Origin: Xestospongia bergquistia
Lineage: Eukaryota > Porifera > Demospongiae > Haplosclerida > Petrosiidae
Direction: 5' to 3'
DNA length: 64,000 nucleotides
Assembly: GCA_963965975.1 (NCBI GenBank)
Contig: OZ014418.1
Coordinates: 1,107,275 to 1,171,274 of the forward strand
Each line of letters begins with the position of its first letter. The stretch's first letter is position 1. The notes under the pieces are model-generated. The model did no database searches. It was not told the origin of the DNA and saw nothing but the letters and a program-made list of their open reading frames with translations. Shown here piece after piece: positions 1-64,000 of this stretch. The position numbers were made by a program, and so were the translations under genes.

Positions 1-244
1 CATCTTACTTGCTTTGCTGTCATTACTTCACTCATATTAGTCATGACAAGATTTTTATTATGACAGTAGCACATATATGTTATATATATAGTGTAGTCTG
101 GGATAAAACAACCTTTATCAGTAATATAGTGGAACTAGCTAAAACATAATTATAATAATTATAATAATATTGTGATCTAATGTACAGCTATGTAGTCTTA
201 GGTTCTTCAAATTCCATATTCCAGGCCATGTACAGGATTAAGTT

Positions 245-1339
245 TTAGTTAATTCGTTCATCATATTCTCTCTCCACATTGCTTTCAGATACAAAAGGAT
301 AACTGGTAGGAGCTGTCACAGTGACACCATATTGAGTAAAGTCTGAGTTTACACCAATAAGAGGTTTGTGTTCAGTGACATTAGAGTTCATTACTATTTT
401 CTTTCTCTTAACACAGCACTTACAAAAGACTCGCATGAATTTTATTACATTATTCCTAAATTCTGAAAGCGTTACTAGATAAACTATAGTAAAAAGTCCT
501 GCAAAGAACCCCACACTGGCAGATGATATGGCATGACTGAAAAACATCCATTTCATATACTTTCCACTTGTTGAAGCTTGGTATATGCGATTTCCAAGTG
601 CAATGCAATTGAGAACCTGATGCATTACTGGAAACCCAATCAAGGGTAAAGTTTGTTTGAGTGCTTTACGATAATCTAAAGAAGTGTTATTGTAACAAGA
701 TCGTTTGCACAAAGTAACTAGCACAACAACCAAAGCAATATTATTGAGGATTAGCCCTAAGAATAGTTCAACATACATTGTTGCATAAACCTCTATCATT
801 CCTTCCTTATTCCACGAGCAGTCATCATTGTATAGTCTAATAAAACACCATGCACCTGATATACCATAGTTGTTATGAACAAAAGGTATCCAGGCAATTA
901 TTAATGGAAAAACCCATGGGAAGAAAAGATAGAAAGGTTCTAATTTAGTGATATTCTGATAACATCTGTCAAAGAGGACCATAATTGTCAAATGTAGAGT
1001 AACCATTAGAGTAGAAAATAGCATAACCAATACTGAGTACTCAATAAAGAAGCCTTCAGCCACACACCATTTGTAATGCTCTCCTTTCCAATAGTTCTGC
1101 CACAAAGCAAGAATCAGGAACATGGTAGCAAAACTGAAAGATAAAACGCCAAAAAGTAGATACAGGATTATTCTGTTTGTTAGTAATTTGTACATACGAA
1201 ATACAACAATCAAGACAATAGCAAGTATGCAAATAAACGCAGAGACAGCTGCAGTACTACTGAAGACTATTAGTACTGGCAGGAAATCATTCTTAATAGA
1301 ATGATTACAAAAGATATCTTCTGAACTATTAGACAACAT
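245..1339 (-). CDS. Seven-transmembrane receptor, intact array copy 1
   Basis: A single-exon 364-residue membrane protein. The short N-terminus carries two N-glycosylation sequons (N4, N12). Seven hydrophobic segments follow, at roughly residues 21-47, 57-79, 92-124, 136-155, 188-212, 231-252 and 266-292. There is a Cys at the top of TM3 (WCVAEG) and another in extracellular loop 2 (GAWCFIR), the pair that normally forms the conserved disulfide. After TM7 comes a Cys-rich basic tail (FCKCCVKRKK) that looks palmitoylated. The WC motif in loop 2 and the overall plan recall the cAMP-receptor-like/GPR157 group rather than rhodopsin-class receptors; that family placement is an inference, the 7TM fold is not. 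Ligand unknown. The start is the first ATG and matches the starts of the paralogues. Closest relatives are the other copies in this window. Confidence 0.88.
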   Translation of the reverse strand: MLSNSSEDIFCNHSIKNDFLPVLIVFSSTAAVSAFICILAIVLIVVFRMYKLLTNRIILYLLFGVLSFSFATMFLILALWQNYWKGEHYKWCVAEGFFIEYSVLVMLFSTLMVTLHLTIMVLFDRCYQNITKLEPFYLFFPWVFPLIIAWIPFVHNNYGISGAWCFIRLYNDDCSWNKEGMIEVYATMYVELFLGLILNNIALVVVLVTLCKRSCYNNTSLDYRKALKQTLPLIGFPVMHQVLNCIALGNRIYQASTSGKYMKWMFFSHAISSASVGFFAGLFTIVYLVTLSEFRNNVIKFMRVFCKCCVKRKKIVMNSNVTEHKPLIGVNSDFTQYGVTVTAPTSYPFVSESNVEREYDERIN

Positions 1340-1410
1340 ATTGTATAGAGTCTATATACAGAGATATATTTATATATACGCTGCTACAAGCAGAAGAAAA
1401 CAAAGTGAGG

Positions 1411-1481
1411 AGATCAAGTGACTTATAAGATCACATGTCTATATAACTAATAGGTCAAAGTACTTTCAGTATGAGCTAATT
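1411..1481 (-). promoter_or_regulatory. 5' flank block shared by the receptor genes
   Basis: About 70 bp upstream of copy 1, including GTGACTTATAAGATCACAT on the plus strand and a run around ATAGGTCAAAGTACTTTC. It recurs upstream of the copies starting near 6725, 11500 and 12771 (about 6843-6910, 11597-11668, 12866-12939). The block may hold shared promoter elements or may simply be a recently duplicated flank; sequence alone does not decide. Confidence 0.4.
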
Positions 1482-1728
1482 GTGACCTGATTTGCGATAA
1501 GGGACCATGTCCAACAAAACATTTGTGATGAGATTTATGAAAAAAGCCCATGCACTGTTAAAAAAACATCTCAAAAACGTTTTGTATACATACAGTTGCT
1601 ATATATGTACAACTATTCATAGTAACTGTATATATGTATACAAAACTGTTTTTGAGGTGTTTTTACAGCGATTCTTTTAAATTACAAATGTTTTGACAAA
1701 AGTAGTCCCTTGTTGGAAATCAGGTCAC
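1482..1728. mobile_element. 247-bp foldback MITE with AATT target duplication (copy 1)
   Basis: The ends are inverted repeats beginning GTGACCTGATTT, and the interior folds back on itself (arms around CTCAAAAAC and GTATACATA). AATT flanks both ends (1478-1481, 1729-1732). The equivalent flanks near 6910 and 11665 read straight through CTAATTAGTAG or a close variant, giving empty sites. It has no coding capacity. The same insertion is present at 12940-13190, so it predates the segmental duplication. Confidence 0.8.
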
Positions 1729-2017
1729 AATTAGTAGTGATTATAGCATATGAATTATAAGTCTGTGTGATCTCTGTTTGAAGTTTTTAAATGAAACCTT
1801 CTTATAATCTCACTACATGTAGTCAAAGATCAATACATTTGATTTCTGGAAGATTACTACAATGCAAACTTTAAACTAAAATGTATGGAGGATCATGATC
1901 AATTTGATATAGAAAAAAATATTTCAAGGTATTTTAATTAGCAACACATATACAACTAAATTACAATGATGAACAAGTCATACTAGACAGTGTCTGATTA
2001 ATTATTGTCAGATTCAT

Positions 2018-2604
2018 TTATAGAATATGTGAATAGTTAGAGTTCCAATCTCGTTCAAATATAAGTTTTAATTGTTCCTGAATAGTATTATTATAATTAG
2101 GCATTGTTGTATTGGTGGTTTGATTGACAATACAACTAACACCAGCTGTATTTATAAAATAATCACCAGACCAATTTGAAGTGCCTAATAACATAAAATA
2201 TAAGAAATTTAGTTGTAGAGCACAGTAAAGCTGAGGTATACTAAACAATATACTATTAAAATAGTAGTATATTTGTGAATGACCAATATAAGCAGCATTA
2301 TCTGTGACCATGTACTTATTATGATTGACTCTTGAGTAAGGAATTGACTTGTTGGATAGATGAGGTACAATAAAAAAACCTCTAGAAATAAAGTAAATAT
2401 AAGACTAAGTTCTAGCATTCTGTATAAATTCTAACCATTTCAATACTGCCATTAGAAGGTCCTGTAATATTCCAGGACCCTAAACTTTTCAAGAAATCAG
2501 ACATATCACAAGGGGTATATTCCCAATAACTTCTTACGAGACGAACATTTATTCCCTTCTCATAGGCAACTTTACATAGGGCATCATCAATCACAGGCCA
2601 ATAC
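2018..2604 (-). pseudogene. PLD3/4-like gene fragment (last three exons only)
   Basis: Copies of exons 7, 8 and 9 of the PLD gene at 13480-18077: 2436-2604, 2284-2381 and 2018-2184. The second HKD motif region (VNHNKYMVTDNAAYIG, then TSNWSGDYF) is readable. The exons encoding the transmembrane anchor and first HKD motif are absent. The exon 8 copy has seven A residues at 2372-2378 (plus strand) where the intact gene has six, so it is frameshifted. Splice sites are mostly retained, consistent with recent origin. It is a non-functional by-product of the segmental duplication. Confidence 0.85.
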
Positions 2605-3072
2605 CTAATAATACAATTTGAGTCAAAATTATGCAAAGAATATTTCAGAGGCTAACAATGACTGGTTATTATGTTGATATGATTATAATGGTCCATTGTC
2701 AATTTCAGTCACACAAATGGAACCAAGATCTGGAACCAGTCTCATAGCATTATCTGAGTATGTGGAATGTGCTTAATTGTTATCAACACATCGGACTTTA
2801 GGGTTTAGGTTCTTGAATAGTTGTATAGCTACAAAATAGTCTGGTTCCTGATTTAGATTCCATTAGTGCAACTAAAACTAATGGCATAACATATGATTCA
2901 TAATAATATAGATTATGAATGGTTATTGGATTATATCCTTGTACATGTGACTATGTAGCTATTGATGCTCTTGTGACTATATCATTATATGAATGCTTTT
3001 ATTATGACTTCATACAGTTATGGATAATCTATAAACATTTAATTTTAAAGTCAACACACAAACACATGATGC

Positions 3073-3156
3073 ACTACTGTAGGTTATCAGAATTGGTAGG
3101 AAATCATTCTTAATAGAATGATTGCAAAATATATCATCTGAATTATTGGATGACAT
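3073..3156 (-). pseudogene. Receptor N-terminal relic at a duplication breakpoint
   Basis: Read on the minus strand from an ATG at 3156, this gives the receptor N-terminus (DIFCNHSIKNDFLP) and then diverges where the duplicated PLD segment begins at about 3072. The rest of the receptor was probably lost when that segment arrived. Confidence 0.75.
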
Positions 3157-3810
3157 ACTGATTAATGAACACACACTAAAAGGAGCTTAAGACAACCTGG
3201 AATATTTTCAGGACTGGAGCAAATTCATAATAAATAGCAGTGCCTAATAAGGCCTGGCAGGAAATACACATTATTGCTCAATGATTTCCATTGCTTAAAC
3301 TTATAAACATAAAAAAATAAACTGCAAAATATGAAAACATATCACACGACAATCACTTAATTCGCACCTTTCAGCTGAAGTGTGTCAAGTAGCCAGGACT
3401 CTAAAGACAAGTTGTTATATTATATGATTAAAGTGAAGTGGTATTTAAGTTCAGAGTGATTTGCATGGATTGTATCAAATAGAGGCAGGTCCTTGATCTT
3501 TTAATGTCTTAATAGTAAGGCATTATTGATTCTAAGAAAACTACAATTGCTTTGACCTATATACATTCATAATTCAAGTGGCTATATCTTCAGTACATCT
3601 GTTAATATATCTCAACACTGACTACAATTAATATTAATTCTGTCAAGTTTAAATTCTAACTTTAGGTAGCACTGTAGCAGAATCAAAATAACAAATATTA
3701 ATCATAATAACGAAATGGAGTGAGATAAAACATAATTATAATAATACTGTGATCTAATGTACAGTGTATATAGTCTCAGGTTCTTCCAGGCCATGTACAG
3801 GACTACTTTG
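3157..3810. other. Intergenic, no gene seen
   Basis: AT-rich sequence between the receptor relic and the next receptor copy. I see no ORF with family resemblance and no strong repeat, only a short 3' flank shared with other copies around 3725-3795. Confidence 0.5.
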
Positions 3811-4906
3811 TTAGTTGATTTCTTTATCATATTCTCTCTCCACAACGCTTTCAGACACAAAAGGATAACTGGTTGGATCTGTCACAGTGATACCATATTG
3901 AGTAAAATGATCTTCTCCAATAAGTGGCTCATGTTCAGTGATATCAGTGTTTATTACTTTCTTCTTTCTCTTAACACAGCATTTACAAAAGACTTGCACA
4001 AATTTCATTACATTATTCCTGAATTCTGAAAGTGTTATTAAATAAACTATAGTAAAAAGTCCAGCAAAGAACCCCCAACTGGCAGCTGTAATGGCATGAA
4101 TGAAAAACATCCATTTAACATACCTTCCACTTATTGCTGATTGGTATATGCGGTTTGCAAGAACAATCCAACTAAGCACCTGATATATCAATGGAAAGCC
4201 AATTAATGGTAGAGCCTGTTTGAGTGCTTTACGATAATCCAAAGAAGTGTTATTGTAACAAGATCGTTTGCACAAAGTAACTAGCACAACAACCAAAGCA
4301 ATATTATTGAGGATTAGCCCTAAAAATAGTTCACCATACACTGTTCCATAAACCTCTATCATCCCTTCCTTATTCCAAGAGCAGTCATCATTGTATAGTC
4401 TAATAAAACACCATGGACCTGATATACCATAGTTGTTATGAACAAAAGGTATCCAGGCAATTATAGCTGGAAATATCCAAGGAAAGAGGAGATATAAAGG
4501 CTCTAGTTTAGTCATACTCTCATAGTATTTGGCAAAGAGGACCATATTTGTCAAATGTAAAGTGACCACGTACAAGAGTAGATAGAAGCATAACCCACAC
4601 TGAATATTCAACAAAGAATCCTTCAGCCACACACCATTGATAGTTTTCTCCCTTCCAGTAGTTTTGCCACAATGCAGACATTTGAATCAACGTAGCAAGA
4701 CAGAAAGATAAAGCAGCCACAAGTAGATACAGGATTATTCTGTTTGTTAATAATTTGTACATACGAAATAAGACAATCAAGGCAATAGCAAGTATACACA
4801 TCAATGCAGAGACAGCTCCAGTACTACTGAAGGCTATCAGTACTGGTAGGAAATCATTCTTAATAGAATGATTACAAAAGATATCTTCTGGTTTCTTAGA
4901 CAACAT
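3811..4906 (-). pseudogene. Seven-transmembrane receptor, array copy 2, frameshifted
   Basis: Start, seven TM segments, loop-2 WC motif and Cys-rich tail are all recognisable, but the reading frame breaks in TM3. At about 4570-4573 there are four extra bases (GTAC) compared with the other copies, so TM1-3 and TM3-tail lie in different frames. The downstream part still looks undamaged, so the break is recent. A sequencing error is possible but a 4-bp error is less likely than a real indel. No splice sites are placed to remove it. Confidence 0.85.
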
Positions 4907-5179
4907 ATTTGTATAGAGATATATTTATATATACGCTGCCACAATAGATTTCTGATTGCTTTCAATTTCTGAATGAAGAACACGACCAGGAAGAAATATG
5001 TTGAGATCAAATGGCAAGAGAACACACGACCAAGTCAAAGTATATAGAGAGTAGAGTGTGGTTATATTGTGGTTAATTAAATTCCCACCCATATACAACG
5101 TTGCATTGTATCGATAATTTACTCTATTTAAAGGCCAGGAATGAATATAAATAAATTACAATGATAAACAAGTCATACT

Positions 5180-5290
5180 AGTATTAATTGATTTTAAACA
5201 TGATCATAATATTCTCTCTCCAAATTACTCTCAGATGTATAATAATAACTGGTTGGATTTGTAACTATACTCTACAATTCAAAATGTCCA
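5180..5290 (-). pseudogene. Decayed receptor C-terminal remnant
   Basis: Faint match to the end of the receptor genes (the segment encoding the final SESxxEREYD-type residues and the YxFV/TDPT tail). No open frame. Similar remnants lie at about 7205-7530, 9485-9700 and 11950-12345, suggesting an older, now dead set of interleaved copies. Confidence 0.5.
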
Positions 5291-5630
5291 CAACTATAGA
5301 AGAAATAACAGCATACACATAGAACAATGAAAAGTACTAAAGTACAGAACCTTACTAGCCATGTGTACAGTTATATAGTATGACACTATGTTTGTCACAT
5401 CTTTGCTGTCATTATTTCACTCATATTAGTTATGACAAGAATTTTATTATGACAGTAGCACATATATCTTATATATAGTGTAGTCTGGGATAAAATAACC
5501 CTTATCAGTAATATAGTGGAACTAGCTAAGACATAATTATAATAATTATAATAATATTGTGATCTAATGTATAGCTATGTATCTCAGGTTCTTCAAATTC
5601 CATATTCCAGGCCATGTACAGGATTAAGTT

Positions 5631-6725
5631 TTAGTTAATTCGTTCATCATATTCTCTCTCCACATTGCTTTCAGACACAAAAGGATAACTGGTAGGAGCT
5701 GTCACAGTGGTCCCATATCGAGTAAAATGATCTGAGTCTGGACCAATAATGTGTTCATATTCGGTAACATCACTGTTCTCTATTTTTTTCTTTCTCTTAA
5801 CACAGCACTTACAAAAGACTCGGATGAATTTCATCACATTATATCTAAATTCTGAAAGTGCTATTAGGTAAATGATAGTAAAAAGTCCTGCGAAGAACCC
5901 CCAACTGGCAGCTGTAACAGCATGACCAAAAAACATCAATTTCATATACTTTCCACTTATTGAAGCTTGGTATATGCGATTTCCAAGTGCAATCCAACTG
6001 AGAACCTGATACATCACTGGAAACCCAATCAAGGGCAGAGTTTGTTTGAGTGCTTTACGATAATCCAAAGAAGTGTTATTGTAACAAGATCGTTTGCACA
6101 AAGTAACTAATACAACAGTCAAAGCAATATTATTAAGGATTAGCCCAAGAAATAGTTCACCATACCATGTTGCATAAACCTCTATCATTCCTTCCTTATT
6201 CCAGGAACAGTCATTATTGTAAAGCTTTATCCAACACCATGGACCTGATACACCATAGTTGTTATGAACAAAGGGTATCCAGGCAATTATAGCTGGAAAT
6301 ATCCAAGGAAAGAGGAGATAGAAAGGCTCTAGTTTAGTCATACTCTCATAGTATTTGGCAAAGAGGACCATATTTGTCAGATGTAAAGTGACCATAAGAG
6401 TAGATAGAAGCATAACCCACACTGAATATTCAACAAAGAATCCTTCAGCCACACACCATTGATAGTTTTCTCCCTTCCAGTAGTTTTGCCACAATGCAGA
6501 CATTTGAATCAACGTAGCAAAACAGAAAGATAAAACAGCCACAAGTAGATACAGGATTATTCTGTTTGTTAGTAATTTATACATACGAAATAAGACAATC
6601 AAGGCAATAGCAAGTATACACATCAATGCAGAGACAGCTCCAGTACTACTGAAGGTTAATAGGACTGGTAGGAAATCATTCTTAATAGAATGATTACAAA
6701 AGATATCATCTGAATCATTAGACAT
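5631..6725 (-). CDS. Seven-transmembrane receptor, intact array copy 3
   Basis: Intact single-exon receptor, 364 residues from the ATG at 6725 (MSNDSDD), the start homologous to the other copies. An in-frame ATG at 6740 would add MYVSV. It has N-terminal sequons, seven TM segments, a TM3 Cys (WCVAEG), loop-2 GPWCWIK and a C-terminal FCKCCVKRKKK palmitoylation-type tail. It is very close to pseudogene copies 2, 5 and 6 in TM1-3. Compared with copies 1 and 4 it differs mostly around TM2-TM3 and in the distal tail, so two subgroups alternate along the array. Upstream is the shared flank block and an (AT)n run (6769-6796). Confidence 0.88.
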   Translation of the reverse strand: MSNDSDDIFCNHSIKNDFLPVLLTFSSTGAVSALMCILAIALIVLFRMYKLLTNRIILYLLVAVLSFCFATLIQMSALWQNYWKGENYQWCVAEGFFVEYSVWVMLLSTLMVTLHLTNMVLFAKYYESMTKLEPFYLLFPWIFPAIIAWIPFVHNNYGVSGPWCWIKLYNNDCSWNKEGMIEVYATWYGELFLGLILNNIALTVVLVTLCKRSCYNNTSLDYRKALKQTLPLIGFPVMYQVLSWIALGNRIYQASISGKYMKLMFFGHAVTAASWGFFAGLFTIIYLIALSEFRYNVMKFIRVFCKCCVKRKKKIENSDVTEYEHIIGPDSDHFTRYGTTVTAPTSYPFVSESNVEREYDERIN

Positions 6726-6767
6726 CACACTTACATACAATTGCTGAGATTATACACTATACCACAG

Positions 6768-6799
<32 letters not shown>

Positions 6800-7204
6800 G
6801 CTCTCACAAATGAAAAAGTAGAAGAGAATAATAAAGTGAAGAGATCAAGTGACTTATAAGATCACATGACTGTATAACTAATAGGTCAAAGTACTTTCAG
6901 TATGATCTAATTATAGTAGTGATTATAGTATATCAACTAAGTCATATCTGTGTGTTCTCTGTTTGAGGTTTTCTTCTGTGCTATATCTAATACAAAATGA
7001 AACCTTCTTATAATCTCATTACATGTAGTCAAAGAGCAATACATTTGATTTCTGGAAGATTACTACATTGCAAACTTCAAACTAAAATGTCTAGAGGATC
7101 GTGATCAATTTGATATAGAAAAAAGATTTCAAGGCATTTTAATTAGCAGCATATATATATACAAATAAATTAAATGATGAACAAGTCATACTAGACAGTG
7201 TTTG

Positions 7205-7530
7205 ATTAATTATTAAGAATAACTGGTTAAATTTGTCACCGTAATTCCATATCAAGTAAAATGATAGTCTATACCAGTAACTATTCTCCTCCATGCAGAA
7301 ACTAGATCGTTTCCTCTTTTTCTTACAGCAACACTTACAATAAGAGATTTGCTTTACAAGATATAAAATATAGTAAACAGACTTACAAAGAACTCACAAC
7401 TATCTTCAAATTATTTACATCAATTGTATTTTAATTAAATGATAAATATCTCCCTCAATATTCCTTGCATGGACACTGTTTTTTAAGCCAATCAAGGCTT
7501 TTAAGTGTTTTATTTACAATATATACCATG
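7205..7530 (-). pseudogene. Decayed receptor remnant (tail to TM6)
   Basis: Weak collinear matches to the receptor tail (Cys/Lys/Arg-coding stretch near 7310-7345), TM7 (near 7360-7400) and TM6 (CCAATCAAGG near 7488). Many stops and indels; no expressed product expected. Confidence 0.5.
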
Positions 7531-8062
7531 GTGTTATAGATGTTCATAGATAATAAAGTTTTATCCAATAAATTGTCACTATAATTATGTACACTATAAG
7601 ATATGCTACTGTCTTAACTATTTCCTTTATTCTATTATCTAAGTAAACCAACACTATGAACTTTATGGTATGAGTAGTAAACATATATAATGTTCATAGA
7701 TAAGTATATGATGTTTACATCCAATAAAGTAGTATGCATTTCTATATGTACAATATAACAATATATACTGAACTTTATTTAATGGGTACATTCTATATCT
7801 ATGCATTATTATGTACATTAATTTGGGGGAGTCAGCACCTGTCATAGCTTTTCTGTCATAATAAATTTACTCTTACATATCAATTATGATAAGAATTCTA
7901 TCAAGACAGTAGCATAAGTTTTAATGTAGTCATACTTTATCGGATAAACAATCATGATATAATATATATATAATGTAATTATAATAATGCTGTGACCTAT
8001 TAAAAGTACACTCTATATATGTAGTCTCAGATTCTTCCTTATTCTGTGTGCATGATTGTTTT
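7531..8062. other. Intergenic, no gene seen
   Basis: AT-rich spacer between the relic and receptor copy 4. Short imperfect direct repeats (near 7540-7580 and 7685-7730) but nothing coding. Confidence 0.5.
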
Positions 8063-9157
8063 TTAGTTCACTTGTTCATCATATTCTCTCTCCACATTGC
8101 TTTCAGACACCAAAGGATAACTGGTTGGATCTGTTAAAGTGATACCATATTGAGTAAAATGATCTTCTGAGTCTACACCAATAAGAGGTTCGTGGTCAGT
8201 GTTTATTACTTTCTTCTTTCTCTTAACACAGCATTTACAAAAGACTTGCACAAATTTCATTACATTATTCCTGAATTCTGAAAGTGTTATTAGATAAACT
8301 ATAGTAAAAAGTCCCGCAAAGAAACCCCAACTGGCAGCTGTAACGGCATGGGTGAAAAACATCCATTTAACATATTTTCCACTTGTTGCTGATTGGTATA
8401 TGCGGTTTGCAAGAGCAATCCAAGTAAGCACCTGATATATTATTGGAAAGCCAATTAATGGTAGAGTTTGTTTAAGTGCTTTACGATAATCCAAAGAAGT
8501 GTTATTGTAACAAGATCGTTTGCACAAAGTAACTAGTACAACAGCTAGAGCAATATTATTAAGAATTTGCCCTAAAAATAGTTCACCATACAATGTTGCA
8601 TAAACCTCTATCATTCCTTCCTTATTCCACGAGCAGTCGTCATTGTATAGCCTAATAAAACACCATGCACCTGATATACCATAGTTGTTATGAACAAGTG
8701 GTATCCAGGCAATTATTAATGGCAAAATCCATGGGAAGAAAAGATAGAAAGGTTCTAGTTTAGTGATATTCTGATAGCATCTGTCAAAGAGGACCATAAT
8801 TGTCAAATGTAGAGTAACCATTAGAGTAGAAAATAGCATAACCAAGTCTGAGTACTCATTAAAAAGAGCTTCAGCCACACACCATTTGTAGTGCTCTCTT
8901 TTCCAATAGTTCTGCCAAAGGGCAAGGATCAGGAACATATTAGCAAGACAAAAAGATAAAGCAGCCACAAGTAGATACAGGATTATTCTGTTTGTCAGTG
9001 ATTTGTACATACGAAATATGACAATCAAGACAATAGCAAGTATACAAACAAATGCAGAGACAGCTGCAGTACTACTACAGGCTATCAGTACTGGAAAGAA
9101 ATCATTTTTAATAGAACGATTACAAAAGATATCTTCTGAATTATTATTAGACACCAT
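8063..9157 (-). CDS. Seven-transmembrane receptor, intact array copy 4
   Basis: Intact 364-residue single-exon receptor (start MVSNNNSEDIFC). Seven TM segments, TM3 Cys (WCVAEA), loop-2 GAWCFIR and tail FCKCCVKRKKK. In TM2-TM4 it follows copy 1 (CYQNITKLEPFYLFFPW) while its tail follows copy 2 (KKVINT, DHFTQYGIT), a mosaic that suggests gene conversion or unequal exchange. Loop 3 (CKRSCYNNTSLDYRKALKQ) is almost identical in all copies, pointing to constraint on the G-protein-facing side. Confidence 0.88.
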   Translation of the reverse strand: MVSNNNSEDIFCNRSIKNDFFPVLIACSSTAAVSAFVCILAIVLIVIFRMYKSLTNRIILYLLVAALSFCLANMFLILALWQNYWKREHYKWCVAEALFNEYSDLVMLFSTLMVTLHLTIMVLFDRCYQNITKLEPFYLFFPWILPLIIAWIPLVHNNYGISGAWCFIRLYNDDCSWNKEGMIEVYATLYGELFLGQILNNIALAVVLVTLCKRSCYNNTSLDYRKALKQTLPLIGFPIIYQVLTWIALANRIYQSATSGKYVKWMFFTHAVTAASWGFFAGLFTIVYLITLSEFRNNVMKFVQVFCKCCVKRKKKVINTDHEPLIGVDSEDHFTQYGITLTDPTSYPLVSESNVEREYDEQVN

Positions 9158-9484
9158 ATTTGTATAGAGTCTACAGAGATATATTTATACGCTGACACAG
9201 TGGGTTTCTGATTGCTTTCAATTTCTGAGTGAAGAACACGAGAGAAATAAGTTGAGATCAAATGGAAAATTAAAGAGAACACACGACTACACAGTCCAAG
9301 TCAAAGTGTATATATAGAGAGAGGAATGTGCGGAGGTTTCAATTATGCTCAGTTAAATTGTGGTTAATTAAATGCCCACCTATGCAAGTTGTAAGGTTCT
9401 ATGCTCAATACAATTACTTTATTTAAAGGCCAGGAATAACAAGTAATAAATTACAGTAGTAAACAAATCATGCTAGTATCGATT

Positions 9485-9700
9485 TTAAGTGTGATCATAT
9501 TATTCTCTCTCCGCTTCACTTTCAGATAACTGAGATGTATAACAATAACTGGTTAAATTTGTCACTGTAATTCCGGTCTATATCTGTAAGTGTTCTCCTC
9601 CATCAGAAACTAGATCATTTTCTTATATAGCAAGATTTACAACAAATTATTTACCTTACATTTCTAAATTCTGAAAGTGTTCCAATATAAAATATAGTAA
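9485..9700 (-). pseudogene. Decayed receptor C-terminal remnant
   Basis: Same kind of relic as at 5180-5290 and 7205-7530, matching the final tail and part of TM7 with several disruptions. The following ~370 bp (9700-10090) match 5270-5640, so the relic and the 3' flank of the next gene were duplicated as a unit. Confidence 0.5.
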
Positions 9701-10094
9701 ACAACTCTACAATTCAAAATGTCCACAACTATAGAAGAAATAACAGCATACACATAGAACAATGAAAAGTACTAAAGTACAGAACCTTACTAGTCGTGTG
9801 TACAGCTATATAGTTCACGCTATATTTGTCACATTTTTGCTACCATAATTTCACTCATATCAGTTATGATAGGAGTTTTATTATAACAGTAACGTATGTT
9901 ATATATAGTGTAGTCTGGGATAAAATAACTCTTATCAGTAAAACAGTGCATTGGAGTAGGAACAGTAATATAGTGAAACTAGCTAAGACATTAATTATAT
10001 TAATTATAATAATATTGTGATCTAATGTATATAGCTATGTAGTCTCAGGTTTGTCGAATCCATATTCCAGGCCATGTAGAGGATTAAGTTTTAG

Positions 10095-11500
10095 TTCATT
10101 CGTTCTTCATATTCTCTCTCCACATTGCTTTTAGACACAAAAGGATAACTGGTTAGATCTGTTACAGTGATACCATATTCATAGGTGTAGCAACAGGGGG
10201 GGGGGGGGGCACAGGGGGCACGCCCCCCCCCCCCCCCAATATTTTTGGTATATTGTGAGATGGTTTCACAATCAGCTGATTTAGATTAGACACTTTTCAA
10301 TCCCTATCCTCATAATACAATTTACAGCTGTAGATGCACATTTTATGTAAAAACATTTTAAAAATTTTTGTCAGTGTAAACGACAGGAGGTTTATTTTGG
10401 TTGTTATTGAAATATTTCACTGTTAAACTAAACAATGTTAAAATGTTACATATGTGCCCCCCGAATGACAAAATTGTTCCTACACCTATGATATTGAGTA
10501 AAATAATCTGTGTCTGGACCATGCAATAATGTGTTCATATTCGGTAACATCACTGTTCTCTATTTTTTTCTTACTCTTAACACAGCACTTACAAAAGTCT
10601 CGGATGAATTTTATTATATTATATCTAAATTCTGAAAGTACTATTAGATAAACTATAGCAAAAAGTCCTGCAAAGAACCCCCAACTAGCAGCTGTAACAG
10701 CATGACCAAAAAACATCCATTTCATATACTTTCCACTTATTGAAGCTTGGTATATGTGATTTGCAAGTGCAATCCAACTGAGAATCTGATACATTACTAG
10801 AAAACCAATCAAGGGCAGAGTTTGTTTGAGTGCTTTACAATAAACCAAAGAAGTGGTATTGTAACAAGATCGTTTGCACAAAGTAACTAGTACAACAGCT
10901 AAAGCAATATTATTAAGGATTAGCCCAATAAATAGTTCACCATACCATGTTGTATAAACCTCAATCATTCCTTCCTTATTCCAGGAACAGTCATCATTGT
11001 AAAGCTTTATCCAACACCATGGACCTGATACACCATAGTTGTTATGAACAAAAGGTATCCAGGCAATTATAGCTGGAAATATCCAAGGAAAGAGGAGATA
11101 TAAAGGCTCTAGTTTAGTCATACTCTCATAGTATTTGGCAAAGAGGACCATATTTGTCAAATGTAAAGTGACCACAAGAGTAGATAGAAGCATAACCCAC
11201 ACTGAATATCCAACAAAGAAACCTTCAGTGACACACCATTGATAGTTTTCTCCCTTCCAGTATTTTTGCCACAATGCAGACAATTGAATCAACGTAGCAA
11301 GACAGAAAGATAAAGCAGCCAAAGCAGATACAGGATTATCTGTTTGTTAATGATTTGTACATACAAAATATGACAATCAAGACAATAGCAAGTGTGCAAA
11401 TAAACACAGAGACAGCTCCAGTACTACTAAAGGCTATCAGTACTGGTAAAAAATCGTTCTTAATAGAATGATTACAAAAGATATCTGAATCATTAGACAT
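10095..11500 (-). pseudogene. Seven-transmembrane receptor, array copy 5, multiply broken
   Basis: The start (MSNDSDIFC) is at 11500. Compared with intact copies there is a net 2-bp loss near 11318-11342 (between TM1 and TM2), a 4-bp gain (TGCA) near 10522-10525 in the tail, and a 311-bp transposon between 10180 and 10490. TM2 to the proximal tail still reads open for 278 codons. The tail codons beyond the transposon (10095-10174) remain recognisable. Non-functional. Confidence 0.88.
10180..10490. mobile_element. 311-bp MITE with 5-bp target duplication and G14/C15 hairpin
   Basis: Terminal inverted repeats of 16 bp (CATAGGTGTAGCAACA at the left; the right end is its complement with one mismatch). 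ATATT is duplicated on each side (10175-10179, 10491-10495); uninterrupted paralogues have it once. Just inside the left end a run of 14 G (10196-10209) faces a run of 15 C (10223-10237). No ORF. A 5-bp duplication fits several DNA transposon groups (some hAT-like or Transib-like); I do not assign one. Confidence 0.87.
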
Positions 11501-11949
11501 CACACTTACATACAATTACTGAGATTATACACTATACCACAGTATATTTTTGGACACTCAAAAATGAAAAAGCAGAAGAGAATAACAAAGTGAGGAGATC
11601 AAGTGACTTATAAGATCACATGACTATATAAAAACTAATAGGTCAAAGTACTTTCAGTATGATCTAATTAGTAGTGATTATAGTATATCAACTAAGTCAT
11701 ATCTGTGTGTTATCTGTTTGAGGTTTTCTTCAGTGGTATGCATACTATATCTAATACACAGTGAAACCTTTTTATAATCTCATTACATGTAGTCAAAGAA
11801 CAACACATTTGATTTCTGGCATATTACTACAATGAAAACTTTAAAATAAAATGTCTAGAGGATCATGATCAATTTGATATAGAAAAAAGATTCCAAGGTA
11901 TTTTAATTAGCAGCATATATACAAATAAATTAAATGATGAACAAGTCAT

Positions 11950-12771
11950 ACTAGACAATGTTTATTAAGAATAACTGATTAAATTTGTCACCGCAATTCC
12001 ATATCAAGTAAAATGATAGTCTATATCAGTAAGTATTCTCCTCTATCAGAACTAGATCGTTTCCTCTTTTCTAACAGCAACACTTACAATAAGAGATTTG
12101 CTTTACAAGATATAAAATATAGTAAACAGACTTACAAAGAACTCACAACTATCTTACAAGTCATATTATTTACATCAATGTATTTTAATTAAATGATAAA
12201 TGTCTCACTCCACATTCCTCGCATGCACACTTTTTTTAATGAGGTTCTAATTCAGTGCAATCATACTATATTATAAGTAAAATCATATACACAGAACAAC
12301 CAATCAATATAGATTCCATTTAGTGATGCTTGAAATTGATAAATGCAGTTTTCAAGGCTCTAGTTTAGTCATACTCTCATAGTATTTAGCAAAGAGGACC
12401 ATATTTGTCAAATGTAAAGTGACCATAAGAGTAGATAGAAGCATAACCCACACCGAATATTGAACAAAGAATCCTTCAGCCACACACCATTGATAGTTTT
12501 CTCCCTTCCAGTAGTTTTGCCACAATGCAGACATTTGAATCAACGTAGCAAAACAGAAAGGTAAAGCACCCACAAGTAGATACAGGATTATTCTGTTTGT
12601 TAGTAATTTATACATACGAAATAAGACAATCAAGGCAATAGCAAGTATACACATCAATGCAGAGACAGCTCCAGTACTACTAAAGGCTATCAGTACTGGT
12701 AGGAAATCATTCTTAATAGAATGATTACAAAAGATATCATCTGAATCATTATACATCACACTTACATGCAA
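11950..12771 (-). pseudogene. Receptor array copy 6: N-terminal stump joined to an older relic
   Basis: From the start at 12771 (or the homologous position just inside it) to 12349 this is an open, undamaged N-terminal half, TM1 through the start of TM4 (ESMTKLEP). It then stops at a junction with degenerate sequence still resembling the TM6-TM7 region (about 12290-12348), the tail and TM7 (11960-12150). TM4-TM6 are missing. It looks like a deletion or recombination between a good copy and a decayed one. Confidence 0.8.
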
Positions 12772-12861
12772 TTGCTGAGATTATACACTATACCACAGTA
12801 TATATATATATATATATACTTTTTGGACACTCACAAATGAAAAAGCAGAAGAGAATAACAA

Positions 12862-14518
12862 AGTGAAGAGATCAAGTGACTTATAAGATCACATGTCTAT
12901 ATAACTAATAGGTCAAAGTACTTTCACTATGAGCTAATTGTGACCTGATTTGCGATAAGGGACCATGTCTAACAAAACATTTGTGATGAGATTTATGAAA
13001 AAAGCCCATGCACTGTTAAAAAAACATCTCAAAAACGTTTTGTATACATACAGCTGCTATACATGTACAACTATTCATAGTAACTGTATATATATATGTA
13101 TACAAAACTGTTTTTGAGGTGTTTTTACAGCGATTCTTTTAAATTACAAATGTTTTGACAAAAGTAGTCCCTTGTTGGAAATCAGGTCACAATTAGTAGT
13201 GATTATAGCATATGAATTATAAGTCTGTGTGATCTCTGTTTGAAGTTTTTAAATGAAACCTTCTTATAATCTCACTACATGTAGTCAAAGATCAATACAT
13301 TTGATTTCTGGAAGATTACTACAATGCAAACTTTAAACTAAAATGTATGGAGGATCATGATCAATTTGATATAGAAAAAAATATTTCAAGGTATTTTAAT
13401 TAGCAACACATATACAACTAAATTACAATGATGAACAAGTCATACTAGACAGTGTCTGATTAATTATTGTCAGATTCATTTATAGAATATGTGAATAGTT
13501 AGAGTTCCAATCTCGTTCAAATATAAGTTTTAATTGTTCCTGAATAGTATTATTATAATTAGGCATTGTTGTATTGGTGGTTTGATTGACAATACAACTA
13601 ACACCAGCTGTATTTATAAAATAATCACCAGACCAATTTGAAGTGCCTAATAACATAAAATATAAGAAATTTAGTTGTAGAGCACAGTAAAGCTGAGGTA
13701 TACTAAAGAATATACTATTAAAATAGTAGTATATTTGTGGCTGACCAATATAAGCAGCATTATCTGTGACCATGTACTTATTATGATTGACTCTTGAGTA
13801 AGGGATTGACTTGTTAGTGAGATGAGGTACAATAAAAAACCTCTAGAAATAAAGCAAATTTAAGACTAAGTTCTAGCATTCTATATAAATTCTAACCGTC
13901 TCAATACTGCCATTATAACATCCTATAATATTCCAAGACCCTAAACTCTTCAAGAAATCAGGCATATCATAAGAGGTGTCTTCCCAATGACTTCCCATGA
14001 GACGAACATTTATTCCCCTCTCATAGGCAGCTTTACGTAGGGCATTATCAATCACAGGCCAATACCTAATAATACAATTTGAGTCAAAATTATGCAAGAA
14101 TATTTCAGAGGCTAACAATGACTGGTTATTAATGTCGATATGATTATATGGTCTATTGTCAGTTTCAGTCACACAAATGGAACCAAGATCTGGAACCAGT
14201 CTCATAGCATTATCTGAGCATGTGGAATGTGCTTGATTGTTATCAACACATCGGACTTTAGGGTTTAGGTTCTTGAATAGTTGTATACCTACAAAATAGT
14301 CTGGTTCCTGATTTAGATTCCATTAGTGCAACTAAAACTAATGACATAACATATGATTCATAATAATATAGATTATTAATGGTTATTGGATTATATCCTT
14401 ATATATGTGACTATGTAGCTATGGATGCTTATATCATTATATGAATGCTTTGTGACTTCATATAGTTATGGATAATCTATAAACATTTGTTTTAAAGTCA
14501 ACATACGAGCACATGATG
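12862..14518. repeat. Segmental duplication, copy B (partner about 1406-3072)
   Basis: The copy embedded in the intact PLD gene. It includes the receptor-type 5' flank, the foldback MITE and PLD exons 7-9 with parts of the preceding intron. Because the full PLD gene is here, this is the likely donor and 1406-3072 the recipient. Confidence 0.85.
12940..13190. mobile_element. Foldback MITE (copy 2)
   Basis: Same element and same AATT-flanked position as 1482-1728, slightly longer because of a TA expansion near 13086-13100. It sits between receptor copy 6 and the 3' end of the PLD gene. Confidence 0.8.
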
Positions 14519-17500
14519 TTCAAACATATTTTAAAGCCATTACTTCTTTTGTTTGGTATAAACAATGGCTGGTTCATAGTCCATTACTGATATATAAATA
14601 AATTGACGGGCAGACTCAATGACATAAAGAAGAGCTGTAAGATCATCTGTTCTTTGTTCTGTGCTGAACTGAGGTGGTGATGACTAAATGATGAATACAT
14701 GATAACAACAGTATTCAGACAACTTTAATTAATTAACTCTTGAGTGGATCATAACTAAAAATTATATAATTATTTTAATGTAGAGATGGTTGAAGGTAGC
14801 CTGTCCAATAATTTCCATTCCCTACTGAAAGGGAAGGGCTTGTCTCTGGCATCCATGTATGTACATAGTCCGTCCCCAATCCAGACATGTCATTACAATT
14901 CTTGTCATACTCCTGCAAAAATACAGTAGGTAAAGGAAATATGTTGAGTTTAGTAGTATGCAGTTATATGATTGGGATATGACAGATCACTCCTACAGTT
15001 AGATCCTTTCTTGGGAGTGGGCCAAATTGTTGGGACATCCAAATGTAGTGCATTCTAAATTTAGTACACCTACTTCATTCTTTGCATCATTGTTAATTTA
15101 CAGAGACCACACCCCTATCAAGTGAAATGTGGATAATAGTTGAAGTTATCAATAATACTTCTCCTCAACAACAGATTCTCCTCAGTGGTGGAGGAGATGT
15201 TGTAGGTGTCCGACGTGGACCAGAGGGATCAAGTTATCGTATCATTGTCGTTAACAAAGGGTTCTTGGATCTTGTCGACACTGGAAGGGGTACAGGTGGA
15301 TGGGAGATCAATATAAATGGGAATCTTTATTGGTATGAAGGAGAAGGCAGTGTTACACTCACCTTTAACAACGATGGTACTTTTGTAGCTACTGGAGATG
15401 GAAACAATATTGCTGGGAACTTACATCACTTGTTGACCATCTCTAAATCTGATGCCACACTTCTCCAAGAAATGATGGAGATGAAGTTAGTGCCATACCA
15501 GAATATACCTGATGCTCCAGGAAAAACCGATAAAGAGATAACAGAGGCTGGAAATCTATACTTCCCATTTGCAAGCTCAACCGACAGTAGGATTTTGTCC
15601 TATTGTGTATATGATTGGACTACTCAAAGTTTCTTAAGGACAGTACTCTTTAAGGTCTTTCGTTACACAGGCATGGAAGGCAAGCCACTGGATCAACCAA
15701 GCATTGCTAATCTTATTTGGACTTCAAATTGCCCACCATTTACTCCTAAAAATCAAGATTTTATGCATTCTTTTTTAATGACTACAGCAGACAGTGAAGA
15801 AGAGGTAGCTTGTCAACTTAAAAAAGTTCATGCACAGCTCTATGCTTACTCAGAAGCTCAGAATAACCTTCTTCGAATTGCTTTCTACTCCATGCCACGT
15901 ACAAGCACCTTCAAAATTCGACAACTATTCAGTGGACAGCCTGATATTAGTAATATGGGCCTTGATCGTTTTGCAGCAGAGTTTTTGGAATTTCCTAATA
16001 ACAAAGGCCCAGTTGGTGCATCATTTGAAATGCCATTCCAAAAAGCTTTGACAACTGTTTTTAAAGTTGGTAACACCATCACAACAAAAAGTGTCATGAG
16101 TTTTACTGAATATCGAGACTATGCTATGAAATATTCGAATGGTATCTTATTGGTGCTGAGTCCACCTTCTAATGCTATCTTGTGGACAAATGCATCATAC
16201 ATCACTCCCCTTTCTGATGATCCAAAGAAAAACGAGTACACATTTGTCCCTGGTAGCAAATTTCTCATCCAACAAGTTAAAAAAGAATTAATCTCTGATA
16301 AAGATATGTGGGTGTTTTCATTAATGGCTATTGTTGACTAGCAATAACAATTGTTTCACTTTAGTCCCAATTTCAATATTATGACATGCTTGTTTTTGTA
16401 AACTGTAAAACTTATTTTATAAATAATGTTACCCTCTAGTTTTTTCTATAAACTCCTTTAAAAGTGAATATATAATTAAACATAGTTCTTACACATATAT
16501 GACAACTAGTATAGCCAACAGCCAAGAATATACTCAGATAACTGACATGAATATTATAAAGGAATTTATGTTATATTTGATGATTGTGGTCTACTTACCA
16601 CAGCAAAACCTCTTTATATAAGACATTGGGATATCATAAGAGTACAGCATGATATGCTAAAGCACTGTCTTCTGAATATAGTAGAGGTCATCCCTTCACC
16701 AATGGCTTGAAAGTGATATATCAGTGTATCTTACAGTGTTACAATATACCTTACAAAGGGATTTCAACATCGCAAAGTGTATACCATATAGGACATTAAT
16801 TAGGAAAGGATAAAATTTAGCAAATTGCTCTCATAGTGGTATTCAGCATATTTAAAGTTGACAATTTATTTAATTCTGTCAGTATTTTGATTTGGAGGGT
16901 TTAATTTGGCAAAAATTGACACGCTATCCACGTCAAATTATTCATGCTACATACATGTACTACACTTACTGCCCAGAATATTTTAGCTCTAGATCCATTG
17001 ATAGGTAAAGTAGCTGGAAAACTGATATTATAATCTGCATATAAATCCATTGGCCAGACAGAAGGAACTTGAGAAGAGGAACAGTCTCCTGCCAGCTGCC
17101 AGTAAACATCAAAGATCTTTTTAGCATCTCGGGCTAGGCAGTCACAATTCCTTCCAAATAAACCCAACTCTTTGACCTAGTCAAAAATAAGATTAGACTA
17201 GAGGGATAGGTCGAGAAAGACTCACTTGAGTAAGAGATCTCCAATCCATATTTGCAGAGCCAACATAGAAATGTTCTCCGTCAACAATCCATAATTTAGT
17301 GTGCAATATTCCTGCTCCAATTAAAGCAGTGATGTTTATATTTCGTAGTTCAATTGTCCCGTTATTAGCTAATGCAAGAGAATCATTATCAGAATAATCC
17401 CCTTCTGGAGAGCTCTGTACAACCCGAATATGTACCCCTCGAGAATGTGCCTTTATTAGTTCATTATAGACTTCAGAACCCTTGTGAGGAGGGAAAGAAA

Positions 17501-18077
17501 TAATAGAAAGAGAAAATGGTATGAAGAAAGAGACAAGGTACCTAATTGACTGGTTATTAATTGACTACCTGCTTATCTGTGATGTCGTTGACGTCAGAAG
17601 TTCCCCTTAGGATCCAATAATAGGAAGCAATGTCCACTGTTTTCGTTGCATTTTGCAAAAGAAACATCCATGCTTCATAAGTGGAAAGATGTGAAGGAGA
17701 TCCCTCAGGGAAAGTAAGATTCTCCGGAATACTCTCAACAATACTCAGCCTAAAAGTCATGTGATCAAAAGAGTCTTAACAATGTTGGTCATGTGATACT
17801 CACATGCAAGAAGATCCACAAACTCCTGTTAAAGGCTGTACTGAGGATGACTTCATCACAAAAAGAGGGATGGTTATACCAGCTGCAATAATAGCACTCA
17901 TGACTACTATCCATGTCAGCAAAACACTACACCAACAAATAACTTTGAATCTTCTTTTCTGAAAAGAAGAACGAGGTGAGTGTAGTGTTGGAAGAAGAAG
18001 TGGCGTCTCATCTTGAATCTAGAGTAGGTAGATATCATATTGTACGCGTAGTTTAGCACACTTACCTTTCCCTCCAT
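13480..18077 (-). CDS. PLD3: PLD3/PLD4-type phospholipase D family protein (lysosomal 5' exonuclease type)
   Basis: Nine exons, all with GT-AG introns: 18066-18077, 17804-18018, 17569-17749, 17226-17480, 16970-17176, 14544-14683, 13897-14065, 13746-13842, 13480-13646. They sum to about 480 residues, near the 490 of human PLD3. The N-terminus has a leucine-type sorting signal (DETPLLLP) and one transmembrane helix (about residues 31-58), so it is a type II membrane protein. Both HKD motifs are intact: HTKLWIVDGEHFYVGSANMD in exon 4 and [20 protein letters not shown] across exons 8-9. The family cleaves single-stranded DNA/RNA from the 5' end in lysosomes and limits nucleic-acid sensing; that role is taken from vertebrate PLD3/PLD4. 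Intron 5 (14684-16969) contains an opposite-strand gene. PLD4 is an equally good vertebrate counterpart. Confidence 0.9.
14775..14912 (-). other. Possible cassette or terminal exon inside PLD intron 5
   Basis: After a good acceptor (TTTTTGCAG ending at 14913) a frame stays open for 45 codons (begins EYDKNCNDMSG, contains MPETSPSLS) and ends in TAA. The phase fits PLD exon 5. If used as a 3' exon it would end the protein early; an internal donor (TCA/GTAGGG) would let it be included in frame. I do not recognise the peptide. The canonical exon 5-6 join already matches PLD3, so this may be chance. Confidence 0.25.
15127..16341 (+). CDS. ADP-ribosyltransferase-like protein, copy 1 (nested in PLD intron)
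   Basis: Single-exon gene of 404 residues. The C-terminal ~150 residues show the order of elements of an ADP-ribosyltransferase fold: a strand ending in Arg (FYSMPR, R258), a Ser/Thr strand (SFT, S325-T327), and a Glu followed by a proline-containing strand (NEYTFVPGSKF, E370), i.e. an R-S-E layout. The position two before the Glu is Lys rather than the Glu/Gln of arginine-specific enzymes, so target and activity are open. The first ~100 residues are a Gly-rich beta-type domain I do not recognise. No signal peptide or TM segment. It lies entirely inside the largest intron of the PLD gene on the opposite strand. It is clearly diverged from the pair at 19917 and 23772 and shares no flanking sequence with them. 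Confidence 0.65.
   Translation: MWIIVEVINNTSPQQQILLSGGGDVVGVRRGPEGSSYRIIVVNKGFLDLVDTGRGTGGWEININGNLYWYEGEGSVTLTFNNDGTFVATGDGNNIAGNLHHLLTISKSDATLLQEMMEMKLVPYQNIPDAPGKTDKEITEAGNLYFPFASSTDSRILSYCVYDWTTQSFLRTVLFKVFRYTGMEGKPLDQPSIANLIWTSNCPPFTPKNQDFMHSFLMTTADSEEEVACQLKKVHAQLYAYSEAQNNLLRIAFYSMPRTSTFKIRQLFSGQPDISNMGLDRFAAEFLEFPNNKGPVGASFEMPFQKALTTVFKVGNTITTKSVMSFTEYRDYAMKYSNGILLVLSPPSNAILWTNASYITPLSDDPKKNEYTFVPGSKFLIQQVKKELISDKDMWVFSLMAIVD
16342..16969. other. Intron sequence of PLD downstream of the nested gene
   Basis: AT-rich, no ORF of note, no clear repeat. Probable 3' UTR of the nested gene within the first ~80 bp (AATAAT-type signals near 16419). Confidence 0.4.
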
Positions 18078-18671
18078 AGTAAACAAAAATGAGGAGGTGT
18101 GGCTGACAAGTACTTATGTGGGCGTGGTTGATCTTGAGCGATCCCTCCCCAGATCCACAATGGAAAGTTGGCAAATCCTTTTTATTTTCCCTGCACTAAC
18201 ACTTTCGTCAATTACAAGTTTTCATTATTCTCTATATACTAGACATGATCTATTGAACTTTAGTTATAAATATGTTCTCCTAGGCTGCTCTCAGCCTTGC
18301 GCAGTCACAAGGTTGGAACCTATAGAAAACCAATGAGATATCTGTATGGAGGGCAAATAGAACAGTGGGTCGATGTAGCCTAAATGTTTAGAGGATTAAG
18401 CCAAAAAGATGTACCAGCTTCAATTACCACAGTGGCTTTTTACTATATTCATCCTCTCAATCTTTGCAGGTTATAAGACCAGAGGTTTAGTTTTTTACTG
18501 TAGTAGATAATTACAGACAATTATAAAGAGAAAGACTATAATCTTATATTTATAATAGAGGGACTAATTAACTTATAATACATAACATATACAATTAATC
18601 TACAACATATACATTCTTGTTATATATATGATCAATTTTTTTCTGATTGCACATGCATACTTTCAATGACT

Positions 18672-19425
18672 GGTGTCATGCCATTTCGTCTAATCCCATT
18701 TTGTCTAACAAAATGGACTTTTGTCCCATTTTGTCTAATAGTGTCTAATAGTGTAAAAGGTCTAAGATAAGTGGATTAAGGCCAGTAAAGGTGATGTAAT
18801 TCTAAAAAGGCTTTGATGTCTTTAAAGATAGAGTACTTAAGAGGAGCCATTTCATACATACAACAAATTGAATCAATGGAGTTCAAGTTGTACATCCATC
18901 AAGCAAGTGATAGCAATTGCCTTTGTTCCCACAGCTTTTGTCAGGTTAGTTTGGAGTCGATTACAAGAGAATTCTCCAGACTTTAACAACAAGGAGAGTT
19001 TTGTTCAGTACTTTGAAAGTACATGGATGGACGACAACTTTCTTATTCATTCTTGGAATGTTTATACACAAGAGGGTCCTCGCACTAGTAACAATGCTGA
19101 AGAATGGCATAGTAAAATGAAGAAACTTGCTGGGAATTCACACCCAAACATTTACAAGGCAGTCTGAACAAGCTGCAACAGAAGTCAGTTTAATGCAGCT
19201 GGCTGCAGGAGGGCTTCCAAGAATACAGAAACCACGAGAACAGACTGAAAACTATTAAGGAAAAGCATGAAGCAGGACATTATATGTTACAAGAACTTCT
19301 TAGGGCATATAGCCATTGGGTATCTTTGTAATTACTGTTATTTAAATCACTTTAGTTTTTAGACGAAATGGGACAACTGTACATTTTGTTAGACGAAATG
19401 GGATTAGACGAAATGGCTATAAACC
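18672..19425 (+). mobile_element. MULE DNA transposon relic, 754 bp
   Basis: Long terminal inverted repeats: 18680-18715 and 19382-19417 match over 36 bp with one mismatch, and similarity extends to about 59 bp. The direct repeat CAATGACT(GG) flanks the element (18664-18671; 19426-19433), the 8-10 bp duplication typical of Mutator-like elements. Unit B (near 23398-23412) has a single uninterrupted CAATGACTGGCATAT, i.e. the empty site. Internally deleted; only a transposase C-terminal fragment is left. Confidence 0.9.
18868..19167 (+). pseudogene. MULE transposase C-terminal fragment
   Basis: About 99 codons with the pattern found at the C-terminus of FLYWCH/MULE-type transposases: FVRLVWSRLQ, then W-x-Y (SWNVYTQEG), RTSNNAEEWHSKMKK and NSHPNIYK. 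The catalytic core lies upstream in such proteins and is missing here. The frame breaks just after 19167, with further residual similarity to about 19260. Confidence 0.75.
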
Positions 19426-19449
19426 CAATGACTGGCATATAATAACCAA

Positions 19450-19790
19450 GTGACACCATACTCACTTACATTCATCAGTCTAATGTCATCAAAATGATAC
19501 CATACTCACTTACATTCATCAGTCTAATGTAATTAAAGGTCATCAAAATGACACCATACTCACTCACATTCATCAGTCTAATGTCATCAAAATGACACCA
19601 TACTCACTCACATTCATCAGTCTAATGTAATTAAAGGTCATCAAAATGACACCATACTCACGTTCACCCACATTCATCAGTCTAATGTAATTAAAGGTCA
19701 CCAAAATGACACCATACTCACATTCACTCACATTCATCAGTCTAATATAATTAAAGGTCACCAAATGTTACTTACATTCATCAGTGTAAT
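19450..19790. repeat. Minisatellite upstream of ADP-ribosyltransferase-like gene (unit A)
   Basis: Tandem copies of a unit of about 40-66 bp built from CATTCATCAGTCTAATGT, an optional AATTAAAGGT, and CACCATACTCAC. The last, partial copy runs to within ~125 bp of the gene start at 19917. Unit B has a shorter version (23408-23645). Confidence 0.85.
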
Positions 19791-19916
19791 GTAATGAAAG
19801 GTGACTTTACTTCCACAACACATTTGAGGTGTCATATAGTTATTAATAAGACAGCTAGTGGATATTATATAAATGTAGTCAGTTCATTGATTTTTACAAT
19901 ATTAGCTGATCACACA

Positions 19917-21128
19917 ATGTGGACAATAGTTGAAATTATCAATAATACTTCTCCTCAACAACAGATTCTTCTCAGTGGTGGAGGAGATATTGTAGGTGTC
20001 CAACGTGGACCAGAGGGATCAAGTTATCGTATCATTGTCTTTAACAAAGGGTTCTTGGATCTTGTTGATGTTGGATGGGGCACAAGCAGTTGGGAGATCG
20101 ATATTAATACAAATCGCTTTAAATATCAAGGAGAAGGCCAAGTGACACTTACCTTTAACAATGATGGTACTTTTGCAGCTACTGGACAAGGTAATGACAT
20201 CACTGGGTACTTGCTTCCTCTGCTACCCATCTCTGAAGTTGACATTGCACTCCTTAAAGCAATGATGGAGATAAAGTTAGTGCCATACCAGAATATACCT
20301 GATGCTCCAGGAAAAACCGATGAAGAGATAACAGAGGCTGGAAACTTATACTTCCCATTTGCAGGCTCCACTGATAGTAGGATTTTGTCCTATTGTGTAT
20401 ATGATTGGACTTCTCCAAGTTTTTTCAGAAATGTAATCATTAAAGTCTTTCGTTACACAGGAGTACAAGGCAAACCACTGGATCAACCAACAATTACTAA
20501 TGTTATTTGGACCTCTGATTGGCCACCTTTTACACCTCAAGATGAAGATTTTATGCACTCTCTTTTAATGGTTCCAGCAAACAGTGAGGAAGACGTGGCT
20601 GGGCAGCTAGAGCAAAATCATTATGAACTCTATGCTTTTAGTGAAGCTCAAAATGACCTCAACAGCATTGCCTTCTACTCCATGCCACGTACAAGTACTC
20701 ACAATATACCACAACTCTTTAGCGGACAGCCCGATATTAGCAACTTGGGTCTTGATCGTTTTGCTCCAGAATTCTTGGAATTTCCTGGCAATGCTGGTCC
20801 AACTACTGACCCTCTTGAGATGCCATTTAATGATGCTTTGAACACTGTTTTCCAAGTTGGTAATACCATCACTTCAAAGGGTGTCCTAAGCTTTACCAGC
20901 AGTCAAGATACCGCCTTACAATACTCTAATGGTATCTTACTGGTAGTTAATCCACCTTCAGGAGCAATTTCATGGGCTAATGCATCATACATTACTCCTC
21001 TTTCAACTGATCCTGCCAAGGATGAGTATACGTTTGCTCCTGGCAGTCAGTTCTACATTCAAAATGTCGAGCAACAGACCATTTCTGGTAAAGATGTATG
21101 GGTTTTCACCATGCGTAATACAGGCTAA
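19917..21128 (+). CDS. ADP-ribosyltransferase-like protein, copy 2
   Basis: Single-exon, 403 residues from the ATG that aligns with copy 1 (MWTIVEIINN). An upstream in-frame ATG at 19794 would add 41 residues, but it falls in the tail of the minisatellite and copy 1 lacks it. The R-S-E-like layout is conserved at the same residue numbers: R258 (FYSMPR), S325 (SFTSS), E370 (KDEYTFAPGSQF). The middle segment (about residues 115-190) contains the very conserved KLVPYQNIPDAPGKT and EAGNLYFPFA stretches. The N-terminal beta-rich domain has the GGGD and RGPEGSSYRIIVFNKGF motifs. No secretion signal, so probably intracellular. Modification target unknown; NAD glycohydrolase or catalytically inert forms are also possible. 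Confidence 0.68.
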   Translation: MWTIVEIINNTSPQQQILLSGGGDIVGVQRGPEGSSYRIIVFNKGFLDLVDVGWGTSSWEIDINTNRFKYQGEGQVTLTFNNDGTFAATGQGNDITGYLLPLLPISEVDIALLKAMMEIKLVPYQNIPDAPGKTDEEITEAGNLYFPFAGSTDSRILSYCVYDWTSPSFFRNVIIKVFRYTGVQGKPLDQPTITNVIWTSDWPPFTPQDEDFMHSLLMVPANSEEDVAGQLEQNHYELYAFSEAQNDLNSIAFYSMPRTSTHNIPQLFSGQPDISNLGLDRFAPEFLEFPGNAGPTTDPLEMPFNDALNTVFQVGNTITSKGVLSFTSSQDTALQYSNGILLVVNPPSGAISWANASYITPLSTDPAKDEYTFAPGSQFYIQNVEQQTISGKDVWVFTMRNTG

Positions 21129-22194
21129 TAAACAGGCTCTTATAATACCCAATAATGATAATTTGTTTAATTTTGTTACATCCAGTATATTTTCCAGTAT
21201 TTGTTATTTAATATTCATTCAACATATTATATAATAAAATGATATTGGGTATATATTCATTGTTTTATTACATAAAGAATTTGTCATGAAAAACTTGACA
21301 GAATTAAACAAAAATTGGACTACACCTCAGCTATACATAATTTAACAAACTGAGATTACACGATATACACATAGTTATGCATGTGGAAAGTTAACAAGGT
21401 TTGTATCATGCACCATGTGCGTGATATAGGATATAATGAGGATATAATATTGTGTTTGTTTCCTACTAATATTACCAGTTTGTTTTCTCACTAACACTTA
21501 TTGTCATTTCCCCATCTCTTCATCTCACACTTTACTTTCATTAAATTACATGATGCTGTTAACTGTACACAAATTTATTTGCACATGCATGTATACATTG
21601 TTTACATGACATTGTATATTATAGTCTATATAATAGATTGTAATATCAGTGAATAATGAATGAATGGGTTATTAGGATCAATCACAATTTGTAATTTGAA
21701 AGATAGTATGTCTTCAATGTTGCTTGCTCATTTAGGCTCTGAAGGTTATTGAATATATTCTCGTCTGTTTGTGTACAAGTATTATTGAGTTAATTGTTGC
21801 CTCTGACTTATGTAAATGCTCTAGTACTAGGACAACTGGAAGTAGCTGCTTATCTTGTACTTAACTCTGGCCTGGCTTCAAATCTGTTTGAAGAAGCAGC
21901 TGTAGATCATTGTCCAAGTTGAATCATCTCCTGCTTTTTTTGAAAAACCTGAATGGATAACTTTTGCTCTCTGTTCTCCTCCTGATATAGGGTCTAGGAC
22001 AGCATTTGCTCAAATTTGGTTGATGCATCCTTGGGGCCAGTACCAGAACCAGTTATTTGAAAACAAATTGAACTTGCCAGAATTAAACAAAAATTGCTAT
22101 CATATTAGTGAGCATAGACTGCACCTCAGCTATATAGTTTAACAACTGAAATTACATGATATAAATAAAGATTTGTATCATGCACCATGTGTGT

Positions 22195-22375
22195 GATATA
22201 AGATATAATGAAGACAGTGTGATACAGGATATAATGAAGATATTGTGTGTGATATAGGATATAATGAAGATATTGTGTGTGATACAGGATATAATGAAGA
22301 TATTGTGTGTGTGTGTGATATAGGACATAATGAAGATATTGTGTGTGATATAGGATATAATGAAGATATAACATT
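22195..22375. repeat. Short tandem repeat array, unit about 30 bp
   Basis: About six copies of a GATATAGGATATAATGAAG-type unit with TATTGTGTGT spacers. Single or partial copies occur at 21418-21450, 25275-25310 and 26105-26145 in the duplicated units, so the array expanded in unit A only. Confidence 0.85.
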
Positions 22376-23407
22376 GTGTTTTGTTTCTACTAACATTATT
22401 ATTTTGTTTCTCTCACTAACACTCATGTCATTTTCCTATCTCTTGATCTTGAACTTTACTTTCATTAAGTCACATGATCATGATTACACATTAATTGCCA
22501 TCAACTGCACTTGCATTTACACATATACATTACTTTGTAATATCAGTGAATAGTGAATGAATTATTTAGATCAATCACAATCTGTAATTTGAAAGGTATT
22601 GGTTACTATATATATATTTGTTAAATTTATGCCCATCATGTAGTCATTTGTGTCTGACATAATGTTAACAACAAGTTCTGTATGTTTCAGATAGTATGTT
22701 AGTTAAATTAATAAAATATTCCTAGTATATATATATATATATTATATATATTACAAGATTTGATGTCAATTTTTATTTTACTTTCATTGTTTAATCTATT
22801 GTTTTATTACATCATAAACTTGTTAAACAAGTGACAAAATTATAGTATATAATATTGATTATAATAAAACAAAAAAGGCCTTAATTGAGTTACATTCTAT
22901 TTATTTGCCAAGTTGGCAAATCCTTTTTATTTTCCCTACACTAACACTTTCGTCAATTACAAGTTTTCATTATTCTCTATATGCTAGACATGATCTATTG
23001 AACTTTAGTTATAAATATGTTCTCCTAGGCTGCTCTCAGCTTTGTGCAGTCACAAGGTTGGAACCTATAGAAAACCAATGAGATATCTGTATGGAGGGCA
23101 AATAGAACAGTGGGTCAATGTAGCCTAAATGTTTAGAGGATTAAGTCAAAGATGTACCAGCTTCAATTACCACAGTGGCTTTTTACTATATTCATCCTCT
23201 CAATCTTTGCAGGTTATAAGACCAGAGGTTTAGTTTTTTTATTGTAGTAGATAATTACAGACAATTATAAAGAGAAATACTATAATCTTATATTTATAAT
23301 AGAGGGACTAATTAACTTATAATTATATCACATATACAATTAATCTACATTATATGTTATATGATCAATATTTTTCTGATTGCACATGCATACCTTCAAT
23401 GACTGGC

Positions 23408-23645
23408 ATATAATAACCAAGTGACACCATACTCACTCACTTACATTCATCAGTCTAATGTCATCAAAATGATACCATACTCACTTACATTCATCAGTCT
23501 AATGTCATCAAAATGACACCATACTCACTCACATTCATCAGTTTAATGTAATTAAAGGTCATCAAAATGACACCATACTCACTTACATTCATCAGTCTAA
23601 TGTAATTAAAGGTCACCAAATGTTACTTACATTCATCAGTGTAAT
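23408..23645. repeat. Minisatellite upstream of ADP-ribosyltransferase-like gene (unit B)
   Basis: Same units as 19450-19790 but fewer copies. Same spacing to the following gene start. Confidence 0.85.
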
Positions 23646-23771
23646 GTAATGAAAGGTGACTTTACTTCCACAACACATTTGAGGTGTCATATAGTTATTA
23701 ATAAGACAGCTAGTGGATATTATATAAACGTAGTCAGTTCATTGACTTTTGCAATATTAGCTGATCACACA

Positions 23772-24983
23772 ATGTGGACAATAGTTGAAATTATCAATAA
23801 TACTTCTCCTCAACAACAGATTCTTATCAGTGGTGGAGGAGATATTGTAGGTGTCCGACGTGGACCAGAGGGATCAAGTTATCGTATCATTGTCTTTAAC
23901 AAAGGGTTCTTGGATCTTGTTGATGTTGGATGGGGCACAAGCAGTTGGGAGATCGATATTAATACAAATCGCTTTAAATATCAAGGAGAAGGCCAAGTGA
24001 CACTTACCTTTAACAATGATGGTACTTTTGCTGCTACTGGACAAGGTAATGACATCACTGGGTACTTGCTTCCTCTGCTACCCATCTCTGAAGTTGACAT
24101 TGCACTCCTTAAAGCAATGATGGAAATAAAGTTAGTGCCATACCAGAATATACCTGATGCTCCAGGAAAAACCGATGAAGAGATAACAGAGGCTGGTAAT
24201 TTATACTTCCCATTTGCAGGCTCCACTGATAGTAGGATTTTATCCTACTGTGTATATGATTGGACTTCTCCAAGTTTTTTCAGAAATGTAATCATTAAAG
24301 TCTTTCGTTACACAGGAGTACAAGGCAAACCACTGGATCAACCAACAATTACTAATGTTATTTGGACCTCTGATTGGCCACCTTTTACACCTCAAAATGA
24401 AGATTTTATGCACTCTCTTTTAATGGTTCCAGCAAACAGTGAGGAAGACGTAGCTGGGCAGCTAGAGCAAAATCATTACGAACTCTATGCTTTTAATGAA
24501 GCTCAAAATAACCTCAACAGCATTGCCTTCTACTCCATGCCACGTACGAGCACTCTGAATATACCACAACTCTTTAGCGGACAGCCTGATATTAGCAACT
24601 TGGGTCTTGATCGTTTTGCTCCAGAATTCTTGGAATTTCCTGGCAATGCTGGTCCAACTACTGACCCTCTTGAGATGCCATTTAATGATGCTTTGAACAC
24701 TGTTTTCCAAGTTGGTAATACCATCACTTCAAAGGGTGTCCTAAGCTTTACCAGCAGTCAAGATACTGCCTTACAATACTCCAATGGTATCTTACTGGTA
24801 GTTAATCCACCTTCAGGAGCAATTTCATGGGCTAATGCATCATACATTACTCCTCTTTCAGATGATCCTGCCAAGGATGAGTATACGTTTGCTCCTGGCA
24901 GTCAGTTCTACATTCAAAATGTTGAGCAACAGACCATTTCTGGTAAAGATGTATGGGTTTTCACCATGCGTAATACAGGCTAA
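23772..24983 (+). CDS. ADP-ribosyltransferase-like protein, copy 3
   Basis: 403 residues, differing from copy 2 at about seven positions by my count, several of them in variable loops (for example STHN/STLN, TPQDED/TPQNED, PLSTDP/PLSDDP). R258, S325 and E370 are unchanged and the frame is intact, so both duplicates appear functional. The start is the ATG matching copies 1 and 2; an in-frame upstream ATG at 23649 exists as in copy 2. The 3' flank is nearly identical to that of copy 2 for over 300 bp. Function is as uncertain as for copy 2. Confidence 0.68.
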   Translation: MWTIVEIINNTSPQQQILISGGGDIVGVRRGPEGSSYRIIVFNKGFLDLVDVGWGTSSWEIDINTNRFKYQGEGQVTLTFNNDGTFAATGQGNDITGYLLPLLPISEVDIALLKAMMEIKLVPYQNIPDAPGKTDEEITEAGNLYFPFAGSTDSRILSYCVYDWTSPSFFRNVIIKVFRYTGVQGKPLDQPTITNVIWTSDWPPFTPQNEDFMHSLLMVPANSEEDVAGQLEQNHYELYAFNEAQNNLNSIAFYSMPRTSTLNIPQLFSGQPDISNLGLDRFAPEFLEFPGNAGPTTDPLEMPFNDALNTVFQVGNTITSKGVLSFTSSQDTALQYSNGILLVVNPPSGAISWANASYITPLSDDPAKDEYTFAPGSQFYIQNVEQQTISGKDVWVFTMRNTG

Positions 24984-25806
24984 TAAACAGGCTCTTATAA
25001 TACCCAATAATGATAATTTGTTTAATTTTGTTACATCCAGTATATTTTCCAGTATTTGTTATTTAATATTCATTCAACATATTATATAATAAAATGATAT
25101 TGGGTATATATTCACTGTTTTGTTACATAAAGAATTTGTCATGAAAAACTTGACAGAATTAAACAAAAATTGGACTACACCTCAGCTATACATAATTTAA
25201 CAAACTGCGATTACATGATATACACATAGTTATGCATGTGGAAAGTTAACAAGGTTTGTATCATGCACCATGTGTGTGATATAGGATATAATGAGGATAT
25301 ATCATTGTGTTTTGTTTCCTATTAACATATCAATTTGTTATCCTCATTAACAGTTATGTCATTTCCCCATCTCTTCATTTCACACTTTACTTTCATTAAA
25401 TCACATGATGCCATTGACTGTAGACAAATTTATTTGCACAACATGTATACATTATTTACATGATATTGTATATTATATATAATACATTGTAATATCAGTG
25501 AATAATGAATGATTGGGTTATTAAGATCAATCACAATTTGTAATTTGAAAGGTAGTATGTTTTCAATGTTGCTTGCTCATTTAGGCACTGAAGGTTATTG
25601 AATATATTCTTGTCTGTTTGTGTACAAGTACTATTGAGTTAATTGTTTCCTCTGACTTATGTAAATGCTTTGGTACTAGGACAATTGGAAGTAGCTGCTT
25701 ATTTTGTACTTAACTCTGGTCTGGTTTCAAATCTGTTTGAAGAAGCAGCTATAGATCTGCCATTGTCTAAGTTCAATCATCTCCTGTTTTTTGGAAAACC
25801 TGAATG

Positions 25807-26018
25807 TGTAGTGTCCTGTAGTATTTACATCCCACGCATTCAGCCACACCTCACTTAACCTCAAGCCCACGTGGAATAGTGACTATGTATAAATGTGGTT
25901 TTTCTGTAATTTTAGTTCAGTTAGTTATTCAGTTGTGTTCGTGTGTTTATCTCTCTTTCTCTCTGGTTTGTGTGTTCTAAATATAGAGTTAGTTAACATT
26001 TATGGTCAATACTCTATA
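25807..26018. mobile_element. 212-bp insertion, possibly a solo LTR
   Basis: Present in unit B only; unit A reads straight through CCTGAATGGATAAC. AATG is duplicated at both ends (25803-25806, 26019-26022). The insert starts with TG, contains a TATAAA-like box (GTATAAATG near 25887) and a pyrimidine-rich stretch, and has no inverted termini, all LTR-like. It ends in TA rather than CA, so the assignment is tentative. Confidence 0.5.
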
Positions 26019-26551
26019 AATGGATAACTTTTGCTCTCTGTTCTCCTCCTGATAAAGAGTGTAGAACAGCCTCTGCTCAAATTTGGTTGATGCATCCTTA
26101 GGGCCAGTATTGTGTGTGATATAGGATATAATGAAGATATAACATTGTGTTGTGTTTCTACTAACATTACTATTTTGTTTCTCTCACTAACACTCATGTC
26201 ATTTCCCTATCTCTTCATCTCACACTTTACTTTCATTAAGTCACATGATCATAATTACACATTAATTGCCATCGACTGCAGATAAATTAATTGCATATAC
26301 ATTGCATACATTACTTTGTAATATCAGCTAATAATGAATGAGTTATTTAGATCAATCACAATTTCTCAATTGAAAGGAATAGGTTACTATATATGTATTA
26401 AATTTATCTCCATCATGTAGCCATTTGTGTCTGACATAATGTTAACAACATGTTCTACATGTTTCAGATAGTATGTTAGTTAAATTAATAAAACATTCCT
26501 AGTATATATATATATATATATTATATATATTACAAGATTTGATGTCAATTA

Positions 26552-27732
26552 AGCTAAGATTAATTAATTAATGAGAGGTATTTCAATTATAACTTTATAT
26601 AGCTACGCAACAGTCTTTGGATATATCAGAATACCTTTGAGATTACATGATATACACACACACATGAGGAAAGATAATAAGGTTACTGATTAGTATTGTG
26701 TCATCATGTGTGTGATATAGAATAAAACATTGTGTTTTGTTTCATACTAACATTATCAGTTTTGTTATCCTCATTAACACTTTATGTCATTTCTCTATTT
26801 TTTCCTTTAAGATACTTTAATTCACCTGATTGTACATCAGTTGTGTGTCGTGTATTTATCAAAACTTTTACTCATATCCCAACCACACACGCCAAGGTGT
26901 CTAGTCATTTAATGATCAAGTCTATCATGCAATGTTGACTAATACCATTGTACAGGTTATATAACACACAATTTATAAGTGAGCATTAATGTCACATTTA
27001 TACTAACAATAACTTAATATATGCATCAACTCACATTAGATCATCCATTATGATATGTACATACCATGATCTGATTGATTGACTCACATTATATCATCCA
27101 TTATGATATATATGTACTATGATCTGATTGATTGACTCACATTATATCATCCATTATGATATATATGTACTATGATCTGATTGATTGACTCACATTATAT
27201 CATCCATTATGATATATATGTACTATGATCTGATTAATTGACTCACATTATATCATCCATTATGATATATATGTACTGTGATGTGATTAATTGACTCACA
27301 TTATATCATCTATATATATCCTTATTAGTCACATGAACATTGTTTTAATGTAAAGTATTAGGTTGTTAACAAAGCATGCTTGATGACATAACCATTTAAT
27401 TTAATATTACAAATAATCATGTGACAGTTAGCCTTAATTAATATGTACATCCAGGAGTATACAGAGTTTTTAGGTAACTATGATGTTCAGTAGAACATAA
27501 AATTAAGTATTAATTAAATACACACACACACACACACAGAGAGACATACATATATACATACAGGTAGAATAATCAGCACTGTTTGTAGGACAAGTTGCCA
27601 GTTAGATAAGGGAACAATTTAATTAATGAATTCTCTCAAACAATTACATAAATAAAACATTTGATAAAAATGGATCCTCTCATTAATGTAACTTCAGTAA
27701 ATTCTATAGACATTATTACAACACACACAACA
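26552..27732. other. Intergenic between duplicated region and BIRC6 3' end
   Basis: No gene seen. It contains the 53-bp array (below), a (CA)n run near 27520-27538 and AT-rich sequence that should include the BIRC6 3' UTR close to 27732. Confidence 0.5.
27030..27312. repeat. 53-bp tandem repeat, about five copies
   Basis: GACTCACATTATATCATCC recurs at an exact 53-bp spacing (27081, 27134, 27187, 27240, 27293). Each unit contains the near-palindrome around CCATTATGATATATATG. Confidence 0.9.
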
Positions 27733-28445
27733 TTAACTGACTGGATCATCAAAATCAGACTGCTTGATTTTGTTTAGTTCAATACGTAATACCTCAATTT
27801 GTTTGATAAGGTTTTTCAACTGTTCTCGAAGTACTTGAGTATTGTTACCCATTGAATAAAGTTTTTGAATACCTCCAGCTAGATCTCTTTTCCATTTTTC
27901 ACAGTGATTGAGTATCTCCTTCTGACGTAAGTAAAAATGTTTGAGAATAACCTAATTGAAAAAAATATTATGAAAAATATTTCTATTCAACATAAAACAA
28001 TAGTGTATATGAATTACTGTTACATAAATGCTAAAAAATATTTTAAATTATTACTTATACCATTTTAAAACACGGAGAAGGGTTCTTGATCATATCAATC
28101 ATTGCCCATTGGATAGTTGCCACACAAATATTAGCATTGTAAGATAATGATTTTAAGTCACCATAAGGTGTACCACGCTGCTGTTCATAGCCAGGTTCGT
28201 TAAAATAAGGTTCAGGAACAAGAATTAATGATTGGATAGAAACTAGAACCTATAGAATAATGGATTTATTAAAAACTATAACAATTTTTAAAAAATCAAT
28301 GCATGAACATGTCAGGTGTAAAATTGTGTAAGTTTTGATTGACATACTTGTAAGAAACTAGAAGTCTGAGGATTCCATTTCTCTTCAGGTCTTCCATGCC
28401 ATGTATTTAATACACTAAGACACACCTATATGTGTGTGTGTGGGA

Positions 28446-28492
<47 letters not shown>

Positions 28493-31400
28493 TTTCTATA
28501 TCAAGTCATTCTATCATTCAATACAAACATAAGTAATAAATACTATTTGTTGTAACATAAGAATATTTAGAAAAATATCACAAAATATCATCCTAACATC
28601 ATACTACCTTTCCATCATTATAAAGGTTAGGATTAAATCGAACACTGCCATGACCTGTTGTACAAAGATTAACAGACATAGGAGAACCAGGATACCCAGG
28701 AGGAAAGAATACATCAAACAAAAAACAGCCATTTGCATAGGGAGTCTCCGAAGGGCCAGTAATAAGAACCTATAATATAGTAAAAAACATTGTGATATAA
28801 TTGAATTTAATCCTGTCTCTATCATTAAACATGGAACAATGTACATGTGCAGAGAGAGTATACCTTCATAACATCTAGTCTTTCTTCATCACATCGGACA
28901 AATACTGAGGATGATGATGACAGAGGTAGAGACGTGGAGAGAGAGGATACTTCTTGAGCAAGACGTCTTGCTCTAATGGGATTGTGAGTACCAGTAGCAG
29001 ATGTCTCTACTTGATGAGAATATTTGAAAGGGATTTTAAAGACTGCCTTTCCTTCTTCATCTAGTTCTTCTTCTGTCATTGCATATGTACCTGTAATGGA
29101 TGAAAGATACAATGTGGAATGATTAATAGACATTGTGGAGGGAGGAAGGGATTAATGAAAGATATGGACATTACTAACCAAACTGTAAAGATTTCATAGC
29201 TTCTATGTAGTTCTGTGCTTCTCCATTTACTGATAAAAGATGGCTACCACTATGTTTAGTTTCCTCTGAGCCTTTATCTGAACTCAATTGTCTCACTATC
29301 ATTGCCACTTTCTCTCCGGAACTGAGAATGAGTTCAATTACCTCAGTGAGTTCAACTGATTCACTTTCTCGACAATCTCTAATGGGACGAGGGGGGAGAG
29401 GTGGGGGAAGATCTGGTTGAGGAGGAGGAGGAAATGACAGGGGTGCAGGAGGAAGAGGAGATGACGGAGGTACAGCAGGAGGAGGAGGAGTAGATGACTG
29501 GGGTATGGGAGGTGGAAGACGATGTTGAGCTACAGGAATCAAATAAGTTTGGTGTAATATTTAGTCAAAAAATTACATTTCTGTTTTTCTAGAGATTGAG
29601 CTGTGGTAGAAGATGATGTACTGGATGGCGGTTCTACATTTCCTGTACCAGCTGGTGTTTTAGTACTCTTGTCTGCCTTTTGGCCCCTGAGATTAACATT
29701 TTTAACAAGAGTTGATTAGATCACAAACTTACCCGACAGTTTTAGTATATATCCGAGCAACTTCAGAAAGTTTCTTTATCAAAGTACTTAGTGTCATGTG
29801 CTGCTCATTATCTAACTGTACTGTTTTGTCACCATTTTCATAAATGTGTAGTTGAAGGAGAGGGTGTGTCAACGGATTACTAGCTATTGCTAACACTTGC
29901 AACAGAACAGATTTGTAGAGTTGAGTATGTTTGGATATATCCAATACTAATAGGATAGATAAGTATTAATAATAAATCCAATACTAATAGGATAGATAAG
30001 TATTAATAATAAATAGATAGATGGATAGGTGTCTTACTTGAATCATTAGTAAGATAAGAGGCTAGAGCTGGCAATAGACAAGATTCTTGTAATGTATTAA
30101 ACACATCAGGAGGATAAACCAAACTATCTGTATCAAATAACGAAACACTACTGGTCTCAGCTACTTGCTCAAAATTATTATGATTCTCTACTCTTTGAAT
30201 CTCCTCCTCTTTGGATACAGCCTGTAATTCATCACTATCATCAACTTCAGCTTTCTCCTCTAAATCGTCTCTCTTTACATTAGTAGGAACATGAAGCCAC
30301 TCCGCTAATATACCCAGACACATTGATACCAACAACTCATCAGATTTATGTTCACTTATTGTAGCAGCAATGTCCCAAGCAGAGGAGGTGGAGCCTGTTC
30401 CGAAACCAGTTCCTTTAGCCCAGTATTGTTTCTCATGAGGGACACCACCAACAGTAAATTGTTTCTTTGATCTACCAGTAAATATTTAACAACAGGACAG
30501 GTTAAGGTAAGTAGTATATCATTGACCTCATAGTCAATAGACTAAAGCAATACTATTTATATAAGTCTTATGATAAGGAAGTGATGTGAAATGACTTCCC
30601 AACTTATTTCAGTACTTATAGCATTGTCATTCCTACAACATTTTATTACTTGTGTAGTAAAATATAATTAATGTTATGTACACATACCAATACATACCAA
30701 TACATACCAATATATGGACATGATATTGTACAAATCAATTGAGGCATTGGATAACAAAGCAGGTATATTTACTAACCTTATGGGTTGGTTTCCAACAGGT
30801 GGAGCCGGCTCTACAGCTGCTGCTTCTTTAATTTGTCTTGGTGGGTGATGGCTGGCCAAAGATAGACATTTTAGTAAGTGGTGGATAATACCAACAGAAT
30901 AGATATTGTGCCTTAGTTGTCTTCCTTTTTCGTGAGTAGATGGAGCTTCTCTGATCATTTGGAAAAGGTAGAGAAAAGGAAGAAAGGAGAAAAGCTCACT
31001 CAGAGAAGATGATATTTGCTTTTCAACTGGAAAGAGAGAGAGAGAGAGAGTCAAGACAGTTACATCCATTAAAGATTTACCTTCTTCAGTAGCTCCTAAT
31101 GCTCCTCTCAAAATATACCAAGAGTTATTTCGAATACCACTTTCTCCAAGAATCACTCCATACTCTTTTAGTCTCAGACCCAGACCAAACAAAACATAGG
31201 AATGTGGTGGAAGGAAAAAAGCAGGTGCATAAGGAGGAAGCAAAGAGCAATCAACATCTTTAGCCAATGAGGTGCTGACATATGCAGAATCTTGTGGCCA
31301 TAGGCCCGCATGAACATAAGGGAACAAATCAGCCAATAGCTCAAGACCCTTCATTTTAATAAAAACTTCAAGTAGAGAAACTGAACTGGCCGGCTGCACT

Positions 31401-32967
31401 TCTGATTCAGACATATTGGTCCCTGTAGCTTTACAAACTCTAAGAGCTCTAGTATGAGCACACCCATACAATTTTGATGGTATAACTTCTCTTATCTTTG
31501 TAGTCAGAGAAAGAACAACATCCCTGTTTTCCATACACTGGAAAGCTACCCAACTAGAAGCTTGTCCAGGTCTCTCTGAGTAATTCACCATTCTAATGTC
31601 GAAATTAAAAATATTTATTTCTGGGCCTTTCCTAGTAGGTTCTGGTACAGGCTTACTTCCTGCACTGTCTTGAGGTTTTCTCAATCTGGACTGGTTGTGA
31701 GGCTTAGCATCTCTGGTTTTCTGTGGTTCATCTAACAGCAACATTAAAATACGTGTTAAAGTGTACTCAGACGAGAGTTTGAGGTAATAACAGCTGCCAT
31801 TTACTGGATAAGAGGGATGATAATGAGGGGACTCGTATGTGGGTGTGATTGAATCAATTCGTAGTTTCCCCTTGGCTGTCTCTAAGAAGGTGTGGTCTAT
31901 TTCTAAGACAACGTGTACGGCTTCAGGCCCCAGTAAGTGATCTATTATAAGGGTTCTGAGAAAAGGGGTCAGTTTTAAGCTGAAGGGTCTGTCATCTATT
32001 GGAATAGCTTCTAAGGAATACTCCTCCCGAAGGGCATTGAGGAGAGCTGTTACAAAAAGTTCCTTCCCTGGAATACTAAATTTAATACAGACGGCAAAGA
32101 ATTGTTGAATAGTGTGCTGACAAAATGCCAACTCATTTTCTACAAAATTTGAAGGGGGCTCACTAAAAATTTGTAGCAATAATGGCCAAAATTTCGCATG
32201 CTCCTTCAAAATTAACCACTGTTGTGCTACTTTATGACCAAATGCTATATCAGTAAGGAAGGCTAGATTGGAACAAACTGAGAGAAGATGATCTGTAGGA
32301 GTGTCAGCAGAGCTTGCCAAAGTAGTCAATGATTTATTGAGATCATCAATGACATGACAAATGAAAGGTGATTCTAATAGGAGAGTTATGCACTCATTAG
32401 ATAAAGAACATTGCGCTAGTGAATGTAATACACGACCTCTTTCCTCTGATGATAGTTCTTGAATAAGTTGGTTTGCAACTTCTATAGCATCGTGAAACCA
32501 TGGTGGGTGGAGTCGGCAGAGAGAGGTGAGGAGTGCATTTAAAGCAGATTTAAGTGGTGCCCCAACCTCTTTAGAGATGGCAAAATTTAATAGAGATCTG
32601 GAGGGAGAGAGAGAGAGAGAGAGAGAGAGAATCACAATCCATAATCCTTTCTTCTTTGTTCCTCACTTGAACAAATCCTTAGTTATTTCCAAATGTCTTT
32701 CATCTTGATCATTAGTACTGCCTTCACTATCATCTCCACTAACATCTAATTCAGGAACACTTTTCCATATAATATTAGATATAGTACATAACATTGCAGG
32801 TAGAGGTGAGTTCTTTGTGTTTGAGAGATGTTTCTCTGGTATTGAAGGTAAGGTGGATATTTCAGAGATAAGCTTCAGAACAGATAGTAACCTAAAGACA
32901 CACACACACACATATATATATATATGAGATGACATCATGACTAGAGACAGGCTGTATTATAATGTAT

Positions 32968-33011
<44 letters not shown>

Positions 33012-33334
33012 AATGGCATTGCTTAACAGAACATCTTATTTAAACACACTTAACAAATTATTCTTTTACCTTTTTCGACCAGCTGTAGTATCAGAAGTGC
33101 AAAGAGAGAGCAATAAATTAATGCCACACTCACTGGTAATAATAGTTGCATCATTAGGTGTAGTTGAATGAACATAGCCTTCAACTATTTCACTGAACTG
33201 GGCTTTAAATAGAAGAAGTACAACGTTGTCTCCAATTTCAGGATGATGAGAAGATAGTGTTAGAAGAAAAGATTGCAGCTGCTTGAGAGCTAATGGACTG
33301 CAAATAGAAAATCAATAAGATAATACAAATAGAA

Positions 33335-33404
<70 letters not shown>

Positions 33405-35870
33405 CTTCATTTCTTGACTTCCTCTCTTCATTTTATTTACCTAAGTGATTCATTTAATAAAGAGACACAAGAAGACATAAAACCAGGTGTATGGTGAGCA
33501 GCAAGAGTGCTTAACTGTTCACTGACTTGAGGCACTGACGTCAACCATCTGTCTAATATACCAAGCCATCCCTCACTACAAAATGATTAAAAATAAAGTA
33601 ATTGTTACTTAAAACAGAAAAGAACAAACTGTACTACATGTACATGTAAAAACAGCAGAATACTGACCACATAAATGTACATCAAAGTATTTAAGTACTT
33701 GTGTAGTTACAACATGTACATGTACATGTATGTTCATATATTATGTACAACATGTGCAGTATTAGATGGCAGCTGTCTTCGGTCTCAATTATGCAAGGTT
33801 ATCCATTCAAAATTATGCACAAAGTCCTACAATCACTAGCCACATAGACCAGTAACTATATACATGTACCTTGGATGATCTCCAGTTTTAATAGTAGGTT
33901 TCGGTTTCTCTTTCTCCCAATCTGTTAAAGAATTATCACTGCCGTAAATTGTCCCAAGGAGTAACAAATTGGACAAGGAGATACTGTCCGTTACCACAGG
34001 TCGGTGGAAATGAAGGCACACCTCCTTAGCAATAATGGGTGTGGTCAGTTCCAACTTAATACCTGTTAATCCTGCTGTATTCATGGGTGGAGCTAGTGGA
34101 ACTGGTTTCCCCAGATTGGTAGGACTAGATACTTCAAGTTTCATTAGTGATGGTCCATCTGTAAAGGTAACAAATAATATATCAATCCACAATGAACAAA
34201 GGAATGGATCTCAAACTGTTCTTTACTTTGTGAGAGTCCAGCTGGTTGGTAGACATGAACAGCTTGTAGTAGAATAGGCTGAGGTAAACTAGCAGATATC
34301 TTTAACCATTGTGTATCTTTAGGGTAAGTAAAATGGAAGGCGCTGCCACGAGCTGGTTGGTCTTTTAAATTAACTCCTTGTAAGTCTTTTAAGGAAGGAT
34401 TTCCGGGACTAGCTTTGACTATTGCTAGATGGATAAATAAAAATGAGAATGGATGGCCATATAGTTAAATGCAGGATACATATAGATGGAAAATGGACAG
34501 ACAGATAACGTGACTTACCAACAGGAAAGAAATTAATGAGATGACTGCCATCTTTGAAAGGTTTAGGTGTCTCCTGTAATCCAAGATTCATTATAGCACG
34601 ATTGAAGGTGTGGTCAGTGGGTGTGGCTTGAGTGAGCTGAGATGATGCAACAAGACAATTTAAAACTGCCTGACCACCACCTATAACAAACCATTACATC
34701 ATTATTACATCATAATTATGCAGCAAATACAAGAAAAACATGTACATGTATATAATATAGTACATGTATTTATTACATAGTATTAAGTACACACAGTTAG
34801 TCCCTAGTTAATTAATAATTATTATGTTAATTATGCAGCTGTATTTTATAAGACTTTTAACAAACCTTGAGTTATGAAAGATATCATTTCATTGTCCTGA
34901 AGTTGTCTGTTCATTTCTGGATCATCTTTCTTCTCAATTGTAACCTCTTTATCATCTTTGTTTGGTAATTCCATCTTCTTTGTCTCTTTGTTTTCTTTCT
35001 TATCTTTATCTTTTTTGTCTTGCTTTTTATCTTCCTGCACTTTTTCTCCTTCATATTGATCATTGAGAACAAGTTCTCTTAATAAGTCTAAAATAAATTC
35101 TGATCCTAATAAATTTTGTTGTTGATGACATTTCTCAATAATTGTCAACAATGGACGCAAGAAACAGCTGGGACGACAACAATTAGACCTCAAGTATGTA
35201 ACAAAGTCTTTTAAAACATTGACTGAAGATGTTCTCCCCTTGTAGCTGGTAGGAAATTGATGGGCGGAGCTGAGAACAAGAAGCAACTTTGTTAACTGAG
35301 TTTTGTCGCTCAATATTAGATTCAATAAAGGTTTATCATAAGCTGCAAAGTTACACTCAATTGGGTTGGTGGTGGGATCAGGGGTGGAGTCACCATATGA
35401 TGCATTTATTTGAGCACAACAAAATTCACCAAGCTGTGTTGTTGCTTCTGAAGTTAGGGGAAGACTAATTACGCTTCTTAATAGCTTCATTAATTCCGAT
35501 AATATACTGTTAGTACTTTCTCCTTGAACTTGAGTCACTTGAAGTTCCACCCACTTCAAATCTTGTAATGAAAATGCTGTTGTGGAGTAACTAAAACGTC
35601 GGTTACGTTCCCCGTCAGCAACAGCACCATGAAGTTTGATAGGAGTTTGATGAACAGGAGCAGCTGTGTCATACAAATAAGATAATACAGTTGATATAAA
35701 GTGTTTCAGAGTTGTAATAGATTTAATATAAGTTGAACTGTGGACATGAAAAGGAAAGAAAAAATCTAAGATCAATTGATGGTTGAGAGTGTTAAGTAAA
35801 GTTGAGAAATAAGGATTGAATGATGATACATTGCACCTAAAGAGAGATATAGATAGATAAATAGATAAAG

Positions 35871-35920
<50 letters not shown>

Positions 35921-35933
35921 AGGGAGGGAGGGA

Positions 35934-36003
<70 letters not shown>

Positions 36004-39000
36004 ATTTCCTTATCAAGGAATTAAATTTCCTTCCTTTTATTACCTCAATTGTAAAACTTTAACAAGAACATTAAACAATACAATAACTCCTCTCTCCTCT
36101 ACTTCTTCGGTCCTCTCTCCTTGACCAACAACAGTCATACCAGCAAGACGAAGCAAGAACTTCCCAAAAATAATGTCTTGAGGTGTCTCCCTTGCCTGAT
36201 GATCCCTAACACCAATATCCACAGTACAACAATGTACCAGTGTGTTAAATAACTTGGTTTGATCAACAATAAACTGTTTTCCTCCAATTTTATTGTAGAA
36301 TTTAGCATGAGCATGCAAGAGAGAGAACACCAAGTGACAAAGTTGAGAGTTTGAGGACGTAGAAGTTAATAAAAGATCAAGAAGAAATGCTATTGCTTTT
36401 GCAGAGAGGAGTTGAGGCATGGAGGATGATTCTGTTGATTGATTTTCTAATGAAGAAAGCAAAGTCTCAAGATGTTTCTTTTTCATCTTTTTAACAGTAA
36501 CATAACATATTTCATTCCAAAATTGTAAAAGAGAGAGTCTATCAATTGAAGATGATGAATTAATATTGAAGGAAGAGATAAAAATATCTTCAAGAACATG
36601 CAAGAGTAATCCTAGACAAGAGTCTCTTGGTAATTCAGATAGCATATCACCTTTAACTTCTTGATTCACATAGTCTATAGGAGGTTCCACTGAAAGAGGT
36701 ATAGGTCTTGCAAATTGTATTCCGCTAAGGAGAGTCACATAGACCTCTCGAGCCATACACTGTAAAGAAAGTTCAGCTGGAAGCTCGATATTGTGTTTTA
36801 ATCTCTCATCCACAGTATTAGAGATGATACAGGAGGAATATGGGGATTGAAAAGAGGGTTTACCCTCATCTCTGTTAGCTCCTCCTGTGTTTTTTGATTT
36901 CACTGCATTAGACTTGTCAAGGAGCATAGCTAGTTTTGTTGTTGATGTTGATTTTTTTAATACTTTAACTGTGTGTTGTTTTTTTACCAGAGGTGGTCCA
37001 CCTAAGACTACTTGTCCTGAAATCTTTTCTGTAAAAGTTTGTGATTCAATTTCGTCAGCAGTTTCTTCTGGTTTCTCGCTATCCATTGAGTGATCATTGT
37101 CAGATATTGTCGTCTCTAATTGCAGGTGCTCACTTGGTGGATCCTCTAGTGAACTAGCTTCCATTTTTAACAGCGGCGTGATCACATCTTCATTATGAGT
37201 GTCATCTTTAGCTTGTTCCTTAGTAATCATTTTTGTGGAGGCAGTGGAGGAAGACTGACTGGTCGTTGATGCATCTTTTGATGGACTTTTTGGTATCTTA
37301 CTGGTGTCACCCATTAGAGAACTCACATTTTCTACAATGGATCTTTCATCTTCCTTTGTACTATGACTACTATCTCCCTCTGAAGTTGTGGGAACCTCAC
37401 TAGAAGAAAGAGAGAATTTATGTTCTGACATTGTAGTCTTCTCACTGTTATCAATACTTATAACTCCATCAACGGTACCCATCAAAGAATTCTCTATTTC
37501 CATGTCATCTTTTGATTCAACAACTAAATTCATCAGCTGTCTCTTTTCTTTCAGAACCAACTCAACTAGAAACGTCTGTACGGCATGACATACCCATTGA
37601 TAATTGGTGTGATTGTTTGATGAGGAGAGAGGATAGTCAGAGAAACCTAGTTGTTGACATGTAGAGATGACTAACGTTTCTAGCTGGTCTTGATGTAGTG
37701 TGATTGTACATGAAGTAAGAGATAATAAACTTGTTAAAACCTGTAGGAATGGAAAGAATTTGGAACCAGTCAGTTATGCAAGAATAGGTCTGAGTCTAAA
37801 CTATCTCAATACAATACCAAATAGCACAGGGAATTATTAGCAGAATAAATTACATGAAAATACATGTAGGAACAACACTTACCTTGCAAACAACAGGAAC
37901 ATTCTCCCAATATCCATTTTGACATTGACAAACCAAAAGATGTACTAGTCCTTGAGAAGCTCTTATCACAAGATTAGATGGTACTCTCAAACCCATACTG
38001 CTAAGAGCATGAGAATCAGACTCTACTTTAACTGTTGATTCAGATGTGTCTTTAGTTCCATCTTTAGATTTCACAGCTGGTTCTGATGATCTTGTCTCCC
38101 TAGAACTTCTGTCCTTTGTACCATTTCCCGTGGACTTATATTTTTGGCTGATTTTCTGTAATTTGTCCAATTTCCTTTCCAAATCAACTTTCAGATCGAC
38201 AAGGTTTGTGTTGTAATTCTTTGCAACCATCATTTTAGACTCTGCAGTCTCTTGTATAGCATCTATCTTCTCTAAACACTCTTTAATTTTGCCACTGGCT
38301 TTCTGAAACTTTGCAATTCGTTCATTAAACTCTTCCATAGTACAGCTTGCTGTGTCATGTGACTTTGTGGAATGAATTTCCGAGAGCATGGGAACAAAAA
38401 GATTAACAGATTTAGAAAGAGAGCTGTCTTTCTTAACACCTGAATTTGATAGCATCTCATTTTTGCCACTGCTCCTGTTATCAATAGAAGCTAGGACATG
38501 TGATATTAACAGGATAAGCCACTGTGATAAATGTGGATCAATAGTTGCAAGAGATTTAGGATCTGAGGAAGCAATAACAAGAGGTGATAAAGTGTTCGCT
38601 AGCAGGGTAAGTAAGGTCTCCATAACTTTAGTGTTTGTTATCGTACATTGACAGAGTGCTGAGATTTGAAGAATGACTCTAAGGAGAAAAATAAAATGAA
38701 TGAACAAATAGACAGATGAATGAATGAAATGATGGATGAATGGATAAAAGGTGACAAATTAGTAACTATATATATTGACCTTTCTTTATCAAACAAAATT
38801 GACTGACTAGTGGAGAATAAGTCAGCAAATACCTCAGCCAGCAGTTCCCCCCACCAAGGCTGTCCTCCACACAGCATGACTAATAAGGCACAAAGACGAG
38901 CATGGACTGTTGGACTACTGTGAATACACACGGCTAAAAAGAGATCTCGACAATCGGATTTAGTGATGTGGATACCCATGGATTGCAAGGTCAATGGGTG

Positions 39001-42000
39001 GGGCTCTGATGATTGTGGGTGGAGTTTAAATGTTGAGTTTGCAGATTGAGTAAGAATTAACATTGCATCAATGACACAACTGATGCATTTAAAGAGCTTT
39101 TTAGCTGAGAGTGAGGAAAAGGGTGCAACCTCCATCTTTTGAAGTGAAAACAAACCTTCTTCATTAATAGCAGTGCTGTGACGTAACTCCTGGACAAGGT
39201 GACGAAAACGAGCAAGCTTAACTTGAGCCTTGAAGCAAGACAGATGTACAGATTTTATTTGTTTTTTTAATTGTTTCTTCAAAACAGGAGATGAATTACC
39301 CTGAGTATACATGGCCAATACATCTTGTAGCTCCTCTCTCTGTTTATGATACTGAGAAAGTAACTTTGTTTCTAAAGATAGCAAAGTTGAGTCATGAGGA
39401 CGATTGGAATCTTCGATAATGGGTTTACCATAAAACTGACCTAGAGAGAGAATACATTTCTCATTGCTAGCATTCATCGAGCCAATGTAAGTGATACGAG
39501 CATATTGGATCACTGGTGGTGGGAGGAGATTCCCAATCATTAAGGCACGTTGAGACAAATCAGTGGACTGAGCAATTGTGAGGGACTCACTCTCTTCTCC
39601 ATCTTTGTTAAGCCATACATTAATACCCACAGAGAACACATGTGAAGAAGATTGGATAGAAATGTCTGTAAGAGCTAATGGCTGTTTAAAGTCAACCACT
39701 ACAGAGTAGGCAGAGCCTGGCTTGAGGCTATCAACACACAAAAACAATTCTTTGGGTTCGTCTAATATATTCGAGAGTAATGGAGGAAGGGAGGAATCAT
39801 GGGAAATGGGTGTGGTCACAGAAGATACTGTCGCAGGATGATCATTTTTTCGTGAGAACATATACCCCAAGTGTTTCATAGGTTGATGAACGTTCAGATA
39901 AGCAGCTAAAAGAGGATCTGTCCGTGAAGACTCCGCCTCTGTTTCTCTCAGTTCTTCTCTGACAGAAGCACCTGGGGAGACAGACACACATACATAGCTC
40001 AGGGGTAGTGTCTCTAGAAGTCCCCTCTGAGTATACAAGAGATAAGAGCCATGTTTAAAAGCAGCAAACTCCTTTTGATTAGAAGTCATAATGTCATTCT
40101 CTTTTCTGGTTTCTTTGTCTCGTCCAGCCAATAAGAGAAGGAATTCAGAGTCATAAATTGTTGCAGATAATTTTGTACTATGTGCAGCTGTGCTGGTGGG
40201 TGTGGCCTTCATAGAAGTCAATGGTGGTGGTGGTGGTGGGACAGGAGATAAGCTGAAATCATCGTCACTCAATAAGATATCGGTATAGTAAGTATTAAAG
40301 GGGGAAGATGAGGGAGGAGTGACAGTGGTACGTGAAGGAGCTTTGGGATAATAGGAGAGAAAAATGTCAAAAAGAACTGGATCGAGAACAGAGCCATCTA
40401 ACTGAAAACTAAAAGGAGAAAGTTAACATCACTGACTTAATTATTAATGTATATGTCATGTATATCCTATTGTAATAGACATTAGTACTTAACAATAGAC
40501 ATGGTTATAACATACTCATTAATGTTCTACTCGTGTTTTCAGATTGTTAAATTTAGTACATAGAACTATAAAGTATATTATAATTAGATTATTAAAAGCA
40601 GCTGCTTTAATTAATACGTGTACTGTACTTCCAGTATATTTAATATACAAGTATATTGTATAATATCTAAGTGTTCTATTAACTTAGTTTATATGTTGAG
40701 GACTTGAGATTTACTTACGTAGTCTGTAGTACTTGGACCCAGTGGTTTTGACGACTAAGTTGTTCTCTTGATAATTTCACTAGCTGGTCCAGGCAAATCG
40801 GCATGACAGCATTGATTGAGGAGGGAGGGCAATAATAGACCAGTTGCCGTAGAAACCAATGAAGGCACGCAGCTGTTGGAATGAGAGAAAGTAGCGGAAT
40901 AAATTTGATTAGCGTTTGTGATAAGAGAGAAAGAAAGGTATCATTCATTAGTTGATCACTCTCTCTATAAAATATAAAATAAATTTATGATATAAAATTT
41001 CATTTGTTGAATATATACATCCATCAATTGTCCATCATTTGTCCATTCATCTATGTTTATTTTCATCCATCCATCCATTTCAATAAACCTTGTCATAATG
41101 GACATGAGTCGTCCACATTTATGAGCCAATGATCTCTTATTAGAGAAGAAACAAGCACGAAATAAAGAAGTCAATAGTTGACCAGTCAAAGAACAAGTAG
41201 TGTAGTAAAATGACCTAAAAGTACACAAGTCATCATATACATCATCATCATCATAGTACATGGACTTGTAGAACAATTTACATTTAAATAAAAGAGGTAG
41301 TTACAAATTACCTGTCAGTGTCACAGAAAGCAACCGATGTTATCCAACTGATCATATCTAGTGCTTTAAACTGTTCTTCTCCACCTTCCATCGACTTTGT
41401 TTTGCATTGATGATAATCATTCATAGATGTACAAACAGACTCGGCTAGACGTGAGTACTCCTCCTGCTCCACACAGTACTCGCAAGCACTCAATAACAGT
41501 TTGAAGACCATTTCTTTACTGAAAACAAGAGGCATTAACATACTACGTACTCTCATAAAATGAGGTCCCTTGTATGGAAGCAATGTTACAAACAAAGTAC
41601 TATGTACAATATGAATGGATCTAGTTGTTGGGGTAGTTCGTCGAATTACTCTAGACTTGATACCCATATGACGTCGAACTACATGGCTATCAGTCTCCAT
41701 TTTCTTCCCCTCCATACTTTTGGACACTTCCTCTGCTATTTTAGAATAATTGTCAACAAAAAGTTGCTCAAAACAAAGAAGAAAGAGTGAGTTAAGAGAG
41801 ATCAGTAATCGAGGGTGAGAGAGATGGAGGGATAAAGATTGTTCTGTGATATCCAGGAATGGTTTAACTTTAAGTGGTCCACAAAGTAATTCAAAACTAG
41901 ACTCGTCCAACCATTCAGTATTAGTGCTTGTGTCAGTAGGGTTCTGAGAATGTTGATGACAAGGGGTCTTGAGAATGTACAAGGATACAGTAGCATTATT

Positions 42001-45000
42001 GTTAATGCAAGCAGGAGTGGCAAAGTTTAGCTTAATTCTCAGAGAACTTAGACACATCAGCTGATTAGGAATGTGCAGCTGGAATACATGCCTAACAAGA
42101 ACAAAATTGAGGGGTTAAAAATGTCATAAATATATGTAAAAATGTATATTATAATATTATATTTACCGTGTTGAGCCATCAGTTCTTAATTGAGGCACAT
42201 ACTTCCAAATTTTAGTGTTGAAAAGTTCGCCAGTTAATGCTTCAGTATGAGACTGTTTCTGTAACATGTGCCTCGGGCTGTGCTGATAATACCTAAATTA
42301 TGAAGGGCACAAAATAAATGTCAACTCATACATATAATATAATAATAAATATGTACATGTAATCAAAACTGAAGATTATGGATACTATAGGATAACATTG
42401 GATACTATAGGATACTATAGGATAACATTGGATATTCCTGTATAACACCTGGATACTAACAGGATATCATTGAAGTAAAAGTAATTATTACCTGAGTGGA
42501 TTGATCTCTGTCCAAAATGGCTGACAAAGAGCTGTAAAAGGAAGTCCACTTGGATCTGAGGGTATCAATCCTTGGAGTATAGTCAAATCTTGGTTTGTTA
42601 AGTATGAACCAGAGCCTTAAACAAAGAGAGAATGAAAAGAAGTCGGTAAAAATTAATGCTAACATCAAAACTTATACACAAAAACAGTTGCATAAAGGCA
42701 TTAAAAATTATATTTTTCAAATTATTTTTCCTACCTAATATTGGAGGGACATCTTCTTCTCTAGTTTCCTCTATATCCAAGAAGTGAATGGAGCTCTCAC
42801 TGCCAACAACAGCTAGCTTCTCTATCCCATTGCAATAAACACAATGGGTATACTTACACTGAGAATCAGTGTACGACATCACTTCCACCATCTCCCTCAC
42901 ATCATATATTCTCACACTCCCACTGAAAGTGACAGCTGCCAGCAATATCTTTGTCACACCATTCTTTTGACATGAAAATGGACATAGATTAACAAAGCAA
43001 GTGTCTTTAGAAGTAAAAGTCAGTCTCTTTACCAGTTCTTTATCAATTGTAGTAAATTGGTCGCTTCCTTCTTGGATACGATAAACTAGTAATGCACCAA
43101 AGTCCTCTCTATCTAACTCCACCCCTTCAGTTAAGCCTTTGTCAGTTGTTTCTATAGCAACAACTACAGCTATAAGGTTTTCTTGTGGTATGGGAACAAT
43201 GTGTCGAGCTTGTGGGAAAAATGAGCTAGAGAAAGGGAGATTAAATTCTTCAAGTGGGAGACAAAGTTCAAGTGTGGCTACGCCAGTACAAGAACTTGAA
43301 GTTCCTCCTAATAAGAGGGGTTTACCCTCTGATGATGGTATATTAACAATAGGAAGCTCATCAGGCAATAACTGATGCTCCAATATTAAATCATAAAGAT
43401 CATCAGCATCTGGAGTAGGAGCAGGTGGCTTTAATTTAGATGTTTGCAGTTTGGGTGCTGTTGGTATGGGTCTCAGACTATGTGCTATAATCATAGGATA
43501 GATCTTATCACTTTTCTTAGCAGTACAACCAGTGATAAGAGCTGGATAGATTTTATTGTCTACAGGAGCAGCTGCAGCTGCTTGGTTACTCATCTCCATA
43601 GCAACCACACAGAGAGAAGAAATTTGAATGATCTCTTCAGCATAATATGATAATGGAGGACAATTATAATGTGTTTTCTTGGGAGGGAGAGGAGGAGGGA
43701 GAGGTGAAGAGAGAGGGAGAGAGGGGTGGAGAGGGAAAGGAGGAGGAGGAGGAGGTGGAACAGTGTGTTTTCTATCAGAAACATTTGTAGACAGTTTGTC
43801 AGTCTCTTTAGGTTCGAGTGGTTGTATTTTTTTTGTTAATATTTCATTAAATAAATCAATTCTAGCATATTCCTAAATATGATGATACAAGACAAAGAAA
43901 ATGATATCATTTTTAACTCCTTTTACTCACTTGTATAAATAGAGCAGTCTCAGTATTCCACACATGAATTGTGCCATCTATTGTTGCTATAGCAACAAGT
44001 GAGGAATTATAAATTGTTGATATAGTATTGATGTGTGTACTACAATGGACAGCTGGATAAGTAGCCTCAGTAACTAGATAGAAAATAGATGATAAGTAAA
44101 ATACAATACAATTAATTGAATATACAATGGACTCTTGTAAGAATATTATATATCTTAACTACCCAAATAAATTACTAATTAACTTAATGATAATAATAAT
44201 TAATATAATAGTTAGTTAACCAGACAATTAAACATACAGACAACATGGACACTTACATGTAGCAGGTACATTGACAATTAAACATACAGACAACATGGAC
44301 ACTTACATGTAGCAGGTACATTGACAATTAAACATACAGACAACATGGACACTTACATGTAGCAGGTACATTGACAATTAAACATACAGACAACATGGAC
44401 ACTTACATGTAGCAGGTACATTGACAATTAAACATACAGACAACATGGACACTTACATGTAGCAGGTACATTGACAGTAAACATACAGACAACATGGACA
44501 CTTACATGTAGCAGGTACATTGACAGTAAACTCTCCTCTCATAAAAGGACAAGTATGGGAATGTCTTGTGTGTTCAGACCTAATAAATAGATAAAATTAA
44601 ATACATCCATTTACTGATACAATCATCCATCTGGCTGTCTAATCCATCCATCTTCCATTGGACCATCAATTTGTACATCTATCTCGTACCAAGGTTCATC
44701 TGATGACAACCAATGGTGTACGTACATACCACATGTAAAACAGGTGGTACGATCTCCTTTAGATTGAGCTAAACTACTAATAGTTCCCGAACTATTTAAC
44801 TAATAAAGATAAAAATAATATTAGTAAAGATAATATCACCTTGTGCATGCATGTTAACTTACTAATGGATATAAACCAGCTTCTGACATTTTAATTGGTT
44901 CAGCCCATCTGTAAAAGATCATATTATATTGTGAGTAAGTAAATAGAGTGAGTTAACATTTATAACTATTAATAAGATTATTAATGTTTCATAACTATTA

Positions 45001-45770
45001 ATAAACTTATATATTTTCAGTCTTACATGTACGATTTATGGGGCCAGTTATGAAATGCTGTTCGTCTCATTCCTTCAGCATACATCAGTGACATATCATT
45101 ATTTGTAAGGTTTTCTTTACCAGCTTCAAGATTAAGAAGGTGAGGTGTATGGCTAGGATGTAAGAGATGTAATCTGGAGAGAGAGGAGGGGGAGGAGATT
45201 AGTGAGAAAAACACATCATAAATTTTAAGAAGCTGCTTAGTATTTATGAGGGGTGTGGCTGGATTTGTGCTGTTGCTAAGCAATATAAGCTAATTAGACA
45301 TGTAGTATTTGTACTAGTGACATTGTCATTACTTATCAATTTGGAAGGAGCCTACCATTCTCATTAATTAAAGACCTCTAGCCCTTGTTCTACTGTCTAT
45401 GGAAGATCTCACTAGTTTCATTAGTACAGTGCAGAGCTGGTACAATACAATAAGCTATCACTATAGACAGTACTACTAACCATGCACCTTACATACATTG
45501 TTTATTACAGTATGAACTGAACGTAGTAACATGTATGTAAAATAACTAGGAAGCATAGTATATAATCTAGAATGTTCTAGAATAACATGTATTATATATA
45601 GAGAGACTTACCTAAACAATATAGCAGATAGTATACCTACTACTGGAGAAGATACAGCTATAGAATCAGGTCTAGCTCCTCCACTTTTACTTGGTTGATA
45701 TGGAGAACAGAGTTTAGTGAATAGTTTAAATAGTTCATTTAATGGAGCCTTGATTTTACAGGATTGCCAC

Positions 45771-45858
<88 letters not shown>

Positions 45859-47524
45859 GAGGTAGAGGTAGAGGTAGAGAGAGGTAGAGAGAGAGAGAGG
45901 TAGTGGTAGAGGTAAAGAGAGAGGTAGAGGTAGAGAGAGAGGTAGAGAGAGGTAGAAAGAGGTAGAGAAAGAGAGAGAGGTAGAGAGAGGTAGAAAGAGG
46001 TAGAGAGAGAGAGGTAAAGAGAGGTAGAGAGAGAGAGAGAGAGAGAGGTAAAGAGGTAAAGGGAGGTAGAGAGAGAGAGAGGAGTAGAAAGAGGTAGAGA
46101 GAGAGAGAGAGAGAGAGAGGTAGAGAGGTAGAGAGGTAGAGAGAGGGAAGTACAGTATTTATAAACAATACATGACTACATTAATTAATTTATACTCACT
46201 GTCTTAATAAAGGATGACTGCTGATTAGTTACATTTGATGTTTCCAGAAACTTCTCTAACGTGTTCACTAATTCTCTTACTAAAACACTAAGATCTGAAG
46301 AAACAGTACGAGCCTTTAACTCATTCAATAATAGAGATACCTGTACACAAAGAGAATATTTGCTTAATACCATAACTAAATGTATTATTGATACAGTCAA
46401 TGTTTTAGGTACATTACTATTCGCATTAATATATTAATAACATTAGCTAAACCAAAAGGTTATAGCAGTTTGGGAAAAACACTTTTAGTAAAAAGTGAGC
46501 CAGAGTACAGTACAATCAAAGGGTTAAATATAAGTGAGCCAGAGTACAGTACAATCAAAGGGTTAAATATAAGTGAGCCAGAGTAAAGTACAATCAAAGG
46601 GTTAAATATAAGTGAGCCAGAGTAAAGTACAATCAAAGGGTTAAATATAAGTAAGCAGAGTGAAGTACAATCAATTGTTAAATATAAGTGAGCCAGAGTA
46701 AAGTACAATCAATTGTTAAATATAAGTGAGTCAGATTACAGTATAACCAAAGGGTTAAATACGAGTGACATAATGAAAATCAGATTGAATATTTACTTTA
46801 AAGATGCTCATTTACACCATGCTCATTTTGAGGTCAGTGAATATATAAAAACAGAAAGAAATATATAAGAATTACTATGTCATTTTGTGTTAAAGGAATT
46901 ATACCATAGTATAAAGGACAAAACAGTAATACCAGATAACTGTTAGTGCAATGTGTTTACTCAGTAAAGATATTACTAGAATATGATAGTAATGGCATAC
47001 ATTCTTGGGACTACTTTTATTATTTAACAATACAATACAAAATCATATCAAGTACAATTCCTTTATAATTTATACTTTAATTACAAGTAATTGTCTCTTT
47101 GTAATATATTTGTTACCATATCATACCTCCTCTGAAGGAATATCAATGTCTATTAAAGCATTAGTGTCATTAGATACTGATTGAAATACAGTATCTAAAA
47201 GGAACTGTCCATTAAGTACCCTCCGAACACCCAAACTTGTTTCATTGCCAACGACCAGCTTGTTTGTGGTGGGAATTACTGAACAAAATATTGGAGTAGC
47301 TGTTTGTAGATCTATAAGAGATACAAAAATTAAGTGTAAGTTACTGTCAGGTATTAACCCAGTGTAGCCACTCTGTGTCCATGGAAGGCATCATAGCAAT
47401 GAAGAAGGCCAGACACTCCTGATACCACCAGAATACCGTAATCAGGAAGAAAGATCAATGATTGAGGTCGATCATTGTCGCCTCTTACTAACTGGAAAGA
47501 CTCCTTTAGCTGCAGATATGCCAT
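27733..47524 (-). CDS. BIRC6: BIRC6 (BRUCE/Apollon): giant IAP with BIR domain and E2/E3 ubiquitin ligase domain
   Basis: A multi-exon gene of about 20 kb encoding several thousand residues. The chosen start is the ATG at 47524 ([11 protein letters not shown]); first exons 47359-47524, 47127-47311, 46200-46340, 45612-45769. The BIR domain is split over 45027-45173, 44863-44908, 44690-44799 and 44506-44579 and has the zinc ligands: CFTCG, then [16 protein letters not shown]. The WD-like segment continues through 43931-44073 and the long exon 42736-43872. The middle (29.5-42.6 kb) is the long helical scaffold. The C-terminal UBC domain is in exons 28864-29090, 28618-28769, 28348-28425 and 28061-28249: [26 protein letters not shown] and the active-site Cys in [20 protein letters not shown]. 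The last exon (27733-27951) is a charged, coiled-coil-like tail. The family ubiquitinates caspases, SMAC/HTRA2 and LC3 and blocks apoptosis and autophagy. Internal exons not listed were recognised from reading frames but not all boundaries were fixed. Confidence 0.93.
28448..28488. repeat. (GA)n microsatellite in BIRC6 intron
   Basis: Reads (CT)n on the sense strand, just upstream of the acceptor of the exon ending at 28425 that begins with the active-site Cys codon region. Confidence 0.95.
29380..29529 (-). other. Proline-rich linker before the BIRC6 UBC domain
   Basis: Part of exon 29179-29529. Dense PPP runs (for example [21 protein letters not shown]) of the SH3/EVH1/WW-binding type, directly N-terminal to the segment leading into the UBC domain. 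A second proline run is coded at about 43681-43765. Confidence 0.7.
32969..33012. repeat. (CT)n microsatellite, antisense orientation in BIRC6 intron
   Basis: One of two tracts (with 33336-33404) that read (GA)n on the BIRC6 sense strand, unlike most others in the window. Confidence 0.95.
33336..33404. repeat. (CT)n microsatellite, antisense orientation in BIRC6 intron
   Basis: Intron between the exon near 33443-33576 and the exon ending near 33300. It lies near the donor side on the sense strand. Confidence 0.95.
35890..36001. repeat. (GA)n/(GGGA)n microsatellite in BIRC6 intron
   Basis: On the sense strand about 110 bp of CT/CCCT repeat upstream of the acceptor for the exon that begins at about 35837. 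Any ORF through it is an artefact. Confidence 0.95.
44223..44530. repeat. 50-bp tandem array that includes a BIRC6 exon end and splice donor
   Basis: Six full units at 44223, 44273, 44323, 44373, 44423 and 44473 (the last 49 bp), plus a partial unit overlapping the BIR exon 44506-44579. On the sense strand each unit reads CAATGTACCTGCTACAT followed by GTAAGTG, i.e. the last codons of the exon plus its donor, then intron sequence. The gene-proximal copy is the one used in the predicted protein; five more identical donors follow in the intron. Confidence 0.92.
45777..46150. repeat. Long (GA)n and GAGGTA satellite in BIRC6 intron
   Basis: About 370 bp of GA repeats interrupted by GAGGTA units. 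On the sense strand it is a continuous pyrimidine-rich tract ending at the acceptor of exon 45612-45769. Confidence 0.95.
46490..46770. repeat. About 39-bp tandem repeat in BIRC6 intron
   Basis: Around seven copies of GTGAGCCAGAGTA followed by AAGTACAATCAAAGGGTTAAATA-like sequence; unit lengths shorten in the later copies. Lies in the intron between 46340 and 47127. Confidence 0.88.
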
Positions 47525-47612
47525 TTACTGCAGAAGCATCCAGTATACCATTAATGTAGGTGTGGTTCTACTCAGTCAGGTGGGAGTTAAAATTTAACCC
47601 AGCAATACGTTA

Positions 47613-47622
47613 TGCGCATGCG
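47613..47622. promoter_or_regulatory. NRF-1-like palindrome upstream of BIRC6
   Basis: TGCGCATGCG, 89 bp from the BIRC6 ATG and followed by TATAATAAC. It matches the core of the animal NRF-1 site (GCGCATGCGC-type). A near-identical block lies upstream of SARS2 at 51552. Confidence 0.6.
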
Positions 47623-47702
47623 TATAATAACATATGTATTTTCCAGAGATTTTCTAACATTTCAAGATTTTTCAACTTGGTTTACAGTATTTTTTAAGTC
47701 TT

Positions 47703-47875
47703 TGTGCTTAATTATTTTGTAATTGTTAAGATATTTTATGGAATTAGATTTCTTTATACTTAATTATTTTGTAATTGTTAAGATATTTTATAGAATTGGA
47801 TTTCTTTATACTTAATTATTTTTTTATTGTTAAGATATTTTATAGAATTAGATTTCTTTATACTTAATTTTTATT
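47703..47875. repeat. 52-bp AT-rich tandem repeat
   Basis: Three copies of a unit containing AATTGTTAAGATATTTTAT at 47721, 47773 and 47825. Confidence 0.85.
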
Positions 47876-48224
47876 TGTCAATTATTTTCCTGGTTCTCAT
47901 ATTATCAAAGTTTTTAAAACTTTGTCAGTTGTAATTATTAAAGTCTTTCTACAAGTTCTATCAAACTAAATGTTTTTGTGAGTAGGTAGAAGTATACAAC
48001 TGTACCAATGCCAATCTCACTAGAGGTAGAACCTCAATTTATTTTGACTTGTTACTTAAATACATGTACATGTTTATATCTATTGTCTCTTATTGCAGTA
48101 TATGCGACACTTGTAATATCATAGTATCAATTAAAAGACGAAATCTATCATTTTTCTTTATCTTTTTTCAAATTAAACTTGACTAGCAATAAATGAACAG
48201 CAAATTCATGTAAAATATATTTAT

Positions 48225-49280
48225 TTCATAAATAAAAAATACCACAAAAAACAATGTTATTACTTTCACATTAAAGTATGGTGTTTCTTTACAGGCTACC
48301 TAGACACTTAACAATATAAATAATGTAAATATTAATTGGTCCTAAAAATAAAATAAAATCTATATTAGTGGTCAGGTATTATGACTTCAATCATAATGAT
48401 ACTGATGTGTCTTGAATATCATGTCTTTAATTTTTTATGACATATCAGGATTTCAACATATCTAACCAGTCAGACCAATTAAAAATTATTATATGAAAGA
48501 TTTATACTAATAATATTTTACCAGCTGGTCTGGTAACATCACCTTCATAAGAGAATGTCCCTGGTTAAGTTAAGATGCAAAACTATAGGCGCGTATTCAT
48601 GGAAATAAAATTATAGCCAAAAAATACCACAAAAAACAATGTTATTACTTTCACATTAAAGTATGGTGTTTCTTTACAGGCTACCTATCTCAATATCATA
48701 GCTATGATTAGCTAATTATATAGGGTCAACCTAAGACTGCTTATGTAACAGTTAATACACTATATTAGTGATCAAGTATTATGACTTCAATCATAATGAT
48801 ACTGATGTATCTTAAATATCATGTCTCTAAGTTTTTATGACATTCTCAATATCAGGATTTCAATATATCTATTAAACCAGTCAAACCAATTAAAAATTAT
48901 TATATGAAAAGATTTATACTAGCTAATAATATTTTATGAAATTTTCTTTGTCAGTTTTATGTTTGTAATATCAATTGCATATTTTGTATATACCATACAA
49001 CTTAAACAAATTCATGAAATGTTCTATATTGTCATAGAACATTTCATGAATTTTTTGACAGTTCTACTGATAAGTAGTTTCCCAGTAGTTTTAAATAATC
49101 TAAATTTGGGCCAAGGACCAGCTGGTCTGATTACATCACCTTCATAACAGAATGTTCCTATAATATATTGTTAATGACTGTGGAATGTATTTTGTTATTA
49201 AAAATGTTGAATAAGTATCATTATTATTTCCATTTCATATTAAAGTATCGTTTTCTTTGCAGGCTACTTAGACATTTTCC
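48225..49280. repeat. Diverged repeats of a roughly 400-bp dispersed element
   Basis: Blocks recur in order: AAAACAATGTTATTACTTTC with GGCTACCT (48250-48300, 48633-48685, weaker 49215-49270); TATTATGACTTCAATCATAA (48376, 48776); CAGCTGGTCTG with ACATCACCTTCATAA (48530-48555, 49118-49147). No ORF with family resemblance; type of element unknown. Confidence 0.65.
48704..48765. repeat. About 60-bp direct repeat (partner 50029-50091)
   Basis: ATAGCTATGATTAGCTAATT through AACAGTTAATAC appears identically in both places, 1.3 kb apart and bracketing the GC-rich patch. Could be termini or target copies of a larger insertion. Confidence 0.75.
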
Positions 49281-49410
49281 TCTTAAACTTTAAATTTGCA
49301 TGGATGGGCCCAGTCTAACATTCTACATGTACATTTAAAAAACGACCTGTTAGTTCTATTGATATTTCTTTCCAGTAATTTAAATTTATAAAAAAAAAAC
49401 AAAAAATATG

Positions 49411-49800
49411 AAAAAAAAACCCTTGTGTGTTGCCCAAACGATTCCTACTCGCTCACCCACTCAGGCTTCCACTTAGGCTCCAGGATTCCCTGCTATTGCT
49501 AGCTAGGACCGCCACCTGGCTTGGTAACCCTCGTCCGAAGACGAGGTAATCCTGGCTGGAGCATCGCCCTAACTTAAAACCAGCCGTACGGGATTCCAGC
49601 TCTTAGGGATTTTGCATTCAGGAACCGGGAACTACAAATACACCAGCCTCTTCTCGTTTAAAGGGAGACTACCAGCCCTATCCTAGTCGGCCTTTCGGAT
49701 ACTCCGAAGAGTATGCTGGTAACCATCTCAGAGGTCTGATGCATTGCAGAACGCTGGCCCACAACACACTGGCAATCATGACTGTTCAAGTTTCTTTTTA
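49411..49800 (-). ncRNA. GC-rich patch, candidate structured RNA
   Basis: A ~370-bp block of balanced base composition inside very AT-rich DNA, with no sizeable ORF on either strand. Read on the minus strand it has two hairpins capped by C(UUCG)G tetraloops: a 7-bp stem CCTCGTC/GACGAGG at 529-546 of the 49-kb block (49529-49546) and a 6-bp stem ATACTC/GAGTAT at 49699-49714. The minus-strand copy ends at a T9 run (49411-49419), a possible Pol III stop. I could not match it to tRNA, 5S, 7SL, 7SK, RNase P/MRP or U-RNAs from memory. A SINE or a fragment of a foreign repeat is the main alternative. Confidence 0.35.
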
Positions 49801-50249
49801 TATGTACGTAAGATTTTGTCTTCAACCTCTTGTGGGGCGCAGGGTGTACGCTTATGAATCTAATTAACGGTTACACTCAAAACTAAAGCTATACTTTTTT
49901 TAATGGCCAAGAATAAAACTAGTCTTACTTAAGCAAACTAGAACAACACTACTAATTATAATAATTTTTATTATATTTTAATTTATAGGGGTTTAAAAAA
50001 TAAAAATCATTACCTAAACACTCTTCCTCATAGCTATGATTAGCTAATTATATAGGGTCAACCTAAGACTGCTTATGTAACAGTTAATACATATTTTTAT
50101 GTCTCAATTTTATAAGTGGTGGCATAACTTTTAAAAAGTGCAATGTAAAAATATAGTACATCAAGAGAAGCTATGTAAATAATAAGTTACAAGCACAAAG
50201 TTAAAAATACCAGTTAAACAGGTTTTGGATATAATAAATCTATATTATT

Positions 50250-50640
50250 AGTCACAACGAGGGACAGGGGTCAAATCCCTTCTTAAGGTGGAGATAAGAA
50301 AGAGGTGAGGCTTTGTTTTATCTCTCTTCAGTAGGTGTAAGATCTTCAGGTAGTTCTAATATTAACTTCTCAATTGTACACTGATCTTGTGAAGGGACAA
50401 TGTCCTAATCTTTGGTAGTTTGTTAATGCCTTTGCCATTATGATGTATCTTGAATATTAGTGGTCAGGCTTCATTTTATCTCTCTATATCAGTCACAACA
50501 AGAGACAGGGGTCAACTTCCTTCCAGCAGTGGAGATAAGGAAAGAGGCGAGGCTTAATTCATTTTATCTCTCTTCAGTACTTCTGGTACTTCTAATATTA
50601 TCTTCTCAATTGTACACTGAGATCTGTGTCTTACAGTTGC
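50250..50640. repeat. Two copies of a ~130-bp direct repeat
   Basis: GTCACAAC(G/A)AG(G)GACAGGGGTCAA, GGTGGAGATAAG(A)AAAGAGG and TTTTATCTCTCTTCAGTA occur at about 50253-50385 and 50489-50615. No coding content recognised. Confidence 0.7.
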
Positions 50641-50814
50641 AATTGGTGTAATTACATTTGTTACATGTCACTGTGATAAAAAGAGTCAGATAGCTGATAA
50701 AAATATTACTGAATTGTAACCTGTTTCCATCCAGTCATAATAAAATTTTGTTCTATTAGTTGTTTTGTCCTGTAGTCAATAATAAACATTTTAAAATGTG
50801 ATACAAGGCCTTAC

Positions 50815-51013
50815 CTTTGCATCAAATAATTCAGTTAAATTATTGACTAGTTGAACATAATACTCATGAACGTCTTGGTATCTATCAGGAACAAATGATT
50901 CATGCGTATCTGTTTTCAATAATAAGCTCTGATATTTATTGTATTTTTCTCTTTTACTTGATAGAGTTTGAACAAGAGATTCTGACAAAAGTGTTATTGT
51001 ACCACTGCTATAC
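50815..51013 (-). other. Unassigned candidate coding exon
   Basis: Bounded by an acceptor (TACAG before 51013) and a donor (AAG/GTAAGG at 50815). It encodes a polar helical peptide (SESLVQTLSSKREKYNKYQS, then VPDRYQDVHEYYVQLVNNLT). An ATG at 51021 is also in frame. No partner exons were found with confidence. Its end phase (0) would allow joining to an alternative BIRC6 first-exon acceptor at about 47514, but the BIRC6 start at 47524 already fits, so it may be a separate small gene or an alternative 5' exon. Confidence 0.4.
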
Positions 51014-51551
51014 CTGTACATGCTGTATAAGTTTAGTAATACCTTCAGTACACATACTCCTGTGTGACAGCATAAGTTTGCATTAATTTGAATTTTTTTT
51101 AAATTTAAATATTATACCTGGCTTTTTACACTCACAATATGCATGTTTGCTGGTTGATATTATTAATTGACATCTCTAAAGTATTGCAGTTATTAAGGAT
51201 TAAAAATTACATTTCTGCAATGTACTTGGTTTAAAAAAATTTAAAAACATGATTCATTATTACAACGAGTATCTTCACATGGTTGTATCAAAAAAAGGTG
51301 AAAAAATGTCTGATATTTCTACCTTAAAGCACAGCTGGGTTGTTGCTACTATTGTACATGTTCTGTAGTAATTGAACTGTAAGATAAATCATTGTTTTAC
51401 TTCTAAAGTTATTTTATAATTATTAAGGTAGATGTTGAAGCTTTTGGCATTGAAGAGGACTAATGTCCAGATGCTATAATACTTTAATCAGGAAGAAAAG
51501 TAGAAGATTAATATAAAACTCTATCGTTAAATAGTTCCCGACTTTATGGAA

Positions 51552-51561
51552 TGCGCATGCG
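51552..51561. promoter_or_regulatory. NRF-1-like palindrome upstream of SARS2
   Basis: TGCGCATGCG 30 bp before the SARS2 ATG and followed by TATAATGAC, almost the same 17-bp context as at 47613. In vertebrates NRF-1 drives nuclear genes for mitochondrial proteins, which fits the downstream gene. Confidence 0.6.
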
Positions 51562-51590
51562 TATAATGACACGTGGTTTGGAAGCTAAGA

Positions 51591-52773
51591 ATGAATCACC
51601 TCAGAAGGACTCTAAAAGAATCATTAGAGCACTACTTCTCATTTAGAAAATGGAGGATATTGTTAAAGACATATAGACCTGTTACTACAACCAGTTCTTA
51701 TGAAGAATGTTCTGATGTCAACAAAAATGTTACTTTTAAGAACAATGAGGATGTACCTAGTGATCACATCCTAAGATGTGGTTTAAGATTTTTGAAGGGA
51801 GATATTGAAGAGCTAAAACAAAATATAAAACATCGCAAAATTGAGTTGGATATAGAAGAAATGGTTAGTAAAAAACATTTAATGTGATAATTTTTAAACA
51901 AATTATTTAGTTATCATTTCAAAAAGTATACAATCAATTACTACACAAAACACAGCTACAAAAACATCAACAGAAACAGTTTACAAAGACTTTGAGCCTC
52001 ATGAAAGTTAGTGTTCGTGTAATATAGCTACATAATATTAATAATAAACTAAAAATCTGTCAAAGAACTATCTTATTTAATTTTCACTGTGTCTAGATTA
52101 GAGTCCCATTAAAGATATAATGCTTTGATTTTAAATTAATGCTTGATGTTAAATTTTTTAATATAAATGTATTAATTTGTGACTTTATTCTAATGGGACT
52201 CTAAACACTTCATTAATTTATCCTTCACTTTATATTAATAATTTCTTGTATGTGTTTAATATTAATTTTTATATTTTTATATATATATTATTATTTTGAA
52301 CATTAAAAAATAATTGTTTCATTATATTAAGCATTATTTACACAACCAATATTGTTATCATTACATTACCAGTACTTGTTGTTAGGATCCTATAGAGAAG
52401 GCTGCTGCCATTGAAGAAATGAAACTCTTCAAACAGGAGATGAAATCTATTCAAGTAAACATATTCTTACATGACTATTGTCATCTTCTCTTGTTTTCTT
52501 TATTTGTTTGCTTAGACAGAGTTACACAAAGCAAAGACTCTATTAGCACATAGTGTTAGTCATATTCCCAATCATACTCATCCCAATGTTGTAAGTATTA
52601 CTATACTAAGTGTATTCTTTTACTATAATATCAACTACACTTTGTTGTTTTAGCCTATTGGGGGCCAAGAGAATGCTAAATTAATATATACCCATGGTGT
52701 AAAACCAGGTATGATCTAGAAATTAAGTTCCTATCGATATTCCTGATTTCTACCTACATATGGCATACAACTC

Positions 52774-52849
<76 letters not shown>

Positions 52850-55419
52850 AATTTAATTTTCCTATTCAAGATCATGTTGTTTTAGGAGAGAAATTGAACC
52901 TATTTGATTTTAAGTAAAAGCATATTATTACATAACTTAACTATATTTTAAATTAATAGATCAGCAGCTGAAGCTACTCGTAGTTCATTTTATTACTTGA
53001 AAGGACCAGCTGCTTTATTAGAATTAGCATTAATACAATATACAATGAAGAAGGCAGTCAACAAAGTATTTAGTAACACATTAGTCATTACTATTTCCCA
53101 TCTGTTTATTATCTACCCATTCATCTATCCTCGTATTCTGACATCTAGCCATTCACTTCTCTTATCCTTACATACATTTGTAATCTATCATTATTTTTAG
53201 GGCTATCATCCAATCATTACTCCTGACATAATCAAAGAAGAAATAGCTGTATGTTATAAACCCCCTCTGTCATACTTATTTCTAAAACTATATAAGTGTA
53301 CTGTTACTATTAATAGAAATGTTACTATAAATAATATTGCTACTGTTAGGAAGGCTGCGGATTTCAACCTCGAGGTATCTCAACTCAAATGTATCATTTA
53401 AATCCAGAGCTTCATGGAGGGCTCTGCTTATCTGGTACTGCAGAATTACCACTGGCTGGTAATATATATTATAATTGTGTTATATTCTTATGTTTAAGTG
53501 TAGGAATGTATATGAATCATACACTCTTACTCAAAGATTTACCCATTAAGTGAGCTTACTAATGGTTCATGCTTGAAGCATTGCACATTTTGTGTGTTTA
53601 ATTTTATAGACTTGTTGCTTTTGGAAGATGTTTCAGAGCTGAAGCAGGTTTGCTAATCTGTTGAGATATTATACGTAATCTTTATGAGATCATTATGTAG
53701 TATCTTTATTTGTAATTCAATTAACTGTATTTATTATGACTAGAGTTATTTTATAATTATATGGCCTTTGATTACAGGGGCATATGGGAAGATCACTCGT
53801 GGCCTTTACAGAGTGCATCAGTTCTCTAAAGTAAAATATAAATTTTAGTTTTCACTTTCAATATAATGTGCTGACTATTGTTTTTAGGTGGAATTATTTG
53901 CACTTACTGCTAATGAAACTGGAGAAGAAAGTAACCAGGCATTAGATGAGATGATGTCATTACAAAAAGAAATCTACTCAGAACTAGGATTTCATTACAG
54001 GTTATAATAATCATATAATAAAATTGTTAAGTAACACATCAATGCAGTAATGTAGTAATGTGATAATATATTGATATAGCAAGAAGATGTAGTGAGCTAG
54101 TGTTTATAAGTTTGTGAATTCACCATATACATTTTTGCCACCAGACACATGTACAATTATTATAATAATTTAAATGTATTTCTTATTAGTAGCATTAATT
54201 AAATGTTATTATATTTAATATATACCAAACACTATTTTTGAAACAATTTTATCCTTGCCAAACTAATCCTGTTATACAGTAAGCATAAAATTTGATAACA
54301 ATACTCAAGTTAAGTTGGTATCTTGTCATATTCCAATGGCCAATACCCTCTAATGACAATGCAAACAATGGTTTATTTTATGATGTAATCCTTGTAGTTA
54401 ATAACGTTGTTACTATAGGACTCTTTACAAATTGTTTGGTCTTTTATAGAGTTCTAGAGATGCCAACAGAGGAATTAGGAGCACCTGCTTATCGTAAGTA
54501 TGATGTTGAAGTATGGATGCCAGGAAGAGAAGACTTCGGTGAGGTGAGTAAGTGTTTACTGTAAACCTGTTATTGTCAATTAATTTTGTGCATGTGGTTG
54601 TTCTATAACCACAAAAATTTATAATCATGACCCACAATTTGCTGGTGTAATAAAACAGCAGAAACTTTAAAGGAATTATATTATGGTACAAAGGACAAGG
54701 CAGTAATACTGGATAACTCCTGACATAGTCCAGTAAGGATAATACGGCAGTTGAGTAGCTTTCATTTCTGGTGCAATTATTTTCATCATTTCTGCCACAG
54801 TAGAAGTCCTTTAAGATCATATAGTTGCTAATCAGCTGTTGACAAAATATTTTATGTTGTAAATGATTGAAAACATGTTTATTCTAACAATATATTATTA
54901 ATGGTTAAAATCATATTATAACACATGTGAATAACTTTTGAGTCTAGTTATTGTAACATTAATTTTATTTAAGTTTTAAAGTAATTATGTTCATATGTCT
55001 TATAAGTCATGATTATATTAATTATATTAATGAAATATTCATATGTTGTCTAGGTCACAAGTGCTTCAAACTGTACAGACTATCAAAGCCAGCGTTTAAA
55101 TATAACTTATGCTCATCATCCTGTTTATAGAAAAGGATCAAGAAGGACTCAGTTACAAAAATACGTTCACACAGTAAAGATGCCATATATATTATACAAC
55201 TATCACCAACATGATTTCTCTCCCATTACAGATTAATGGCACAGCCTGTGCTATTCCACGCACTATAATTGCCTTGTTAGAACATTACCAACAAGAGGTA
55301 TGCTATCATATGAACTATTAACTTGAAACAGCTGCTTTTTTCGTATAATTTCTTTATAGGATGGCAGCATTCTATTACCATCTGTTCTACATCCTTATGT
55401 TGGTAAAAAAATTGGCTAG
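51591..55419 (+). CDS. SARS2: Mitochondrial seryl-tRNA synthetase
   Basis: Sixteen exons, about 468 residues. The first ones are 51591-51863, 52386-52454, 52516-52590, 52654-52708, 52850-52913, 52960-53065, 53201-53248, 53350-53458, 53504-53549 and 53610-53647; the last ends at 55419. The start is the ATG at 51591, giving an Arg/Lys-rich, acid-poor N-terminus (MNHLRRTLKE) as expected of a mitochondrial presequence. Exons 1-3 encode the tRNA-binding coiled-coil arm. The class II core is intact: the conserved LSGTAELPLAG, motif 2 (GRCFRAEAG to GLYRVHQFSK), the NCTDYQSQRLNI serine-site stretch and motif 3 (NGTACAIPRTIIALLE). It charges mitochondrial tRNA-Ser. The 3' end faces CNRIP1, 177 bp away. 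Confidence 0.93.
52771..52847. repeat. (CT)n microsatellite at a SARS2 acceptor
   Basis: Runs without a break into CAG at 52847-52849, the acceptor of exon 52850-52913. Confidence 0.95.
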
Positions 55420-55595
55420 ACAGCTTGTAACATTTTGTTAATAGAACAAAACAATATAGTAATTGTTAATCGGCTAATGAAAACTGAAAATAATGACATG
55501 GGCATAATATAAATATGTCTTTTACTCTAAACATTCATACACATAATAGAACAATAATCTTTTTATTTTCTTGTGTTATTTTTTGTCACTTTTAT

Positions 55596-57018
55596 CTATC
55601 TATACGACATTTTCTTTGTTGGAAATCTTTGATTTGGAGATGCTCCTGGCTGGAAATTACCAACTGATTCAAGCTCAATTGATTTGAGTGTTGTTCCCCA
55701 GACAACATGAGTTGATTCAGCAACTGGATAGAATTTGACTTGAAGAGGAACAACTAATTCTCCAACAGCAAATTTGAATACTATGCGAAGATCATGACGT
55801 GCCTATAAAGAAATATAATGTGATATTATCTATTATGTGTCCATTCATTCATCTATCCATCTATAATCAACCAACCATTCATTCATCCATACACTTTGTC
55901 TATGTATCCATAATCATAAGTCACAGCATCCATTGATTAATGGTCATAACTTACCGCTTTTCTTGTGGGTTGGTAGCCATTAGTAAACCAAACCAAAGAA
56001 TACTCAGTTCTATCAGGTAGATCAACTTTTTTATCTGGAGTAATGGTATCTCCTCCCATGATTAGTTTCCTGAACAAACAACAAGTTAGTAAACAACATT
56101 GTACATGTACATATATTCATCACAACCTAGTAACAAACTAGAGAGAGAGAGAGAGAGATTGTTAGATAGAAAACAATCAATGATCATTCCAAGTATGTAT
56201 TACTTATTTTGATTTCTTGATGACTGACTTACATATGTCTTGTATGTCTAACACTATATGTAATGTGTGAACAGATCTCACTATTGCATTTATTACCAAA
56301 TATGGTCATAATATTCAATAGTTATAATGGTACTGGGTCCTATGACTATTTGCAACATACACACATATAATAGTCATGTTGGTACTGGGCCTTATGACTA
56401 TTTGGACATTTGTGTACAATACCTATAATACTAGAGAATACTACATGGTAACACATGCCTTGTTTTGGTTCATTAAAATGGGTCTTTTTCCATGTTACTA
56501 TAAATAGCAATGGGTCTAATGTACTACTTGTTCACAGTTTTAAGAAAGTAAACTATGATACTGGCTCCACCCACTTAATAACAAATATACACACAACAAA
56601 AGTATACAATATTTTGTTATTCATTCTATAACAATCATTTTAAAAGTGTCGAAAGTGCCAGTACCAGAACACTAATGCAAAAAGTTATACATTTAGGTTC
56701 CGATGTTTAAAGTTTAGGGTCTGGGGTCTAGTATTAAATTTCCATTAAAGTACAGCATCCATTACCAGTATTCTAGATCTTAATGTGTCTATTGCAATAT
56801 AATGACGATAAAAATGGGTCTAAGATCTAGTAAACTCACTGTAGAATGAGGTTTTCTTCTCCAGATGGTTTAATGGAGACTGTAATATCATATTTAACAT
56901 CACAGCTTAGTTTGATGGTTCTCTCCTCGCCAAATCGTCTGCCATCAGATTTAAAATAAAGATGTCGAGCATTTTTGGTGTCGTAGACAGAAAGAGAGAC
57001 AGAAAAATTCGTGGTCAT
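55596..57018 (-). CDS. CNRIP1: CB1 cannabinoid receptor-interacting protein 1 homologue
   Basis: Three exons: about 56837-57018, 55954-56069 and 55596-55802, near 165 residues (human 164). Exon 1 carries the family signature: LYFKSDGRRFGEERTIKL and VSIKPSGEENL. Exon 2 has the GG-turn and the DRTEYSLVWFTNGYQPT segment. Exon 3 has the VPLQVKFYPVAESTHVVWGT strand pair. The fold is a small beta-barrel similar to a RhoGDI-like fold. In mammals it binds the CB1 tail, but sponges lack a clear cannabinoid receptor, so an older role is likely. The start is the ATG at 57018; a good acceptor (CTTTAG) just upstream leaves room for a 5' non-coding exon. A (GA)n run at 56141-56157 lies in intron 2 in sense-CT orientation. 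Confidence 0.9.

Positions 57019-64000
<6,982 letters not shown>

Follow-up and report, generated by a model that had tools for sequence, protein, structure and literature searches.

A minisatellite across an exon end sets six copies of one splice donor in tandem in a predicted sponge BIRC6 gene

What becomes of a splice donor when the repeat that contains it is copied again and again into the intron? The question is raised by a locus on contig OZ014418.1 of the Xestospongia bergquistia assembly GCA_963965975.1. Within the stretch of DNA that we analysed (64,000 nucleotides, positions 1,107,275 to 1,171,274 of the forward strand; hereafter the window, whose own numbering is used throughout), a minisatellite takes in the end of an exon together with its GTAAGT donor. 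A sequence-only reading of this array had proposed that its copy number could tune the output of the gene through the reading frame, and that choosing among the donors would decide between BIR-containing and truncated BIRC6.

The host gene is identified as BIRC6 by protein homology, as that reading had it. The spliced piece comprising the BIR and the following exons matched BIRC6 chains in the PDB, presumably human, with a best E of 1.4e-17; among 40 distinct sequences, BIRC6 filled the top five places. The same piece gave a Pfam BIR match with an E of 4e-11 (4.2e-5 for the single ORF 44623-44799). Towards the gene's 3' end, a UBC exon (28599-28769, minus strand) matched BIRC6 structures in the PDB with an E of 1e-23, its nine best PDB sequences being either BIRC6 or 'BIR repeat containing ubiquitin-conjugating enzyme' (E at most 1.7e-22). 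A 15-exon hand model running from 47311 down to 38780 reads through 1723 codons with zero stops; because its boundaries were picked by eye, the open frame is no independent proof of each of them. The model covers these 8.5 kb, and the region from 38780 to 28769 lies outside it. ORF 27951-27733 was taken as the last BIRC6 exon. The exon that follows the array gave a weak WD40 match, under the curated cut-off, and a 1138-nt exon contains a low-complexity repeat (43682-43755) that encodes a proline-rich stretch. The exon bearing the array had been described as carrying the BIR zinc ligands, which is true of the last two, in our assumption the His and the final Cys; the first two, the cysteines of CFTC, are encoded by the preceding exon.

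Minisatellites are made of head-to-tail units of roughly 10-100 bp. TRF reported an array of this kind at 44223-44525 (period 50, 6.1 copies, 98% matches, score 592), which is plainly non-random as a tandem repeat. Dissection into units placed it at 44530-44223 on the minus strand, with units starting at 44530, 44481, 44432, 44382, 44332 and 44282 and measuring, in that order, 49, 49, 50, 50, 50 and 50 bp, followed by a 10-base partial unit. The BIRC6 donor stands in six tandem copies on the minus strand, at the place where it had been claimed; the unit of 50 bp given at the time fits the last four units, the first two being one base shorter. Each full unit consists of 25-26 nt of exon end, in place of the approximately 17 nt first estimated, followed by GTAAGT and 18 nt of intron, and the array sets in 25 nt upstream of the end of exon 44579-44506. 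The exon end and donor read ACAT/GTAAGT (the slash marks the exon end) in all six copies, one exon-proximal and five intronic, all in equal context. Units 1 and 2 start with TTTACTGTC, and units 3-6 as well as the partial unit start with TTTAATTGTC. Past this start motif 6/6 units agree in sequence, and units 3-6 are identical to one another. A second donor-like hexamer, GTATGT, spans the joint of each full unit with the next (CTGTATGTTTA). The coordinates of the features are collected in Table 1.

Table 1. Features of the BIRC6 donor array and its neighbouring exons. On the minus strand, each GTAAGT located by unit dissection begins at the higher coordinate of its row; nt values with a plus sign are additions to the mRNA relative to D1.
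Feature	Position	Strand	Basis
BIRC6 exon with first two BIR cysteines (CFTC), weak donor TTG/GTACGA	44690..44799	-	Pfam BIR, hand model, donor rank 14/15
74-nt BIRC6 exon completing the BIR; repeat unit 1 opens with its final 25 nt	44506..44579	-	dissection, PDB alignment, Pfam, hand model
Minisatellite	44223..44530	-	TRF and unit dissection
Donor D1, GTAAGT; frame kept into next exon	44500..44505	-	sole open product of six; BIRC6 alignment crosses junction
Donor copy D2, +49 nt; TGA just inside next exon	44451..44456	-	dissection, simulation
Donor copy D3, +99 nt; length in frame, product with stop	44401..44406	-	dissection, simulation
Donor copy D4, +149 nt	44351..44356	-	dissection, simulation
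Donor copy D5, +199 nt	44301..44306	-	dissection, simulation
Donor copy D6, +249 nt; length in frame, product with stop; intron left, 183 nt	44251..44256	-	dissection, simulation
Partial unit TTTAATTGTC, short intronic motif similar to TTTACTGTC in the exon (44530-44522); probable slippage partner	44223..44232	-	sequence
Following BIRC6 exon, acceptor TTTTCTATCTAG/	43931..44073	-	PDB alignment, Pfam, hand model

The frame of BIRC6, which stays open through D1, suggests that this is the productive donor. The product predicted from D1 aligns to BIRC6 of the PDB across the splice junction, where a stretch of 18 residues ending in FTEATYPA, the F of which is split by the intron, is matched to GEHTQNVPLSVTLATSPA. 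A nine-base donor, CAT/GTAAGT, is common to all six copies, and on a leave-one-out matrix, whose scores are rough because they are built from few sites, D1 ranks second of the 15 modelled donors. The exon 45173-45027 (minus strand) ends in CAT/GTAAGA, closely resembling the repeated donor.

Splicing from any of the other copies is predicted to end the protein early, a premature stop being found in 5/5 products of D2-D6. One added unit shifts the frame, as had been foreseen, the addition by D2 being 49 nt. In the products of D3-D6 the frame continues into the intron, passes through the second copy in a different register and is stopped by a TAA within the donor of that copy, at 44455-44453 (TAC ATG TAA). 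Measured from the end of the following exon, the distal-donor stops lie 136-339 nt upstream, and under the exon-junction rule such stops mark an mRNA as a candidate for nonsense-mediated decay; mRNAs spliced from the distal donors would therefore probably be truncated and decay-prone. The BIR itself is not at stake. Its Pfam match ends at residue 50 and the array begins at residue 54, four residues further on, so that donor choice cannot remove it and use of a distal donor would lose the downstream part only. The proposed alternative between BIR-containing and truncated products does not apply to this array, since every product keeps the BIR.

We favour, with a probability of about 0.72, a young and near-neutral minisatellite that was born by slippage between exon and intron, with D1 as the productive donor and the distal donors as decoys at most. 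The alignment of BIRC6 through the D1 junction points to unit 1 as the original coding copy and to the others as intronic copies and, as the protein homology sits in unit 1, growth would have proceeded from the exon into the intron. Replication or repair most likely slipped between two similar motifs of 9-10 bases, the exonic TTTACTGTC and the intronic TTTAATTGTC, which, judging from the present layout, would have stood ~50 bp apart before the repeat arose. The duplicate produced first by such an event would carry the intron-type joint that units 3-6 show. The exon-type start of unit 2 would call for an extra duplication of unit 1, or for conversion, and the array would have lengthened into the intron by unit duplication, any products of the decoy donors being cleared by nonsense-mediated decay. 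The identity of units 3-6 fits an array that is either young or homogenised. We conclude that recent, near-neutral growth of the repeat is the most likely process to have turned one donor into six.

Copies of a donor need not be silent. If the extra donors competed with D1 for U1 snRNP and for the acceptor, the array would act as a copy-number damper, longer alleles of this series of 'poison donors' yielding more truncated, decay-prone mRNA and a lower dose of BIRC6. Each extra donor equals D1, with its second place among 15 on the small leave-one-out matrix, and all five distal products contain a stop, as this reading would have it. Intron length points the same way: the intron measures 432 nt via D1 and 183 nt via D6, and the latter is closer to the median of 121.5 nt for the modelled introns (n=14, the 432-nt array intron included). 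Among equal splice sites, a preference for the donor that lies closest to the acceptor has often been described, and a literature search for this preference found no source on the topic. Such a preference would favour the poison copies, and this counts against a purely silent array. A fold of the whole exon and intron was not unusually stable (z -0.03, 49/100 shuffles as good, from one fold). Against the damper stands the fact that the single assembly at hand shows nothing of copy-number variation, and we consider this explanation unlikely, leaving a modest chance for a copy-number-dependent lowering of BIRC6 output. Were transcribed alleles to vary in copy number, the locus would be a natural minigene, with identical donors at 50-nt steps facing one acceptor. 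BIRC6 can use only one of the six donors and, if the extra ones do act as poison donors, the array would amount to a natural experiment on the spliceosome's choice among identical donors.

Tandem arrays can be miscounted during assembly, and the copy number of the reference might be wrong or the array absent from the genome. The ordered layout of the two unit types and the unique flanks argue against such an artefact, as does the array's length, 300 bp being less than that of a typical long read; the assembly, whose contigs reach 28 Mb, was presumably made from such reads. We regard an artefact as quite improbable. We give slightly less credence to the idea that the array belongs to a dispersed repeat family and arrived with a donor-like site of its own. 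Further minisatellites are present in the window, which would suit this idea, but unit 1 is partly BIRC6 coding sequence, aligned to PDB chains, and a search of the 146-Mb assembly returned one full match to the array (the repeat counts of the tool are lower bounds, so the search may under-count). The other match, 71% over 192 query bases, lies in L002, which by eye consists of diverged TGTCCTAATGTAA-like repeats and looks unrelated; on the single full match and the nature of this second one, the dispersed family was rejected.

A frame-tuning switch, by which certain copy numbers would let a distal donor yield a longer BIRC6 that is still in frame, has next to no chance of being correct: 99 and 249 nt, the lengths added by D3 and D6, are indeed multiples of three, but both additions carry an in-frame TAA, because the second copy is read as ATG-TAA, and no distal-donor product was open (0/408) in simulated arrays of 1-3 units of 49 bp and 0-15 of 50, either unit, when repeated, reaching a stop by codon 42 in all three frames. 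The expectation that three added units restore the frame fails at 149 nt, which is no multiple of three, and tuning by frame as a whole is refuted for the sequence as assembled.

A repeat coupled to donor choice had also been called unusual, an assessment weakened by human IFI6 (6-16), for which a minisatellite supplying multiple donor sites is reported in a title cited in PMC2572611, PMC2915984 and PMC4526556. According to the last of these, two downstream repeat units of IFI6 are used as donors, giving three mRNA species. The BIRC6 array likewise has a unit that contains the exon end and its donor and so supplies extra donors; judged by its predicted exon structure, it is of the same kind in layout, and IFI6 is its closest precedent. 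Use of the distal donors is reported for IFI6, whereas in BIRC6 it is hypothetical. The IFI6 unit is said to be 12 bp long, a multiple of three, so that donor choice there gives small in-frame insertions; the units of BIRC6, in contrast, are of 49 and 50 bp, and all five distal products stop. Keeping the frame is, however, no general property of minisatellite-supplied donors. This difference may have a general ground. GTAAG holds TAA in one frame, and a donor-bearing unit whose length is not a multiple of three would for this reason meet a TAA within three successive copies, which suggests that protein variants can arise only from donor-bearing units whose length is a multiple of three, as that of IFI6 is said to be.

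Splice signals are similarly multiplied in intron gain, by tandem duplication of segments that lie at an exon boundary or span it. Passages of PMC4974935 describe intron gain by tandem duplication of segments bearing splice sites (the Rogers model, ATP2A1 and potato RdRp) and, for SPOG_01682 and SOCG_00815 of fission yeast, an exonic segment of 24 bp that was duplicated repeatedly. In the classical model, a new intron draws both its donor and its acceptor from a duplicated AGGT, whereas in BIRC6 the copying took in donors alone and made an existing intron longer. AGGT is absent from both unit types of the BIRC6 array, and the duplicate supplies no acceptor. In unit size and copy number the array is like ordinary intronic minisatellites of this genome, such as that at 46493-46768 in the same gene (39 bp x 7.2). 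The latter is wholly contained in a modelled intron, whereas the donor array takes in the exon end and donor.

How surprising is it that a minisatellite should strike a donor? Random placement of one unit per array over the modelled 8.5-kb part of the gene struck a donor in 17% of trials. Variants of the trial over the same part gave 13% when only the two units of at least 30 bp were placed, and 87% with whole arrays; all these values are rough, as they derive from 5 TRF arrays, the BIRC6 donor array itself among them. At chance rates of 17% and 13%, one such case per window is no great surprise, within a sample too small to give a rate.

We also compared minisatellites of the window with those of 17 sampled 10-kb stretches, 234 kb in total, leaving out L001, L002, arrays whose period was below 20 or whose copies numbered under 3, and any weaker row that overlapped a better one. 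This sample contained 9 arrays in the window and 11 in the stretches. In 2/20 arrays, both of them in the window, GTAAGT was present in 60% or more of the units; this was true of 0/11 arrays from the stretches, so that donor-repeating arrays may be less common than one would judge from the window. For the other 89 hexamers of equal composition the mean was 0.66 arrays, and 16/90, GTAAGT counted in, reached at least two. GTAAGT is therefore not clearly enriched in these minisatellites (20 arrays, 234 kb): it lies above the mean, yet is matched or passed by others.

Long tandem arrays of other kinds were seen in L010 (1-6778; 218-bp unit x 31.1, 95%) and in L016 (4402-10000; 99-bp unit x 56.8, 71%), and the unit of the latter resembles ankyrin-type coding repeats by eye. 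Within the window, donor-like motifs also recur in most units of the array at 27029-27310, beyond the presumed last BIRC6 exon, and of those at 19485-19765 and 23435-23654, which lie in two similar stretches. By eye these stretches, 19200-20400 and 23000-24200, are closely alike; a related array (with GATGAATGTGAGTGAGTATGGTGTCATTTTGATGACATTAGACT in its unit) comes after each of them, and they perhaps represent a duplication that took its minisatellite along.
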